Origin: Sphingopyxis sp. LC363
Lineage (GTDB): Bacteria > Pseudomonadota > Alphaproteobacteria > Sphingomonadales > Sphingomonadaceae
Direction of reading: 5' to 3'
DNA length: 64,000 nucleotides
Assembly: GCF_000756385.1 (NCBI RefSeq)
Contig: NZ_JNFC01000072.1
Location: forward strand, 62,001-126,000
Shown: in pieces, positions 1 to 64,000 of the stretch
Layout of the letters: each line of letters begins with the position of its first letter
Numbering within the stretch: the first letter of the stretch is position 1
The notes under the pieces: model-generated
Seen by the model: the letters and a program-made list of their open reading frames with translations, nothing else
What the model was told of the DNA's origin: nothing
Database searches by the model: none
Translations under genes and position numbers: made by a program

Positions 1-1071
1 AAGCCCGACCTGTCCTTCACCGACGACACCCTCCTCTATGCCTCGGGATCGCGCGGCTACAAGGGCGGCGGCGCCAACCCGCCGCGCGCCGATATCGACC
101 AGAAGGTGATTCAATATCAGCCGCTCCCCGAAACCTTCAAACCCGAATATGTGACGGCGTTCGAAATCGGGACGAAGAACAGCTTCGACGGCGGCCGGTT
201 CACGCTCAACGCGGCCGCCTTCTTCAACGCCTATCAGGATTATCAGATTTCGCAGATCGTCGACCGCATCTCGCTCAACGAAAATTTCAGCGCCAAGACC
301 TGGGGGCTCGAGCTCGAGACGGCGTGGCGGCCCTCGCGCAACTTCCGGCTCGACGCGACGCTCGGCCTGCTCGACACGCGGATCGACAAGGGCGCGAAGT
401 CGATCGACGTGATGGACCGGACCCAGGGCAATCCCGACTGGATGCTGCTGCGGCCATGGCTTCAGGTTCCCTCCAACTGCATCGCGCCCAAAGCTCTCGT
501 CGAACGGATATTGGATTTTGATCGGGTGCCCGAGGATTTCAAGCTGCTGATGCTCTCGGCGCTATGCGCCGGGTCCGCGCGTTACGGCACCTTCAATCCG
601 GAGCTCCCGGGCGTTAATCCCGCGTTCCAGTTCGATCGGCTGCTGGGCTTCACCTATAATCCGCTGACCGATGCGCCGAACGGCGGGAAGGGCTTTTATG
701 CCGACCTCGGCGGCAACGAGTTGCCCAACGCGCCGCATTATACGTTCAACATCGGCGCCCAATATAGCGTCTTCCTCGAAGGCGGCGACTGGGTGCTGAC
801 CTTCCGCGGCGACTATTATCGGCAGGGCAAGAGCTATGCGCGGGTTTTCAACACCGAATATGACCGGCTGAAGGCGTGGGACAATGTCAATCTGGCGGTC
901 AACCTCGCACGCGGCGAAGGCGATTTCGCGCTCCAGCTCTATGTCAAGAATCTGTTCGACAAGGCGCCGATCACCGGCACCTTCACCAACAGCGACGACA
1001 CCGGCCTCAGCACCAACGTCTTCACGCTCGACCCCCGCATCGTCGGCCTGAACGCCACGGTGAAGTTCTAG
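1..1071 (+). CDS. TonB-dependent receptor, C-terminal part (5' end outside window)
   Basis: The reading frame is open from the first base and gives about 356 residues, so this is the C-terminal beta-barrel of an outer-membrane TonB-dependent receptor that begins upstream of the window. Visible signs are alternating aromatic strands, the stretch LLYASGSRGYKGGG near the left edge, repeated NLARGEG/LQLYVKNLFD-type late barrel strands, and a C-terminal phenylalanine (NATVKF), the usual outer-membrane targeting end. Two cysteines (in PSNCIAP and ALCAGS) probably close an extracellular loop. The imported substrate cannot be read from this fragment. A strong terminator follows at 1223. Confidence 0.9.
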   Translation, partial: KPDLSFTDDTLLYASGSRGYKGGGANPPRADIDQKVIQYQPLPETFKPEYVTAFEIGTKNSFDGGRFTLNAAAFFNAYQDYQISQIVDRISLNENFSAKTWGLELETAWRPSRNFRLDATLGLLDTRIDKGAKSIDVMDRTQGNPDWMLLRPWLQVPSNCIAPKALVERILDFDRVPEDFKLLMLSALCAGSARYGTFNPELPGVNPAFQFDRLLGFTYNPLTDAPNGGKGFYADLGGNELPNAPHYTFNIGAQYSVFLEGGDWVLTFRGDYYRQGKSYARVFNTEYDRLKAWDNVNLAVNLARGEGDFALQLYVKNLFDKAPITGTFTNSDDTGLSTNVFTLDPRIVGLNATVKF

Positions 1072-1222
1072 GAGGGCCATCGACGGGACCTGGCTGGTCG
1101 AACATCTGGCCGAAGAGGCGTCGCGAAGGGGACACGGCGCCGGCTCGGAACAAGCGATATTGGAGGGGTGTCGGTTTCTCCGTGCAATCGGACCGCGCGA
1201 GTATCACGAACCTCTCCCCTGG

Positions 1223-1260
1223 GGCCGCCGCTCGTTATCGACGGCGGCCTCCGTTTTTTT
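1223..1260 (+). terminator. Rho-independent terminator after the first receptor
   Basis: An 8-bp GC stem (GGCCGCCG at 1223-1230 pairing with CGGCGGCC at 1242-1249) is followed after three bases by a run of T at 1254-1260. It sits about 150 bases after the receptor stop codon on the same strand. Confidence 0.85.
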
Positions 1261-1363
1261 ATACGCGATAGGAGGGCGATGCGCCTGAACCCGGTCGGAT
1301 CATGGCTCTCGCTCCATGGTCGGCAACGAGGTTAAGGCGTCAGAGCATCGTGCGTTTAATATG

Positions 1364-1450
1364 ATCCATTCGCCCTGAGCTTGTCGAAGGGGCGTTCTTC
1401 CTTTCTGCCGTCAAAAAAAACGGTGCTTCGACAAGCTCAACACGAACGGG
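1364..1450. repeat. REP-like palindromic repeat, family A copy 1
   Basis: The left arm contains TTCGCCCTGAGCTTGTCGAA and the right arm contains GCTTCGACAAGCTCAACACG, which is close to its reverse complement, so the unit folds into a long imperfect hairpin. A second copy with the same two arms lies at 16274-16364. Dispersed intergenic palindromes with this core are familiar from sphingomonad and related genomes. Confidence 0.85.
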
Positions 1451-1677
1451 TGTTGGGTGACGATGCAGATTTGGCGCACGGCGCTCAAGAAGATTGGCAG
1501 ACATCTGCGGGCGATGGTAAATTTCTTCGAAACCCTATTCGATGTCACTACCAAAATACTAAAAATGCGTATAAAAAATGTCGCGCTCCATCCCCCCTCT
1601 TTCGCATCGCGTGCGTCATAGGAGTCGGGAGGCATCCCGCCTTTCCAAATCAACATCGACTAGGAAGAGGAAGTGTC

Positions 1678-2148
1678 ATGAACAAATTCACGGCCCTGAT
1701 GGGAACCGTCGCAGCGCTCGCCATGCCCTTCGCTGCCAATGCGCAATCGTTCAGCGGCAACGCCAACGGCAGCAGCGGCTATGCCGATCTGGAGCAGACC
1801 CTTCGTGTGACCTGCGACGTCACCTTCGACGGAACGGTCACGTCGAGCACCACCGTCGCGATTACATCGCCCGATATCGCGCCGGGCGATTTCAGCTGCT
1901 TCGCCGTCGTCCCGCAGGGCACCTGGTCGGCCGCTACGGTCCCGGGCGATGCCACCAAGGTCGACATCACCATGGGCGCCAACACGATCGCCAACGACCC
2001 CTGCTATGGCACCGTTCGCGGCGACTGGAACAACAGCACCAAGGTGCTGACGATCACCAACAAGACGCTGCCGCCGATCGATCCGAACGGCAACACCTGC
2101 ACGATCCACGATGCAAGCATCTCGATCCCCAACCTGAATCTCTCCTAA
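1678..2148 (+). CDS. Small secreted protein, PraB-like (tentative)
   Basis: This 156-residue protein starts with a clear signal peptide (MNKFTALMGTVAALAMPFAANAQ, cleavage expected after the AQ/NAQ region). The ATG at 1678 is preceded by a purine-rich ribosome-binding site (AGGAAGAGGAAG). The mature part is rich in Thr, Ser, Val and Asn, is predicted to be all beta, and has four cysteines (in VTCDV, FSCFA, DPCYG and NTCTI) that could form two disulfides. The spacing of cysteines and the strand-like pattern including GDWNNSTKVLTIT recall the PraB family of secreted proteins associated with alkane use. That family assignment is from memory and uncertain. A receptor-like gene follows 190 bases downstream. 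Confidence 0.7.
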   Translation: MNKFTALMGTVAALAMPFAANAQSFSGNANGSSGYADLEQTLRVTCDVTFDGTVTSSTTVAITSPDIAPGDFSCFAVVPQGTWSAATVPGDATKVDITMGANTIANDPCYGTVRGDWNNSTKVLTITNKTLPPIDPNGNTCTIHDASISIPNLNLS

Positions 2149-2161
2149 GTCCGGTTGGGAG

Positions 2162-2193
2162 GTGGCCGGGCTGAACCCTCCGTGCCCGGCCAC
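2162..2193 (+). terminator. Hairpin after the small secreted protein (possible terminator)
   Basis: A perfect 10-bp stem (GTGGCCGGGC with GCCCGGCCAC) lies 14 bases after the stop codon at 2148. There is no T run, so it may act as an mRNA 3' stabiliser or a weak attenuator between the small gene and the receptor gene rather than as a classical terminator. Confidence 0.5.
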
Positions 2194-2339
2194 ATCAATC
2201 AGTGTATGGCTTCTCGCCGCTGCGACCGTCGCCGTTCCCGTCCGCATTCGACTTTGTCGGCGGCCGGGGGGCGGCGGTCTTAGCGCACTCGATAATCGGT
2301 TACGAACGGAGGTTTAGGGCCAGGGAATCGCGAAGCCGG

Positions 2340-4679
2340 ATGCGGGAAAGGGAAGCAGCGCGCAAAAACGACGCGGACGATCCATCGGGCCCGTCCGGCG
2401 GGCGCGAGGCCTTCCGCAATCCCGGATGGCGTTGTGCGGTGCTGCTGGCCTCGATGTGCCTGTGGCCGTTCGTTGCTGCAGGCGCGCAGGACCTGCCTTC
2501 TGCCGGGGCGCTATCGCCGGACGCCGCCGACGGCGAGGCCGTCGCAGTCGGCGATGATCAGGAGATCGTCGTCACCGCCCGATATGGCGAGGCGCTCGTC
2601 GAACCCGAAATCGAGCTCGACGAGTTGCAGATCGATTCCTATGGTGCCTATTCGATCGGGGAACTGGTGCGCCGCATCACGCCGCTGACCGGGCGACCCG
2701 ACGAACGGCCCATCATTCTGATCAATGGCGAGCGCGTCGATTCGATTCAGGATTTGGCGAGCTTCCCGCCGGCCGCGCTCAAGCGTCTTGCGATCCTGCC
2801 GCCCGAAGCCGCCGGGCGATACGGCTATGCGGGCAACCAGCGCGTCGTGAACCTCGTCCTCAAACGACATTTCGTGTCTTGGGAGGCGCAGGCCAGCGTT
2901 AAGGCGCCGACCGCGGGGGGCCAAATTGGCGGCAGCGGATCGGCGGGGCGTTTCGTCATCGACGGCAAGGCGCGGTGGAGCGCGCAGGTCCAGCTTGCGG
3001 GCGAGAGCGCGCTGTTCGAAAGTTCGCGCGCCTCGTCGCCACCACGGGCGGATGACGACGCCTTTCGGTCGCTGCGTCCCGCGACGGAGCAGATGTCGGT
3101 CTCCGCGGGGCTTACGCGGCCGATCGGGCGCTTCAGTGCTTCCTTGAGCCTCAACGCCGCGGCAAGTGGCAGCCGGCAATCGCTGGGCCTGGCGCAGACC
3201 GACCCCGGCGCGCGCGCGCCGGTCCTGCTCGGCAGGCAAAATTCCCGGAATCTCGGTCTTTCGACCAGCTTGTCGGGGCCTCTCGCCGGCGGGCGCGCGA
3301 TCTTCAGCGCCAACTATACGCGCGTCTGGGCGAACGGCCGCATCGACCAGCCCGACGGGCTGTCGCCCGAAGGATTCGCTACAAGCCGCAACCGGTCGGT
3401 GAGCGAAAACTTGAGCACGCGGCTGACCTACAACCGATCGATCGCCGACCTGCCGGCCGGGCCGTTGACGGCGACGCTGACGGCGGGAATGAACCGCAAC
3501 CGCACGACCAGTCGGTTCAGGAACGGAATAGACGATGACGACCGCACCGTCCGCGTGGGACAGGACCGATATGACGGCCGGCTGTCGTTCGCGGTGCCGA
3601 TCGCCAGTCGAAACGAAAACCCGCATTCGCTGCTCGGTGACCTGGCGCTGGACTTCGCCGGCGGTCTGACCTTCGGTTCCCGCGAGACGTCGCGTCCGCG
3701 GTTCGAGCTGGGCGCGAACTGGAGCCCTGTTCCCGCACTCCGGTTCGACGGATCGGTCAGCTTCGCCAAGCTCGCGCCATCGCTCGATCAATTGACCGCC
3801 CCTTATTCAGAAGAGGTGCGACGCGTTTACGATTTCGCACGACAGGAAATCGCCGAACCGGTCTGGGTCACCGGCGGCAACCCCGATCTGGGATCGGGCC
3901 GACGTCGCACCTTGTCGCTGGGCGCCACTTTGCGTCCGTTCGATCCCCGGCTGCTCTCGCTGTCGGTCGAATATCGGGGACAGCAGTCGACGGGTGGCGC
4001 GGGCGGATTTCCCGGGGTTTCGCTGGCGGTCGAAGTCGCCTTTCCCGACCGGTTCGTCCGCGATGCGGCGGGGCGCCTGATCCGGGTGGACGCCCGGCCG
4101 ATCCGGATCGTGCGCGACACGACCGAACGGCTGAACAACAGCCTGACGCTGTTGCTTGCACCGGGGCGGAAGGAGGAAGGCGCCTCCGCTGCGTTGACGG
4201 GTCATCCCTGGCAATTCACCCTGTCTGTGAACCACGGCTGGTTGCTGCGCAGCGAACTGCTGACCAGCCTTGGCGCCCCCGTGATCGACCGGCTGGACGG
4301 CGATACGGCGCAGTCGCGGCACAATGTGAGCGTCCAGCTTGTGGCGGGCAAACCGGGCATGGGCGTGACGCTCGACGGCAATTGGCAGAGCGGATTCCGG
4401 CTCCGCGCGCCTGCCGGATCGGATGGCCAGCCGGATTATCTCCATCGCCCCGTGACGACGCTGAACCTCCGCCTCTTCGCCGAGCCCGAGCGCCTGCTGC
4501 GAACGCCGGAGAAGCCAGAATGGCTTTCGGATCTGAACATCTCGCTCGAAATCCGAAACCTGTTCAACAGCTATCGGCGCGTGGTGCTGGACGACGGGAG
4601 TGTTCCGGCGGGGTATCGGCGCTATGATGTGGACCCGCTCGGGCGCACGATCCAGCTTTCGGTACGGAAGCGGTTTTGA
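2340..4679 (+). CDS. TonB-dependent receptor-like outer-membrane protein
   Basis: The protein is about 779 residues from the ATG at 2340. A GTG at 2202 would add 46 residues but gives no better leader. A hydrophobic export segment (CAVLLASMCLWPFVAAGAQ) follows an unusually long charged N-region. A plug-like domain comes next, with the conserved turn IILINGERV and the stretch PPEAAGRYGYAGNQRVVNLVLK. The remainder is a long barrel ending in RKRF. Plug features place it in the TonB-dependent receptor superfamily, in a subgroup common in sphingomonads. The substrate is unknown. The true start codon is the main uncertainty. Confidence 0.75.
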   Translation: MREREAARKNDADDPSGPSGGREAFRNPGWRCAVLLASMCLWPFVAAGAQDLPSAGALSPDAADGEAVAVGDDQEIVVTARYGEALVEPEIELDELQIDSYGAYSIGELVRRITPLTGRPDERPIILINGERVDSIQDLASFPPAALKRLAILPPEAAGRYGYAGNQRVVNLVLKRHFVSWEAQASVKAPTAGGQIGGSGSAGRFVIDGKARWSAQVQLAGESALFESSRASSPPRADDDAFRSLRPATEQMSVSAGLTRPIGRFSASLSLNAAASGSRQSLGLAQTDPGARAPVLLGRQNSRNLGLSTSLSGPLAGGRAIFSANYTRVWANGRIDQPDGLSPEGFATSRNRSVSENLSTRLTYNRSIADLPAGPLTATLTAGMNRNRTTSRFRNGIDDDDRTVRVGQDRYDGRLSFAVPIASRNENPHSLLGDLALDFAGGLTFGSRETSRPRFELGANWSPVPALRFDGSVSFAKLAPSLDQLTAPYSEEVRRVYDFARQEIAEPVWVTGGNPDLGSGRRRTLSLGATLRPFDPRLLSLSVEYRGQQSTGGAGGFPGVSLAVEVAFPDRFVRDAAGRLIRVDARPIRIVRDTTERLNNSLTLLLAPGRKEEGASAALTGHPWQFTLSVNHGWLLRSELLTSLGAPVIDRLDGDTAQSRHNVSVQLVAGKPGMGVTLDGNWQSGFRLRAPAGSDGQPDYLHRPVTTLNLRLFAEPERLLRTPEKPEWLSDLNISLEIRNLFNSYRRVVLDDGSVPAGYRRYDVDPLGRTIQLSVRKRF

Positions 4680-4682
4680 TGG

Positions 4683-5162
4683 TCAGTTGACGCGGTCGCG
4701 GCTCTCGGTCGTGCGCGCCCATTCGGCGAGATGGCCATGGCGCTTGATCGTCTTGAGGCACACCACCGTCTTCAAGCGCTGGACGCCGGGCAGTTTCGAC
4801 AGATTGTGACGAAGCAGCTCGTCGAGATGGTCGGCCGATCGTGCGAAGATCTTCAGCAAATAGTCGCTTTCGCCCGCGGTCGTGTGGCACTCGACGACGG
4901 CGGGATGCGCGAGCACCGCGGCTTCGAATTCGATATGCGCGTCGAAGCGGATCTGCACCTCGACGAAGCTCTGCACCGCGAGGCCGATCGCGATCGGATC
5001 GAGGCGCGCGGCATAGCCTTCGATCACGCCGCTTTCCTCGAGATTTTTCACCCGCGACCAGCAGGGCGATTTGGAGAGGCCGACCTGCTCGCCGAGGTCG
5101 GCATAGGATTGGCGGCCGTCGCGTTCGAGCGCGGCGACGATCTTCCAGTCGAGCTTGTCCAT
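4683..5162 (-). CDS. Lrp/AsnC family transcriptional regulator
   Basis: This 159-residue protein starts MDKLDWKIVAALERDGRQS, the standard beginning of the AsnC-type winged helix, with the recognition helix around LSKSPCWSRVKNLEE. The C-terminal half is a RAM/ligand-binding domain (AVVECHTTAGESDYLLK). The frame is open upstream of the ATG at 5162 but carries no further Lrp features. The gene is divergent from the aromatic amino acid hydroxylase operon starting at 5333, and Lrp-family proteins often control neighbouring amino-acid catabolism genes in response to the amino acid. Control of that operon, probably by tryptophan or another aromatic amino acid, is an inference from position. Confidence 0.9.
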   Translation of the reverse strand: MDKLDWKIVAALERDGRQSYADLGEQVGLSKSPCWSRVKNLEESGVIEGYAARLDPIAIGLAVQSFVEVQIRFDAHIEFEAAVLAHPAVVECHTTAGESDYLLKIFARSADHLDELLRHNLSKLPGVQRLKTVVCLKTIKRHGHLAEWARTTESRDRVN

Positions 5163-5200
5163 GCGTTTCGTCCTTGAATGGCGGCAAGAAGCTAACATGG

Positions 5201-5214
5201 AGGAACATATTCCT
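5201..5214. promoter_or_regulatory. Short palindrome in the Lrp/hydroxylase divergent promoter region (candidate operator)
   Basis: The sequence AGGAACATATTCCT has perfect 5-base arms (AGGAA/TTCCT) around a 4-base centre, within an AT-rich patch of the 170-base divergent gap. It lies 39 bases upstream of the regulator start and about 120 bases upstream of the hydroxylase start. Lrp-family operators are typically short, AT-rich imperfect palindromes, so this is a reasonable but unproven binding site. Confidence 0.35.
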
Positions 5215-5332
5215 TCAAATAAGAAAAAATGCAGAACGAATGACGATTTTTCGCCCCGCTTCGCCACCAAATCCGCACAATGTTCGCGCACGCGCAGGCT
5301 AGTCTGGCGGCCGAAGGTTTGGAGAGAGACCG

Positions 5333-6205
5333 ATGGCCGCGACGCATATTTTCGACGTACCGCCCGAAGGCGTCGCGGCCGATTGGACAATGCCGCAAAA
5401 CTGGCGTGCCTTCACCGACGGGCAGCACAAGACCTGGCGCGCCCTTTTCGAACGGCAGTCGGCGGCGCTCGACGGCTATGCGTGCCGGTCGTTTCTCGGC
5501 GGGCTCGACATTCTTCGCAAGCTGAAGCCGGGGGTTCCCGATTTCGCCGAACTCAACGCGCTGCTGAAACCCGCGTCGGGGTGGGAAGTCGTCGCGGTGC
5601 CCGGCTGGATCCCGAACGAGCCTTTTTTCGAGCATCTCGCGCACCGGCGCTTTCCCGCGGCCAATTTCCTCCGCTCGCCCGAGCAGATTGCGTACAGCGA
5701 AGAGCCCGACATGTTTCACGACATTTTCGGGCATGTGCCGATGCTGACCGATCCGGCCTTTTCGGACTTCCTCGTCGCTTATGGGCAGGCGGGGCTGCGC
5801 GCTGAAAAGCTGGGCGCGTCGGATTTCCTCGGGCGGCTTTGGCTTTATACGGTCGAGTTCGGGCTGGTCGTCGAGGATGGCGAGCTTCGCGCCTTTGGCG
5901 GCGGGCTGATGTCCAGCCTCGCCGAAACCGTGTCGGCGCTGACCGCGCCCGAACCGCGGCGGATTTGGCTCGATATCGAGCGCGTGATGCGGACCAAATA
6001 TCATTTCGACCAGTTGCAGCAGACCTATTTCGTCGTTGCGGGCTTCGAGGAATTGCTGCGCGCGACCGAGGAAACCGACTTCGCCAGCATCTATCGCAAG
6101 ATTGCGGGCGAACCGGCGCTCGAACCGGGGGATGGCTGGCCCGGCGATCTGGCCTATGAAGGACGTCTGCCGGCCGCTCCGGCAGGCAGAGAGGCACGCT
6201 CATGA
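5333..6205 (+). CDS. Aromatic amino acid hydroxylase (PhhA family; possible tryptophan 5-hydroxylase)
   Basis: The 290-residue protein is a pterin-dependent, non-haem-iron aromatic amino acid hydroxylase. The iron ligands are visible as His129 and His134 (DMFHDIFGHVP) and Glu175 (YTVEFGL). A ribosome-binding site (GGAGAG) precedes the ATG at 5333. In phenylalanine hydroxylases a Trp stands four residues before the ligand Glu (human Trp326, Chromobacterium Trp180, from memory); here it is Leu171 (RLWLYTVEFG). Tryptophan hydroxylases carry Phe at this position, and changing the Trp is known to shift the preference towards tryptophan. With tryptophan 2,3-dioxygenase overlapping by four bases downstream, tryptophan may be the real substrate. 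The conservative name would be phenylalanine 4-monooxygenase. Confidence 0.85.
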   Translation: MAATHIFDVPPEGVAADWTMPQNWRAFTDGQHKTWRALFERQSAALDGYACRSFLGGLDILRKLKPGVPDFAELNALLKPASGWEVVAVPGWIPNEPFFEHLAHRRFPAANFLRSPEQIAYSEEPDMFHDIFGHVPMLTDPAFSDFLVAYGQAGLRAEKLGASDFLGRLWLYTVEFGLVVEDGELRAFGGGLMSSLAETVSALTAPEPRRIWLDIERVMRTKYHFDQLQQTYFVVAGFEELLRATEETDFASIYRKIAGEPALEPGDGWPGDLAYEGRLPAAPAGREARS

Positions 6206-7122
6206 TCAGGCAGACGCGCGACGGCGGCACCGAAATTTTCGAGACCGAGATCGACGGCGAGACGATCCAGTGGGACAATGGCCTGACCTATGCGCGCCAT
6301 ATCCAGACGCAGCAGCTTCTGTCGGCGCAGGTGCCGGTGTCGGACAAGCCCGACGAGATGCTGTTCATCATCATGCACCAGACGATGGAGCTGTGGCTCA
6401 AGCTCGTCCTGCATGAAGGCCGGATCGTCTATGACGCGATCAAGGGCGACCAGCTCGAGATCGCGGGCAAGGGGCTCGACCGGATCGCGACGATCCAGCG
6501 CCACATGATCCACAGCTGGGAAGTGCTCGCGACGCTGACACCGCACGACTTCCTGACCTTTCGCGGTTTCCTGCGCCGCGCGTCGGGCTTCCAGTCGCAG
6601 CAATATCGCGAGCTCGAATATCTGCTCGGCAACAAGCGCGAGGATATGATGATCGTCCACAAGGACGACCCGCAAGCGACTGAAAGGCTGCGTGCGACGT
6701 TCGAGGCTCCGTCGCTCTATGACGAGTTGCTGCGGCTGCTCGCGCGGCGCGGCTTCGCCATTCCCGCCGATCATCTCGAGCGCGACTGGACCAAATCCTA
6801 TGAGGCGTCGGAGGCGGTCGAGAAGGCATGGCTCGCGATCTACACCGATCCCGAGCATCACTGGGATCTCTACACCCTCGCCGAGAAGATCACCGCGCTC
6901 GAATATTATTTCCAGGAATGGCGCTTCAAGCACATGAAGACCGTCGCGCGCGTGATCGGGCACAAGCCGGGGACGGGCGGATCGTCGGGGGTCAATTACC
7001 TCGTCAAGGCGCTGAGCCTCAGCTTCTTCCCCGAACTCTGGTCGATGCGGACCGAGATGGTCGCGCCGCGGCAAGGTGGTGACTATGGGGGCGGCGATTA
7101 TTCCGAAGGGACGCGCGCATGA
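6202..7122 (+). CDS. kynA: Tryptophan 2,3-dioxygenase
   Basis: This 306-residue haem dioxygenase opens the indole ring to N-formylkynurenine. Family marks are DEMLFIIMHQTMELW (Phe55 and His59 of the substrate pocket), SGFQSQQYR, the LLGNK motif, and the C-terminal HKPGTGGSSGV segment; the axial haem His lies in the preceding FKHMKTV helix. The ATG at 6202 overlaps the hydroxylase stop (ATGA). Compared from memory with the Xanthomonas enzyme, the N-terminal pocket motif reads LTYARHIQTQQLLS instead of a LTYxxYLxLDQLLS pattern, so an indole-contacting Tyr appears as His33 and the conserved Asp as Gln37. Phe117 stands where the Xanthomonas enzyme has Tyr113. These changes may fit a substituted indole such as 5-hydroxytryptophan. 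Confidence 0.92.
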   Translation: MIRQTRDGGTEIFETEIDGETIQWDNGLTYARHIQTQQLLSAQVPVSDKPDEMLFIIMHQTMELWLKLVLHEGRIVYDAIKGDQLEIAGKGLDRIATIQRHMIHSWEVLATLTPHDFLTFRGFLRRASGFQSQQYRELEYLLGNKREDMMIVHKDDPQATERLRATFEAPSLYDELLRLLARRGFAIPADHLERDWTKSYEASEAVEKAWLAIYTDPEHHWDLYTLAEKITALEYYFQEWRFKHMKTVARVIGHKPGTGGSSGVNYLVKALSLSFFPELWSMRTEMVAPRQGGDYGGGDYSEGTRA

Positions 7123-7748
7123 GCCGGATCTGGGACATTTCGCAGCCGCTCCACGCCGCGGTGCCGGTGTGGCCGGGTGAGCCCGCCTTCGCGCTCCACA
7201 GCCATGCGGTGATCGGCGATGGGTGCCCGGTCAACGTCGGCGGCATGTTCACGCCGCTGCACGCAGGCACCCACGGCGATGCGCCGCTGCACTATGCCAA
7301 TGACGGCGTCTCGTCGGCCGACTGCGACCTCGATCCCTATATCGGACCGTGCGTGCTGCTCGACGTGCGCCATGCGCGCGGGAGGGTCGAGATTGCCGAT
7401 ATCGACTGGACCGCGATCGACGGTGCCGAGCGCGTGTTGCTGCGAACCTATGAGCGGTTTCCGCACGAGGCGTGGGACGGCGATTTCACCGCGATCGCCA
7501 GCGAAGTGATAGCGCGGCTCGGCAGCATCGGCGTGCGCCTGATCGGCACCGATGCGGCATCGCTCGACCCCGAACAATCGAAGACGCTCGACGCGCATCA
7601 GGCGGTGAAGGCCGCTGATATGCGAATATTGGAAGGGCTGGTGCTCGATGATGTGCCGCCGGGCCGGTACGAGCTCGTCGCGCTGCCGCTCCGCATCGTC
7701 GGCGCCGATGCCAGCCCGGTGCGCGCCATCCTGAGGGAAATCGCATGA
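7119..7748 (+). CDS. kynB: Kynurenine formamidase (arylformamidase)
   Basis: This 209-residue metal-dependent hydrolase of the cyclase family removes formate from N-formylkynurenine. The metal-binding signature is visible as HAGTHGDAPLHY near residues 48-59. The start reads MSRIWDISQPLHAAVPVWPGE, typical of bacterial KynB, and the length is normal. It overlaps both neighbours by ATGA junctions (7119 and 7745), so translation is probably coupled along the tryptophan operon. If the operon acts on 5-hydroxytryptophan, the substrate would be N-formyl-5-hydroxykynurenine. Confidence 0.93.
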   Translation: MSRIWDISQPLHAAVPVWPGEPAFALHSHAVIGDGCPVNVGGMFTPLHAGTHGDAPLHYANDGVSSADCDLDPYIGPCVLLDVRHARGRVEIADIDWTAIDGAERVLLRTYERFPHEAWDGDFTAIASEVIARLGSIGVRLIGTDAASLDPEQSKTLDAHQAVKAADMRILEGLVLDDVPPGRYELVALPLRIVGADASPVRAILREIA

Positions 7749-8986
7749 CCGAAACGATCTTCGCGACCGACGTGGCGGCGCTCGATGCAGCCGATCCGCT
7801 TGCTCATTTTCGCGGGCGCTTTCACCTGCGCGAGGGGCTGATCTATCTCGACGGCAATTCGCTTGGCGCGCTGCCCAAGGCGACGGGCGAGCGGCTCGCC
7901 GACGTGATCGGCGACGAGTGGGGCGAGGGGCTGATCACCTCGTGGCTCGGCGCCGAATGGTCGACCGCGCCGCGCCGGATCGGCGACAAGATCGGGCGGC
8001 TGATCGGCGCGAAGCCGGGAGAGATCGTCGCGACCGATTCGACTTCAGTCAATATCTTCAAGGCATTGACCGCCGCGCTTTCGTTGCGGCGTGAACGGAC
8101 GGTGATCCTGTCGGAAGCGACCAATTTCCCGACCGATGTCTATATGATGCAGGGGATCGAGGCTTTTTCGGGTGGGCGCGTGAAGGCGGTGACCGTCGCG
8201 CCGGACGATGTCGTCGATGCGCTGAACGATGATGTCGCGGTTCTGCTCTTGACGCAGGTCCACTACAAGTCGGGCCGTGTCCGCGACATGGCGGCAGTCA
8301 CGCGGGCGGCGCACGAAGCCGGGGCGCTCGTCGTTTGGGATCTGAGTCACAGCGCGGGCGCGATCCCGGTCGACCTCAATGGCGCGAACGCCGACTTCGC
8401 GATCGGCTGCGGTTACAAGTTCCTGAACGGCGGCCCCGGCGCGCCCGCCTATCTCTTCGCCGCGGCGCGGCACCACGGCGCCACGCCGGTGCTGTCGGGC
8501 TGGTTCGGTCATGCGCGGCCGTTCGATTTCGAGGAGGATTACGACCCCGCCGAGGGGATCGAACGCTTTCAGTGCGGCACGCCGCCGGTGCTGGGGCTGT
8601 CGGCGCTCGAAGTCGGCGTCGACCTGATGCTCGAAGCCGACATGGCCGAAATCCGCCGCAAATCGCTCGCGCTCGGCGACTTGTTCATCGAGCAGATGCA
8701 GCCGCTGTGCGACGTTTACGGCTTCGAACTGGTGAGCACGCAGGGGCATGCGGAGCGCGGCAGCCAGGTCGCCTATGCGCATCCGCAAGGCTATCAGATC
8801 GTGCAGGCGCTCAAGGAATTTGACGTGATCGCCGACTTCCGCGCACCCGACATTTTGCGCTTTGGACTGACGCCGCTTTACCTGCGCTATCGCGACATCG
8901 TCGAAACGGCCCGCCGGCTCGAAAAGGTCTGCGCGATGCGCGCGTGGGACAAGCCGCAATATCACCAACGGGCGGCAGTGACATGA
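7745..8986 (+). CDS. kynU: Kynureninase
   Basis: This 413-residue fold-type I PLP enzyme cleaves kynurenine to anthranilate and alanine. Visible marks are YLDGNSLGALPKAT near the N-terminus, the WDLSHSAGAIPVDL segment that carries the PLP-binding Asp, and the PLP lysine Lys225 in GCGYKFLNGGPG. Length and order match bacterial KynU. It overlaps kynB and the nitrilase gene by four bases on each side. Kynureninases also accept ring-hydroxylated kynurenines, so the product here could be 5-hydroxyanthranilate. No anthranilate hydroxylase or anthranilate dioxygenase follows in the operon. Confidence 0.94.
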   Translation: MTETIFATDVAALDAADPLAHFRGRFHLREGLIYLDGNSLGALPKATGERLADVIGDEWGEGLITSWLGAEWSTAPRRIGDKIGRLIGAKPGEIVATDSTSVNIFKALTAALSLRRERTVILSEATNFPTDVYMMQGIEAFSGGRVKAVTVAPDDVVDALNDDVAVLLLTQVHYKSGRVRDMAAVTRAAHEAGALVVWDLSHSAGAIPVDLNGANADFAIGCGYKFLNGGPGAPAYLFAAARHHGATPVLSGWFGHARPFDFEEDYDPAEGIERFQCGTPPVLGLSALEVGVDLMLEADMAEIRRKSLALGDLFIEQMQPLCDVYGFELVSTQGHAERGSQVAYAHPQGYQIVQALKEFDVIADFRAPDILRFGLTPLYLRYRDIVETARRLEKVCAMRAWDKPQYHQRAAVT

Positions 8987-9993
8987 GCGAGGCATCGGCG
9001 CCCTTCCTGCCCAAATCGCGCGTCGCCGCGGTGCAGGCCGCGCCCGTGTTTCTCGATACTGCGCGCACGATCGACAAGGCATGCGCGCTGATCGCGGAGG
9101 CCGCGGGCAATGGCGCTGAGCTTGTTTCCTTTCCCGAGGTGTTCGTTTCCGCCTATCCTTATTGGAACTGGCTGATGACGCCGATCGAGGGCGCCGAGTG
9201 GCACGAGCGGCTGTACCGCGCGTCGGTGCTGGTCGATGGCCCCGAGGTCGCGGCGCTGTGCGATGCCGCGCGCGATCATGGCTGCACCGTCGTCATCGGC
9301 ATCAACGAACGCGATCCGGTGAGCGTCGGCACGCTCTACAACACCAACCTGATCATCGGTGCCGACGGCAGCCTGCTCGGGCGGCATCGCAAGCTGGTGC
9401 CGACTTGGGCCGAGAAGCTGACTTGGGCGGGCGGCGACGGCGGCTCGATCCGCATTTACGATACCCCCGTCGGGCCGCTCGGCACGCTCGCATGCGGCGA
9501 AAATACCAACACGCTCGCGCGCTTCGCCTTGCTGTCGCAGGGCGAGCTGGTCCACGTCGCCAATTATATCGCGCTGCCCGTCGCGCCCGCGTCGTACAAT
9601 ATGGCCGAGGCGATCAAAATCCGCGCGACCGCGCACAGTTTCGAGGGCAAGGTCTTCACCATCGTCGCTTGTTCGGCGATAAGCCCCGAAATCATCGACG
9701 CAATGAGCGCCGATCGGCCGCAGAATCGCGAGTTGCTGTCGCGCCCGAACAGCGCCTTTTCGGGCGTGATCGACCCGCACGGCAATCTGGTCGGCGAGGC
9801 GCTGATTGATGACGAAGGCATCGTCTATGCCGATATTGACCTTGGCGAGTGCATCCGGCCGAAGCTGATGCACGACATCATCGGCGGCTATAACCGCTTC
9901 GACATTTTCAACCTGACGGTCGACCGGACCCCCCGCGCGTCGGCCCTGTTCGTCGACGAGCCGAGGCCCGCCGATTCCGAGGAGACGTCATGA
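8983..9993 (+). CDS. Nitrilase-superfamily carbon-nitrogen hydrolase
   Basis: The 336-residue protein has the nitrilase Glu-Lys-Cys triad: Glu52 in SFPEVFVSAYP, Lys137 in GRHRKLVPT and Cys171 in ACGENTNTLARF. The ATG at 8983 overlaps the kynU stop, and its own stop overlaps the next ATG at 9990. By sequence style it belongs to the branch annotated as nitrilase, but superfamily members hydrolyse nitriles, amides or carbamoyl groups. In this operon no nitrile-forming enzyme is present, whereas an amide (maleamate or maleamylpyruvate) would arise if the bicupin cleaved 5-hydroxyanthranilate. An amidase role is therefore inferred from context, and a classical nitrilase role remains possible. Confidence 0.85.
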   Translation: MSEASAPFLPKSRVAAVQAAPVFLDTARTIDKACALIAEAAGNGAELVSFPEVFVSAYPYWNWLMTPIEGAEWHERLYRASVLVDGPEVAALCDAARDHGCTVVIGINERDPVSVGTLYNTNLIIGADGSLLGRHRKLVPTWAEKLTWAGGDGGSIRIYDTPVGPLGTLACGENTNTLARFALLSQGELVHVANYIALPVAPASYNMAEAIKIRATAHSFEGKVFTIVACSAISPEIIDAMSADRPQNRELLSRPNSAFSGVIDPHGNLVGEALIDDEGIVYADIDLGECIRPKLMHDIIGGYNRFDIFNLTVDRTPRASALFVDEPRPADSEETS

Positions 9994-11126
9994 TGGCAGG
10001 CAATAGCACGATCGTCGATCCGCGTGACGATGTGCTCGGGCGGTCGCGCGTGACAGATACGCCCGAACTCGAAGCCTTTTATCAGGAGCTTGCGGGGCAT
10101 AATGCAGGCGCCTTCTGGAAACGCGCCAATGCGATCGAGCCGTGGGAGCCGGAGACGCGCTATCGCCCGACGCTCTGGCGCTATGCCGAGATGCGCGACA
10201 TGTGCCTGCGCGCGCTCGATCTGGTGAAGCCCGAAGAGGCGGGGCGCCGCGTCGTGACTTTGCTCAACGACAGCGATGCGGGGCGCGAGAATGTCGCGGT
10301 GTGCGGCTGGCTGTTCAGCGGCATGCAGGCGATGCGCCCCGGCGAAATCACCCCCGCGCACAAGCACACCGCGTCGGCGCACCGTTTCATCATGGAGGGG
10401 AAGGGCGCGTATACCGTCGTCGATGGGCATCATATCACGCTCGGCGCCAATGATTATGTGCTGACCCCGAACGGCGCCTGGCACGATCATGGCGTCCTCG
10501 CCGGGGGCGAGGTGTCGATCTGGCAGGACGGGCTCGATATCCCGCTGATGAACAGCCTCGAGACCAATTTCTACGCGGTCTACGACCAGCCCGCGCAAAC
10601 GGCGGCGTTTCCGGTCGACGATCTGCCGCTGAGCTATGGTGGGGCGGGGTTGCGGCCCGAGGGCGTGCCAGCGTGGGAGAAGCCTTATTCGCCGGTGCTG
10701 GTCTATCGCTGGGAAGCGACGCGCGACGCGCTGTGGAACCTCGCCAAAGTCTCCGAGGGCACGCCCTTCGACGGGCATATGGTCCGCTATTCGAACCCGC
10801 TGACCGGCGGCTGGGCGCTCCAGACGATGGGCGCGCATATGCAGATGCTCAAAGGCGGTTTCCGCGGAAAGGCGCACCGCCACACCGGCAATGTCGTCTA
10901 TAATGTCGCGGGCGGCCGCGGCTATTCGATCATCGGCGGCGAGCGGTTCGACTGGGCGACACATGACATTTTCTGCGTGCCCGCGTGGATGTGGCACGAG
11001 CATGTCAACCTCGATGCCTCTGAGGAAGCTTTCCTTTTCTCGTTCAATGACTTCCCTGTGATGGAGGCGCTCGGCGTCCGCATTGAGGAACCCTATTCCG
11101 AAAATGGCGGCCACCAGCCCGCCTGA
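9990..11126 (+). CDS. Gentisate 1,2-dioxygenase-like bicupin ring-cleavage dioxygenase
   Basis: This 378-residue protein contains two cupin domains. The N-terminal one has PAHKHTASAHRF (His124, His126) and WHDHG (His165), the iron-binding pattern of gentisate-type dioxygenases. The C-terminal one has KAHRHTGN and MWHEHVN. Family members cleave between the carboxylated carbon and its hydroxyl- or amino-bearing neighbour in gentisate, salicylates, 1-hydroxy-2-naphthoate or related compounds. Around the ligands, Ala128 and His131 stand where gentisate enzymes usually have Gln/Asn and Leu (HTQSALRF style, from memory), so the substrate may differ from gentisate. 5-Hydroxyanthranilate, the amino analogue of gentisate, fits the preceding kynurenine genes. 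Confidence 0.85.
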   Translation: MMAGNSTIVDPRDDVLGRSRVTDTPELEAFYQELAGHNAGAFWKRANAIEPWEPETRYRPTLWRYAEMRDMCLRALDLVKPEEAGRRVVTLLNDSDAGRENVAVCGWLFSGMQAMRPGEITPAHKHTASAHRFIMEGKGAYTVVDGHHITLGANDYVLTPNGAWHDHGVLAGGEVSIWQDGLDIPLMNSLETNFYAVYDQPAQTAAFPVDDLPLSYGGAGLRPEGVPAWEKPYSPVLVYRWEATRDALWNLAKVSEGTPFDGHMVRYSNPLTGGWALQTMGAHMQMLKGGFRGKAHRHTGNVVYNVAGGRGYSIIGGERFDWATHDIFCVPAWMWHEHVNLDASEEAFLFSFNDFPVMEALGVRIEEPYSENGGHQPA

Positions 11127-11142
11127 GCAGACAGGACTATCT

Positions 11143-12051
11143 ATGCGCTTTGTGACTTATCGCACGGTCGAGACCGAACCCCGGCTCGGCCTTATCCACG
11201 ACGGGCTTGTGATCGACGTCGAATATTTCGGCGACGCGATCGGGCAGGATCTGCCCTCGACGATGCTCGATTTCATCGACTTGGGCCCGATAGGTCTGCG
11301 TTTCCTCGGCGAAGCGATCGAAAGCGCGACGACCGCCGACCTGATCGGCACCTCGCTGCCCGAGGGTAATGTCGCCTTGCTCGCGCCGATCCCGCGCCCG
11401 CGCAAGAATATCTTCGGTATCGGTCTTAACTATACCGAGCATGTTGCTGAATCGGCGCGCAGCCTCGACACATCGAAAGAACTCCCGCAGCAGCCGGTGA
11501 TCTTCTCGAAGCCGCCGACCGCGGTCGTCGCGTGGAACGACCCGATCCGCCACAACGCGAAGGTCACGCAGCAGCTCGACTGGGAAACCGAACTTGCGGT
11601 GATCATCGGCAGCACCGCGCGCCACGTCGCGGAGGGCGACGCACTGAACCATGTGTTCGGCTACACCGTCATCAACGACGTGTCGGCGCGCGATTGCCGC
11701 CGCGCGGGGCAGTGGATCGTATCGAAGGGGCAGGACAGCTTCGCGCCGATGGGGCCGTGCATCGTGACTGCCGACGAGATCGGCGATCCGCACAACCTCA
11801 ACATCCTGACGCATGTGAACGGGGTCGAGAAGCAGAACAGCAACACCCGCTTCATGCTGTTCAACGTGCCGCAGTTGATCGCCGACATTTCGGGCGTGAT
11901 GACGCTCGAACCCGGCGATATCATCGCGACCGGAACCCCGGCGGGGGTCGGCGCGGGGCGTGATCCGCAGGAATTCATGTGGCCGGGCGACGTCGTCGAA
12001 TGCACCGTCGAAGGCATCGGCACGCTCCGTAATCCGATCGTCGCGGTCTGA
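11143..12051 (+). CDS. FAH-family hydrolase (maleylpyruvate/maleamylpyruvate hydrolase candidate)
   Basis: This 302-residue fumarylacetoacetate hydrolase-family protein starts at the ATG at 11143, 16 bases after the bicupin stop. The family core is visible: GIGLNYTEHV, the metal-binding DWETELAVIIG (Glu-x-Glu), GYTVINDVSARD, KGQDSFAPMGP and GDIIATGTPAGVG. Members hydrolyse the carbon-carbon bond of acylpyruvates or decarboxylate related compounds. Placed after a gentisate-type dioxygenase and before a maleate isomerase, it most likely releases pyruvate from the unisomerised cis ring-cleavage product. No maleylpyruvate isomerase gene is present in the operon, which agrees with that route. Confidence 0.88.
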   Translation: MRFVTYRTVETEPRLGLIHDGLVIDVEYFGDAIGQDLPSTMLDFIDLGPIGLRFLGEAIESATTADLIGTSLPEGNVALLAPIPRPRKNIFGIGLNYTEHVAESARSLDTSKELPQQPVIFSKPPTAVVAWNDPIRHNAKVTQQLDWETELAVIIGSTARHVAEGDALNHVFGYTVINDVSARDCRRAGQWIVSKGQDSFAPMGPCIVTADEIGDPHNLNILTHVNGVEKQNSNTRFMLFNVPQLIADISGVMTLEPGDIIATGTPAGVGAGRDPQEFMWPGDVVECTVEGIGTLRNPIVAV

Positions 12052-12058
12052 GCGCGAT

Positions 12059-12811
12059 ATGACACGCCCCATTCGCATCGGGCAGATCGTGCCCAGCTCG
12101 AACGTCACGATGGAAACCGAAATCCCCGCGCTGCTCCGCGCGCGCGAGGCCATCGCGCCCGAACGCTTCACCTTCCACTCGTCGCGGATGCGGATGAAGA
12201 AGGTGACGAAGGAAGAACTGGCGGCGATGGACGCCGACTCCGACCGCTGCGCGCTCGAATTGTCCGACGCCGCGGTCGATGTGCTCGGCTATGCCTGCCT
12301 CGTCGCGATCATGAGCATGGGCGAAGGGTATCATCGCGTTTCAGAAGCCCGCCTCCACCAGCGCACGGTCGAGAATGGCCATGCGGCGCCCGTCGTCACC
12401 AGCGCCGGCGCGCTGATCGAGGGGCTGAAGGCGCTGCGGGCGAAGCGCATCGCGCTAGTCGCGCCCTATATGAAGCCGCTGACCGAGATGGTCGTCGGCT
12501 ATATCGCAAATGAGGGCGTCGAGGTCGCCGACTGGCTCGCGCTCGAAATCCCCGACAATCTGGAGGTCGCGGCGCAGGATCCCGCCAAGCTGCTCGACCA
12601 TTACAAGCGGCTCGACCTGACCGGCGTCGACGCGCTCGTCCTTTCCGCGTGCGTCCAGATGCCGTCGTTGCCGGCGGTGCAGCGGATCGAGGATGCGATC
12701 GGGAAACCCGTGATATCGGCGGCGATTTGCACCGCGCACCAGATGCTCGCGCGGCTCGGGCTTGCGACGCGGGTTCCGGGCGCCGGCGCGCTGCTTTCCG
12801 GCCGCTATTGA
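12059..12811 (+). CDS. Maleate cis-trans isomerase (Asp/Glu racemase superfamily)
   Basis: The 250-residue protein carries the two active-site cysteines expected of maleate isomerase: Cys80 in LGYACLVAIMSMG and Cys198 in VLSACVQMPSLPAV. It begins IRIGQIVPSSNVTMETEIP, the family N-terminus with the substrate-binding Asn. The ATG at 12059 follows the FAH stop by seven bases. Maleate isomerase converts maleate to fumarate and so delivers the end product of the operon to the citric acid cycle. Arylmalonate decarboxylase-like alternatives in the same superfamily are less likely given the neighbours. Confidence 0.88.
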   Translation: MTRPIRIGQIVPSSNVTMETEIPALLRAREAIAPERFTFHSSRMRMKKVTKEELAAMDADSDRCALELSDAAVDVLGYACLVAIMSMGEGYHRVSEARLHQRTVENGHAAPVVTSAGALIEGLKALRAKRIALVAPYMKPLTEMVVGYIANEGVEVADWLALEIPDNLEVAAQDPAKLLDHYKRLDLTGVDALVLSACVQMPSLPAVQRIEDAIGKPVISAAICTAHQMLARLGLATRVPGAGALLSGRY

Positions 12812-13060
12812 GCCAATGCCGATATCTGCCGATCCGGCGCTTAATCCCTGCATTCCACCACCGTAAAATATGCAAAATGCGACATTCGCCTTCACGGGGT
12901 GCGCGCGTTTCCGGCGCGTGACGACGAAGATGTTAACGATGATCTGCAACATGATTGAATTATATGACTAATTCTAGTATTGCGGTGGCGTGGGGATTGT
13001 GTGTTTTGCAGTATAGACAAGCACTTATGCTTGTTCCGCTGCTTCTATAAGGTGGACGGC

Positions 13061-13684
13061 ATGAACCAACATCGCTTCTCGGATCCGGCAGAGGAGCGGG
13101 ATATCGCCGCCAGCACCGATCGCCGCGAAGGCGATCGCTATCGCACGGTCTGGCGGATCGCCAAGGTGATGCGCAACGGCGACGCGGGCTTGTGGCGGGT
13201 CCGCAACATTTCCGACCGCGGCATGATGCTCGCGGCCGATGTCCCCATCGCGGTCGGCGAAAAGCTCGAGATCGCGCTTTCCGATACCGTTACGATCCGC
13301 GGCGAGGTCGTCTGGTCCGACGCAGGACGCTGCGGCGTCTCCTTCGACAAGGAAGTCGACGTCGCCGACGTGCTCAAGCAATTGGCGGCCGAGCAGCGCG
13401 CCACCGGCTATCGTCAGCCGCGCCTGCCGGTGCATACGAAAGCGCAGGCGGTGACCGATGAGGGCGCGGCGACGCCCATCGAACTGGTCGACCTGTCGCA
13501 GAACGGCGCGGGCTTCGTCCACGACGGCCATTTCGAGGTCGGCAAGGAATTCGACCTCATACTCGCCGGCGACGTCAAGCGCCGCGCGATTGTGCGTTGG
13601 TCGCGGGCCGGGCGCGGCGGCCTGTGGCTGACGCAGCCGCTCGACCGCGCCGACCTGGAAAGCATCCGCCGCTTCGAAAGCTGA
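13061..13684 (+). CDS. Tandem PilZ-domain protein (c-di-GMP receptor candidate)
   Basis: The 207-residue protein has two PilZ-like domains, about residues 20-105 and 110-205. The first has the full c-di-GMP signature, RREGDR (RxxxR, Arg22-Arg26) and NISDRG (Asn49 to Gly54). The second has DLSQNG but only a degenerate arginine motif (RQPRLPV), so it may not bind the nucleotide. There is no export signal or membrane segment, so it is cytoplasmic. The ATG at 13061 is preceded by AAGGTGGA. It is monocistronic; the 249-base upstream gap is AT-richer and probably contains its promoter. No output domain is present. Confidence 0.85.
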   Translation: MNQHRFSDPAEERDIAASTDRREGDRYRTVWRIAKVMRNGDAGLWRVRNISDRGMMLAADVPIAVGEKLEIALSDTVTIRGEVVWSDAGRCGVSFDKEVDVADVLKQLAAEQRATGYRQPRLPVHTKAQAVTDEGAATPIELVDLSQNGAGFVHDGHFEVGKEFDLILAGDVKRRAIVRWSRAGRGGLWLTQPLDRADLESIRRFES

Positions 13685-13687
13685 TGC

Positions 13688-14332
13688 TCAGGCGGCGCCG
13701 CGGACGATCTTCGCCCAGGGGTTGAGGTCGGGCTCGGCGATTTTTGTCAGGCGGTTGCGGTCGCGATGGAGGAAGGGCTCGCCCTTTCCCTTCACCATCA
13801 AGGTCGTGTCGGACACATAGCTCCACGACCCGTCGTCGTGAAAATCGACCGTCAGTTGATAGGCATCGGTGCGAAAGGCGAGTTCGAGGAAGCTCGTCGA
13901 GCAGATGCCATATTCGGTTTGGCCGCGCTCCGCCTTGACGACGAGTTGTTTCGCATCGGGCGCAGCGTGGCCCGCGGCGATTGCGATCTGCCCGCGCGGG
14001 ATCGCGAGCGTCTGGAGGATCAGGCCCGTCGACGCCTCGTAGAGCCAGTAACCGACCTGATCGTGGAAGGCGATATCCTCTTCGCGCGTGTTGACGTGCA
14101 GATGATAGCGCAGCCCGTAGAAGAGCTGCGGGCCGTTCGCCTGCGGGTCGATCGGCTGCAGCTCAATCCGCTCATAATATTCGCGCGTTTCGGGGCCGTC
14201 GGCCTTGGGGTTGATATCGACCCCGCGCTGGCCCTCCCAGATTCCGGCAAGCCGCCGCAGCGGGCCGAGGTTGGCGAGCGTTTCGGGATCGACGTCCTCG
14301 GGCTCGGTGAAGATATCCGCGGGTAATTCCAT
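13688..14332 (-). CDS. Nitrobindin-like haem-binding beta-barrel protein
   Basis: This 214-residue protein has the lipocalin-like nitrobindin/FABP-type start LRRLAGIWEGQRG, followed by a strand-rich body (ELQPIDPQANGPQLFYGLRYH, VGYWLYEASTGLILQTLAIPRG) with little sign of helices and no signal peptide. Proteins of this fold bind haem and react with nitric oxide or peroxynitrite, or bind fatty acids; the function here is unproven. It is the last gene of a minus-strand run with aguB (22-base gap) and aguA, which gives no clear functional link. Confidence 0.7.
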   Translation of the reverse strand: MELPADIFTEPEDVDPETLANLGPLRRLAGIWEGQRGVDINPKADGPETREYYERIELQPIDPQANGPQLFYGLRYHLHVNTREEDIAFHDQVGYWLYEASTGLILQTLAIPRGQIAIAAGHAAPDAKQLVVKAERGQTEYGICSTSFLELAFRTDAYQLTVDFHDDGSWSYVSDTTLMVKGKGEPFLHRDRNRLTKIAEPDLNPWAKIVRGAA

Positions 14333-14353
14333 CGCTTGCCCCCTTGCTGGCGA

Positions 14354-15205
14354 TCAGATGTCCTCGACGAGCCGCCCGTAAAGCTGGGGCCGGCGGTCGC
14401 GGAAGAAGCCCATGCCGGCACGGTGCTTCGCCGCGCGGTCGAGGTCGATCGTCTCGACGAGCACCCCGGTTTCGCTCGCGCCAAAGGCCTGCGTCATGTC
14501 GCCCCATTCGTTGGTTATGAAGCTGTGGCCATAGAAATTCGCGTCGCCCTCGGGCCCGATGCGGTTCGCGGCGACCACCGGCATGCAGTTCGACACCGCA
14601 TGGCCGTGCATCGCCCGGCGCCACATGCGGCTGGTGTCGAGGTCGGCGTCATAGGGTTCGGACCCGATCGCGGTCGGATAGAAAAGCAGTTCGGCGCCCA
14701 TCAGCGCCATCGCGCGCGCGCATTCGGGATACCATTGGTCCCAGCAGACGCCGACGCCGATGCGCGTCCCGAAAACGTCCCACACCTTGAAGCCCGTGTT
14801 GCCGGGACGGAAATAATATTTTTCCTCATAACCCGGGCCGTCGGGGATATGACTTTTGCGATAGGTCCCCATGATCGCGCCGTCGGGGCCGATCATCGCG
14901 AGCGTGTTGTAATAATGCGGCCCGTCGCGCTCGAAGAAGCTCGTCGGGATCGCGACCTTCAGCTTCGCCGCCAGCGCCTGCATCGCCACGACACTCGGAT
15001 GCTCGGTCGTCCGGCGCGCGGTCGCGAACAGCTCCTCTTCCTCGACCTGGCAGAAATAGGGGCCTTCGAAGAGCTCGGGGGGCAGGATGACCTGCGCGCC
15101 TTTCGCCGCCGCTTCCTCGACAAGCGCCGAGACGGCCTCGATATTCGGTTCGACGGGGCCGGGCAGGGCAAGCTGTAGCGCGGAGACGGTGATGGTGCGG
15201 GTCAT
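14354..15205 (-). CDS. aguB: N-carbamoylputrescine amidase
   Basis: This 283-residue nitrilase-superfamily amidase hydrolyses N-carbamoylputrescine to putrescine, CO2 and ammonia. The catalytic triad is visible: Glu in LPPELFEGPYF, Lys in YRKSHIPDGPGYEEKYYF and Cys in GVCWDQWYPE. The start MTRTITVSALQLA is normal for AguB. It lies 55 bases downstream of aguA on the same strand, so the pair forms the agmatine deiminase route to putrescine. No arginine decarboxylase gene is present in the window. Confidence 0.95.
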   Translation of the reverse strand: MTRTITVSALQLALPGPVEPNIEAVSALVEEAAAKGAQVILPPELFEGPYFCQVEEEELFATARRTTEHPSVVAMQALAAKLKVAIPTSFFERDGPHYYNTLAMIGPDGAIMGTYRKSHIPDGPGYEEKYYFRPGNTGFKVWDVFGTRIGVGVCWDQWYPECARAMALMGAELLFYPTAIGSEPYDADLDTSRMWRRAMHGHAVSNCMPVVAANRIGPEGDANFYGHSFITNEWGDMTQAFGASETGVLVETIDLDRAAKHRAGMGFFRDRRPQLYGRLVEDI

Positions 15206-15260
15206 GGCCTATCCGGTGTGCGGGAGTCGGGGCGGAATATAGGGGGCTTCGCGCCCGATG

Positions 15261-16244
15261 CTAGCTAGGAAGCTGCTGGCTCGAGCAATGGAAGCTGCCG
15301 CCGCCGACGATGATCCCGCGCGCAGGAACGCCGACCGCGCGGCGGTCGGGGAACAGTGCGGCAAGGGTGTCGATCGCAGTCTGATCGTTAGGAACGCCAT
15401 AGATCGGGACGATCACGACGCTGTTGCCGATATAGAAGTTCATATAGCTCGCCGCGGCGATTTCGCCGCCGATCTCGACCCGGCCGGGCGATGGGAGGTC
15501 GACGATTTCGACCCCGCCGAACGCCGCGGTGCGCGCGCGGGCATCGGCATAGATATGCGCATTGGGATCGTCCTCGCCCGCCGCGACCGGCAGCGCGAGC
15601 CGGCCTTCGCCGACAAAGCGCGCGAGATTGTCGACATGGCCGTCGGTGTGATCGCCGACGAGGCCGTTGCCGAGCCACAACAGCCGCTCGATGCCGAGTG
15701 ACTGGTGCAGCCGCACCGCAATATCCTCGCGCGTCAGCGACGGATTGCGGTTGAGATTGAGCAGGCATTCCTCGGTGGTGACGCAAAGGCCGCTACCATC
15801 GACATCGATGCCGCCGCCTTCGAGCACCCAGTCCTGATCGTCGACCGGCAGCCCGCTTTCGCGTGCCAGCGCGGCGCCGATTTCCTGGTCGCCCGGCATG
15901 ACGAACTTCTCGCCCCACCAGTTGAATTTGAAATTGCGCGCGCGGCGTCCCGTGCCCGTTCCCGCGATGATCGGCCCAGTATCGCGCAGCCAGATGTCGC
16001 CCAAGGGCTGGACGAGAATCTTCACGCCCGGATCGACGAGCGCGGCGGCGATGTCCGCCTGCCGCGCATCGTTGACCACGAGCCGCACCTCTTCGCCGCG
16101 GCCGCCGTCGTGGACGGCGTTGGCGAAGGCGGCGACGTCGCGCCGTCCTTCATCGATCGCCCCCGACCATTCCTCTGCGAGGTGCGGGAAGCCAATCCAC
16201 ACGGCATCGTGCGGCGCCCATTCGGCAGGCATGCGTAGGGTCAT
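15261..16244 (-). CDS. aguA: Agmatine deiminase
   Basis: The 327-residue protein belongs to the peptidylarginine deiminase-like fold and converts agmatine to N-carbamoylputrescine. Marks are PAEWAPHDAVWIGFP at the start, DIWLRDTGP, the central WVLEGGGIDVDG and GDHTDGHVDN motifs, and the C-terminal VGGGSFHC with the catalytic Cys. The length is somewhat short of some family members but all motifs are present. A palindromic repeat lies in the gap to the upstream peptidase gene. A second in-frame ATG four codons in is an alternative start. Confidence 0.95.
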   Translation of the reverse strand: MTLRMPAEWAPHDAVWIGFPHLAEEWSGAIDEGRRDVAAFANAVHDGGRGEEVRLVVNDARQADIAAALVDPGVKILVQPLGDIWLRDTGPIIAGTGTGRRARNFKFNWWGEKFVMPGDQEIGAALARESGLPVDDQDWVLEGGGIDVDGSGLCVTTEECLLNLNRNPSLTREDIAVRLHQSLGIERLLWLGNGLVGDHTDGHVDNLARFVGEGRLALPVAAGEDDPNAHIYADARARTAAFGGVEIVDLPSPGRVEIGGEIAAASYMNFYIGNSVVIVPIYGVPNDQTAIDTLAALFPDRRAVGVPARGIIVGGGSFHCSSQQLPS

Positions 16245-16273
16245 GTTGCTTTCCGGTATAGAGCTATCTCGAA

Positions 16274-16364
16274 ATCCGTTCGCCCTGAGCCTGTCGAAGG
16301 GCCGTTCTTTTCCTGCACCGTCGAAAAGAAGGACCGTGCTTCGACAAGCTCAGCACCAACGGAT
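16274..16364. repeat. REP-like palindromic repeat, family A copy 2
   Basis: The left arm carries TTCGCCCTGAGCCTGTCGAA and the right arm GCTTCGACAAGCTCAGCACC, matching the copy at 1364-1450 in both arms and in overall spacing. It lies 12 bases after the stop of the M28 peptidase and 29 bases before the aguA start codon (minus strand), where it could act as a 3' hairpin for the peptidase message. Confidence 0.88.
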
Positions 16365-16376
16365 GAGGGGATTACC

Positions 16377-18062
16377 CTATTTCGCAGCAGCGCGCGACTT
16401 GTCGCGGGCGGCGCGGAATTCGTCGCCCTCGACCCAGTTCGGCCACGCGTCGGTCATCGCGAGCATGCGGCCCGCGGCATAATAGAGGCGCAGGTCCGAC
16501 ATCATGCCGTCCCAGTTGGTGATCGCCTCATATTCGTCGCCCGGCGCGTGATAGCGGTTCTTCTCATAATCTTCGGCCGCCTTCTTGCCGGCCTCGACCC
16601 CGCCCTCGACCAACTCGTCGCCGCTGCCGAAGTTGAACATCGGCACGCCGAGCTTGGCGAAGCTGAAGTGATCCGAACGGTAATAAAAGCCCTTTTCGGG
16701 GGTCGGCTCGGCCTTGACCGTACGACCCTCCATCTTGGCGAGCTTTTCGACATAGGCGTCGAGTTCGGACTTGCCGCCGCCGACAACGACGATGTCCTTG
16801 GCAGGTCCGCTGGCGTTGAGCGCGTCCATGTTAACGCCGCCGACCGTCTGCGCGAGCGGGAAGATCGGGTTTTCGGCATAATATTTCGAGCCGAGCAGGC
16901 CCGATTCCTCGGCGGTGACGGCGAGGAAGACGATGCTGCGGTCGGGCGCGCCCGCCTTCTGAAAGGCATGCGCCAGCGTCACGAGGCCCGCGATGCCGCT
17001 CGCATTGTCGACCGCGCCGTTGCAGATGTCGTCGCCGTCGACCGGCGTGCAGCGGCCGAGGTGATCCCAGTGGCCGGTGTAGAGAACATATTCTTGCGCG
17101 CGCTTGGCGCCCGGCAGCACGCCGATGACGTTGCGCGACATCTTCTTCGAAATCGCGTTGTCGAAGCTGAAATTCGCCTTCACGCCGGTCAGCGCGACGG
17201 GCTTGAAACCCTTCTTCTTGGCGGCCTCGCGCAGCGCGTCGAAATCCTGCCCGGCGCTCGCGAACAGTTCCTTCGCCTTGGGAAGCTGGATCCAGCCGTT
17301 GGCGACGGTCTGGTCGGCGCCGCCATTCTTGCTGTCGGCCAGATATTGCGTCCCCGTATTGCTCGATTCGACGACGTTCCAGCCATAGGCGGCGGGCTCG
17401 GTGTCGTGGACGATCAGCACCGCCGCGGCGCCCTGCCGCGCGGCTTCCTCATATTTGTACGACCAGCGGCCGTAATAGGTCATCGCGCGGCCGTTGAATT
17501 CGCCCTTGGCTTCCTTGGTCTGCCAGTCGGGATCGTTGACGAGGACGATGACGGTCTTCCCCTTCACATCGAGCCCGGCATAGTCGTTCCAGCCCTTTTC
17601 GGGGGCGTTGATGCCGTAACCGACGAAGACGACGTCGCTGTCCTTGACCGCGGTCTTCGGCTGCACGCGATAGCTGAATGCGACATAGTCCTTCGCATAT
17701 TGCGCGGTGACCGGCGTCTTGCCGCCGGTGAAGCTCAGCGGGGTTGCGTTCTTCGCGGTGATCTCGACCAGCGGCACGTCCTGCGTCCACTTGCCGTTGT
17801 TCCCGGGCTTCAGCCCCGCTTCCTCATATTTCTTGATGATATAGGCGACGGTCTTTTCCTCGCCCGCGGTGCCGGGCGCGCGGCCCTCATAAGCGTCCGA
17901 CGACAATTCCTTGGTCACCTCCTGAAGCGTCGCGAGCGACAATTCGGGGATTTCGACATCGGGAATGGCGACGGCCGACGTGGCCGTCTTGTCCGACGCG
18001 TTGCACGCGGCAACGGTCAGGAGAACCGCAAGGGCTGCGGTCGATCGGGGGAAACGAAGCAT
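16377..18062 (-). CDS. M28-family zinc aminopeptidase-like lipoprotein
   Basis: The 561-residue protein begins with a lipoprotein signal (MLRFPRSTAALAVLLTVAAC) whose lipobox ends at Cys20, so it is probably anchored to a membrane on the periplasmic side. A PA-type insert with VVFVGYGINAPEKGW precedes the catalytic M28 domain. Metal and catalytic residues are visible in YTGHWDHLG, NGAVDNASG, TAEESGLLGSKYY and YYRSDHFSF. It should release N-terminal residues from peptides. It is divergent from the S9-like gene at 18207; both probably act in periplasmic peptide turnover. Confidence 0.93.
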   Translation of the reverse strand: MLRFPRSTAALAVLLTVAACNASDKTATSAVAIPDVEIPELSLATLQEVTKELSSDAYEGRAPGTAGEEKTVAYIIKKYEEAGLKPGNNGKWTQDVPLVEITAKNATPLSFTGGKTPVTAQYAKDYVAFSYRVQPKTAVKDSDVVFVGYGINAPEKGWNDYAGLDVKGKTVIVLVNDPDWQTKEAKGEFNGRAMTYYGRWSYKYEEAARQGAAAVLIVHDTEPAAYGWNVVESSNTGTQYLADSKNGGADQTVANGWIQLPKAKELFASAGQDFDALREAAKKKGFKPVALTGVKANFSFDNAISKKMSRNVIGVLPGAKRAQEYVLYTGHWDHLGRCTPVDGDDICNGAVDNASGIAGLVTLAHAFQKAGAPDRSIVFLAVTAEESGLLGSKYYAENPIFPLAQTVGGVNMDALNASGPAKDIVVVGGGKSELDAYVEKLAKMEGRTVKAEPTPEKGFYYRSDHFSFAKLGVPMFNFGSGDELVEGGVEAGKKAAEDYEKNRYHAPGDEYEAITNWDGMMSDLRLYYAAGRMLAMTDAWPNWVEGDEFRAARDKSRAAAK

Positions 18063-18206
18063 GGAAGTTCCTCGGGTTTTCGTATTCGACCGCGGGCTTG
18101 TGCCAGCCCCGTGCCGGGGGCGCAAGCGCCGCTTGTGGCACTTTCGGCGCTTGGAAAAGCGGACGTCGGCTTTTAGAGAAGCAAAAGGGGACCGGATAAC
18201 AGGGGG

Positions 18207-20174
18207 ATGGATATGCGGGGGCGCTGGCTATATTTGCTGGGTTTGGGGATTGCCGCGGGGGCGGCGCAGGCGCAGGAGAATGATCTGGAGCGCCGCTTCG
18301 GGGCGCAGGAAGGGGTCGCGCAAGTGAGCCTGTCGCCCGACGGGCAGCAGATTGCATTCGTGGCGCCGAACAAGGGTCTGGCCAACGACCTCTATGTCGT
18401 CCGTATCGAAGATGGATCGGCGCCACAGCGTATCCTGCGAGCGAGCGGCGATCCCGAAACGCTCAGATGGTGCCGGTGGGCCACCGACGCTCGCATCGTC
18501 TGCCAGGTCGCGGGGAGGGAGAAGATCGGCGAATTCGTCTACGGCTTCACGACATTGATCGCGGTCGATTCCGCTGGCGGCAACGTCAAGACATTGAGCA
18601 AACGGCGCGGCGCCAATTCGATCGGCTTCGACGGGCGGGGCGGGAGCGTGATCGACTGGCAGCCTGGAACCCCTGATAGCCTTCTGATCATGCGCAGCAA
18701 TGTCCGTGAGGCCAATCTCCACTCGGCATCGCTCCTGAAGAAGGATGAGGAAGGGATGGGCGTCGATTTGGTGGACCTGTCCGGAGACCTCATAAAAATT
18801 GCCGAAAGGCCCCAGCGTGATGCGGTCGAATATATCACCGATGGCCAAGGCAACATCAGGATCATGGGGGCTTTGACGGCCGCCGGAAGGACAGGCTACC
18901 CGACCGACCGGATACGCTATTTCTTTCGGGACGACAAAGGTGGAGACTGGCAACCGCTGTCGGCGTTCGATCTTGTCCGGCACAATGGATTCGACCCCTT
19001 TGCCGTCGATGCCGAAAGCAACCGGGCTATTGGTTTGGCAAAGGTTGACGGTCGCGATGCCGTCGTCGCAGTTCAGCTCGACGGAACGGGCAAGGGACAG
19101 ACATTGTTCCGGCACCCTCGGGCCGATGTGGATGGACTGGTTCAGGTCGGTCGCGACCAGCGCGTCATCGGTGCGACCTATGTTACCGATCGTCGGCAAA
19201 TGAAACTGACCGACCCTCGTCTGTCGGATATGGCCCAGTCGCTTTCCAAGGCTTTGGGCGGACGCAGCGTATATTTCATCGACGCATCGGTCGGCGAGGC
19301 GCACTGGCTGTTGTGGGCAGGCTCCGACACAGATCCGGGCCGTTACTATCGCTATACGCCGACATTGAAGCAATTGCGGCCACTGCTCGAGGACCGCCCT
19401 GCGCTGGCCGACCTGGCGTTATCGCCCGTCCGGCCGGTTCGTTATCCAGCCGCTGACGGGACCATGCTCTCGGCTCATCTGACGCTGCCGCCCGGCCGTG
19501 CCGATGCGGTGGGGTTGCCCGCCATCGTCATTCCGCATGGCGGACTGGCCGATCGCGACGAATGGGGGTTCAACTGGCTCGCGCAATATTTTGCCCAGCG
19601 CGGATATGCGGTGGTGCAGCCCGATTATCGGGGGCTGACGGGCTATAGCGAGCAATGGTTTCGCGACGGAGGTTTTCAATCCTGGCGCACCGCCATTGGC
19701 GACGTCAGCGATGCGGGGCGCTGGATCGTGGGAGAGGGCGCCGATCCAGGCAGGCTGTCCATCGTCGGCTGGGGCTATGGCGGCTACGCCGCACTGCAAT
19801 CGGGCGTCGTGGCGCCATCCTTGTTCCGGTCGATCGTGGCGATAGCGCCCATTACCGACCTTCAGAAGCTGAAAGACGCCAGCACCAAGTTCAGCAATAA
19901 TTTGGTCATGCAGCAACTCCTCGGTTCGGGGCCCCATCTCCGCGAGGGATCTCCGGCACAAAATGCGGAGCGGATTCAGGCTCCGGTGTTGATGGTCGCC
20001 GGCGGGCTCGCTCATGACTCCACAATCGACCAGGTTCGCGCCATGCACGGCGCGCTGTCGACGGCCGGAAAAAAAGTCGAGTTCATCGAATATCCGCGCG
20101 TAGCCCAGGACATCGGCGACAGCGATGTTCGCGCCGAGATGTTGCGACGTATCACGCAGTTCCTGCCGCGCTGA
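18207..20174 (+). CDS. S9 prolyl-oligopeptidase-like protein lacking the catalytic serine
   Basis: This 655-residue protein has a signal peptide (WLYLLGLGIAAGAAQAQ), a beta-propeller-like N-terminal part starting VSLSPDGQQIAFV, and an alpha/beta-hydrolase C-terminal domain. In active S9 enzymes the nucleophile elbow is GWSxGG; here it reads VGWGYGGYAAL with Gly523 in place of Ser. The late histidine motif (usually E/GxxHGF) is also lost, reading EYPRVAQDIGD. The oxyanion-side segment IPHGGLADRDEWG remains. The open frame is intact, so this is a probable pseudoenzyme and not a decayed gene. It might bind peptides or act as a partner of an active peptidase. Confidence 0.88.
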   Translation: MDMRGRWLYLLGLGIAAGAAQAQENDLERRFGAQEGVAQVSLSPDGQQIAFVAPNKGLANDLYVVRIEDGSAPQRILRASGDPETLRWCRWATDARIVCQVAGREKIGEFVYGFTTLIAVDSAGGNVKTLSKRRGANSIGFDGRGGSVIDWQPGTPDSLLIMRSNVREANLHSASLLKKDEEGMGVDLVDLSGDLIKIAERPQRDAVEYITDGQGNIRIMGALTAAGRTGYPTDRIRYFFRDDKGGDWQPLSAFDLVRHNGFDPFAVDAESNRAIGLAKVDGRDAVVAVQLDGTGKGQTLFRHPRADVDGLVQVGRDQRVIGATYVTDRRQMKLTDPRLSDMAQSLSKALGGRSVYFIDASVGEAHWLLWAGSDTDPGRYYRYTPTLKQLRPLLEDRPALADLALSPVRPVRYPAADGTMLSAHLTLPPGRADAVGLPAIVIPHGGLADRDEWGFNWLAQYFAQRGYAVVQPDYRGLTGYSEQWFRDGGFQSWRTAIGDVSDAGRWIVGEGADPGRLSIVGWGYGGYAALQSGVVAPSLFRSIVAIAPITDLQKLKDASTKFSNNLVMQQLLGSGPHLREGSPAQNAERIQAPVLMVAGGLAHDSTIDQVRAMHGALSTAGKKVEFIEYPRVAQDIGDSDVRAEMLRRITQFLPR

Positions 20175-20182
20175 CGCAGCGC

Positions 20183-20218
20183 AAAAAAAAGGGCGGCCAG
20201 ATCGGCCGCCCTTCTGAA
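20183..20218 (-). terminator. Terminator between the S9-like gene and rpsD
   Basis: An 8-bp GC stem (GGGCGGCC at 20191-20198 with GGCCGCCC at 20204-20211) is flanked on the left by eight A (20183-20190), which read as a U run on the minus strand. It therefore terminates rpsD transcription. It could also stop the convergent S9-like transcript, though without a T run. Confidence 0.85.
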
Positions 20219-20237
20219 TTGGTTCCTGGAAACCCGA

Positions 20238-20849
20238 TCAGCGCGAATAGAATTCGACGACGAGGTTCGGTTCCATCTTCACCGGATAGGGCACTTCGTC
20301 GAGCGTCGGGACGCGGACGAAGGTCGCCTTGGTGCCGTCGATGGCGAGATATTCGGGCAGGTCGCGTTCGGGCAGGCTCTGGGCTTCGGCGACCAGCGCC
20401 ATTTCCTGCGCCTTCTTGCCGAGGGTGACTTCGTCGCCCGGCTTCACGAGGCGGCTCGCGATGTTGCACTTCACGCCGTTCACATAGACGTGGCCGTGGC
20501 TGACGAGCTGGCGTGCCGAGAAGATCGTCGGCGTGAACTTCGAGCGGTAGACGACGGCGTCGAGGCGGCGCTCGAGCAGGCCGATCAGGTTCTGGCCGGT
20601 GTCGCCCTTCATGCGCGAAGCCTCAAAGTAGTTCTTCTTGAACTGCTTTTCGGTGATGTCGCCGTAATAGCCCTTGAGCTTCTGCTTCGCGCGAAGCTGG
20701 ATGCCGAAGTCCGACATCTTGCCCTTGCGGCGCTGACCGTGCTGGCCGGGGCCATATTCGCGGCGGTTGACCGGGCTCTTCGGGCGACCCCAGATATTTT
20801 CGCCCATCCGGCGGTCGAGTTTATACTTGGCGCTCTGGCGCTTCGACAT
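20238..20849 (-). CDS. rpsD: 30S ribosomal protein S4
   Basis: The 203-residue protein starts [21 protein letters not shown] and contains the S4 RNA-binding domain ([31 protein letters not shown]). It is a primary 16S rRNA-binding protein that starts small-subunit assembly. It is monocistronic here, with a terminator on the 3' side. The frame stays open upstream of the ATG at 20849, but the extra residues show no S4 similarity. Confidence 0.98.
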
Positions 20850-21063
20850 TGTCGTCTCCAATTTGCTGTGTGCCGAAGGATTTCGGCTCGTTCCCGGGTC
20901 GCACCATATGGATGTCTCGACAGGCTCGACACCATATGCGACCGCCGCTTCACCGGGGTGCGGGGTCCATTGCGAAGGCGCGCGGTTAGACGGAGAGGTC
21001 GGTAAAGTCAAGCGGCAAGCCCGCCGCTCGACAGCGGCGAAAAAGCCGCTAAAGGCAGCGCGC

Positions 21064-21378
21064 ATGACGTCCGCCAAACTTCCAGAACAATGCGAAACGA
21101 TGATCGAGGTCCGCGCCGGGGTCGATCAGGTCGACCGCGAACTCGTTGCGCTGCTCGTCCGCCGCTTCGGCTATATGGATGCCGCCGCGCGCATCAAGAC
21201 CGACCGCAATGCCGTCCGCGATGAAGCGCGCAAGGCCGAGGTGCTGGGCAATGTCGCGCGCGCAGCCGAAGCTGCCGGGCTGGAGCCCGAGCGGCTGCGC
21301 GCGGTGTGGAACGAACTGGTCGAACAGTCGATCGCTTATGAGGCGGTCGAATGGGACCGCGCGCGCGCCGATCGCTGA
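21064..21378 (+). CDS. Chorismate mutase, AroQ fold (PchB-like)
   Basis: This 104-residue all-helical protein has the AroQ pattern: Arg and Asp in [20 protein letters not shown], the lysine in ARIKTD, Arg/Asp in [12 protein letters not shown] and the late Glu-rich helix ([11 protein letters not shown]). It would convert chorismate to prephenate, or act as an isochorismate pyruvate lyase-like enzyme, since PchB shares the fold. The start [16 protein letters not shown] is the first ATG in the domain frame. A second, unrelated-looking AroQ protein is encoded at 43796-44083. It is convergent with the small exported protein at 21385. Confidence 0.85.
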
Positions 21379-21384
21379 GACCGG

Positions 21385-21606
21385 TTAGTTGGTTGAACCG
21401 CCTGCCGGGGCTTCGGCGGGTGCCGGGGCCGTCTCGTCTTTCGGCTTCGCGGTTTCGACGACCGTGCGGCACACGCGTTTGGGTACAGTGCTGCCGGTGA
21501 CCTCGATTTTTTCGCAGACCTTTTTGGGTTTTGCTGCTTTTGCCGGGGCCTCTGCGCTATTGGCGGCGCTTGCCGCCAAGGCAAGGGAAAGCATCGCGGA
21601 AATCAT
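21385..21606 (-). CDS. Small exported protein with CxxxxxTGS...RVC motif (1)
   Basis: This 73-residue protein has a short signal peptide (MISAMLSLALAASAANSAEA), then KKVCEKIEVTGSTVPKRVCR, and an Ala/Pro-rich acidic tail. Two cysteines 15 residues apart could form one disulfide. The same core appears in the protein at 21757-22023 on the same strand, so the two are tandem paralogues. Small periplasmic proteins with this motif seem common in sphingomonads, but I know no function for them. Confidence 0.75.
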   Translation of the reverse strand: MISAMLSLALAASAANSAEAPAKAAKPKKVCEKIEVTGSTVPKRVCRTVVETAKPKDETAPAPAEAPAGGSTN

Positions 21607-21756
21607 AAACTGTTCGCTCCGTGTAAAGAGGCGGCTCTACTGCGTCCGGGCGATTGGTCGCCAGCTTCGTTCAGCCGCATGGGATACCTGGCCCGTTCTT
21701 CCTGCACCTCGCGAACCTGTCGGACCAAATGCGATGTTGCAGGACCGAGACCGGTA

Positions 21757-22023
21757 TTAATTGACCGCGCCGTTACCGGTATTGGCCTTGTAGCCCTGGT
21801 CGACCAGATCGAGAGATTGTGTGCCGTCGCGGGCTTGCGCGGCCCATTGCTCCTGGGTCTTGCAGACGCGGCGACCGATCGAACTGCCGGTCATCTTCGT
21901 CGACTTGCAGATTTTCTTCGGTTTGGCAGGTTTGGCCGTCTGAACCGAGGCGGTCTGGTCGCTGGCAGCCTGATCCGGCGCGCCGGCCACGGCGAGTGCG
22001 AGCGAAAGAATGAGCGTCATCAT
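21757..22023 (-). CDS. Small exported protein with CxxxxxTGS...RVC motif (2)
   Basis: This 88-residue protein starts with a signal peptide (MMTLILSLALAVAGAPDQAA), followed by a KPAKPKKICKSTKMTGSSIG stretch and then RRVCKTQEQWAAQ. The two cysteines and the TGS between them match the neighbour at 21385-21606. The C-terminal tail differs. It lies 36 bases upstream in coordinates of trmJ, but both read leftwards and the rpiB-to-trmJ operon ends before it, so it has its own unit. Function unknown; the paired layout suggests duplication. Confidence 0.75.
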   Translation of the reverse strand: MMTLILSLALAVAGAPDQAASDQTASVQTAKPAKPKKICKSTKMTGSSIGRRVCKTQEQWAAQARDGTQSLDLVDQGYKANTGNGAVN

Positions 22024-22059
22024 GGAGGCATCGATCCTATATTATATGATTCTGCGGGC

Positions 22060-22788
22060 TTAGCTCTTTTCTTTTGGGCGGCCAAGCGCCGTAACGATGC
22101 CGTGCATCATGCGGATGTCATTATAAGACCAGCCCGTCTTGGTTAGCGCGTTCCTCAAGGTCCGCAGCGTCATTTCGCGTCGTTCGGGCGGGAAGAAATA
22201 ACCGCTCTTGTCGAGATCGCGCTCCAGATGCTGGATGAATTCCTCAAGTACGCCATGCTCCGCCGGGGGATCGAGCGGCACTTCGGGCGGGCTCGCCAGC
22301 GCGACGCCTTTCGACCATTCATAGGCGAGCAGGATCACCGCTTGCGCGAGGTTGAGCGACGCGAATTCGGGGTTGATCGGCACGGTGACGATCTTGTGCG
22401 CGAGGGTGACGTCGTCGGTTTCGAGTCCCGAGCGTTCGGGCCCGAAAACATAGGCCGAGCGTCCCGCGCTGGCATGGACCTCGCGGGCGGCCGCTTCCGG
22501 CGTCAGCACCGGTTTGGTGACGCCGCGCTTGCGCACCGTGGTGGCATAGATGGTCGTGCAATCGGCGACCGCGTCGGCGAGCGTATCGAAAACCAGCGCT
22601 TCGGCCAGCACGGCATCGGCGCCCGACGCCGCCGGGCCGGCATCGGGATTGGGCCAGCCGTCGCGCGGGGCGACGAGGCGCAGTTCGGTCAGCCCGAAAT
22701 TGAGCATCGCGCGCGCCGCCTTGCCGATATTCTCACCAAGCTGCGGACGGACGAGGACGATGACGGGGGGCGGGGCGGCCGCGGTCAT
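22060..22788 (-). CDS. trmJ: tRNA (cytidine/uridine-2'-O-)-methyltransferase, TrmH/TrmJ family
   Basis: The 242-residue SPOUT methyltransferase has the knot motifs [24 protein letters not shown] and [14 protein letters not shown], the last being typical of TrmJ. A C-terminal helical extension ([21 protein letters not shown]) also matches TrmJ, which methylates position 32 of tRNA anticodon loops. The ATG at 22788 overlaps the nrdR stop (ATGA), so it is the last gene of the rpiB-glyA-nrdR operon. TrmJ rather than another TrmH-family member is a fairly confident call. Confidence 0.88.
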
Positions 22789-23252
22789 TTGATCGGCCGC
22801 GCAGCCTCGGTGATCGTCGAGGCGAATTCCTCGAAATCCTTGGCTTCGGTGAAATCGCGATAGACGCTGGCGAAGCGGATATAGGCGACATTGTCGAAGC
22901 CCTTGAGCGCCTCCATCACCATTGCGCCGATCTGCTGTGCCTGCACTTCGCTTTCGCCCGAGGTTTCGAGCTGGCGCTGGATGCCCGACACCAGCCGTTC
23001 GATGCGCGCGCCGTCGATCGGGCGCTTGCGGCACGCGATCTGAACGCTGCGCATCAATTTCTCGCGGTCGAAGGGTTCGCGCGTCCCGCCCGTCTTGAGC
23101 ACCGCGACTTCGCGGAGCTGGATGCGCTCGAAGGTCGTGAAGCGCGCGCCGCAATCCTCGCACTGGCGGCGACGGCGGATCGCCGCGCCGTCCTCGGTCG
23201 GACGGCTGTCCTTCACCTGGCTGTCTTCATGTCCGCAATAGGGGCAGCGCAT
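22785..23252 (-). CDS. nrdR: Transcriptional repressor of ribonucleotide reductase genes
   Basis: The 155-residue protein has the N-terminal zinc ribbon ([18 protein letters not shown] and [16 protein letters not shown]) and the ATP-cone domain beginning [16 protein letters not shown]. NrdR senses ATP/dATP and represses nrd operons. It sits between the 72-residue membrane protein and trmJ, overlapping the latter. The glyA-nrdR neighbourhood is common in alphaproteobacteria. Confidence 0.98.
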
Positions 23253-23256
23253 AGGC

Positions 23257-23475
23257 CTAGCGTTTCACCCGGTTGAGCAGCACAACAGCCGCCCCGACGA
23301 ACAGGCCGACCGGCCAGCTCACCACCGGCAGCGCCGCACCCAGAACCGTACCGATCCCGGCCCCGACGAGTACCGGACGCGTCGAGGGATGATCCATTCC
23401 CTGCTTGCCCATCGCCTTGATCTCTTCGATCGTCAACTCGACCAGCGTCGGTTCCTCGGGGTGCTGCCGCGCCAT
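23257..23475 (-). CDS. Small membrane protein of the glyA-nrdR operon
   Basis: This 72-residue protein has a charged N-terminus ([20 protein letters not shown]) and a hydrophobic hairpin of two short glycine-rich segments ([18 protein letters not shown] and [15 protein letters not shown]). It lies 4 bases after glyA and 4 bases before nrdR, so it is cotranscribed. It is not recognised as a named family; its conserved place in the operon suggests a real gene of unknown function. Confidence 0.75.
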
Positions 23476-23479
23476 CGTC

Positions 23480-24787
23480 TTATCCCTGATAGATGGGGAA
23501 GCGCTCGCACAGCGCGCGGACGCGGCCGCGGACATTGGCTTCGACGTCGGCGTCGCCATGCTCGCCCTTGTCGCGCAACGCTTCGAGCACGTCGGCGACC
23601 ATATCGCCGATCTCTTCAAACTCGGCGATGCCGAAGCCGCGCGTCGTGCCCGCGGGCGATCCGACGCGGATGCCACTGGTCTTGACCGGCGGCAGCGGGT
23701 CGAAGGGCACGCCATTCTTGTTGCAGGTGATCGCGCTGCGCTCGAGCGCCTCGTCGGCGTCGCGGCCGGTGATGCCGAGCGGGCGGAGGTCGATCAGCGC
23801 GAGGTGCGTGTCGGTGCCGCCCGCGACGACATCGGCGCCGCGCGCCTTCAGCCGGCCCGCAAGCGCCTGGGCATTGGCGATGGTCGCCTTCGCATAGGTT
23901 TTGAACTCGGGGCGCAACGCTTCACCGAAGGCCACGGCTTTCGCGGCGATGACGTGCATCAGCGGGCCGCCCTGCAGCCCGGGGAAGACCGCCGAGTTGA
24001 TGCGCTTGGCGATCGCTTCGTCATTGGTCAGGATCATGCCGCCGCGCGGGCCGCGCAGCGTCTTGTGCGTCGTCGTGGTGACGACATGCGCATGCTCCAT
24101 CGGCGAGGGATGCGCGCCGCCGGCGACGAGGCCGGCGAAATGCGCCATATCGACCATCAGCAGCGCGCCGACATCGTCGGCGATGGCGCGGAAGCGCGCG
24201 AAATCGAGCGTGCGCGGATAGGCCGAGCCGCCCGCGATGATCAGCGACGGGCGATGTTCCTTCGCCAACGCCTCGACCTGGTCGAAATCGACGAGATGAT
24301 CGTCGGCGCGCACGCCATATTGCACCGCGTTGAACCATTTGCCCGACATGGCGGGCGCCGCGCCGTGGGTCAGGTGGCCGCCGGCGTCGAGGCTCATGCC
24401 GAGGATCGTTGCACCCGGCTTGGTCAGCGCGAGCATCACGGCGCCGTTAGCCTGTGCGCCCGAATGCGGCTGGACGTTGGCGAAGCCGCAGTCGAAGAGC
24501 TGTTTCGCGCGGTCGATCGCGAGCTGTTCGACCTCGTCCGACGGGGCGCAGCCCTGATAATAGCGGCGGCCCGGATAGCCTTCGGCATATTTGTTGGTGA
24601 ACACGCTGCCCTGCGCTTCGAGCACCGCCTTCGAAACGATATTCTCCGACGCGATCAGCTCGATCTGATATTGTTCGCGTTCGAGTTCATGCTTCATCGC
24701 CGCCGCGACCGCGGGGTCGACTGTGCCGACGCCGTCGGTGAAATAGCCGGCCGATTTGATGGGCTTGTCGAGCGTTTCGGTGGTCAT
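23480..24787 (-). CDS. glyA: Serine hydroxymethyltransferase
   Basis: The 435-residue PLP enzyme interconverts serine and glycine and loads tetrahydrofolate with a one-carbon unit. Motifs include [45 protein letters not shown] and the PLP-lysine region [16 protein letters not shown]. The ATG at 24787 overlaps the rpiB stop by four bases. Length and motifs are fully normal. Confidence 0.99.
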
Positions 24788-25248
24788 CGGCTGGTCTCCA
24801 GTTGGGCCAAATTGACGGGAGGATTGGAAAGCTTGTCCACGCGGCGCGCGTGGCGGTCGCCGGCGAATTCGGTGGTCAGGAAGGCGTCGAGGCACGCCTT
24901 GGCCATGTCGATGCCGGTCAGGCGCGCGCCCATCGCGACGACGTTGGCGTCATTATGCTCGCGCGCGAGTTTCGCCGACAGCGGCTCGGACACGAGTGCG
25001 CAGCGCGCGGCGGGGTTGCGGTTGACCGAAATCGAAATGCCGATGCCCGAACCGCATAGCGCGACGCCGCGGTCGGCGCGCCCCTCAGCGATCGCGGCGC
25101 CGAGGCGATAGCCATAGTCGGGATAGTCGACGCTTTCGGGGCCGTTGGTGCCGAGATCCTCGACCTCATGCCCCTGTTCGCGCAGCCAATCGGCAAGCGC
25201 GGCTTTCAGCTCGTAAGCGGCGTGGTCGGAGGCGATGGCGATGCGCAT
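24784..25248 (-). CDS. rpiB: Ribose-5-phosphate isomerase B
   Basis: The 154-residue protein starts [15 protein letters not shown] and contains the family motifs [23 protein letters not shown] with the catalytic Cys, and [11 protein letters not shown]. It interconverts ribose 5-phosphate and ribulose 5-phosphate. It is the first gene of the rpiB-glyA-(small membrane protein)-nrdR-trmJ operon. Confidence 0.97.
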
Positions 25249-25360
25249 GATGCGGCTCCCGAGGGGTCTAAGGGAATCGATGAGCGGCCTTTAGGCCAAG
25301 CCGCGCGAATTGGCCATAAGCGAGGTGGCAAATTTGTGACGGCGCCGATAAAGCCGCCCC

Positions 25361-25525
25361 ATGTCCGACACGATCATGTCCATCCTGATGTTGACCGGGG
25401 TGCTGCTTACCGGCGGTGCCGTCATCGTCTTCCGCAAGGGCGATCGTCGCCGCGCGCGGCTGATGCTGGTCGCCGCGCTGGTGATGTTCGCGAATGTCGC
25501 GATCTGGCTGGTGCCGGTGAAATAA
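25361..25525 (+). CDS. Very small two-segment membrane protein
   Basis: A 54-residue frame begins MSDTIMSILMLTGVLLTGGA, continues with the basic loop RKGDRRRARL, and has a second hydrophobic segment (MLVAALVMFANVAIWLV) before VPVK and the stop at 25523. Two membrane segments around a positive loop are a coherent small-protein design. It is divergent from rpiB and is followed directly by a palindromic repeat. No clear ribosome-binding site is visible, which lowers confidence. Function unknown. Confidence 0.6.
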   Translation: MSDTIMSILMLTGVLLTGGAVIVFRKGDRRRARLMLVAALVMFANVAIWLVPVK

Positions 25526-25530
25526 TAAAA

Positions 25531-25668
25531 GATCCTCCCTGCCGCGAAGCGGTGGGGAGGGGGACCGCCGCGAAGCGGTGGTGGAGGGGCAGCGACGTTG
25601 CGCCATTGGCCCCTCCGTCAGCGGCTACGCCGCTGCCACCTCCCCATGCCTGCGGCACAGGGAGGATC
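25531..25668. repeat. Palindromic repeat, family B copy 1
   Basis: The unit starts GATCCTCCCTGCCGCGAAGC and ends with CACAGGGAGGATC, so its outer ends are inverted. Inside are GGTGGGGAGGGGGACCG and CCACCTCCCCAT, also complementary. A second copy with the same arms lies at 63346-63484. It fills the gap between the small membrane protein and the alpha/beta hydrolase. Confidence 0.88.
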
Positions 25669-25674
25669 ATTTCG

Positions 25675-26331
25675 TCAGCGGATCGGCGAATCGGGCGCGA
25701 GGCGCATATCCAGATAGTTATCGAGCGACTTCATCAGCTGGTCGAGCTCATGCTCGAAGAAATGATTCGCGCGCGGGATTTCGTCGTGATGGATCGTGAT
25801 GCCCTTTTGCGTTCGCAGCTTGTCGACCAGCTTCTGCACCGCGCTCGGCGGCACGATCTCGTCCTGCCCGCCCGCGACGATGATGCCCGACGAGGGGCAG
25901 GGGGCGAGGAAGCTGAAGTCGTACATGTTCGCCGGCGGCGCGACCGACAGGAAGCCGCGGATTTCGGGGCGGCGCATCAAGAGCTGCATGCCGATCCACG
26001 CGCCGAAGCTGAAGCCTGCGATCCAGGTGGTCTGCGCTTCGGGATGGATCGACTGGACCCAGTCGAGCGCCGAGGCGGCATCGGAGAGTTCGCCGATCCC
26101 GTTGTCGAACGTGCCCTGGCTGCGGCCGACGCCGCGGAAGTTGAAGCGCAGCACCGCGAAACCGCGCGCGACGAAGCTCTTGTACATCGCCTGGGTGATG
26201 CGGTCGTTCATCGTCCCGCCGCCCTGCGGGTGCGGGTGCAGGATCAGCGCGACCGGCGCGCGTGGACGCGGCGGGGGGGAGAAACGGCCTTCGATGCGGC
26301 CCTCGGGGCCGGGGAAAATGACGTCGGGCAT
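25675..26331 (-). CDS. Alpha/beta hydrolase
   Basis: The 218-residue protein has the alpha/beta-hydrolase core: LILHPHPQGGG (oxyanion region), FNFRGVGRSQG, the nucleophile elbow GFSFGAWIG with Ser, and PRANHFFEHEL with the catalytic His. It has no signal peptide. The short, lid-poor form resembles the YfhR/YtxM-type small esterases often annotated as dienelactone hydrolase-like; the substrate is unknown. It is divergent from the cysteine desulfurase gene. The ATG at 26331 is preferred because upstream residues lack family features. Confidence 0.85.
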   Translation of the reverse strand: MPDVIFPGPEGRIEGRFSPPPRPRAPVALILHPHPQGGGTMNDRITQAMYKSFVARGFAVLRFNFRGVGRSQGTFDNGIGELSDAASALDWVQSIHPEAQTTWIAGFSFGAWIGMQLLMRRPEIRGFLSVAPPANMYDFSFLAPCPSSGIIVAGGQDEIVPPSAVQKLVDKLRTQKGITIHHDEIPRANHFFEHELDQLMKSLDNYLDMRLAPDSPIR

Positions 26332-26471
26332 GGGCGCACCTTCTATATGTCTTGGGCTTGCCAGTGATTCGCCGAGGGGCGGGGTGGCGGAGCGAGATTG
26401 GCGCCTATATAGAAAATAGGTCTCAACATGCAACTTTTGCGAATCTTTCGCAATAAGGACTTTCGCGCCGG

Positions 26472-27563
26472 ATGATTTACCTCGACTATCAAGCCACTAC
26501 GCCGCTCGCTCCCGAGGCGCGCGAGGCGATGCTGCGCTGGCTCGAGGGGGCTGGTGAGGGCGATAGTTTTGCGAATCCCTCGAGCACGCACAAGGCCGGC
26601 CGCGCCGCCGCAGCAGCGGTCGAGGTCGCGCGCGACCAGGTCGCGGCGCTGCTACCGAAGGGCGGGCGCGTCTTCTTTACCTCGGGCGCGACCGAGGCGC
26701 TCAACTGGGCGCTGCTGCGCGGCGCGGAGGTCATGCCGGGCGGCGTCGCGGGGCTGAGCATCGAACATGCAGCCTCGCTGCAATGCCTCGAAAGGCTGAA
26801 TGCGACGATCCTCCCGGCCGACGGCGAAGGGCTGGCCCTGCCGCCCGATGACGCACTGATCCCGGAAGGCGGCGTCGTCGCGGCGATGCTCGTCAACAAC
26901 GAGGTCGGCACGATCCAGCCCGTCGCGGATTTCGCCGCGGCGGCGCATGCGAAGAACAGCCTGCTGCTCTGCGATGCGGTGCAGGGCTACGGCCGCGTCG
27001 CCATTCCCGACGGCCCCGATCTGATCGCGATATCGGCGCACAAGATCCACGGACCCAAGGGCATCGGCGCGCTGTGGGTCCGGGACGGCGTCGACCTGCC
27101 GCCGCTGATGTTCGGCGGCGCGCAGGAGCAGGGGATGCGTTCGGGCACCGTTTCGCCCGCGCTCTGCGCCGGCTTCGGCGCCGCCGCCGCGCTCGCCGCC
27201 GAACGCTTCGACAAGGACGCCGCGCATGTCGAGCGGCTCTGGTCGCTCGCGCGCGATATGCTCCCCGAATGGACGCTGAATGGCGCCGAAAACCCGCGCT
27301 ACCACGGCAATCTCAACGTCCGGCGCGACGGCGTGAACGGCCTCCGCCTGATGTCCGACGCGCGCGACGTTGCTTTTTCGCTCGGCAGCGCCTGCGGTAG
27401 CGGTTCGGGCAAGGTCAGCCATGTGCTGCGCGCGATGGGGATCGGCGAAGCCGACGCGCGCGCGTCGATCCGGCTTGGCTGGGGGCGCTATACGAGCGAG
27501 CGGGAACTGCGCGAGGGTCTGAATGCGATCAAGGACGCCGCGCGATTGCAGGGCGTGAACTGA
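26472..27563 (+). CDS. Cysteine desulfurase (NifS/IscS family)
   Basis: The 363-residue PLP enzyme removes sulfur from cysteine for Fe-S cluster or other thio-cofactor synthesis. Marks are MIYLDYQATTPLAPEA, FTSGATEALN, NNEVGTIQPV, the PLP lysine in SAHKIHGPKG and the active-site Cys in LGSACGSGSGKVSHVLRA. It directly abuts a 2Fe-2S ferredoxin gene (stop and ATG share a base at 27563), so sulfur delivery and electron supply are probably coupled. It is a stand-alone pair; no IscU, IscA or SUF gene is present. Confidence 0.95.
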   Translation: MIYLDYQATTPLAPEAREAMLRWLEGAGEGDSFANPSSTHKAGRAAAAAVEVARDQVAALLPKGGRVFFTSGATEALNWALLRGAEVMPGGVAGLSIEHAASLQCLERLNATILPADGEGLALPPDDALIPEGGVVAAMLVNNEVGTIQPVADFAAAAHAKNSLLLCDAVQGYGRVAIPDGPDLIAISAHKIHGPKGIGALWVRDGVDLPPLMFGGAQEQGMRSGTVSPALCAGFGAAAALAAERFDKDAAHVERLWSLARDMLPEWTLNGAENPRYHGNLNVRRDGVNGLRLMSDARDVAFSLGSACGSGSGKVSHVLRAMGIGEADARASIRLGWGRYTSERELREGLNAIKDAARLQGVN

Positions 27564-27898
27564 TGCGCGTCACCTTCATCCACGCCGACGGCAAGGCGCG
27601 CACCGAGGCCGAGGCGCAGGCCGGCGACATATTGCTCGACGTCGCGCAGGCGCATTTGATGCCGCTCGAAGGCACGTGTGAGGGCCAAATGGCCTGCTCG
27701 ACCTGCCACGTCATTGTGGCGAAAGAGGATTTCGACCGCCTGCCGCCCGCGAGCGAGATGGAGGAAGATATGCTCGACCTCGCCGCCGGGGTGCGCCGCA
27801 CCAGCCGCCTGTCGTGTCAGATCGTGCTGACCGACGATCTCGACGGGCTGACCGTCCATATCCCGGCCGAAAGCCGCAATATGCAGGGACCGCGCTAG
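27563..27898 (+). CDS. 2Fe-2S ferredoxin, adrenodoxin type
   Basis: The 111-residue protein has the vertebrate-type [2Fe-2S] motif GTCEGQMACSTCH (Cys-x5-Cys-x2-Cys) with the fourth Cys in TSRLSCQIVLT. The acidic helix EMEEDMLDLAAG is the usual partner-docking surface. It follows the cysteine desulfurase without a gap, which fits an ISC-type electron donor role. Length is normal for the family. Confidence 0.93.
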   Translation: MRVTFIHADGKARTEAEAQAGDILLDVAQAHLMPLEGTCEGQMACSTCHVIVAKEDFDRLPPASEMEEDMLDLAAGVRRTSRLSCQIVLTDDLDGLTVHIPAESRNMQGPR

Positions 27899-27906
27899 CC
27901 CGTTTT

Positions 27907-27984
27907 CGTCATCCCGGCGAAGGCCGGGATCTCGCCGAGGCGTCAGGGCGCGAGGTCGAGATTCCGGCCTTCGCCGGAATGACG
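27907..27984. repeat. Palindromic repeat, family C copy 1
   Basis: The left arm CGTCATCCCGGCGAAGGCCG and the right arm CCGGCCTTCGCCGGAATGAC are inverted copies. A matching copy is at 57370-57446. It lies just after the ferredoxin stop codon and before the SRP RNA gene. Repeats with this core are scattered in many alphaproteobacterial genomes. Confidence 0.88.
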
Positions 27985-28040
27985 AAGTGGAGGGTTGGGG
28001 CCACCGCTTGCATTTCCCCGCGCTCCTCGCCATATGCGCA

Positions 28041-28135
28041 GCGGAAGTCGGGCGGACGTGGTCTTCGCCAACCCGGTCAGGTCCGGAAGGAAGCAGCCGC
28101 AACGAATTCGCCGCGGGTCGTTCCGGCTTCCACCC
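28041..28135 (+). ncRNA. ffs: Signal recognition particle RNA, small bacterial type (4.5S)
   Basis: The invariant domain IV is present: GGTCAGGTCCGGAAGGAAGC followed by AGCC, containing the Ffh-binding tetraloop and symmetric loop. The flanks close into a long hairpin: GGAAGTCGG at 28043-28051 pairs with CCGGCTTCC at 28123-28131. The position immediately before dnaX is typical for alphaproteobacteria. The exact ends are estimated from the helix. Confidence 0.93.
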
Positions 28136-28180
28136 ATTTCCCCCTTCGACAAGACCGCAGCGTCCCCCTAAGACGGGGCC

Positions 28181-29884
28181 ATGGACGATTCCGCCGACGA
28201 CGATACCCCGATGCTGGGAATGGATCTGCCCGAGACGGTGCCGCAGGCGTCATCGGGTCCCTACCGCGTCCTTGCCCGCAAATATCGCCCGCAGACCTTC
28301 GCCGAACTGATCGGTCAGGACGCGATGGTGCGCACGCTCGGCAATGCGATCGCGCGCGACCGGCTGGCGCACGCCTTTTTGATGACCGGCGTGCGCGGGG
28401 TCGGCAAGACGTCGACCGCGCGCCTGATCGCCAAAGCCTTGAACTGCATCGGTCCCGACGGGCAGGGCGGGCCGACGATCGACCCATGCGGCGTGTGCGA
28501 GCCGTGCCGCGCGATCACCGAAGGCCGCCATATCGACGTGATCGAAATGGACGCCGCGTCGAACACCGGCGTCGACGATGTGCGCGAGATTATCGAGGCC
28601 GTGCGCTATGCCGCGGTGTCGGCGCGCTACAAGATCTACATCATCGACGAAGTGCATATGTTGTCGCGCAACGCGTTCAACGCATTGCTGAAAACATTGG
28701 AAGAGCCGCCGCCGCACGTCAAATTCCTGTTCGCGACGACCGAAGTGAACAAGGTGCCGGTGACGGTGCTGTCGCGCTGCCAGCGATTCGACCTTCGCCG
28801 CATCACCCCCGACATGCTCTTCGCGCATTTCAGCGCGATCCTGCAGAAGGAAGGCGTCGAGGCCGAGGCGCCGGCGATCTGGCTGATCGCCAACGCCGCC
28901 GAGGGATCGGTGCGCGACGGCCTGTCGATCCTCGACCAGGCGATCGCGCACGCCGATCTCGACGGCGGGGGAAAGATCAGTGCCGATCAGGTTCGCGTGA
29001 TGCTCGGCCTCTCCGATCGCACGTCGATCGCGCAGTTGATGGCGACGATCTTGGGCGGCGACGCGGGTGGCGCGATCGACTTGGCGCGGTCGCAATATGC
29101 GCTTGGGATCGAGCCTGTCGCGATGGTGCGCGGGTTGATGGACCTGACGCATGCGATCACGCTGGCAAAGGTCTCGCGCCACGACGACCCCGCGCTTGCT
29201 GCATCGGACCGCGAACGCATCGGCGACTGGGCGCAAAAGCTCGGTTTCGCGCCGCTCAATCGCCTCTGGCAGCTCTTGCTCAAGGGGCATGAAGAGGTGC
29301 TGCGCGCGAACAATCCGCTCGAACATCTCGAAATGCTGCTGCTGCGCGTGATCTACGCCGCGTCGATGCCCGATCCGGGCGAGCTTGCGAAGCTGCTCGA
29401 AAAGGGCGGTGTGCCGGCGACGCCGATGGTCGCGCCCGCGGCGCCTTCGGCGCAAAGCGATACTTCCGTGGCATCGCCCGCAGAAGCGCCCGCGGCCGAA
29501 ATGCCGGCTTCGGCGCTGACGATCGCGCAAATTCACCAACTCCTCGAAAGCTCGGGCAATCATCAGCTTGCGCGTCAAGTTTATGACGATCTCAAGCTTG
29601 TCGAGCTCGAGCCCGGCCTACTCGTCTACGCACCGGTTCCCGCGCTCGACGGCGATTTCGCGCGGCGGCTTGGCGAGGCGCTGCTGAGCCACACCGGCAG
29701 CCGCTGGCAGGTGCGGCCGGGCGAGGGTGACGCGCGGCCGAGTCTTGGGCAGGTGCGGCAGGCGAAGCTCGACGATAATGATGCGCGAATCCGCGAATTG
29801 CCTGTCGTAAAGGCCGCCCTGACCGCTTTTCCCGAGGCGAGGCTTGTCGAAGACGACGACAATCGCCATAGGTCGAACCTATGA
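28181..29884 (+). CDS. dnaX: DNA polymerase III subunit gamma/tau
   Basis: This 567-residue clamp-loader ATPase has KYRPQTFAELIGQ, the Walker A motif GVRGVGKTSTA, a zinc-binding group of Cys residues (NCIGP, PCGVCEPC), the Walker B/DExH motif IIDEVHMLS, and the sensor region RCQRFDLRR. A Pro/Ala-rich linker near residues 405-445 leads to the tau-type C-terminal domain. It is followed by ybaB with an ATGA overlap, the standard dnaX-ybaB order. I saw no obvious slippery A run for programmed frameshifting to gamma. Confidence 0.98.
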   Translation: MDDSADDDTPMLGMDLPETVPQASSGPYRVLARKYRPQTFAELIGQDAMVRTLGNAIARDRLAHAFLMTGVRGVGKTSTARLIAKALNCIGPDGQGGPTIDPCGVCEPCRAITEGRHIDVIEMDAASNTGVDDVREIIEAVRYAAVSARYKIYIIDEVHMLSRNAFNALLKTLEEPPPHVKFLFATTEVNKVPVTVLSRCQRFDLRRITPDMLFAHFSAILQKEGVEAEAPAIWLIANAAEGSVRDGLSILDQAIAHADLDGGGKISADQVRVMLGLSDRTSIAQLMATILGGDAGGAIDLARSQYALGIEPVAMVRGLMDLTHAITLAKVSRHDDPALAASDRERIGDWAQKLGFAPLNRLWQLLLKGHEEVLRANNPLEHLEMLLLRVIYAASMPDPGELAKLLEKGGVPATPMVAPAAPSAQSDTSVASPAEAPAAEMPASALTIAQIHQLLESSGNHQLARQVYDDLKLVELEPGLLVYAPVPALDGDFARRLGEALLSHTGSRWQVRPGEGDARPSLGQVRQAKLDDNDARIRELPVVKAALTAFPEARLVEDDDNRHRSNL

Positions 29885-30216
29885 AATCGATCGAAGAAAT
29901 GATGAAGGCGGCGCAGGAAGCCGCCGCCACCGTGCAGGCGCAGATGCAGGAGGCGCAGGCGAAGCTCGACAGCGTCGAGGTCGAAGGCGTGTCGGGCGGC
30001 GGTCTGGTGAAGATCACCGCGACCGCGAAGGGCCGCATCAAGGCGATCCACATCGACGACAGCCTCATCGTTCCTTCGGACAAACAGATGCTCGAGGATT
30101 TGCTCGCCGCCGCGTTCAACGACGCGCGCGAAAAAGCCGATGCCGCGAGCAATGAGGAAATGGGCAAGATGACGAGCGGCCTGCCGCTCCCCCCGGGTTT
30201 CAAGCTGCCGTTCTGA
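29881..30216 (+). CDS. ybaB: YbaB/EbfC family nucleoid-associated protein
   Basis: The 111-residue protein has the family pattern: an N-terminal helix rich in Met, Gln and Glu (MMKAAQEAAATVQAQMQEAQ), the strand core GVSGGGLVKITATAKGRI and the C-terminal helix ending GLPLPPGFKLPF. It is a DNA-binding dimer of the nucleoid. Its ATG overlaps the dnaX stop, so the two are translationally coupled. Confidence 0.95.
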   Translation: MKSIEEMMKAAQEAAATVQAQMQEAQAKLDSVEVEGVSGGGLVKITATAKGRIKAIHIDDSLIVPSDKQMLEDLLAAAFNDAREKADAASNEEMGKMTSGLPLPPGFKLPF

Positions 30217-30221
30217 TTATC

Positions 30222-30335
30222 CGTCGCCCCCGCGAAGGGCGACCAGAGTCACGTGCCTCTGGGAGCGGCCGCCGTCGCTTTACGTTGCGGCGCAGTATCA
30301 GGCCGATAGCGGCCCCCGCCTTCGCGGGGGCGACG
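30222..30335. repeat. Palindromic repeat, family D
   Basis: The ends CGTCGCCCCCGCGAAGG and GCCTTCGCGGGGGCGACG are inverted copies of each other around an 80-base centre. The element starts five bases after the ybaB stop, so it may act as a 3' hairpin. Only this copy was found in the window. Confidence 0.8.
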
Positions 30336-30362
30336 TTATTCTTCCTGTTCAGCACTCCTACA

Positions 30363-30389
30363 TTGAATGCGTGCGAAGTTACGCCATAT
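30363..30389 (+). promoter_or_regulatory. Candidate heat-shock (RpoH, sigma-32) promoter of lon
   Basis: TTGAA (30363-30367) and CGCCATAT (30382-30389) resemble the CTTGAA and CCCATNT elements of RpoH promoters with suitable spacing, about 65 bases upstream of the lon ATG. lon is a classic heat-shock gene. The match is by eye and not scored. Confidence 0.45.
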
Positions 30390-30453
30390 TAGCGACGAAC
30401 CACCTATAAGAAAGGGCGGTGCGCCCGGTCGCGGGGCCCGCCCAGGAGCCGTA

Positions 30454-32850
<2,397 letters not shown>

Positions 32851-32929
32851 GGCGCCGCCGCTCGGGGGCGTTTCACCCCAAATTCGTCGCAAAATCGACG
32901 TTTTGGAACGTTTTTCGCCCTTTTTTGCT

Positions 32930-32958
32930 TTGACAAGACAGGGGCAAACATCGTTAGT
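32930..32958 (+). promoter_or_regulatory. Candidate sigma-70-type promoter of hup
   Basis: A perfect TTGACA (32930-32935) follows a T-rich stretch; a -10-like GTTAGT/TTAGTG lies 17-18 bases downstream. The -10 match is poor, as is usual in this group. It lies about 60-90 bases upstream of the hup ATG at 33019. Confidence 0.5.
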
Positions 32959-33018
32959 GGCGCGCCATGGCTTCGGGCCATGAGAATCATTCAACCATAA
33001 TGCAGGGGTTCCTTAGGC

Positions 33019-33291
33019 ATGAACAAACAAGACCTGATCGCCGCCGTCGCCGATTCGAGCGGCCTGACCAAGGGTGATGCCAGCAAGGCCGTGGAAGCTG
33101 TCTTCGACGCGATCACCGGCTCGCTGAAGAAGGGCGGCGAAGTCCGTCTCGTCGGCTTCGGCACTTTCGCGGTCAGCAAGCGCAAGGCATCGACCGGTCG
33201 CAACCCGCGCACCGGCGAAACGATGACCATCGCGGCGTCGAACCAGCCGAAGTTCAAGGCCGGCAAGGCCCTCAAGGACGCCGTCAACTAA
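33019..33291 (+). CDS. hup: HU-family histone-like DNA-binding protein
   Basis: The 90-residue protein starts MNKQDLIAAVADSSGLTKGD and has the HU core GGEVRLVGFGTFAVSKRKAS and the DNA-binding arm GRNPRTGETMTIAAS. It is a dimeric nucleoid protein. It has its own promoter candidate and a terminator, and lies downstream of lon as in many proteobacteria. Confidence 0.98.
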   Translation: MNKQDLIAAVADSSGLTKGDASKAVEAVFDAITGSLKKGGEVRLVGFGTFAVSKRKASTGRNPRTGETMTIAASNQPKFKAGKALKDAVN

Positions 33292-33321
33292 GTTGGCCCG
33301 CGCCTTTTGGTAAAAACATCT

Positions 33322-33351
33322 CGGGCCGCGGCGCAAGCTGCGGCCCGATTT
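33322..33351 (+). terminator. Rho-independent terminator after hup
   Basis: The stem CGGGCCGC (33322-33329) pairs with GCGGCCCG (33340-33347) around a 10-base loop, followed by ATTTG. The T run is short but the stem is strong, and the position 30 bases after the hup stop fits. Confidence 0.7.
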
Positions 33352-33464
33352 GCATTACCAGTCGGTCGGTGGGCGAATTTTCGGGCAAATGGGCGTTGCA
33401 TTCACCGCGCCAGCGGCTATGGACGTCCGGCTTTCGGACGCCGGACTTCGGTTCGCACCGGGAC

Positions 33465-33539
33465 GGGCGCGTAGCTCAGCGGTAGAGCACACCCTTCACA
33501 CGGGTGGGGTCACAGGTTCAATCCCTGTCGCGCCCACCA
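33465..33539 (+). tRNA. tRNA-Val (CAC)
   Basis: The 75-base cloverleaf has acceptor arms GGGCGCG and CGCGCCC, a D arm with GTAGCTCAGCGGTAGAGCAC, the anticodon stem CACCC/GGGTG with loop TTCACAC (anticodon CAC), the T arm ACAGGTTCAATCCCTGT and an encoded CCA end. It lies between hup and a PepSY protein gene. Confidence 0.97.
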
Positions 33540-33627
33540 TGGCCCTTCGCGCCATGGTGGAAACCCGAACCGTGGCTGACCCGCCCATTCATCGCCTATT
33601 CAATGCTTTCGCGTTAGAGAAACGGCC

Positions 33628-33936
33628 ATGACCCGCACCCTGACCCTTTCGCTGATCTCCGCCCTGCTGCTGTCGGCAGGCGCCCCCGCGCTCGCGCGCG
33701 GCGACCGTGATCAGGACAATCTGCGCCAGGCCGCGGCGCAGGGGCAGGTGGTTCCGCTGAACAAGCTGGTCGCGGATATCCGTTCGCGCCCGCCCTACAA
33801 CGACATGACCTATCTTGGCGGACCGCAGTTCGATGCGGGACGGATGATCTACAAGCTCAAATTCATGGACGGCAGCCAGGTGGTCGTTGTCTATGTCGAT
33901 GCCCGCACGGGCCGGATCGTCGGCCGCAAGCCCTGA
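33628..33936 (+). CDS. Small exported PepSY-domain protein
   Basis: This 102-residue protein has a signal peptide (LTLSLISALLLSAGAPALA) and one PepSY-like domain ending VVVVYVDARTGRIVGRKP. PepSY proteins are periplasmic and are often encoded beside two-component systems; here a response regulator and sensor kinase follow 133 bases downstream. A role in tuning that sensor or in protease inhibition is inferred from family habit. Confidence 0.88.
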   Translation: MTRTLTLSLISALLLSAGAPALARGDRDQDNLRQAAAQGQVVPLNKLVADIRSRPPYNDMTYLGGPQFDAGRMIYKLKFMDGSQVVVVYVDARTGRIVGRKP

Positions 33937-34069
33937 CAAATAGTGGGTCTGGACCCCAAAAAGACCGCCCGTTTCGTCGCAACGAGATTTTGCGATGGAC
34001 GTTCGGACTTGATACACAGTCGAAACATGCGGGCCGTCCGGTTCGGTTTCGCAAAGGAAAGGCGCCTGA

Positions 34070-34732
34070 ATGCGGATTTTGATTGTCGAGGACGAACCCA
34101 CGCTGGGCCCGCAGCTCAAGGCGACGCTCGAGGGGGCTGGCTATGCCGTGGACCTCGCGACCGATGGCGAGGACGGGCATTTCCTCGGCTCGACCGAAAC
34201 CTATGACGCGGCGATCCTCGATCTCGGGCTTCCCGAAATCGACGGGCTGACCGTGCTCGACCGCTGGCGCCGCGAAAAGCGCAATTTCCCGGTGCTCGTG
34301 CTGACCGCGCGCGACAGCTGGTCGGACAAGGTCGCGGGGCTCGACGCCGGCGCCGACGACTATCTGGCCAAGCCCTTCCAGACCGAGGAGCTGATCGCTC
34401 GCCTGCGCGCGCTGATCCGCCGCGCGTCGGGCAATGCGTCGAGCGAACTGATCGCGGGCGACGTCCGTCTCGACACGCGCTCGGGCCGCGTCACGCTCGC
34501 CGGCGAGCCGGTGAAGCTGACCGCGCAGGAATATAAGCTGCTGTCCTACCTGCTCCACCACAAGGGCAAGGTCGTGTCGCGTACCGAGCTGATCGAGCAT
34601 ATCTACGATCAGGATTTCGACCGCGATTCGAATACGATCGAAGTGTTCGTCACGCGCATCCGAAAAAAATTGGGCGCCGACATCATCACGACGATCCGCG
34701 GGCTCGGCTATCAACTCGACGATCCGCAATAA
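34070..34732 (+). CDS. OmpR/PhoP-family response regulator
   Basis: The 220-residue protein has a receiver domain (acidic VEDEP, phospho-acceptor Asp51 in ILDLGLPEIDG, Lys in LAKPF) and a winged-helix DNA-binding domain (RSGRVTLAGEPVKLTAQEYKLL ... RIRKKLGAD). It is followed four bases later by its kinase gene. Similarity in style is to PhoP/QseB/PmrA-type regulators. The envelope-modification genes that follow (36456-41426) are plausible targets. Confidence 0.95.
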   Translation: MRILIVEDEPTLGPQLKATLEGAGYAVDLATDGEDGHFLGSTETYDAAILDLGLPEIDGLTVLDRWRREKRNFPVLVLTARDSWSDKVAGLDAGADDYLAKPFQTEELIARLRALIRRASGNASSELIAGDVRLDTRSGRVTLAGEPVKLTAQEYKLLSYLLHHKGKVVSRTELIEHIYDQDFDRDSNTIEVFVTRIRKKLGADIITTIRGLGYQLDDPQ

Positions 34733-34735
34733 ACC

Positions 34736-36142
34736 ATGTCGACGGCCGACGTCGCCCCGGAGGTCGAAACCGACCCGGACGCGGCAATCAAGCCCCTAGC
34801 CACGTCGGGCCGCATCACCGGCTCGCTGGCGCGGCGCATGATCGCGATCGCGGCGCTCTGGATTTCGGTGCTGCTGATCGGCGGCGGTTTCGCGCTCGAT
34901 CAGGTGCTGAAGAGCGCGATCACGCGCAATTTCGACTCGGGCCTCGAATATGTGCTGATCGCGATGATCCGCTCGTCGGAGATCGGCCCCGATGGCGAGG
35001 TGCGGCTGATCGAGCCGCTCGGCGACCAGCGCTTCCTCGAACCGTACAGCGGCCTCTATTGGCAGATCAGCGGGGGCAATCAGGAACCCTACCGCTCGCG
35101 TTCGCTGTGGGAGCGCACGTTGAAGGCGCCGACACCCCATGTCGACAACCAGATCCACACATACGACAGCAACCAGTTCCCCGACGAGGAATTGCGCGTG
35201 CTCGAACGCAATGTCATCCTGCCGGGGAGCCGGACCAATTGGCGGTACCAGATCGCGCAGTCGCGCGAGGCGCTCGATGCGCAGGTCAGCGCGGTGCGGC
35301 AGACATTGATCCCCAGCCTCGTGCTGCTCGGGCTCGGTCTCATCATCCTCGCGGCGCTCCAGACCTTCTATGGCCTGTGGCCGCTGCGCCACATCCGGCG
35401 CGCGATCGCGGCGATGCGCGGGGGGCAGAACCGCCGCGTCACCGCGCCGCTGCCGCTCGAAGTGCAGCCGATGGTTGACGAACTCAACGCGCTGCTCGCG
35501 CATAATGAGAAACAGGCCGAGGAAGCCCGGCTCCACGCCGGAAATCTCGCGCACGCGCTGAAGACCCCGCTCACTGTGCTCGTCAATAGTGCAACCAGCT
35601 CGGACAGCGAACTGGCCGAAACGGTGCGGCGCGAGGCGGCGACGATGCAGCGGCAGGTCGACCACCACCTCGCACGCGCGCGTGCGGTCGGCCGCCGCGG
35701 CGCGGCGCAGGCCCGCGCGGTGGTATGGGACAGCGTCGGCAGCGTGTCGCGCGCGGTCGCCGCGCTCTATCCCGATGTGCGGCTCGATGCCGCGGGCGAC
35801 AAGAGCGTCATTGCGCGCGTCGAGCGGCAGGATCTCGACGAACTTATCGGCAACCTGCTCGAAAATGCCGCCAAATATGGCGGGGGCAGCATCTTCGTGA
35901 CGATCGGCCGCGACGACAATATGGCCGAGATATTGGTCGAGGACGACGGCGCGGGCATCTCGCCCGCCGACCGCTCGCGTATCTTCGACCGCGGCGTGCG
36001 GCTCGACAGCGGCAAGCCGGGGACGGGGCTGGGGCTCGCGATCGTGCGCGACGTGGCGGAGATTTACGGCGGCAATATCATGCTGGAGGAGAGCGAGGAT
36101 CTGGGCGGGTTGCTGGTGCGCCTAAGGCTGCCGGCGGGGTAG
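34736..36142 (+). CDS. Sensor histidine kinase, PhoQ-like
   Basis: The 468-residue membrane kinase has two membrane segments (about residues 34-56 and 192-214) enclosing a periplasmic sensor domain of about 135 residues, a HAMP region, the phospho-acceptor His273 in NLAHALKTPLTV, and the ATPase domain with NLLENAAKYGG, DDGAGIS and GTGLGLAIV. With the response regulator at 34070 it forms one two-component system. The signal is unknown; PhoQ-type kinases answer to divalent cations, pH or cationic peptides. Confidence 0.95.
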   Translation: MSTADVAPEVETDPDAAIKPLATSGRITGSLARRMIAIAALWISVLLIGGGFALDQVLKSAITRNFDSGLEYVLIAMIRSSEIGPDGEVRLIEPLGDQRFLEPYSGLYWQISGGNQEPYRSRSLWERTLKAPTPHVDNQIHTYDSNQFPDEELRVLERNVILPGSRTNWRYQIAQSREALDAQVSAVRQTLIPSLVLLGLGLIILAALQTFYGLWPLRHIRRAIAAMRGGQNRRVTAPLPLEVQPMVDELNALLAHNEKQAEEARLHAGNLAHALKTPLTVLVNSATSSDSELAETVRREAATMQRQVDHHLARARAVGRRGAAQARAVVWDSVGSVSRAVAALYPDVRLDAAGDKSVIARVERQDLDELIGNLLENAAKYGGGSIFVTIGRDDNMAEILVEDDGAGISPADRSRIFDRGVRLDSGKPGTGLGLAIVRDVAEIYGGNIMLEESEDLGGLLVRLRLPAG

Positions 36143-36455
36143 GACCGCGTCGGATCGCAGAGTTTCTCGTGCGCTACGGAACGAACGGAAAGCCGACCGG
36201 GTGCGAAGTCATTTTGTCCAGCGACCACGACGATCTCGAGCAGATGACGTGCCGCCTGGTCGAGGCTCGCGCTCGCTTTCGGCCGGGAAAGAATGACCGC
36301 GGAGAAGCTGCCAAAACAAGGTGAACTGGCACCTCGCCGCGACGATGATCGTCTCGCCAATCGGTATCGTCGCTGCGGACCTTGCCGACAATAACGTCGA
36401 TTTAATATTCCCTTGGCGGGAAAGGGAATAGCATAGGGCATGTTCCGGGGGCGAC
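36143..36455. other. 313-base intergenic region
   Basis: No gene is supported here. A short hairpin (ATTCCCTT/AAGGGAAT, 36407-36429) without a T run lies about 30 bases upstream of the sulfatase-fold gene, after an AT-rich patch (about 36390-36410) that may hold its promoter. The rest shows no repeats or clear features. Confidence 0.5.
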
Positions 36456-38180
36456 ATGAAGCGATACTCTGATGTGCGGGCTTACGTCAAAGAGGTATTG
36501 CTGGCACTTTGTTTTCTTTCGGCGCTGCCCGCTATCGTCAATCGCTCTGCCGATCTCGTAGGACCCGTCCCGCACGCGGGCTATCTGTTTCTCCTCATCA
36601 TATTGTGGGGTGGGCTCCTCGGGGCCGCCTACACTCCGCCGGCAATTCTACGCTGGATCACTGCGTTCCTGCTGGCCGGGGCGGCCTATTACATGCTCGT
36701 GTTCGAGCGCGTGACGACCGAGTTCCTGACCTACGACGCCTTCATCAACATGCTGCACTCCGCGGCGTTCATTGGCGATGCCCTGGCGCAGAATCAGACC
36801 GCGTTTGTCGGGGCGGCGCTTCCCGCGCTGCTTCTGCTGGCGGCCATCGGAATGGCGCCGCGGCGGCACCTTCCGCTCCCCCGATGGCTGGTCGCCGCGA
36901 CGCCCTGGCTGGCGATGTTCGCACTGACGGGACTGCTTTTCCTTCGCGGCGGCGACGGTGCGCGTGGACAGCCGCCGAGCTTCGCGCCGATCGCCTATCT
37001 GACGCTTGCCGGATATGAGAAGGCGACGGGCAATATTGGCGAGCGCCAGTCCGTTCGCCTTCGGTGGGCCCGCCGGCCGCTCAGCCGGAATATCATCCTC
37101 ATCGTCGATGAAAGCGTCGCCGGCCAGTATCTGGACGTCAATTCGCCGCCCGGCGTGCCCACGCCGCTCTCAGGCACTTGGCCATCCGCCCGCATTTACA
37201 ACTATGGTCTCGCCGCGTCGGTCACCAATTGCAGCGTCGGCAGCAATGTCACCCTTCGCTACGGCGGCACGCGCAATGACTATCAGCGGATCAACGGCAC
37301 GCAGCCGTCGATCTGGGCCTATGCCCGCAAGGCCGGGCTGCGCACCGTCTATATCGACAGCCAGCGAACCGGCGGCGCGCTGCAAAACATGATGAGCGAT
37401 GAAGAGCGCGCGCTGATCGACCACTTCGTGCAATTCGACAATGTGCCCGTGGAACAGCGCGACCGGGCGGCGGCGAGCGAACTCATCCGGGAACCTGCCG
37501 ATCATCGTCCGAAATTCATTCTCGTGAACAAGGTCGGTGCCCATTTTCCGGTTCACGACAAGTTTCCGGCGGCTTACCTGCGCTATCATCCGGTTCTGCC
37601 ACGCGGACGATACCGGAATATTTCCGATACCGGCAGCCGCGCGGGCTTCGCCGGTGGAATGGAGGATTGGGTTCGCTACCACAATTCCTATCGCAATACG
37701 TTGCTGTGGAATGTCGGGGCGTTCTTCGAAACGCTTCGCGACGAGGCCGATTTTTCGCAGACGACGATGATCTACACGTCCGACCATGGCCAGAATCTGC
37801 ATGAGCGGGGCAATCCCGGACTTTCCACCCATTGCAGCGTCGATCCCGTCCAGGAAGAAGGCGTCGTTCCGCTGGTGGTGATCGACGGCAACCGGGGTTC
37901 GGGCGTGGATTGGCGCCGGGATGTCGCGCATAACCGTAACCGGTCGAGCCACTATATGATTTTCCCGACCCTGCTGGAACTGATGGGTTATGATCCGGGC
38001 GCCGTCGAAAAGCGCTACGGACGGGCGCTGAACGAAGCTTCGCACGATCCTGTGAGCTTCAACAAGCTGTTCAATGCGCGGCTCAATCGCAAACCACAGT
38101 GGGTCATGATCGATCCGGCAAGCGTCGTTCAGCCGCCCCGCGCCGACATTCGCGACGATCCTGATCGCGGCCGGCGGTAA
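36456..38180 (+). CDS. Membrane phosphoethanolamine transferase-like (sulfatase-fold) protein
   Basis: The 574-residue protein has about four to five N-terminal membrane segments (residues 10-165) and a periplasmic alkaline-phosphatase/sulfatase-fold domain. Metal-site motifs are IILIVDESV at the start of the domain, the possible nucleophile region SVTNCSVGSN, and TSDHGQNLHERG. These are the marks of EptA/Cpt-type transferases that place phosphoethanolamine on lipid A or core sugars. The nucleophile segment is not the textbook form, so the donor and acceptor are uncertain. It follows a PhoPQ-like system, an arrangement known for envelope-charge modification. Confidence 0.82.
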   Translation: MKRYSDVRAYVKEVLLALCFLSALPAIVNRSADLVGPVPHAGYLFLLIILWGGLLGAAYTPPAILRWITAFLLAGAAYYMLVFERVTTEFLTYDAFINMLHSAAFIGDALAQNQTAFVGAALPALLLLAAIGMAPRRHLPLPRWLVAATPWLAMFALTGLLFLRGGDGARGQPPSFAPIAYLTLAGYEKATGNIGERQSVRLRWARRPLSRNIILIVDESVAGQYLDVNSPPGVPTPLSGTWPSARIYNYGLAASVTNCSVGSNVTLRYGGTRNDYQRINGTQPSIWAYARKAGLRTVYIDSQRTGGALQNMMSDEERALIDHFVQFDNVPVEQRDRAAASELIREPADHRPKFILVNKVGAHFPVHDKFPAAYLRYHPVLPRGRYRNISDTGSRAGFAGGMEDWVRYHNSYRNTLLWNVGAFFETLRDEADFSQTTMIYTSDHGQNLHERGNPGLSTHCSVDPVQEEGVVPLVVIDGNRGSGVDWRRDVAHNRNRSSHYMIFPTLLELMGYDPGAVEKRYGRALNEASHDPVSFNKLFNARLNRKPQWVMIDPASVVQPPRADIRDDPDRGRR

Positions 38181-38303
38181 GTCGGCACGCGCGACGGACA
38201 GTGGCCTGTTCGGCAGGAATTGGCTCGACATTTGGCTCAAGATTAACCTTATCTTGTATCGCCGCGATTAGTGGCAAACCGCTGACAGACCGAAAGATTG
38301 TCC

Positions 38304-38672
38304 ATGACAGTGCGCCTGCTCCTTCTGATCCTCGCAAGCGTAAGCCTCTCCGCCCTTGCGCAGCTCGCCCTCAAGATCGGGACGACCGCCGCCGCCGGTG
38401 GCCGATCGACGGGCATCGGCGGAGAGATTGGCGGCCTCGCGCAATCCCCGATGATCCTGCTGGGCCTCGCCCTCTACGGCATCGGAGCGCTGCTCTGGCT
38501 TTTCGTTCTCGGCCGTGCCCCGCTGTCGCTGGCCTATCCCTTCGTCGGGATCGGCTTCATTCTGACGATGCTTGCGGGTGCCTTTTGGCTGAACGAAAGC
38601 ATCAGCGTCGCACGCGTCGTCGGAACCCTGCTGATCGCCGTCGGCTGCGTGCTGGTCGCGCGCTCGGCGTAA
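38304..38672 (+). CDS. ArnE/EamA-like small membrane transporter subunit
   Basis: The 122-residue protein has four membrane segments and the EamA/SMR pattern LWLFVLGRAPLSLAYPFVGI followed by LNESISVARVVGTLLI, typical of ArnE/ArnF flippase subunits and SMR-like proteins. The ATG at 38304 is preferred over a TTG two codons upstream. It lies five bases before a GT-C glycosyltransferase gene, so a role in flipping a lipid-linked sugar is likely. ArnE and ArnF normally work as a pair; only one such gene is present. Confidence 0.82.
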   Translation: MTVRLLLLILASVSLSALAQLALKIGTTAAAGGRSTGIGGEIGGLAQSPMILLGLALYGIGALLWLFVLGRAPLSLAYPFVGIGFILTMLAGAFWLNESISVARVVGTLLIAVGCVLVARSA

Positions 38673-38677
38673 ATCCC

Positions 38678-39964
38678 GTGACTCCGCCGAGCCCAAATCT
38701 TCAGCCCGCGATACTGGAGCTCTCACCGCGAGCCTGCTCGGCCCTGCTCGCCGCGATCGTCCTCGTCGCCGTGGTTCTGAGAGTGGCGGGCGCGTGGGTC
38801 CTGCAGCATCCACTCGATAGCGATCCGCTCGCCTATTTCACCATGGCCCAAGGCCTCGCCGAACGCGGCGAGCTCGCCGATATGTACGGCCAAAAGGCTT
38901 TCTACAGCGCCGGCTACCCCTTGCTGCTGGCTCCCTTTTTCAAGGCTTTGGGCAGTTCGGTCGGCGTGGCGATCGCGGTCAATCTGCTTTTGTGCGCGGT
39001 CAGCATCGGACTGATCTACCGGCTCACGATCGCGCTGTCCGGGCATCGCGGCGCGGGGCTGATCGCCGCTGCCGTCTATGCGCTCTGGTTTCCCGGCCTC
39101 TGGAACGCGACGATGCTGGCAAAGGAGAATCTCTCGACCCCCTTGCTGCTTGGCATCGCCCTCTGCGCGGTCGGGATCGCGCGCGGCGAACGCCCGGCGG
39201 GCACCGCGCTGGTCGCCGGCCTGTTGTGGGGGGCGGCGCTGGTCACGGGCGGTTCGGCGCTGCTGCTCTGCTTCGGCGTCGCCGCCGCGCTGCTGATGCT
39301 CTGGCGCGCGCGGGGCAGCTTTGCACCGGCCTTTTCCGCGGGGCTATGCTTCATCGTCGGCGGCGCGGTGATGCTGGCGCCGTGGCTTTACGCGACCAAC
39401 CAGATGGTCGGCCGTCCGGTCCTCACCACCAACGCCGCGTTCAACCTGTATCTCGGCAACAACCCCGCCGCGACCGGCAGGTTCGTGAGCATCGCCGACA
39501 CGCCGCTGGCGAAGGATTGGGACGCCACGCGCCTGCGCCTTGGCGAGGCCGGCAATGCGGACCGCCTGCAAGCCGCAGCGCTCGACTGGATCGACGCGAA
39601 TCCTGGCCGGGCGGCGGAACTGGCCGCGCTCAAACTCGTCTATTTCTGGCAACCCAATCTTCCCGACGCGAACGATTTCGCGGCCTCGAAGGCCATCGCC
39701 TCGATCCGGCTCTTCGAGGTTGCGCAATATGGGCTGATCCTGCTGATCGGGCTGCTCGCCTTTCGTTCGCGGCGGATCGCAAGCGACGGCAAATGGATTT
39801 TTGCCGCCATGATCGCGGGCTTCTGGTTGATCCATGCCGCCGCCTATATCATCATCCGCTACCGCGATCCGGCGATTCCGCTGCTGATCGTCATGGCAGC
39901 CGTCCCGGTCGCCGCCTGGATCGAGCGGCTTCCGGCGCGAAGGGCCGTACGCGATGCTGCATGA
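38678..39964 (+). CDS. GT-C-fold membrane glycosyltransferase (ArnT/GT39/83-like)
   Basis: The 428-residue protein has about ten membrane segments and an Asp-rich motif in the first periplasmic loop (QHPLDSDPLAYF, Asp47 and Asp49), the hallmark of GT-C enzymes that use polyprenyl-phosphate sugars. A GTG at 38678, five bases after the preceding stop, is the most likely start. A KENL motif and FNLYLGNNPAATG follow. Its end overlaps the next gene by 11 bases. Sugar and acceptor are unknown; context points to lipid or lipopolysaccharide modification. Confidence 0.82.
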   Translation: MTPPSPNLQPAILELSPRACSALLAAIVLVAVVLRVAGAWVLQHPLDSDPLAYFTMAQGLAERGELADMYGQKAFYSAGYPLLLAPFFKALGSSVGVAIAVNLLLCAVSIGLIYRLTIALSGHRGAGLIAAAVYALWFPGLWNATMLAKENLSTPLLLGIALCAVGIARGERPAGTALVAGLLWGAALVTGGSALLLCFGVAAALLMLWRARGSFAPAFSAGLCFIVGGAVMLAPWLYATNQMVGRPVLTTNAAFNLYLGNNPAATGRFVSIADTPLAKDWDATRLRLGEAGNADRLQAAALDWIDANPGRAAELAALKLVYFWQPNLPDANDFAASKAIASIRLFEVAQYGLILLIGLLAFRSRRIASDGKWIFAAMIAGFWLIHAAAYIIIRYRDPAIPLLIVMAAVPVAAWIERLPARRAVRDAA

Positions 39965-41426
39965 ACAACCCGACCGCGCCCCTGACCTCGCCAACGAGGC
40001 CGTGCCGCTGTTCGTCGACGTCGACGGGACGCTGACGCGCGCGGATATCTCGCTCGAAAGCTTCGTGCGGATCGGGCGATCGGGCATAGCCGCGCTGATC
40101 GCGGTGCTGGCATGGCTGATCGCGGGTCGCGCCGTCGCCAAGACAATGGCCGCGCGGCGCGACCGCATCGATGCCGCGCGACTGCCCTACCGGCCAGAAG
40201 TACTCGATCTCATCGAGCAGGCGAGGGCCGAAGGCCGCCCGGTGATCCTCGCGAGCGCAAGCCATTGGCGGCACATCCGCCGCATCGCCGATCATCTGGC
40301 GCTTTCGGATCCGGTCATTGCAACGCGCGGCCGCTCCAACCTGAAAGGCGCCGCCAAGCTGGCGGCCATCCGTGCACGCATCGGTGCCGATACGCCGTTC
40401 GACTATGTGGGCGACAGCCGCGCCGACAGCTGCCTGTGGCGCGAAGCGCGGCAGGGCTGGTCGGTCGGCCATGTCCCGCCGCGATCGGCGGTCGAACGCC
40501 TCGGCGACCTGCGCCGCAGCCCCGCCCGAGCCATTGTCAGGGCCATGCGGCCCCACCAATGGGCCAAGAACGCGCTGGTGATCGTTCCCGCGCTGACGTC
40601 GGGCGAGTTCACGAAGCCCGCCATATTGCTCACGGCCGTGGCGGCCGCGTTGCTCATGTCGCTGATCGCCTCGTCGATCTATTTGCTGAACGACCTGCTC
40701 GATATCGACTCCGATCGTGCGCATCGTACCAAATGGAAACGGCCGCTTGCCTATGGCGATCTCCCGATCCCCGCCGCGCTCGGCCTGTCCCTGCTTCTCG
40801 CGGCCGTCGGCCTTGCCGGGGGATGGCTGTTGGGTGGCCCGGAACTGACCTTCTGGCTCCTCGCCTATATGGCGATCACGACCGCCTATTCGTTCCGGCT
40901 GAAGGCGGTGATGGTCGGCGACGCGATCGTCCTCGCTTCGCTCTACACGATCCGTATCTGGATCGGCGCGATCGCGATCGGGGTAGCACTCAGCTTCTGG
41001 CTGTTGCTCTTCTCGGTCTTCCTGTTCCTGAGCCTCGCCTATCTGAAACGCTATGTCGAGATGCGCGACGCGATCGAACCCGGGCGCCTGCTGAGCGGGC
41101 GCGGCTATGTCGGCGGCGATCTTGACGTGGTGATGATGTCGGGGATCTCGGCCGGAATGGTAGCGATCCTCGTGCTCGCTCTGTTCGCGCATGACCCGGA
41201 AACGGCCGAACATTATGCGTTGCCCGAAATGCTGTGGCTGCTCTGCCTGCCGCTGATCTACTGGCTGAACCGCATCTGGATGATGGCCCGGCGCGGCGAG
41301 GTCGAGGGCGACCCGGTGGCTTTCGCGATAAAGGACAGGCGAAGCCTCTTCGTCGGCGTCGTTATGGCCTGCGTTTTCCTTGGCGCCCTCTACGGACCGG
41401 CGCCCATCCACCTGATCGCCGATTGA
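39954..41426 (+). CDS. HAD phosphatase-UbiA prenyltransferase fusion (DPPR synthase-like)
   Basis: The 490-residue protein joins an N-terminal HAD domain (VDVDGTLTRAD at residues 21-31, VILASASHWRHIRRIADHL, YVGDSRADSCLW) to a C-terminal UbiA-type membrane prenyltransferase (YLLNDLLDIDSDRAHRTKWK around residues 232-251, then DAIVLASLYTIRIW). The UbiA part resembles decaprenyl-phosphate phosphoribosyltransferase, and the HAD part could remove the 5-phosphate to give a polyprenyl-phospho-pentose. That product could be the donor for the GT-C enzyme upstream. Similar fusions are known in other bacteria; the reaction is inferred. Confidence 0.85.
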   Translation: MLHEQPDRAPDLANEAVPLFVDVDGTLTRADISLESFVRIGRSGIAALIAVLAWLIAGRAVAKTMAARRDRIDAARLPYRPEVLDLIEQARAEGRPVILASASHWRHIRRIADHLALSDPVIATRGRSNLKGAAKLAAIRARIGADTPFDYVGDSRADSCLWREARQGWSVGHVPPRSAVERLGDLRRSPARAIVRAMRPHQWAKNALVIVPALTSGEFTKPAILLTAVAAALLMSLIASSIYLLNDLLDIDSDRAHRTKWKRPLAYGDLPIPAALGLSLLLAAVGLAGGWLLGGPELTFWLLAYMAITTAYSFRLKAVMVGDAIVLASLYTIRIWIGAIAIGVALSFWLLLFSVFLFLSLAYLKRYVEMRDAIEPGRLLSGRGYVGGDLDVVMMSGISAGMVAILVLALFAHDPETAEHYALPEMLWLLCLPLIYWLNRIWMMARRGEVEGDPVAFAIKDRRSLFVGVVMACVFLGALYGPAPIHLIAD

Positions 41427-42958
41427 GGGCGCGGAATCGAGCCGGGCTCAGGGGGCTCGGACGCCTGCTTGATCAACAGCGTATCGATCCCGCGGCTGTA
41501 GACTATCGCATAGCCCGGCAAGCGGGGAACGCTCTTGCTATCGATTCCCGCGATCCACAATGCGTTGAAATCCGCCTGTGCCATGCTTCTCATTCGTTCG
41601 CCGAGCGCATGCCGATCCGGCGCGCCTTCGGGGCAGTGGACCGGAATGTCCTGCGAACCGTCGAACCAGCGGGCGCGATCCGGTGGTTGCCGGATCGTCA
41701 TCACGTCCGAGCCGGGGATCTGGAACAGCGTATTGCCGAATGCGTCGCGCCGCGTGATCGCATAGGCGCCGAGCTTGCGGTTCGGGGTCAATGTCCAGTT
41801 GTCGCACCCTGCTTCCGCGGACAGGAATCCAAGCCGGCTCCCCCGTGGCACCTCGTCGAGCAGAACCAGCCTCTTTTGCAGCGCGCGGTCGGCCTGCCAC
41901 CAATGCACCGATGTCCACCCTGCGCGCAGCACGAACAGGCTCGCGCCCAGCATGATCAGCAGCCGCTCGCGTTCGGGTCTTGGAGCGGGGCGGATCGCCA
42001 TGATCGTGACCATCATCGCCACGGGAGCGAGGCGCAGGTCCGCACCCCAGCTTCCCAAAACCGTCGTCGGCAGCACGAGCGTCGCGAACAGCAGCAATCC
42101 GCCGCCCGCGGCGAGGCGAGGCTCCAGCCGGCGCCCGCCCGCCCACAGGAACGCAAGGATCGCGCCGAGGCAGATGCTCGCCGTTATCGCGAGGTCGAAT
42201 GGCATCGACAGGCCTTTGAGCGCCGTGACGAAATTCATGGCCTTCGCCTGCAGGAGGTGGGGAGCATACCAGAACAAACGGCCGCCGCCTTCGGCGTGCC
42301 AGACCAGGAGTGGAACGATCGGCAAAATCAACGGCGCAGCGCGCAAGGCGCGATGCACCAGATCGCGCCAGCTTCGCACCATCGCGAGCTCTGCGCTGGC
42401 AACAAGGAAAAGCAGGATCGCCCATCCCATGATATGGGCGGTCCACACCGCGATGGCGCCGAGACCGAAGGCAAGCGCGGCATGAAGGCTACCCGGCCGC
42501 TTGGCATACCACGCCGCCGCGACGAGCAGCGCCAGCGCCACGGACAGGCAATAATTGAGGAAACCGAACAAAAAGGGCTGCGCGAAAGCGAATGGCAGCG
42601 CGAGCATCGCGCCCCCCGTCACACGGCCGTGCGCCGAACGGGACAATAGGAGGATGCCGGCAACGGTGAGCGGAGCGATCAGCGCGCTCACGATGCGCGT
42701 GGCGGGCTCCACGCCAAGCCAGGACGAAAGCGCCAGGACGGGAAGGTCGACGCCAAGATTGCCGACCCAGCGCCAGTCGACGATAAAATAACGGTCGAGT
42801 GCCGTTCCCTGTCCGATCGCCGCGAAAATATGGTGACGCGCAAGATGATTGGGATAATCCGATGCTCCGGGCACGGTAACGACCAACATCGGCACGGCGG
42901 CGAGAAGGATGAGCAGCGCCGCGCACGAGAGCGGGACCACCTTTTTGCCGATCATCAT
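41390..42958 (-). CDS. Polytopic membrane protein, probable GT-C-like
   Basis: This protein of about 522 residues has roughly ten membrane segments and a C-terminal periplasmic domain (from about residue 370). An acidic first loop (VPGASDYPNHLARHH) stands where GT-C enzymes carry their catalytic Asp, and the overall plan is like oligosaccharyl or mannosyl transferases, but no family is clearly recognised. It is convergent with the HAD-UbiA gene and their 3' ends overlap by 37 bases. Two adjacent ATGs (42958 and 42955) are possible starts. Confidence 0.75.
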   Translation of the reverse strand: MMIGKKVVPLSCAALLILLAAVPMLVVTVPGASDYPNHLARHHIFAAIGQGTALDRYFIVDWRWVGNLGVDLPVLALSSWLGVEPATRIVSALIAPLTVAGILLLSRSAHGRVTGGAMLALPFAFAQPFLFGFLNYCLSVALALLVAAAWYAKRPGSLHAALAFGLGAIAVWTAHIMGWAILLFLVASAELAMVRSWRDLVHRALRAAPLILPIVPLLVWHAEGGGRLFWYAPHLLQAKAMNFVTALKGLSMPFDLAITASICLGAILAFLWAGGRRLEPRLAAGGGLLLFATLVLPTTVLGSWGADLRLAPVAMMVTIMAIRPAPRPERERLLIMLGASLFVLRAGWTSVHWWQADRALQKRLVLLDEVPRGSRLGFLSAEAGCDNWTLTPNRKLGAYAITRRDAFGNTLFQIPGSDVMTIRQPPDRARWFDGSQDIPVHCPEGAPDRHALGERMRSMAQADFNALWIAGIDSKSVPRLPGYAIVYSRGIDTLLIKQASEPPEPGSIPRPQSAIRWMGAGP

Positions 42959-43103
42959 CCCGCCGTATTCCTTCCGGCAAAGCCCTATTTCGTGTGCGGC
43001 AATTTGTCGTGCTGCCGAAAAGCGATTCCAGCCGACGGCATGATCAACGTCCATCTGAAAAATTGAAGAGTCTGACGGTGCCGAGCTCCCGCCTTTACCA
43101 GCC

Positions 43104-43799
43104 TCACGCCGCGGTTACTTCCAGCCCGCGCTGGACGCCGGGCCGTGCGAGCCCCGCATCCAGCCAGCGCTGGACATGCGCAAAGCGATCGAAACCGACG
43201 ATTTCGCGCGCCTCGTAAAAGCCGATCAGGTTGCGCACCCAGCCGAGCAGCGAAATATCCGCGATGCTGTATTCATCGCCCATGATCCACGCGCGGCCAT
43301 CGAGACGGCCGTCGAGCACGCCGAGCAGCCGCGCGGATTCGGCCGCGTAGCGGTCGCGCGGGCGCTTGTCCTCATATTCGCGCCCGGCGAATTTATGGAA
43401 GAAACCGAGCTGGCCGAACATCGGGCCGACGCCGCCCATCTGCCACATCACCCACTGGATCGTCTCGTAGCGCGTGGCCGGATCGGCCGACAGGAACCGC
43501 CCGCTCTTGTCGGCGAGGTAGATCAGAATCGCACCCGATTCGAATAGCGCGAGCGGTTTTCCGCCGGGGCCCTGCGGGTCGTAGACCGCGGGGATCTTGC
43601 CGTTGGGGTTGAGCGCGAGAAAGGCCGGGTCATGGCTTTCGTTCGCCATGATGTCGATCCGGTGCGGCTCATAGGGAAGGCCGGTTTCCTCGAGCATGAT
43701 CCCCGCCTTCACCCCGTTTGGCGTCGGCGCGGAAAAAAGCTGGATGCGCTCGGGATGCTCGGCCGGCCAGCGGGCGAAGATCGGGTGGCCCGGGCTCAT
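43104..43799 (-). CDS. Glutathione S-transferase family protein, YfcG/YghU-like
   Basis: The 231-residue protein has a thioredoxin-like N-terminal domain with the YfcG/YghU mark SAPTPNGVKAGIMLEETGLPY, the cis-Pro region NGKIPAVYD and ESGAILIYLADK, then the helical domain with GDEYSIADISLLGWV. Such enzymes bind glutathione and act as disulfide-bond reductases or peroxidases. It overlaps the chorismate mutase gene upstream by four bases, so they are cotranscribed, although no functional link is evident. Confidence 0.92.
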   Translation of the reverse strand: MSPGHPIFARWPAEHPERIQLFSAPTPNGVKAGIMLEETGLPYEPHRIDIMANESHDPAFLALNPNGKIPAVYDPQGPGGKPLALFESGAILIYLADKSGRFLSADPATRYETIQWVMWQMGGVGPMFGQLGFFHKFAGREYEDKRPRDRYAAESARLLGVLDGRLDGRAWIMGDEYSIADISLLGWVRNLIGFYEAREIVGFDRFAHVQRWLDAGLARPGVQRGLEVTAA

Positions 43800-44083
43800 G
43801 CGTCCTGCTCGCGCTTCGCCTGCTGGTGATGGCGGATCACCTCGTCGATGATGAAGCGCAGGAATTTCTCGGTGAAATCGGGGTCGAGGTCGGCATCGCG
43901 GGCGAGGCTGCGGAGCCGCTCGATCTGCCGTTCCTCGCGGCTCGGGTCGGCGGGGGGCAGGCCCTCGCGCGCCTTGAGTTCGCCGACCGCCTTGGTCACC
44001 TTGAACCGTTCGGCGAGCATATAGACGAGCGCGGCGTCGATATTGTCGATGCTCTGGCGGTAACGGCTCAGCTGGTCGTCCAT
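43796..44083 (-). CDS. Chorismate mutase, AroQ type
   Basis: The 95-residue protein has the AroQ pattern YRQSIDNIDAALVYMLAERF with Arg and Asp, the lysine in TKAVGELKAREGLPP, DPSREERQIERL, and the last helix FLRFIIDEVIRHH. It makes prephenate for phenylalanine and tyrosine synthesis. The ATG at 44083 starts the domain precisely. It is one of two AroQ-fold proteins in the window (the other at 21064-21378) and looks like the conventional one. It is divergent from the polyprenyl synthase gene. Confidence 0.9.
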   Translation of the reverse strand: MDDQLSRYRQSIDNIDAALVYMLAERFKVTKAVGELKAREGLPPADPSREERQIERLRSLARDADLDPDFTEKFLRFIIDEVIRHHQQAKREQDA

Positions 44084-44191
44084 GGGTGCGCGGCTCCTCT
44101 TATCTCCGGCACGCTTGGCACCGGCGGGGGGCTGCTGGCAAGCCGAAAGTCGTTGCAAAATCGCGACCGCGCGGCCAAGGGTCGCCGCGTC

Positions 44192-45205
44192 ATGACTGCC
44201 GAAATTCATCAGCTACATGGGCAGAGGCCGCCCTCGCTCGACCCGATGATGGCGCTCGTCGCCGCCGACATGAATGAGGTGAATTCGGTCATCCTCGACC
44301 GCATGCAGTCCGAAGTGCCGCTGATCCCCGAACTCGCAGGGCACCTGATCGCGGGCGGCGGCAAACGGATGCGGCCGATGCTGACGCTCGCCTGCGGCAA
44401 GCTGCTCGACTATCCGGGGCGGCGGCATTGCAAATTGGCGGCGGCGGTCGAATTCATCCACACCGCGACGCTGCTCCATGACGATGTCGTCGACAAATCG
44501 GACCTCCGCCGCGGCCGCAAGACCGCGAACATGATCTGGGGCAACAGCGCGTCGGTGCTCGTCGGCGACTTCCTGTTCAGCCGCGCGTTCGAGGTGATGG
44601 TCGAGGACGGATCGCTGAAGGTGCTCAAGATCCTCAGCCGCGCCTCGGCGGTGATCGCCGAGGGCGAGGTCAACCAGCTCTCCGCCCAGCGCCGGATCGA
44701 GACGAGCGAGGATCAATATCTCGCGATCATCAACGCCAAGACCGCCGAACTGTTCGCCGCGGCATGCAAGATCGCCGCGGTCGTGGCCGAGCGCGACGAA
44801 GCGACCGAAGCGGCGCTCGACGCCTATGGCCGCAATCTCGGCATCGCCTTCCAGCTCGTCGACGATGCGATCGACTATGTTTCGGACGCCGAAACGATGG
44901 GCAAGGGCGTCGGCGACGATTTCCGCGACGGCAAGGTCACGCTGCCCGTCATCCTCGCCCATGCGCGCGGGTCCGCGGAGGAGCGCGAATTCTGGAAACA
45001 GGCGATCGTCGGCCACCGCACATCGGACGAGGATCTCGCCTATGCGACCTCGCTGCTCCACAAGCACGATACGATCGCCGATACGCTGGCGCGGGCGCGT
45101 CACTACGGCCAGCGCGCGGTCGATGCGATCGGCGGCTTCCGTGCGAGCCAGGCGAAATCGGCGCTGACCGAGGCGGTCGCCTTCGCGGTCGCGCGCGCTT
45201 ATTGA
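44192..45205 (+). CDS. Long-chain polyprenyl diphosphate synthase (ubiquinone side chain)
   Basis: The 337-residue trans-prenyl transferase has GGGKRMRPMLTLACG, the first Asp-rich motif LLHDDVVDKSDLRRG and the second QLVDDAIDYVSD with GKGVGDDFRDGKVTLP. The small residues before the first Asp-rich motif fit long-chain products. Sphingomonads use ubiquinone-10, so decaprenyl diphosphate synthase is the most likely role; octaprenyl is the alternative. Start at ATG 44192. Confidence 0.93.
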   Translation: MTAEIHQLHGQRPPSLDPMMALVAADMNEVNSVILDRMQSEVPLIPELAGHLIAGGGKRMRPMLTLACGKLLDYPGRRHCKLAAAVEFIHTATLLHDDVVDKSDLRRGRKTANMIWGNSASVLVGDFLFSRAFEVMVEDGSLKVLKILSRASAVIAEGEVNQLSAQRRIETSEDQYLAIINAKTAELFAAACKIAAVVAERDEATEAALDAYGRNLGIAFQLVDDAIDYVSDAETMGKGVGDDFRDGKVTLPVILAHARGSAEEREFWKQAIVGHRTSDEDLAYATSLLHKHDTIADTLARARHYGQRAVDAIGGFRASQAKSALTEAVAFAVARAY

Positions 45206-45211
45206 GCTTTC

Positions 45212-45598
45212 ATGGCGACGATGGGCCCCGCGGCGGACAGCCCCGATGACTATATCGCGGCGCTGTCGGGCTGGCAGCTGGAACGGTGTCGGATGATGCG
45301 CGCGGCGATCATGGCCGCCGCGCCCTTTGAAGAAACGATCAAATGGACCAACCTCGTCTTCATGGCGAATGGCCCGTGCATATTGATCCGCGCCGAAGCG
45401 CATCGCGTCCTGCTCGGCTTCTGGCGCGGCAAAAGGCTGCGCGACCTCGAACCCCGGATCAAGGCGAGCGGCAAATATGAGCTCGGCAATCTGGTGCTGA
45501 CCGAGGCGAGCGAGGTGGGGGGCGGCCAAGTGTCGAAACTCGCCGCCGAGGCTTTCCGTTTGAATGCCGAACTGGGCAACCCGGCAGCGCGCGTATGA
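45212..45598 (+). CDS. DUF1801 domain protein
   Basis: The 128-residue protein has the DUF1801/YdhG pattern: MRAAIMAAAPFEETIKWTNLVFM, then VLLGFWRGKRLRDLEPRIKA and a late ASGKYELGNLV segment. The fold is related to iron-chaperone-like YdhG proteins, but function is unknown. It lies six bases after the polyprenyl synthase gene and overlaps hrpB by four bases, so the three are probably one transcript. Confidence 0.82.
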   Translation: MATMGPAADSPDDYIAALSGWQLERCRMMRAAIMAAAPFEETIKWTNLVFMANGPCILIRAEAHRVLLGFWRGKRLRDLEPRIKASGKYELGNLVLTEASEVGGGQVSKLAAEAFRLNAELGNPAARV

Positions 45599-48060
45599 GG
45601 CAGGCGCTTCCGATCGATCAGGTGCTGCCCGACATCATGGCGGCGCTGGTGCTGAAACCCAATGCGGTCATTGTAGCACCCCCCGGCGCGGGCAAGACGA
45701 CACGCGTCGCCCCGGCGCTGCTCGCCCAGCCATGGTGCACGGGCGCGGTGTGGCTGCTCTCGCCGCGCCGGCTCGCGGCGCGCGCTGCCGCCGAGCGGAT
45801 TGCCGAAGAGATGGGCGCCGCGGGCGGCGGCCCGGTCGGCTATGCGACCCGCCTCGACAGCAAGCAGTCGAAGGACACCCGCCTACTCGTGATGACGCCG
45901 GGGCTGTTCCGCAACCGCATCCTCGCCGATCCCGAACTTGCCGGCGTATCGGCGGTGCTGTTCGACGAAGTGCATGAACGCAGCCTCGATGGCGATTTCG
46001 CACTCGCGCTGGCGATCGACGCGCAGCAGGGGCTGCGCGACGACCTCCGCCTCGTCGCCATGTCGGCGACGCTCGATGGCGCGCGCTTCGGCGCGCTGCT
46101 CGGCAACGCGCCGGTGGTGAAGAGCGAAGGCAAGATTTGGCCGCTCGACCTGCGCCATATCGGCCGCCGCGCCGAGGACAGGCTCGAAGCGTCGGTGCTC
46201 GCGGCGGTGCGGCAGGCGCCCGCCGATGAGGCCGAAGGCGACATGCTCGCTTTCCTGCCCGGCGCCGCCGACATCGAGCGCGCGGCGCCGGCGGTCGAGG
46301 GGGCGCGCCTGCCGCTGGCCGTCCACCGCCTGCACGGCCAGATCGACCCGGCGCTCCAGCGCAAGGCGCTCGTCCGTGATCCCGACGGACGGCGCAAGCT
46401 GATCCTCGCGACGAGCATCGCCGAAACCAGCCTGACGATCGACGGCGTGCGCATCGTGATCGACGCCGGCCTGTCGCGCCGTCCGCGCTTCGACAAGGCG
46501 GCGGGGATCGCGCGCCTCGTCACCGAACGCGCGAGCCAGGCGTCGGCGACGCAGCGCGCGGGCCGCGCCGCGCGGCAGGGGCCGGGGGTCGCCTACCGTC
46601 TGTGGGAAGCCGCGGCGACCGCGGGCATGCCGCCCTTCGATCCGCCCGAAATCCACGAAAACGACCTGATGCCCGTCGTGCTCGATTGCGCGAGCTGGGG
46701 CATTGTCGATCCGCGTCAATTGGGCTGGCTCGACCCTCCGTCGCCCGCCGCGATTTCGGAGGCGAAGACGCGATTGCAGGCGATCGGCGCGCTGGCAGAC
46801 GATGGCCGCATCACCGCGCACGGCAAGGCGCTCGCGGCGATCCCGCTGCCGGTGCCGCTCGCGCACATGCTGCTCGATGCGGCGCGCGCGGGCGAGGGTG
46901 AGATCGCGGGGCGGCTCGCGGTGCTGCTCACCGAGCCGGGGCTCGGCGGGCGCGGCGTCGATGTCGAAGCGCGGCTGTCGCGCTGGCGCGGCCAGCGGAA
47001 CCAGCGCAGCGAAGGCGCGTGGCGGCTCGCGCGGCGGCTCGCGACGATCGGCGAGAAACTGGCGGCGGGGGCGGGCGAGGCCGCGCCGCGCTCGATCGGC
47101 GGCTGGATCGCGACCGCCTGGCCCGACCGCGTCGCGCGCCAGCGCGCGGGGCAGCGCGGCGAATATCTGAGCGTCGGCGGCCGCGCCTATCGCATCGATG
47201 CGGTCGACCCGCTTGCGGGCAGCGAATGGCTCGCGATCGCCGATGCGCAGGGCCATGCCGCGGGCGTGCGCATCCTCGCCGCCGCGCCGATCGGGCAGGA
47301 CGAGGTCGAGGCGCTGTTCGCCGACCGGATCGTCGAACATTCGGCGAGCAGTTATGACAGCGCGAACGACCGCGTCGACCACCGCCGCGAGCGACGGCTC
47401 GGCGCGATCGCGCTGACGAGCGGGCAGGCGGCGCGCAGCGACAAGGCCGAGGACGACGTCGCGGTGCGCATGGCTGCGGTGCGCGACAAGGGTTTGGTGC
47501 TGATCGGCTGGGGGCCAGCGTCGCAGGCGCTGCGCCAGCGCGCATCCTTCGCGGGGCTCGACATATTGTCGACCAACGCGCTCGGCGACAGCCTCGAAAT
47601 CTGGCTCGAACCCTTGCTTTCGGGGTGCCGCGGCCTGCGCGATATCGGCGATCGCAAGCTTGCCGACGCGCTGATGGCGATGCTCGACTGGCCGGCGCGG
47701 CAGCTGCTCGAAAAGCACGCCCCCGCCGACTATGCGACCCCGGCGGGTAGCCGCCATCCGATCGACTATGGCGCCGACGGCGGCCCGACCGTCAACGTGC
47801 GCGTCCAAGAGCTCTTCGGCCTCGCGCGCCACCCGACGGTGGGCGATCCGCCGGTGCCGCTGATCCTTGCGCTGACCTCGCCCGCACACCGCCCGATCCA
47901 GACGACGCGCGACATCGCATCCTTCTGGGGCGGGAGCTGGCACGATGTCGCGCGAGAGATGCGCGGACGCTATCCCAAGCACAGCTGGCCCGACGATCCG
48001 GCGAACGCGCGCCCGACCTTGCTGACCAAAGCCGCGCAGGCGCGGCGCGATGCGCAATAG
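45595..48060 (+). CDS. hrpB: ATP-dependent helicase HrpB
   Basis: The 821-residue DEAH/RHA-type helicase has all core motifs: Walker A APPGAGKTT, DEVH in FDEVHERSLDGDF, SATLD, ATSIAETSLTIDGV and QRAGRAAR, followed by the HrpB-specific C-terminal domain (SAVMTARTT-free region, ending HDVAREMRGRYPKHSWPDDP). It probably remodels RNA; its physiological role is poorly defined. Start overlaps the DUF1801 stop (ATGA). Confidence 0.97.
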   Translation: MRQALPIDQVLPDIMAALVLKPNAVIVAPPGAGKTTRVAPALLAQPWCTGAVWLLSPRRLAARAAAERIAEEMGAAGGGPVGYATRLDSKQSKDTRLLVMTPGLFRNRILADPELAGVSAVLFDEVHERSLDGDFALALAIDAQQGLRDDLRLVAMSATLDGARFGALLGNAPVVKSEGKIWPLDLRHIGRRAEDRLEASVLAAVRQAPADEAEGDMLAFLPGAADIERAAPAVEGARLPLAVHRLHGQIDPALQRKALVRDPDGRRKLILATSIAETSLTIDGVRIVIDAGLSRRPRFDKAAGIARLVTERASQASATQRAGRAARQGPGVAYRLWEAAATAGMPPFDPPEIHENDLMPVVLDCASWGIVDPRQLGWLDPPSPAAISEAKTRLQAIGALADDGRITAHGKALAAIPLPVPLAHMLLDAARAGEGEIAGRLAVLLTEPGLGGRGVDVEARLSRWRGQRNQRSEGAWRLARRLATIGEKLAAGAGEAAPRSIGGWIATAWPDRVARQRAGQRGEYLSVGGRAYRIDAVDPLAGSEWLAIADAQGHAAGVRILAAAPIGQDEVEALFADRIVEHSASSYDSANDRVDHRRERRLGAIALTSGQAARSDKAEDDVAVRMAAVRDKGLVLIGWGPASQALRQRASFAGLDILSTNALGDSLEIWLEPLLSGCRGLRDIGDRKLADALMAMLDWPARQLLEKHAPADYATPAGSRHPIDYGADGGPTVNVRVQELFGLARHPTVGDPPVPLILALTSPAHRPIQTTRDIASFWGGSWHDVAREMRGRYPKHSWPDDPANARPTLLTKAAQARRDAQ

Positions 48061-48129
48061 ACCCCTTTCGGTGTCGCGAGCTTGGCGCTAAGGCGGCGGC
48101 ACAGACCCCGATTATACAGGACGACCCCG

Positions 48130-48408
48130 ATGAAAGCGCGTATCTTCCAAAAGCCCAAGAATGCGATGCAGTCGGGGCGCGCCGGGACGCAGCGCTGGAT
48201 GCTCGAATTCGCGCCCGCCGAGGCGCGCAAGGCCGATCCGCTGATGGGCTGGGCGGGCAGCGGCGACACGCAGCGCCAGCTTCGCCTCGGCTTCGCCAGC
48301 CGCGAAGAGGCGGTCGCTTACGCCGAGAAGAACGGTATCGAGGTCGAGATTACGCCGACGCCGGTCCGCACGCTGAAAATCCAGGCCTACGCGGACAATT
48401 TTCGGTAA
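48130..48408 (+). CDS. NADH dehydrogenase accessory subunit, NDUFS4-like
   Basis: The 92-residue protein shows the ETC complex I 18-kDa subunit pattern: KNAMQSGRAGTQRWMLEF near the start, DPLMGWAGSGDTQRQLRLGF and REEAVAYAEKNGIEVEI. In alphaproteobacteria this subunit joins complex I although it is encoded away from the nuo operon, as here. A palindromic repeat follows immediately. Confidence 0.93.
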   Translation: MKARIFQKPKNAMQSGRAGTQRWMLEFAPAEARKADPLMGWAGSGDTQRQLRLGFASREEAVAYAEKNGIEVEITPTPVRTLKIQAYADNFR

Positions 48409-48425
48409 AGCGGCTAGTTAAACCA

Positions 48426-48534
48426 CCGTATCCCCGAGCGAAGACGAGGGGCTCATTCGAGCGTAGCGAGAAGCTGCCATGTCGCCGCCTCGACTTCGCT
48501 CGGCATAGCCCCTCGTCTTCGCTCGGGGATACGG
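48426..48534. repeat. Perfect 28-bp inverted repeat element, family E
   Basis: Arms at 48426-48453 and 48507-48534 are exact reverse complements over 28 bases (left arm begins CCGTATCCCCGAGCGAAGAC), separated by 53 bases that contain a further imperfect inverted pair. It lies between the convergent 3' ends of the NDUFS4-like gene and the DUF4170 gene and could terminate both. Only one copy is in the window. Confidence 0.9.
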
Positions 48535-48550
48535 ATGGGATGTATGCCGC

Positions 48551-48766
48551 TTACTCAGCGTCGGGCTGCAGCAATTTGTGCAGGTGGACGACGACATATT
48601 TCATTTCGGCGTCGTCGACGGTGCGCTGGGCCGCGCTGCGCCATGCCTTTTCGGCCGATTTATAGTCGGGATAGAGGCCGACGACGTCGAGATTGCCGAG
48701 GTCGACGAAGTCGAGACCCTGCGGATCGCTGACGCGTCCGCCGAAGACGAGATGCAATTTGCTCAT
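48551..48766 (-). CDS. DUF4170 protein
   Basis: The 71-residue protein reads MSKLHLVFGGRVSDPQGLDF, then DVVGLYPDYKSAEKAWRSAA and a late YVVVHLHKLLQP strand, a compact alpha/beta pattern recognised as DUF4170 in alphaproteobacteria. It is soluble and has no signal. Function unknown. It stands alone between the family E palindrome and the membrane-stress operon. Confidence 0.88.
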   Translation of the reverse strand: MSKLHLVFGGRVSDPQGLDFVDLGNLDVVGLYPDYKSAEKAWRSAAQRTVDDAEMKYVVVHLHKLLQPDAE

Positions 48767-48847
48767 GACTGCTTTCCTTGCGGATAAACGCTGGTAGGGG
48801 AGAAGGCGCGGCCCCTACCAGTGCTTTGCCCTAACGGCAAGTGCAGC

Positions 48848-49207
48848 TCATTCCTCGTCTTTGCGGACGCCCTTGGGCAGCAGCGAACCGAGCAGCGCGC
48901 CGATCGCGACCGCGCCGGCGACGAGCGTCAGCGGTTGCTTCTCGGCGACGTCCTTGAGCTTGCTGTTGGCTCGTTTCGCCTGCGCCTTGCCCTTCTGATA
49001 GGCCTCACCGGCGGCTTCGCGCGCGACGCCGGCCTGTTCGCTGGCCTTTGCCGCGAATTCTTCGGTCGCGGCGCGGGCGCGGCCATAGCCGCCTTGAATG
49101 CGCGCCTTCGCCGCCTCGGCGGTCAGGCGGGCGTTTTCGGCGGTTTTCTCCGCAAGTTCACTCGCTTTGGCACGCGTTTCGCGGGCGGTTTCACCGAACG
49201 GCTTCAT
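48848..49207 (-). CDS. Ala/Lys-rich helical protein with C-terminal membrane segment (YqjD/CsbD-like)
   Basis: The 119-residue protein is a long Ala/Lys/Glu-rich amphipathic helix (ARETRAKASELAEKTAENAR onward), probably a coiled coil, ending in one glycine/alanine-rich membrane segment (LVAGAVAIGALLGSLLP) and a charged tail. It resembles DUF883/YqjD-type inner-membrane proteins. It is the last gene of a four-gene minus-strand operon and overlaps the gene before it by 17 bases. Confidence 0.75.
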   Translation of the reverse strand: MKPFGETARETRAKASELAEKTAENARLTAEAAKARIQGGYGRARAATEEFAAKASEQAGVAREAAGEAYQKGKAQAKRANSKLKDVAEKQPLTLVAGAVAIGALLGSLLPKGVRKDEE

Positions 49208-49583
49208 GATCGTCTTCCTCCAGAGTTTCAAATTCATCCTCGTCCGCCGGTTCGTCGACGGCACGAAAATGATCGGCGACTTCACTCGCCAGGTCCTGAA
49301 TCTTGCGCGTCAGTTTCGGCGCATGTTCCTTGATCGGTTCGCGCAGCAACCACAGCGCGCCCGCCGCCGCGGCGATCGCGATCGGCCAGCGATTGTCGCG
49401 AAGCTCTTGGCCGACGGCATGCGCGGCATCGTCGACCTTTTCGCCGATCCGGTATTTGCCCCGATCGACGAGCGCCGACGGCCGGAGCGCCTCCTTCGCG
49501 ACATCGAGCCGCCGATAAAGTTCGCCCCGCTGAAGCATCGAGCGTCGCGCCGCGGCGATCAGGCGGTTACGCATCCGCGGCAT
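49191..49583 (-). CDS. Membrane-stress operon protein with one membrane segment (DUF3618-like)
   Basis: The 130-residue protein has a basic N-terminus (MPRMRNRLIAAARRSMLQRG), a single membrane segment (WPIAIAAAAGALWLL near residue 70) and a strongly acidic C-terminus (EPADEDEFETLEEDDHE). It overlaps both neighbours by 17 bases. It corresponds in place to YqjK/DUF3618-type proteins that accompany YqjD and YqjE. Function unknown. Confidence 0.72.
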   Translation of the reverse strand: MPRMRNRLIAAARRSMLQRGELYRRLDVAKEALRPSALVDRGKYRIGEKVDDAAHAVGQELRDNRWPIAIAAAAGALWLLREPIKEHAPKLTRKIQDLASEVADHFRAVDEPADEDEFETLEEDDHEAVR

Positions 49584-50031
49584 CGTCGATCCTCTCGTTG
49601 GTCAGGTCGCTGCGGAGCGCAGTGCGAATGTCGGCGTAGCTCTTTCGCGCGCGCCAGCCGGCGAACCCGGCCACGGCGAGCAATATGGCGACGACGATCA
49701 GGGTCGCGACGAACGGCCCGACATGCGGCGCGAGCGCCAGAATCGCCCCGAAAGCGAGCGCGAGCATCGCGATGCCCAAAGCCGAGGCGGCGACCGCGCC
49801 CCAACCCGCGGTCCATGACGCGCCGTGCAGCGCCAGCTCGCCGCGCGCTTCGAGCAGCGCAAGCTCCGCCTTTGCCGTCGCCGACAGATTGTCGACGACA
49901 TCGCCGACAATCTTTTCGAGCGGAACGGGGGGCGGGGCGAGCGGGCGCCCGTCCGGCGCATAGCCATGACTTATGCCGTCGAAACGGCGCTCATCGGACG
50001 TTGGCGGAATGTTCGGATCGGAAGATGACAA
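49567..50031 (-). CDS. YqjE-like (DUF1469, holin-superfamily) membrane protein
   Basis: The 154-residue protein has a Pro-rich N-terminal region, an amphipathic helix (IVGDVVDNLSATAKAELALL) and two membrane segments (about residues 77-97 and 103-123), followed by a basic helix. This is the layout of YqjE/DUF1469 proteins, which databases place in a phage-holin superfamily. No lysin, tail or other phage gene is nearby, so it should be read as a cellular envelope protein. Confidence 0.82.
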   Translation of the reverse strand: MSSSDPNIPPTSDERRFDGISHGYAPDGRPLAPPPVPLEKIVGDVVDNLSATAKAELALLEARGELALHGASWTAGWGAVAASALGIAMLALAFGAILALAPHVGPFVATLIVVAILLAVAGFAGWRARKSYADIRTALRSDLTNERIDDAADA

Positions 50032-50038
50032 GCTGCTG

Positions 50039-50587
50039 TCAATCGTTGGAGCTGCCTTTGAGCATGCGCGCGAGAACGAAGCCGATCACCGTGGCGGCGC
50101 CGACGGCGATCGCCGGGTTCTTCTTGACCATGTCGCGCGTCGAGGCCGCGAGTTCGTCGAGATCCTTCTTGTCGAGCGTCGTGGCGAGGCCGGCGACGGT
50201 CGAGGCGGCCGAGCGGGCATAGTCGCCGTACTGCTTGCCGAACTTGCTGTCGACGGTGCCGGCGCTGTCCTCAAGCATCTTGGCAAGGCTGCCGACGGCC
50301 TCGGCCGCCTTGTCCTTGCCCTTGGTCGCGGCGTCGCGCGCCTTGGCCGAGGCCTGGTTCTTGAACGCCGTCGCCTCATCCTTCAGCGAGGCGGCCTTTT
50401 TCGACGCTTCGGACTTGATGGTGTCGCGGGTCGCGGCGATCTGGTCGCGGATGGGATGGTCCTTGGCGGCCTTCACGGATGCGGGCTTGCGGGCGGGCGC
50501 GGCCTTGGTGGCGGCAGCCTTCGCGGGCGCCCTGGGACGGGGAGCTGCGGCTTTCTTCGTCGCGGGAGTAGCGGCTTTGGCCATCAT
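50039..50587 (-). CDS. YqjD-like protein with histone H1-like basic N-terminal tail
   Basis: The 182-residue protein begins with about 45 residues of Ala/Lys/Pro repeats (KKAAAPRPRAPAKAAATKAA and onward) like histone H1 tails, then long Ala/Lys/Asp helices, and ends with one membrane segment (AIAVGAATVIGFVLARML) as in YqjD/ElaB/DUF883. YqjD in E. coli anchors ribosomes to the inner membrane; the tail could bind nucleic acid. It is the first gene of the operon running to 48848. Start may be the first or second of two adjacent Met codons. Confidence 0.78.
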   Translation of the reverse strand: MMAKAATPATKKAAAPRPRAPAKAAATKAAPARKPASVKAAKDHPIRDQIAATRDTIKSEASKKAASLKDEATAFKNQASAKARDAATKGKDKAAEAVGSLAKMLEDSAGTVDSKFGKQYGDYARSAASTVAGLATTLDKKDLDELAASTRDMVKKNPAIAVGAATVIGFVLARMLKGSSND

Positions 50588-50714
50588 TTAGTCCTCTTCT
50601 GTCGTGTCGGGCGCCGCGCGGGCGGGCATCCTCTTTTGGTCCTGCAAGATATATAGCAAGGCGCGCCCAATGGTTCCATCCCCGCGCAAAATTCCTATGC
50701 AGCGGTTGCACTAA

Positions 50715-52061
<1,347 letters not shown>

Positions 52062-52265
52062 CATGGGCTACAGCCGGGCCCGAATTGCTTAGGTCGATCG
52101 GCCGAAACCTGTTACCTTCTCTCTCGACGGTTGCGGTTTTTCCACCAGATTGGCTTTTCGTGGTCCCGGCTCAATGCCCGCAGTCCCTCCGTTTCGTGCG
52201 GATAGCCGATCATAATATGCCGAGAGCCCGGGTCGCACCCGCTCCCGTCATCCAAGGTATTCGAC

Positions 52266-52463
52266 ATGCGGTCCTTTTATATTTTGCTCGAGGATCACTC
52301 CTCGGGCCAGTCCGAGCGCATTGATTTCCAGGCGGAAAGCCCCGATTTCGCGCTGCAGATCGCGCAGGGGCAAGCGGCCGGTCGTAGCCTCGAGCTGTGG
52401 GAGGGCGCGATGCGGCTTGGCACCTTCTGCAAATCGGCCCCCCACCTTTGGCGGCTGTCCTGA
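52266..52463 (+). CDS. Small hypothetical protein between eno and ftsB
   Basis: A 65-residue frame starts MRSFYILLEDHSSGQSERID and contains ESPDFALQIAQGQAAGRSLE before ending LWRLS. It reads like a compact alpha/beta fold and has normal codon use for the region. No clear ribosome-binding site is visible directly upstream. I recognise no family; small proteins of this style occur in sphingomonads. Function unknown. Confidence 0.55.
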   Translation: MRSFYILLEDHSSGQSERIDFQAESPDFALQIAQGQAAGRSLELWEGAMRLGTFCKSAPHLWRLS

Positions 52464-52533
52464 TGCGATGAACGGTTGAAAACCGGCGCCTGGCGCCTTG
52501 ACGCCACGAATCAACTCTGATTCAAGGGCCGGA

Positions 52534-52860
52534 ATGACGCAGCGCCACAAATTCCGCAAATCGATGAGCCGGGCCACCGGTCCGGCCATTGCGGTGATGG
52601 TCGTGCTGGCGATGGTCGGCTACATCATCTTCGGTCCGACGGGGCTTTATGCCTGGGGCGAATATGGCCAGTCGGTCGAAAAGAAGCGCGTCATCTTAAG
52701 CGAGCTCACCAGGAAACAGAATGAGCTCCAGAACCGCGTCAACCTGCTCGACCGGCGGCGCGTCGACCCCGATCTCGCCGAAGAATATGTGCGCGAGAAA
52801 CTGGGCGCCTATCACCCCGACGAGGTGATCATTCCGATGGAGCCCGACGCGAAGCGCTGA
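52534..52860 (+). CDS. ftsB: Septum formation initiator, FtsB/DivIC family
   Basis: The 108-residue protein has a basic N-terminus, one membrane segment (AIAVMVVLAMVGYIIF, about residues 19-34), a coiled coil (VEKKRVILSELTRKQNELQN) and the late motif PDLAEEYVREKLGAYHPDEVI typical of FtsB. It would join FtsL and FtsQ in the divisome. The position after eno is conserved. Start is the ATG at 52534; a TTG 36 bases upstream is less likely. Confidence 0.92.
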   Translation: MTQRHKFRKSMSRATGPAIAVMVVLAMVGYIIFGPTGLYAWGEYGQSVEKKRVILSELTRKQNELQNRVNLLDRRRVDPDLAEEYVREKLGAYHPDEVIIPMEPDAKR

Positions 52861-52867
52861 GCGAACC

Positions 52868-52998
52868 AAGCCCTAACCTTTAGGGGAGGGCAGCGAGACT
52901 TGGGAGCTTGCTCCCTAGTCGCAGCGGGTGGGGTCTATCGGGCCTGGCGCGATCTCGACAGACCCCACCCCAACCCCTCCCCTGAAGGGGAGGGGCTT
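52868..52998. repeat. Palindromic repeat, family F
   Basis: The outer ends are inverted: AAGCCCTAACCTTTAGGGGA on the left and CCCCTGAAGGGGAGGGGCTT on the right. Inner arms GGGTGGGGTCT (52926-52936) and AGACCCCACCC (52960-52970) are exact reverse complements. It lies between ftsB and pdhA. One copy in the window. Confidence 0.85.
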
Positions 52999-53123
52999 AG
53001 ATTGCGGCCTTTTCCTGCATACGTAACTTGGCTTTGTCCCCTGCCATGGTGGGCGTTGCCAAGTGCGGCGCGGCTCTCCTATAGGGACCCTTGCCGTAAC
53101 GGCTAAATGCAAAGGAACCCGTC

Positions 53124-54194
53124 TTGGCCAAAGCTCCCGCGCGCAAGTCTGCCGCGCCAACAAAGACTGCATCCACCCCAGCCCCCGCGACCAATCGCGA
53201 GATGCCGCGCGATCCCGTCCCCTATGACGCGTCGCCCGAGGAGCTCGAGAAATTCTACCGCGAAATGCTGCTCATCCGCCGTTTCGAGGAAAAGGCGGGG
53301 CAGCTTTACGGTCTCGGCCTGATCGGTGGTTTCTGCCATCTCTATATCGGCCAGGAAGCCGTGGCGGTCGGCCTGCAGTCGGCGCTCGACGGCGACAAGG
53401 ACAGCGTCATCACCGGCTACCGCGACCATGGCCACATGCTCGCCTACGGCATCGATCCCAAGGTTATCATGGCCGAACTGACGGGACGCCAGGCGGGCAT
53501 TTCGAAGGGCAAGGGCGGCTCGATGCACATGTTCAGCGTCGAGCATAAATTCTACGGCGGCCACGGTATCGTCGGCGCGCAGGTGTCGCTCGGGACCGGG
53601 CTTGCCTTCGCGCACAAATATCGCGGCGACGGCGGCGTGGCGATGGCCTATTTCGGCGACGGCGCCGCGAACCAGGGGCAGGTCTACGAAAGCTTCAACA
53701 TGGCCGAGCTGTGGAAGCTGCCGATCATCTTCGTGATCGAGAACAACCAGTACGCCATGGGCACATCGGTCAACCGCGCGTCGGCCGAGGATCAGCTGTA
53801 TCGCCGCGGCGAAAGCTTCCGCATCCCGGGCATGCAGGTCGACGGCATGGACGTGCTCGCGGTGCGCGGCGCGGCCGAGGCGGCGCTCGAATGGGTGCGC
53901 GCGGGCAAGGGTCCGGTGCTGATGGAGCTCAAAACCTATCGCTATCGCGGCCACTCGATGTCCGACCCCGCCAAATATCGCAGCCGCGAGGAAGTGCAGG
54001 CGGTGCGCGACAAGAGCGACGCGATCGAGCATTTGAAGAAATTGATGACCGACGCCGGCGTCAGCGAGGACAAGATCAAGGATATCGACAAGGAGATCCG
54101 CCAAGTCGTCGCGGAATCGGCCGACTTTGCCGAAAGCGCGCCCGAACCCGAATTGTCCGAACTTTATACCGACGTGCTGGTGGAGCAATATTGA
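53124..54194 (+). CDS. pdhA: Pyruvate dehydrogenase E1 component, alpha subunit
   Basis: The 356-residue thiamine-diphosphate enzyme subunit has the ThDP motif [35 protein letters not shown] and the phosphorylation-loop region [19 protein letters not shown]. The start is a TTG at 53124 (LAKAPARK style, read as Met) after an AAAGGA site; a nearby ATG at 53107 is out of frame. An Ala/Pro/Lys-rich leader of about 30 residues precedes the domain. pdhB follows one base after the stop. Confidence 0.97.
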
Positions 54195-54195
54195 G

Positions 54196-55572
54196 ATGGC
54201 CATCGAATTGAAGATGCCGGCGCTGTCGCCGACGATGGAAGAGGGCACGCTCGCCAAGTGGCTCGTCAAGGAAGGCGACACGGTGAAGTCGGGCGACATC
54301 CTCGCCGAGATCGAGACCGACAAGGCGACGATGGAATTTGAAGCCATTGATGAGGGCACGATCGGCCAGATATTGGTCGCCGAAGGCACCGACAATGTGA
54401 AGGTCGGCACGGTGATCGCGACGATCGCGGGTGAGGGCGAGGATGCGGCGGCGCCTGCCGCGGCACCCGCTCCGGCGGAAGAGCCCAAGGCCGAAGCGCC
54501 GGCTCCTGCTCCGACCCCCGCTCCCGCTGCCGAGAAACCCGCCGCGACCGAACGCGCCTCGGACCCCGCGATTCCCGAAGGCACCGCGATGGTCAAACTC
54601 ACCGTCCGCGAAGCGCTGCGCGACGCGATGGCCGAGGAAATGCGCAAGGACGACCGCGTCTTCGTGATGGGGGAGGAAGTCGCCGAATATCAGGGCGCGT
54701 ACAAGGTCACGCAGGGCCTGCTGCAGGAATTCGGCGCGCAACGCGTCGTCGACACCCCGATCACCGAATATGGTTTCGCCGGTCTCGGCGCGGGCGCGGC
54801 GATGGGCGGCCTCAAGCCGATCATCGAATTCATGACCTTCAACTTCGCGATGCAGGCGATCGACCACATCATCAACTCGGCGGCGAAGACCAACTATATG
54901 TCGGGCGGCCAGATGCGCTGTCCGATCGTCTTCCGCGGGCCCAACGGCGCCGCGGCGCGCGTCGGCGCGCAGCACAGCCAGAATTACGGCCCATGGTACG
55001 CCAGCGTCCCTGGCCTGATCGTGATCGCGCCCTATGACGCCGCCGATGCCAAAGGGCTGATGAAGGCCGCGATCCGCACCGAGGATCCGGTCGTGTTCCT
55101 CGAAAACGAGCTGCTCTATGGCCGCAGCTTCGAGGTTCCCGACGTCGAGGACTTCGTGCTGCCTATCGGCAAGGCGCGGATCATGCGCCAGGGCGGCGAC
55201 GTCACCATCGTCAGCTATTCGATCGGCGTCGGGCTCGCGCTCGAAGCCGCCGACCAGCTGGCGGGCGAGGGGATCGACGCCGAGGTCATCGATCTCCGCA
55301 CGCTCCGCCCGCTCGACACCGCGACGGTGCTCGCCAGCCTCAAGAAGACGAACCATCTCGTCGTCGTCGAGGAAGGCTGGCCGGTCTGCTCGATCGCCAG
55401 CGAACTCGCCATGGTCGCGATGGAGCATGGCTTCGACGACCTCGACGCGCCCGTCATGCGCGTGTGCAACGAGGATGTGCCGCTGCCCTATGCGAACAAT
55501 CTCGAAAAGGCCGCGCTCGTCGATACGCCGCGCGTCGTGAAGGCGGTAAAGGCGGTCCTCAATCGCGCCTGA
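54196..55572 (+). CDS. pdhB: Pyruvate dehydrogenase E1 component, beta subunit with fused lipoyl domain
   Basis: The 458-residue protein starts with a biotinyl/lipoyl domain ([20 protein letters not shown]; lipoyl Lys in [13 protein letters not shown]), an Ala/Pro-rich linker (about residues 80-125), then the E1-beta domain with [29 protein letters not shown] and [11 protein letters not shown]. This lipoyl-E1-beta fusion is usual in alphaproteobacteria. The E2 and E3 genes are not in the window. It pairs with pdhA to decarboxylate pyruvate. Confidence 0.97.
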
Positions 55573-55600
55573 CGACCCGGAGACGGCGTTCTACCCCGAC

Positions 55601-56200
55601 ATGCGCGATCCGCGCGTCATGGTCGCGGTGCCCCGCGAGCGGCGCCCCGCCATGGCGGCGCTATGGGGGCTCGCCGCGCGGCTGACCAAGCTGCTGCTCG
55701 ACGCGCGCGAGCCGCTGATCGGGCAGATCAAGCTCGCCTGGTGGCGCGACATGGCGGCGATGATCGCGAACGACCCCGCGGCGCTGCCCAAGGGCGAACC
55801 CTTGCTTGCCGAGCTTCAGGCGAGCTGGTCGGGGCAGGGCGGCCTCGACGCCTTGGTCGATGCGGCGGAGGCGATGTTGCTCGCCGAAAGCGATGCCGAT
55901 CGGTTCGCGGCGTCCGAAAGCTTCGGCGCCCATCTCTTCGCGCTGTCCGGCGGCACCGAGGTCGGCGGCAAACGCTGGGGCCTTGTTTGGGGCGCGGGCG
56001 TCGTCGAAGCCGAACCCGAAGCAAGGGCGCGGTTGGCCGATGCCAGAAATTCCGCAACGCCGGCACGCCGCGATTTCTCCGGAAGTCGCGCGCTGCTGAT
56101 GCTCGATCGCTGGGCCGGTCTGATCGCGAGCCACGGAGGCGAGCGCCGGTTGCGTTCCGAAGGCCTGCTCCTGCTTCGCATCGGCCTTTTCGGCCGCTGA
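55601..56200 (+). CDS. Squalene/phytoene synthase-like protein (short form)
   Basis: The 199-residue protein has the helical pattern of the squalene/phytoene synthase superfamily, including ALWGLAARLTKLLL and EPLIGQIKLAWWRDM, but lacks the two Asp-rich DxxxD catalytic motifs and is about 80 residues short. It may be a NDUFAF6-like complex I assembly relative rather than an active synthase. The frame stays open for 13 codons upstream to the pdhB stop without a better start. It follows pdhB by 28 bases. Confidence 0.7.
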   Translation: MRDPRVMVAVPRERRPAMAALWGLAARLTKLLLDAREPLIGQIKLAWWRDMAAMIANDPAALPKGEPLLAELQASWSGQGGLDALVDAAEAMLLAESDADRFAASESFGAHLFALSGGTEVGGKRWGLVWGAGVVEAEPEARARLADARNSATPARRDFSGSRALLMLDRWAGLIASHGGERRLRSEGLLLLRIGLFGR

Positions 56201-56283
56201 CGAGGAAAAACGCACCGGGGCTGGAAATGGCGCTTCCCAGCCTCTATCTTGGTGGGAACAAATAGGGTCGCAGGGGACATTGT

Positions 56284-57003
56284 ATGTTCAACGGGCTGGT
56301 CGCCTATCTCGATTCGATCAAGGCACGCGATCCCGCACCGCGGTCGCGCTGGGAAATATTGCTATATCCGGGGCTGCTCGCGGTCGGCATGCACCGCGTC
56401 GCGCACTGGCTGTTCGAGGCGCGGCTGTTCTTCCTCGCGCGTTTCATCAATCATCTGTCGCGTTTCCTGACCGCGATCGACATCCATCCGGGTGCGACGA
56501 TCGGCCGGCATCTGTTCATCGATCACGGCTTCGGCGTCGTGATCGGCGAGACCGCCGAGATCGGCGACAATGTCTCCATCTATCAGGGCGTGACGCTCGG
56601 CGGTACCGACCCCGCGAACGGCATCGGCGGCAAGCGCCACCCGACGCTGTCCGACGATGTCATTGTCGGTTCGGGCGCCCAGATCCTCGGCCCCGTCACC
56701 GTCAACGCGCGCGCGCGCGTCGGCGCCAACGCGGTGGTGACGAAGGATGTGCCCGAGGGTGCGGTGATGGTCGGCATCCCGGCGCGCTCGACCCTGCTCG
56801 ACGCGACCGAATATGCGCGCGAATTCGTGCCCTATGGCACGCCGTGCAGCGAAACCTTCGACCCCGCGACGCAAAAGGTCGAACTGCTGCAATGCCAGCT
56901 CGAGCAGATGCAGAAGCAGCTCGCAGCGCTGCTCGAAGAACGCGAGCTTGCCGCCGTGGATGACGAAGCGCCGCGGCGCAAAGGGAGCCGGACCCGCGCC
57001 TGA
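56284..57003 (+). CDS. cysE: Serine O-acetyltransferase
   Basis: The 239-residue protein has the helical N-terminal part, then the left-handed beta-helix of hexapeptide repeats with DIHPGATIGRHLFIDHGFGVV and NVSIYQGVTLGGT. It makes O-acetylserine for cysteine synthesis. The C-terminal tail is extended by a charged coiled stretch (QCQLEQMQKQLAALLEERE). Its stop overlaps the DUF2794 start by one base. Confidence 0.96.
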   Translation: MFNGLVAYLDSIKARDPAPRSRWEILLYPGLLAVGMHRVAHWLFEARLFFLARFINHLSRFLTAIDIHPGATIGRHLFIDHGFGVVIGETAEIGDNVSIYQGVTLGGTDPANGIGGKRHPTLSDDVIVGSGAQILGPVTVNARARVGANAVVTKDVPEGAVMVGIPARSTLLDATEYAREFVPYGTPCSETFDPATQKVELLQCQLEQMQKQLAALLEERELAAVDDEAPRRKGSRTRA

Positions 57004-57350
57004 TGGGGACGGTGACGCCCCTGCCGTTCGCAACTAGAACGGCACCGCTGCAGACCGGCTTCGAGCGCCCAGAACTGATGCGCATTCTTGACCTCTATGG
57101 CCGCATGGTCGCGGCGGGGCATTGGCGCGACTATGCGATGGATTTCCACCGCGACGCCGCGATCTTCTCGGCTTTTCGCCGCGCTGCCGAGCGGCCCGAA
57201 TATCGCATCGAAAAACGCCCCGCCTTGCGGAGCCGGCAGGGCATGTGGGCCCTTGTCTCCGAAGCCGGGGCGATTTTGAAGCGCGGGGACGAGCTGTCGA
57301 ATGTGCTTGCTCCGGTCGAACGCAAGCTGATGAAGCTGGTCGGCGACTAG
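57003..57350 (+). CDS. DUF2794 protein
   Basis: The 115-residue protein matches the DUF2794 pattern: FERPELMRILDLYGRMVAAG, then WRDYAMDFHRDAAIFSAFRR and ERPEYRIEKRPALRSRQG. It is soluble and nearly restricted to alphaproteobacteria. Function unknown. It directly follows cysE. Confidence 0.9.
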   Translation: MGTVTPLPFATRTAPLQTGFERPELMRILDLYGRMVAAGHWRDYAMDFHRDAAIFSAFRRAAERPEYRIEKRPALRSRQGMWALVSEAGAILKRGDELSNVLAPVERKLMKLVGD

Positions 57351-57369
57351 GTCAGACCAATCTTTACCT

Positions 57370-57446
57370 CGTCATCCCGGCGAAGGCCGGGATCTCGCCG
57401 GTGCGTCAGGCCGAGACGCTGAGATCCCGGCTTTCGCCGGATGACG
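57370..57446. repeat. Palindromic repeat, family C copy 2
   Basis: The left arm CGTCATCCCGGCGAAGGCCG is identical to the copy at 27907-27984 over its first 28 bases, and the right arm (CCCGGCTTTCGCCGGATGAC) is its inverted partner. It lies 19 bases after the DUF2794 stop codon. The rest of the gap to 57580 shows nothing further. Confidence 0.88.
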
Positions 57447-57580
57447 ATTCAATCAGGAATTCAATCAGGAATGCTGCTGTCGCAGCGTCCACCTCCAAAA
57501 CGGCGAGTGTGGATCAGGCCTCTCTCTGGTCGCCTGACCCACACCCGTTCCTCCGCCCTTCGGGGGGAGCTCTCGATCAG

Positions 57581-59095
57581 TCAGGCGGTCGCCAGACGCC
57601 GCAGCCTTTTGTCGTCGCCGAGCAGCACCGTCGGGCTGCCATGCGCCTTGCGGCGTGCGACCCAGTCGCGCAGCAATTCGGCACAGCTATGGTCGATCCC
57701 CGAAAGCTGTCCGCAGTCGATCGTGACGGCCTTGTCGCGCGGGATCGAACCCAGCGTGTCTTCCAGCTTGGGAAGCTGGACGAAGGTCGCCGCGCCCGAC
57801 AGGCTGACGCGCGTCCCTTCCGCATTGTCCGAATGATCCACCTTGAGCCGCAGGCGGCGCACATGGGGGATGAGTTCGACGAGCGAGAAGAGGATGCCGA
57901 CGATCACGCCGGTCAGCAGGTCGACCGCGACCACGAGCACGAGGGTGGTCGCCCAGATGAGTACCGGCAGCACGCCGTGGTGCTTGAGCAGCTCGCGCGC
58001 ATGGTCGAGCTTGACCAGCCGCCAGCCGGTCACGACGAGCACCGCGCCGAGCGTCGCCATCGGCATGGCGCGCATCACCGACGGCAGCAGCGCGACGAAC
58101 GCGAGGATCCAGACGCCGTGCAGGATCGTCGAACGGCGCGACACGGCACCGGCCTGGACGTTCGCCGAGCTGCGGACGATGACGCCCGTCATCGGCAGCG
58201 CGCCCGCGCCGCCGCACAGCATGTTGCCGACGCCCTGCGCGCGCAGCTCCTTGTTGAAATCGCTGCGCGGACCGTCGTGCATCTTGTCGACCGCCGCCGC
58301 CGACAGCAACGTCTCGGCGCTGGCGATGAACGCGACCGCGATCGCGGCGGCGATGATTTCGGGCGTCAGCCAGCTTGCGAAAGCCGTCGGCGGGGTGATC
58401 GCGGCGAGGATAGAATCGGGCACCTCGACACGCGCGACATTCATGCCCAGCACGAGCGAAACCACCGTACCCGCGACGACGCCCAGCAGCGCGCCGGGGA
58501 CGAGGCGCATCGACGCCGGGCGCCACTTTTCCCACGCGACCATGACGCCGATCGTGATGCCGGCGATCAAAAGCGCGAGTTCGGCGCCGCCGGGGCTGCT
58601 CGCGTTGAGGCCGAGCAGGCGGCCCGGCATCGCGGCGATATTTTCAAGCCCGCTCGCGAGCGGCTTGGCATCGAACAGCACGTGGAACTGGCCGATGACG
58701 ATCAGCACGCCGATGCCCGCGAGCATGCCGTGGACGACCGCCGGCGAAATCGCGCGGAACCAGCCGCCGAGTTTCATCACGCCGGCGATCAGCTGGACCG
58801 CGCCGGCGATGAGCAGGATGGGGCCGAGCGCCTCCATGCCCTGCGTGCGGACCAGTTCGAACACGATCACCGCGAGGCCGGCGGCGGGGCCGCTGACCTG
58901 GAGGGGAGAACCGGCGATCGCGCCGACGACGATCCCGCCGATAATGCCTGTTATCAGGCCTTTTTCCGGCGGAAGTCCCGATGCGACGGCGATGCCCATG
59001 CACAGCGGCATCGCGACGAGAAACACGACGATCGACGCCGCGAAATCGCGCGAAAAGCCACTGGCCGAGCTGGCGGGGAGAGCCTGGCTTGCCAT
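57581..59095 (-). CDS. SulP-family anion transporter with STAS domain
   Basis: The 504-residue protein has about 11-12 membrane segments with the SulP signature region (FLVAMPLCMGIAVASGLPPE, GSPLQVSGPAAGLAVIV, FIASAETLLSAAAVDKM) and a C-terminal STAS domain (about residues 400-500, TIDCGQLSGIDHSCAELL). SulP carriers move sulfate or bicarbonate. A beta-carbonic anhydrase gene lies two bases upstream on the same strand, so bicarbonate transport is the best guess. Confidence 0.93.
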   Translation of the reverse strand: MASQALPASSASGFSRDFAASIVVFLVAMPLCMGIAVASGLPPEKGLITGIIGGIVVGAIAGSPLQVSGPAAGLAVIVFELVRTQGMEALGPILLIAGAVQLIAGVMKLGGWFRAISPAVVHGMLAGIGVLIVIGQFHVLFDAKPLASGLENIAAMPGRLLGLNASSPGGAELALLIAGITIGVMVAWEKWRPASMRLVPGALLGVVAGTVVSLVLGMNVARVEVPDSILAAITPPTAFASWLTPEIIAAAIAVAFIASAETLLSAAAVDKMHDGPRSDFNKELRAQGVGNMLCGGAGALPMTGVIVRSSANVQAGAVSRRSTILHGVWILAFVALLPSVMRAMPMATLGAVLVVTGWRLVKLDHARELLKHHGVLPVLIWATTLVLVVAVDLLTGVIVGILFSLVELIPHVRRLRLKVDHSDNAEGTRVSLSGAATFVQLPKLEDTLGSIPRDKAVTIDCGQLSGIDHSCAELLRDWVARRKAHGSPTVLLGDDKRLRRLATA

Positions 59096-59097
59096 GA

Positions 59098-59790
59098 TCA
59101 GGCGGCCTCTGCCTGACCGGCGTGCATCGCGAGCCGCTGCCCGGCGGCGAGCGCGACGGGCAGGGGGTCTTCGGCACGGATCGGGATGAAGCGCCCGGTG
59201 GCGCCGTCGAGGCCCATCACGACGCCCAGATGAATGTCGACGAACCAGCCGTGCAGCGAAATCTCGCCGCGCGCGATACCCGCGGCGACCGAGGGGTGGG
59301 TGCGCAGATGCGCAAGCTGGACGACGATATTTTCGAGGCTGGCGGCGCGGACCAGACCGGCGTCGTCAAGGTCGGAATAGCCGGTTCGCACGACATGCTC
59401 GGCGGCGTGGCTGTGGCGCAGCCAGGCGGCGACATTGGGCATGCCTTCCATCATGTGCGGATTCATCAGCGCCTTCATCGCGCCGCAGTCCGAATGGCCG
59501 CACACGATGATGTCGCGCACGCCCAGTGCGGCGACGGCATATTCGACCGTCGACGACACGCCGCCATTCTGCGTCGCAAAGGGCGGGACGATGTTGCCGG
59601 CGTTGCGGCAGACGAACATGTCGCCGGGTTCGGCCTGCATGATATGTTCGGGTACGATGCGGCTGTCGGCGCAGGAGATCATCAGCGCCTTGGGGCTCTG
59701 GCCGTCGGCGACGAGCTTGGCGAACAGGTCGTTGCGGCTGGGGAAGACGCGCTTTTCGAAATCGAACACGCGCCCGATCAGATCGTTCAT
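59098..59790 (-). CDS. Beta-class carbonic anhydrase
   Basis: The 230-residue enzyme has the zinc ligands and catalytic dyad in MISCADSRIVPE (Cys, Asp-Arg) and IIVCGHSDCGAMKAL (His, Cys). It interconverts CO2 and bicarbonate in the cytoplasm. It is two bases upstream of the SulP transporter, a pairing seen in many bacteria. A two-component system lies 82 bases further upstream on the same strand. Confidence 0.97.
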   Translation of the reverse strand: MNDLIGRVFDFEKRVFPSRNDLFAKLVADGQSPKALMISCADSRIVPEHIMQAEPGDMFVCRNAGNIVPPFATQNGGVSSTVEYAVAALGVRDIIVCGHSDCGAMKALMNPHMMEGMPNVAAWLRHSHAAEHVVRTGYSDLDDAGLVRAASLENIVVQLAHLRTHPSVAAGIARGEISLHGWFVDIHLGVVMGLDGATGRFIPIRAEDPLPVALAAGQRLAMHAGQAEAA

Positions 59791-59872
59791 GAAACCACTC
59801 CTTGCTGGTTGGTTTCACGCACATGGCGATCGAATTTTGCTGCGGTGCAGCGCCTGTGTAACGAAATGTTTC

Positions 59873-61192
59873 TCAGGCGGCAGGAAGGTGCAGGCGTGCG
59901 GCGAGACCGCCAAGATGGCTCTGCCCGAGCTCGAGCGAGCCGCCGTGCATCCGCGCGATCCGCTCGACGATCGACAGGCCGAGCCCGAAACCGCCGGTGT
60001 CGCGCGCGCGGGCGCTGTCGAGCCGCGCAAAGGGCTGGACGGCCTGTTCGCGCAGATGTTCGGGAATGCCGGGGCCGTCGTCGGCCACCTCGATTTCGAT
60101 CCGCCGGTCGCCGCTGCGCAGCCGCACCTCGATCTCGTTCCCGAAGCGCAGCGCATTGCCGACGAGGTTGAGCAGCGCGCGTTTGATCGCGATGCCATGC
60201 ACGGACAGCACCAAATGATCGGGCCCGGCATAAAGGACGCGATGCCCGCGGTCGCTCGCCTCGTCGGCCGCGGTCGCACACATCACCGCGATGTCGGTCG
60301 GCGCCACGGGCTCGGTCGGATCGTCGATGTCGCCCGAAAGATAAGCGAGCAGCGAGTCGATCATGCGCTCCATCTCGCCGATATCCTGCTCCATCGCCGA
60401 CGCGACCGACGGATCCGCGACGCTGTCGGCACGCAGCCTCAGCCGCGCGAGTGGCGTGCGGAAATCATGTCCCACCGCCGCGAGCGCCTGCGTGCGGTCG
60501 GCGATCATCGCCGTGATGCGGTGCTGCATGTCGTTGAAGGCGTCGATGACCTTCCGGACCTCCGCGGGGCCGCGCAACGGGACATCGACGAAATCATGCT
60601 TGCCGAGCGTCTCGGCGGCGCGCGTCAGGTCGCGCATCGGGCGGAGCGTATGGCGGATGAGCAGGCTGGCGAGCAGCACGAGCGCGATCGCGGGAACCAG
60701 CGTCTGCAAGGTCCGGAACAGCGTCAGGTCGAGTTTGCGGACATGGTCGCGCGCGCTGAAGCTGACCCAGCTCCCGTCGTTGAGGCGGATCGCGCCCGAA
60801 ATCGTGCTGTGCAGCCCCGGCGACTGGAGATAGAGGCGCAGGTCGCGTTTCTGTATCTCGGGCTCCCAGTCGAGGATCTGGCGCGTGATCTGGTTGAGCT
60901 TGGGCGAGACCGGCGGCGGATTGACCAGCCGTTCCTGCCACACCAGATGATAACGCGTCGTCGTCAGTTCGGACGCCACCGTGTCGCGCTGCGACCGCGG
61001 CGCTTCCTCGATCAGCTTGCCCGAGAGGACGAGATGTTCGGCAAGGCGCCGCGCCTTGTCGCCGTTGATCGAAAACTGGCTCGCGCGCTCATAGAGGAAC
61101 ATGCTCGCGGCGCTTTCGAGCAGGACCGCGGCGAACAGGATCGCGACGATCTGTCCGAACAGGCCGAAGCCGCGCTTTTCGAACAGGCTCAA
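59873..61192 (-). CDS. Sensor histidine kinase, OmpR-partner type
   Basis: The 439-residue kinase begins at a TTG (61192) that overlaps the response-regulator stop (TTGA); no suitable ATG lies nearby. Two membrane segments (about residues 10-30 and 165-190) enclose a periplasmic domain, followed by HAMP, the phospho-acceptor His in AAVGHDFRTPLARL and the ATPase motifs NLVGNALRFGN, DDGPGIP and GFGLGLSIV. The cognate regulator precedes it. The signal is unknown. Confidence 0.93.
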   Translation of the reverse strand: MSLFEKRGFGLFGQIVAILFAAVLLESAASMFLYERASQFSINGDKARRLAEHLVLSGKLIEEAPRSQRDTVASELTTTRYHLVWQERLVNPPPVSPKLNQITRQILDWEPEIQKRDLRLYLQSPGLHSTISGAIRLNDGSWVSFSARDHVRKLDLTLFRTLQTLVPAIALVLLASLLIRHTLRPMRDLTRAAETLGKHDFVDVPLRGPAEVRKVIDAFNDMQHRITAMIADRTQALAAVGHDFRTPLARLRLRADSVADPSVASAMEQDIGEMERMIDSLLAYLSGDIDDPTEPVAPTDIAVMCATAADEASDRGHRVLYAGPDHLVLSVHGIAIKRALLNLVGNALRFGNEIEVRLRSGDRRIEIEVADDGPGIPEHLREQAVQPFARLDSARARDTGGFGLGLSIVERIARMHGGSLELGQSHLGGLAARLHLPAA

Positions 61193-61899
61193 AGCCGCTC
61201 CACCGGCACGTTCAGCATATAGCCGATGCCGCGAACGGTGACGATCGGTGCCGGCTTGCCGGGGCTCGACAATTTGCGGCGCAGGCGGCTGATGAGGACG
61301 TCGATGCTGCGGTCCGAACTGTCGCCAAGCCGCGTGCGCGACAATTCGATCAGCCGCTCGCGCGCGATGACGCGCTGGGCATTGTCGCACAGGCTGACGA
61401 GCAGGTCGAATTCGGCGCCGGTCAGCTCGACCGCGGCGCCATCGGGCGAGGTGAGCTGGCGCCGGGGAAGGTCGGCGGTCCAATCGTCGAAGCGGATCAG
61501 GCCGCGCTCGCGGTCCGCCTGCGGCCGCTCGATCGCGTGGCGCCGCAGCACGGCGCGCACGCGCGCGACGAGTTCGCGAACCCCGAACGGTTTCGGAAGA
61601 TAATCGTCGGCACCCAGTTCGAGCCCGACGATCCGGTCGGTCTCGGTCCCTTTCGCCGACAGGAAGATGATCGGGATGTCGCTCGTCCGCCGGACTTCGC
61701 GGCAGATGTCGATCCCCGACGTGCCGGGCAGCATGATGTCGAGCAGCAAGAGGTCGGCGGGCGCCGCCCGGAGCGCGTCCCACATCTGCGGCGCGGTCCC
61801 GGCGGTGCGGACGATATAACCATGTTCCTGCAGCGCGCGCGCGGTCAGGGTTCGGATCGGAGGGTCGTCCTCCACCATCAAGATGTTCGGCGGTGTCAT
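61189..61899 (-). CDS. OmpR-family response regulator
   Basis: The 236-residue protein has a receiver domain with VEDDPP, phospho-acceptor Asp54 in LLLLDIMLPGTSG and Lys in LPKPFG, then a winged-helix domain (RRQLTSPDGAAVELTGAEFDL, ISRLRRKLSS). It is cotranscribed with the kinase that follows. The pair may also be linked to the carbonic anhydrase-SulP genes downstream on the same strand. Confidence 0.95.
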   Translation of the reverse strand: MTPPNILMVEDDPPIRTLTARALQEHGYIVRTAGTAPQMWDALRAAPADLLLLDIMLPGTSGIDICREVRRTSDIPIIFLSAKGTETDRIVGLELGADDYLPKPFGVRELVARVRAVLRRHAIERPQADRERGLIRFDDWTADLPRRQLTSPDGAAVELTGAEFDLLVSLCDNAQRVIARERLIELSRTRLGDSSDRSIDVLISRLRRKLSSPGKPAPIVTVRGIGYMLNVPVERL

Positions 61900-62113
61900 C
61901 GCTTCACCTGGGAGAGTGGCACATTCCTTGGCCCGGACCCGCCCGTCCGCGCCCTGTTACTGGGGTGCAGGAACGCCTTGCCGTTGCGGCTCAGGCGAAA
62001 GCACGGTCCACAGGATGCTCGGCCCTGCGGATCCGCGCTTCTCTTACCGTGCCTCGCCGTGCAGGCAAGGGGGCGAATCATCTCCGGGTGCCCGGTCGCC
62101 GGATGGCGGCGAC

Positions 62114-62147
62114 GAAAAAGGGGCCCCGACCCTTCCGTCGGAGCCCC
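62114..62147 (-). terminator. Rho-independent terminator of the DUF2157 gene
   Basis: An 11-bp stem with one G-U-type mismatch (GGGGCCCCGAC at 62120-62130, GTCGGAGCCCC at 62137-62147) has AAAAAG on its left, which is a U run on the minus strand. It lies 40 bases after the DUF2157 stop. The remaining gap 61900-62113 shows no gene. Confidence 0.8.
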
Positions 62148-62186
62148 CGAAAACCGGCTTGGCCCGGCTTGTTTTTCCGCGATTTC

Positions 62187-63260
62187 CTATCCGTGCGCCG
62201 CGACGCCGGCGGTCCGGACGGTCGCGGGCAGCTGGTTCGCCAGATCGTCGGGCAGCAGGCCGACAACGACCGCGCGGGCATTCTGCCAGAAGGCCGAAAG
62301 CAGCAGCAGCGCCGAGCCGATGACGAAAGCGGTCAGCGCGACATTGAGCTCGACCGCGCCAAAGGTGCGGAACAGCTGGGTCATCGCGAAGAGCACATAG
62401 GCGAGCGCCGAGACGAGCAGCGCGCGGCGGTCGATCGCGAGCGCAATCAGCCCGAAGAGGATATAGACGCCGATCACCAGCACCGCGGCGATGCTCGTGA
62501 TATTCTCGCCTTCGGTGACGCCGAGCAGGAAGAAGATCGGATGCGCGATCATCGGCGCGGCGAGCAGGTGGAGCCAGAAGGCGACATCGCTGCGGCGCGT
62601 CTGGCGTGCACGGTCGCTGCGATCCCACCACATGGCAAGCGTGAAGACGCCGAGCCCGGCGATGAGCACGAGCGACATCACCAGCGCGTCGGGTTCTTCG
62701 GGCATGCCGGTGATCGACAGGATCAGCGCCACCGCCATCGCCGCGAGCGCGGCCGTGCCCGCCGCGACGGTGATCGGCACCATGAAGCGCCGCCAGTGGA
62801 ACCAGGTCGCGGCTGCGGTGACCAACGCGATGCCGCCCATCAGCAGTCCCCCGACCGTATCGCCGGGGTCCTGACCGAATATCGCTTCGCCATGTTCGAC
62901 CAGAAAACCGATCATCGTCGCCGCGACGCCGCCCGCGAAGGCAAGCATCAGCACGATGCTGGGCAGCGCCATGCGGCGTTTGCGGGTGAAATATTCAGCG
63001 AGGAACCAGGCCGAGCCCGCGACGAAGGCGCCCGCGAGCGCGCTATGGATCGATTCGCCGATCCAGCCCACCGCGACGAGCAGGATGACCGCCGCGATGC
63101 TGACGAAAATATCGTTGAAGCCGGTGATGAGGCGGAATGATTCCTCATCCGCTCCGGGGGCAGCGCGAACCGATGCGATATGCGACCGGAATGCCGTGGC
63201 GGCCTCCGGCGTCAGAACCTTTGCATCGACCGCGGCTTGCAGGTCGCTTTCACTATACAT
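62187..63260 (-). CDS. DUF2157-like polytopic membrane protein
   Basis: The 357-residue protein starts MYSESDLQAAVDAKVLTPEA, a short helical region typical of DUF2157-type proteins, followed by about ten evenly spaced membrane segments. No catalytic motif is visible. The frame is open upstream of the ATG at 63260, but that part is repeat-derived. Function unknown. It is monocistronic, with a terminator at 62114. Confidence 0.8.
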   Translation of the reverse strand: MYSESDLQAAVDAKVLTPEAATAFRSHIASVRAAPGADEESFRLITGFNDIFVSIAAVILLVAVGWIGESIHSALAGAFVAGSAWFLAEYFTRKRRMALPSIVLMLAFAGGVAATMIGFLVEHGEAIFGQDPGDTVGGLLMGGIALVTAAATWFHWRRFMVPITVAAGTAALAAMAVALILSITGMPEEPDALVMSLVLIAGLGVFTLAMWWDRSDRARQTRRSDVAFWLHLLAAPMIAHPIFFLLGVTEGENITSIAAVLVIGVYILFGLIALAIDRRALLVSALAYVLFAMTQLFRTFGAVELNVALTAFVIGSALLLLSAFWQNARAVVVGLLPDDLANQLPATVRTAGVAAHG

Positions 63261-63345
63261 CGGGGTCGTCCTTCTGTCCGATCCCCTTGCCCCGCCGCCC
63301 TTATCGCACTGGCGTGTTGCTGTGTCAATACAGTGAAGCGGATTA

Positions 63346-63484
63346 ATCCTCCCTGTGGCCGAAGGCCATGGGGAGGGGGACCGCGCCCGAAGGGCGTGGT
63401 GGAGGAGCCGCGACGGTAGCGTCATCGCCCCTCCGTCAGCGCTTCGCGCTGTCACCTCCCCATCGCTCCGCGACAGGGAGGATC
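63346..63484. repeat. Palindromic repeat, family B copy 2
   Basis: The outer ends ATCCTCCCTGTGG and CGACAGGGAGGATC are inverted, and the internal blocks CATGGGGAGGGGGACCG and CACCTCCCCATCG match the copy at 25531-25668. It lies between the SDR stop codon and the DUF2157 start, both reading leftwards. Confidence 0.88.
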
Positions 63485-63491
63485 GTTAGGT

Positions 63492-64000
63492 TCAGCCCAG
63501 CGCCATCAACGCCTTCATGACATTCATCGACTGTTCGCTGCCCGATTGCGGGACGGTTTCGCCGCTGCGGTCGATGATCTTCTCCCACGCCGCCGCGACG
63601 CCCTCGGGGGTGCGTTCGCCTTCGGGTAGCGCGACGCCGGGGGTCATCGTGACATAGGCGGCATGGAACGCGCCCGCGCCCGCGCCGACGATCATGTTGG
63701 TCGGGGCATCCTCGCTGACCAGATAGAGCGCGGCGGGGACGACATTCTCGGGCGTGAACTTCTCGAACAGCTCGGCCGGGAAGATGTCCTCGGTCATCCG
63801 CGTCCCCGCGACCGGCGCGATCGTGTTGCAGCGGATATTATATTTCGCGCCTTCGAGGTGGAGCGTCTTGGTCAGCCCTGCGAGGCCCAACTTCGCCGCG
63901 CCGTAATTCGCCTGCCCGAAATTGCCGTAGAGGCCGGTCGACGAGGCGGTCATGAGGATGCGGCCATAGGCCTGCTCGCGCATCAGCTCCCAGCACGCCT
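63492..64000 (-). CDS. Short-chain dehydrogenase/reductase, C-terminal part (5' end outside window)
   Basis: About 169 residues of an SDR enzyme read leftwards from the right edge. The catalytic Ser, Tyr and Lys are visible in [23 protein letters not shown], followed by [18 protein letters not shown]. This form, with ANY...K and an IAPVAGTRM segment, is typical of the (3R)-hydroxyacyl-CoA dehydrogenase domain of multifunctional beta-oxidation-type proteins. The C-terminal 60 residues are an extra extension beyond the SDR core. The N-terminal cofactor-binding half lies outside the window. Confidence 0.9.

Follow-up and report, generated by a model that had tools for sequence, protein, structure and literature searches.

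A putative tryptophan 5-hydroxylase heads a candidate operon for tryptophan catabolism in Sphingopyxis sp. LC363

Introduction

Biopterin-dependent aromatic amino acid hydroxylases (AAAHs) are represented in bacteria by PhhA and the phenylalanine hydroxylase (PAH) of C. violaceum and in animals by the tryptophan hydroxylases TPH1 and TPH2. Bacterial PAHs have been the subject of protein engineering (PMC4029321, PMC11885754, PMC5856393), including the combined exchange of residues W180 and L101 in the C. violaceum enzyme (PMC4029321). According to excerpts of two articles from 2022, a gene for a tryptophan hydroxylase had yet to be identified in bacteria (PMC9048412), and a natural prokaryotic pathway had not been reported (PMC9509612).

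Tryptophan breakdown through the kynurenine pathway involves tryptophan 2,3-dioxygenase (TDO), the arylformamidase KynB and the kynureninase KynU and leads to anthranilate, whose further routes have been reviewed (PMC4539516). Gentisate and 5-aminosalicylate 1,2-dioxygenases, the lower nicotinate pathway and routes involving salicylyl-CoA 5-hydroxylase provide additional points of comparison. 5-Hydroxyanthranilate is named in excerpts of two articles only in reference to Cain 1968 (PMC7118221, PMC13280823), and no description of a tryptophan 5-hydroxylation route was found in the literature searched, which consisted mainly of non-subscription articles and partly of top-ranked matches only (further sources: PMC3534580, PMC7796270, PMC12633357).

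Here, we analyze a stretch of 64,000 nucleotides (the window) from contig NZ_JNFC01000072.1 of Sphingopyxis sp. LC363. It contains an operon whose genes, judged by sequence, probably specify the complete breakdown of L-tryptophan by way of ring 5-hydroxylation. The predicted product of its first gene would represent the bacterium's own version of the enzyme by which animals start serotonin synthesis.

Results and discussion

Organization of the operon

The AAAH gene (5333-6205, forward strand) comprises an open frame of 290 codons and heads an eight-gene operon whose remaining members, all on the same strand, encode a TDO, KynB, KynU, a nitrilase-family protein, a bicupin, an FAA hydrolase and a maleate isomerase. 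Four-base overlaps at positions 6202, 7119, 7745, 8983 and 9990 chain the first six genes, the first of them bearing out a previous sequence-only reading of this DNA, which had described a direct overlap of the AAAH gene (end at 6205) with the TDO gene (start at 6202). KynB (7119-7748, forward strand; TIGR03035, 240.4 bits, cut-off 223.05) and KynU (7745-8986, forward strand; TIGR01814, 288.5 bits, cut-off 246.4; closest structure 1qz9) both exceed the cut-offs of their family models, with 5-hydroxyanthranilate and alanine as the predicted products of the latter. A gene for an Lrp/AsnC-family regulator (4683-5177, reverse strand; Pfam AsnC_trans_reg and HTH_24/HTH_AsnC) is located divergently upstream. 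A promoter scan found none, with 1.6 hits expected by chance. The dN/dS ratios range from 0.06 to 0.18 for all eight operon genes (six pairs each), and all of them look to be under purifying selection, giving the operon the appearance of a conserved, selected system.

Two neighboring features deserve mention. A large open frame (2202-4679), flanked by the regulator gene and a fragment of a TonB receptor, has, by eye, the look of an outer-membrane beta-barrel protein; its segment 2295-4679 gave no Pfam or NCBIfam match. Further downstream lies a gene of the Porphyromonas-type peptidyl-arginine deiminase family (15261-16244, reverse strand; PAD_porph, 337 bits).

A hydroxylase with leucine at the selectivity site

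The AAAH possesses both hallmarks of the biopterin-dependent aromatic amino acid hydroxylases, a Biopterin_H domain (Pfam, 133.4 bits, cut-off 22.7) and a 2-His-1-Glu iron triad (His129, His134, Glu175), which is unchanged in 29 aligned rows. It scores above the cut-off of the phenylalanine 4-monooxygenase model TIGR01267 (280.6 versus 264.75 bits) and far below that of the full-length animal TPH model TIGR01270 (103.8 versus 705.5 bits). An AlphaFold2 model (mean pLDDT 90.8, with lower values of 72 and 74 in the blocks spanning residues 111-130) has its best structural match in C. violaceum PAH (Z 37.9, rmsd 1.8, 270 aligned residues, 44% identity). Because the iron triad is invariant and the model matches this enzyme, the AAAH looks intact.

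The sequence-only reading had pointed out a leucine at residue 171, four residues before the iron ligand Glu175, at a site occupied by Trp in phenylalanine hydroxylases and by Phe in tryptophan hydroxylases. Translation and alignment confirm this position, and the two contrasting residues are indeed seen in the reference structures: Leu171 aligns with the Trp of the motif RLYWYTVEFG in C. violaceum PAH (1ltu), known as W180 in the literature (PMC4029321), and human TPH1 (3hf6, CYFFTVEFG) has Phe at this selectivity site. The window enzyme thus carries neither the Trp of phenylalanine hydroxylases nor the Phe of tryptophan hydroxylases, its Leu being smaller than the Phe of TPH1. While sharing the fold and iron triad of PhhA and C. 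violaceum PAH, it differs from the latter in having Leu171 for Trp180, Trp92 (in its group Trp, Phe or Val) for Leu101 and other group-fixed changes, and from both in residing in a tryptophan operon. With TPH1 and TPH2, it has in common the fold (Z ~27 for the model), the predicted reaction and a residue smaller than Trp at the selectivity site, but it has Leu instead of Phe, comprises 290 residues without a regulatory domain and belongs to a catabolic operon rather than to serotonin synthesis.

Engineering work shows how far the residue itself can be interpreted. In the excerpted results on the Xanthomonas PAH (XcPAH), the W179F and W179Y variants made 5-hydroxytryptophan (5-HTP; 190 and 122 mg/L), whereas W179L, W179I and W179M gave none, the W179L variant having been assayed in vivo (PMC11885754). 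Leu171 would therefore need the help of other changes, or the substrate may be kynurenine rather than tryptophan. A simple helping role of the Trp92 site is disfavored, because exchanges of L98 in XcPAH, which probably occupies the same site, lowered 5-HTP production by the W179F variant from 190 mg/L to 155 (L98F), 117 (L98Y) and 96 mg/L (L98V) (PMC11885754). The proposal of a natural tryptophan hydroxylase made in the sequence-only reading consequently survives in a modified form: the argument from the residue fails when taken alone, as Leu at this site is not sufficient for tryptophan hydroxylation, and it is the operon context, together with the co-occurrence of Leu171 with the operon and the altered TDO described below, that carries the case.

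Leu171 tracks the operon

We compared the residue-171 site in the best 80 of at least 583 AAAH loci, in all of which it was readable. Leu was present in all 24 AAAHs accompanied by TDO-KynB-KynU and Trp in all 56 others, splitting this set of the best 80 into 24 Leu types and 56 Trp types. TDO, KynB and KynU genes were found near 24 of 24 Leu types and near 1, 0 and 0, respectively, of the 56 Trp types, seven of whose loci are shorter than 12 kb and cover the surroundings only in part; the lone TDO near a Trp-type AAAH (locus L031) is 37% identical and encoded on the opposite strand. Among the same 24 Leu-type loci, the nitrilase-family gene, the bicupin and a relative of the Lrp/AsnC regulator each occur in 20, the FAA hydrolase in 21 and the isomerase in 17, with no isomerase found in the available stretch of the other seven. 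In three of them (L017, L019 and L020), the AAAH gene has been inverted or relocated, yet it still lies close to the operon genes.

In an unrooted tree of 76 rows, obtained by a quick search under a simple model and with three long-branch joins flagged, the 31 Leu-type rows cluster together, apart from 45 Trp types (SH-aLRT 99), and their nearest group consists of sphingomonad Trp-type AAAHs. Copies of the window sequence, one copy of another row and those of loci L030-L080 whose numbers are not multiples of four were left out. Site 92 is occupied by Trp, Phe or Val in the 31 Leu types versus Leu in 27 sphingomonad Trp types. Leucine in proven phenylalanine hydroxylases would speak against the sequence-only reading; outside the operon group, it appears in 0 of the 76 rows, and C. 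violaceum PAH, the one proven phenylalanine hydroxylase aligned residue by residue, has Trp. Unlike TPH1 and TPH2, the AAAH probably originated from bacterial PAHs; the tree includes no animal enzyme. In a survey of 296 genomes, 239 had matches, and among the 30 loci listed for them the Leu type was seen in five genomes (G000, G122, G320, G360 and G385). One Leu-type AAAH, from Sphingobium cyanobacteriorum (L018:9995-11149), is fused to a domain of pterin-4a-carbinolamine dehydratase, a cofactor-recycling partner.

The score above the TIGR01267 cut-off would also suit an ordinary phenylalanine hydroxylase that tolerates the W-to-L exchange and is co-transcribed with a plain kynurenine pathway, be it by accident or for joint aromatic amino acid breakdown. 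We consider this explanation very improbable, given that Leu follows the operon so strictly (24 of 24 versus 0 of 56), that the genes stay close even after rearrangement, that the genome already has a Trp-type AAAH and that anthranilate, the product of a plain kynurenine pathway, lacks a 5-OH with which the conserved Asp of the bicupin could interact.

Fixed changes in the operon TDO

The TDO (6202-7122, forward strand; Pfam Trp_dioxygenase), whose predicted role is the ring opening of 5-hydroxytryptophan, scores below the cut-off of TIGR03036 (354.4 versus 390.7 bits) but keeps the active-site residues His55, Arg117 and Thr254 (XcTDO numbering). Comparing 29 operon TDOs from other loci (L116 and copies left out) with 34 canonical TDOs, we found that, of 90 positions conserved to at least 90% in the canonical proteins, five are switched and fixed in all 29 operon TDOs: Tyr to His33, Leu to Thr36, His to Pro50, Tyr to Phe117 and Gly to Arg125. 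The Phe117 switch means little on its own, because human TDO also has Phe there. His33 aligns with Tyr27 of XcTDO, which we take to correspond to Tyr45 of human TDO via the pattern Y-x-x-Y-L. In the human enzyme, the segment with Tyr42, Tyr45 and Leu46 of the neighboring subunit forms part of the pocket for the tryptophan side chain (PMC5071832). By alignment, the His33 switch would thus affect a position that helps to line this pocket.

Five fixed switches would be unexpected if the substrate of the TDO were plain tryptophan, and they bear directly on the main rival explanation, according to which the TDO first acts on plain tryptophan and the AAAH then adds a hydroxyl group to kynurenine at C5, the position para to its amino group, with all later steps unchanged. 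We know of no AAAH that uses kynurenine, and such a sequence of events offers no reason for altering the tryptophan side-chain pocket of the TDO. On the other hand, either order yields 5-hydroxykynurenine, and both the small size of Leu compared to the Phe of human TPH1 and the lack of 5-HTP reported for the W-to-L variant in the excerpts on XcPAH (PMC11885754) leave room for a longer substrate. Hydroxylation of kynurenine appears unlikely, if conceivable. Under the preferred tryptophan version and the kynurenine version alike, it is this AAAH that would place the 5-OH on the ring.

The bicupin and the lower half of the route

The bicupin (9990-11126, forward strand) resembles gentisate 1,2-dioxygenases and is a predicted 5-hydroxyanthranilate 1,2-dioxygenase. 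Its residues R86, Q113, R132 and D180 match R83, Q108, R127 and D174 of SDO, whose G106 and A125 are also kept, and the iron-binding histidines are H124, H126 and H165; at the W104 site of SDO, it has Phe109. According to excerpts of a study on SDO/5NSDO residues, Asp174 and Trp104 are responsible for binding gentisate at its 5-OH (PMC10306065). Apart from Phe109, the bicupin has the carboxylate- and 5-OH-binding residues and iron ligands typical of gentisate 1,2-dioxygenases, but it falls short of the cut-off of their model TIGR02272 (296.2 versus 442.1 bits) as well as that of the model for the 5-aminosalicylate 1,2-dioxygenase MabB (NF049978; 243.2 versus 650 bits). Within the operon, the AAAH is the only hydroxylase able to supply a 5-OH. 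By itself, D180 is weak evidence, because the same residue would also have been inherited from an ordinary gentisate dioxygenase. An ordinary kynurenine pathway ending in anthranilate was rejected as a reading of the operon, as the bicupin keeps the 5-OH-reading residue.

The nitrilase-superfamily C-N hydrolase (8983-9993, forward strand; CN_hydrolase, 135.3 bits), whose start we assign to the ATG at position 8983 rather than to the GTG at 8944, where the listed frame opens, is a predicted maleamate amidase. Its closest solved relatives are nitrilases, and it scores below the cut-off of the Nit6803 model (226.8 versus 502.6 bits); enzymes of the nitrilase clade mostly favor nitriles, which speaks against this assignment. 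To assess its association with the bicupin, we used a search of 249 family genomes that yielded 19 places with bicupins of at least 53% identity, including that of the window, and compared the other 18. A nitrilase-family gene lies within 2.4 kb of 17 of these 18 bicupins (the exception being L117) and near 0 of 15 ordinary gentisate-type bicupins (30-41% identity; 7-19 kb examined for each), a difference with a Fisher p of 1.5e-8, whose strength is overstated because related loci were treated as independent. The genomes also contain a second bicupin type with 52-59% identity. Since one tryptophan operon (L111; no isomerase in the available stretch) carries a bicupin of this type (58%), the two types appear to serve the same function.

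These data are relevant to the possibility that the lower half proceeds via free gentisate, with 5-hydroxyanthranilate being deaminated, the bicupin cleaving gentisate and the nitrilase-family protein acting elsewhere. A conversion of 5-hydroxyanthranilate to gentisate has been reported in Nocardia opaca (Cain 1968, according to excerpts of the review PMC4539516), 3bu7, the solved structure most similar to the bicupin (518 bits), bears the name gentisate dioxygenase, and the gentisate-binding residues are kept. However, no aryl-amine hydrolase was recognized in the operon with Pfam and NCBIfam, the bicupin lies below the gentisate dioxygenase cut-off, and the C-N hydrolase that so regularly accompanies it (17 of 18 versus 0 of 15) would have no obvious job on a nitrogen-free substrate, making a gentisate intermediate quite unlikely. 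We thus favor direct cleavage of 5-hydroxyanthranilate.

The FAA hydrolase (11143-12051, forward strand; FAA_hydrolase, 237.8 bits), a predicted maleamylpyruvate hydrolase, has no NCBIfam model above cut-off; its relatives include the maleylpyruvate hydrolase 6jvv (122.9 bits), with HpaG-type enzymes scoring higher. The last gene (12059-12811, forward strand) encodes a maleate cis-trans isomerase by similarity, with 4fq7 as the best structure match (348.7 bits), 2xec as a second solved maleate isomerase relative (234.2 bits) and Pfam Amdase above cut-off, but no NCBIfam model reaching its cut-off. 4fq7 originates from nicotine breakdown, where it acts after a maleamate amidase.

Proposed route

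Each operon gene fits one step of a single route, with none left over: tryptophan would be converted via 5-hydroxytryptophan, 5-hydroxykynurenine, 5-hydroxyanthranilate, maleamylpyruvate, maleamate and maleate to fumarate. With the aid of tetrahydropterin, iron(II) and O2, the AAAH would hydroxylate tryptophan to 5-hydroxytryptophan, with the W-to-L exchange opening the pocket in concert with other clade-fixed changes, and the re-shaped TDO would then open the indole ring to give N-formyl-5-hydroxykynurenine. KynB and KynU, whose families are clear and whose substrates are predicted, would produce 5-hydroxykynurenine and then 5-hydroxyanthranilate plus alanine. Cleavage between C1 and C2 by the bicupin would release maleamylpyruvate, an amide because C2 bears NH2 instead of OH. 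The FAA hydrolase may split this product into pyruvate and maleamate, and the nitrilase-family enzyme may hydrolyze maleamate to maleate and ammonia, leaving the putative isomerase to form fumarate. We infer the chemistry of steps 1 (AAAH), 2 (TDO), 5 (bicupin), 6 (FAA hydrolase) and 7 (nitrilase family) from protein families, residues and gene company.

The operon shares the families and order of TDO, KynB and KynU with the kynurenine pathway to anthranilate, but adds an AAAH before them and a bicupin with a 5-OH-binding Asp after them, and its TDO is a below-cut-off variant with fixed switches. The ring-cleavage enzyme belongs to the family of gentisate and 5-aminosalicylate 1,2-dioxygenases while lying below both cut-offs. 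With the lower nicotinate pathway via maleamate, the operon has the isomerase in common (4fq7), whereas its amidase step is assigned to a nitrilase-family protein.

With some reservation, we are inclined to regard the AAAH as the first natural dedicated bacterial tryptophan hydroxylase, which arose by PAH duplication within the Sphingomonadales and starts an undescribed complete route with a 5-hydroxytryptophan-adapted TDO and a new, amide-making 5-hydroxyanthranilate 1,2-dioxygenase. If true, bacteria would have independently acquired the reaction that yields the serotonin precursor, using it for nutrition, and arrived at a second solution to the selectivity site, with Leu instead of Phe. Sphingopyxis and its kin would then possess a new tryptophan catabolic route, and a natural bacterial enzyme would be at hand for 5-HTP production.

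Host genome and distribution

The second AAAH of the host genome (G000:C11) has Trp at the residue-171 site and is taken to be an ordinary phenylalanine hydroxylase. Since a 4-hydroxyphenylpyruvate dioxygenase is also present, phenylalanine breakdown is probably covered elsewhere in the genome. There is a single TDO, that of the operon, and one pterin carbinolamine dehydratase. A search for 3-HAO gave no match in the host genome, which shows little, as the control genomes were silent too. The best match to the anthranilate dioxygenase model (452.3 bits) lies below the cut-off of 671.9, so anthranilate may have another fate in this genome. Five matches to the alpha-subunit model of anthranilate dioxygenase, all below cut-off, cluster within ~37 kb (G000:C67:68006-105055).

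The operon from AAAH to FAA hydrolase is present in five of the 249 family genomes (G000, G122, G127, G138 and G149; the AAAH of G138 was read in L020, from the same genome), a count that misses operons without a bicupin, and it includes the isomerase in G000, G122, G127 and G138. Type strains with the operon include Sphingopyxis italica and S. panaciterrae (L005, L015). Operon TDOs are at least 69% identical to that of the window. Apart from the TDO of the window itself, the highest identity reached was 57% in 337 genomes of the class and, among the matches listed, 54% in 398 genomes of the phylum. These sparse genome samples only suggest that the operon is confined to the Sphingomonadales. 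All 45 plasmid records with AAAH matches stay below 60% identity. Three Erythrobacter-type loci (L022, L023 and L024) contain AAAH-TDO-KynB-KynU, and no bicupin homolog was found in their genomes, whose completeness is not stated, at a threshold of 1e-20, which counts against the proposed route; the product must go elsewhere, or the genomes are incomplete.

Related gene clusters

In 10 of 15 second-type loci, including L117, the bicupin gene has a gene for a bifunctional salicylyl-CoA 5-hydroxylase within ~8 kb, which scored above the cut-off of its model in both of two loci tested; an ordinary-type locus (L195) has a 43% partial match. Salicylyl-CoA 5-hydroxylase is a flavoenzyme that acts on a CoA ester, whereas the hydroxyl group in the window operon would come from an AAAH acting on an amino acid; both settings have in common a bicupin (of the second type, with 52-58% identity, near the salicylyl-CoA 5-hydroxylase) and an FAA hydrolase, mostly with a nitrilase-family gene. 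In L107 (8046-13449) and L106 (7589-14185), a bicupin, an FAA hydrolase and a nitrilase-family gene lie near the salicylyl-CoA 5-hydroxylase. This sister cluster, which is also found in L105, L108, L109, L112, L113, L114, L117 (here without the nitrilase-family gene) and L118, perhaps processes anthranilate via the CoA ester. Finally, L116 (791-14096) encodes a distant TDO-family protein (42%) in which the His55 position is aligned to Thr. It is accompanied by bicupin, FAA hydrolase, nitrilase-family, kynureninase, flavin reductase-like and amine oxidase-like genes and possibly belongs to a further route of the tryptophan type, although this stretch contains no AAAH.
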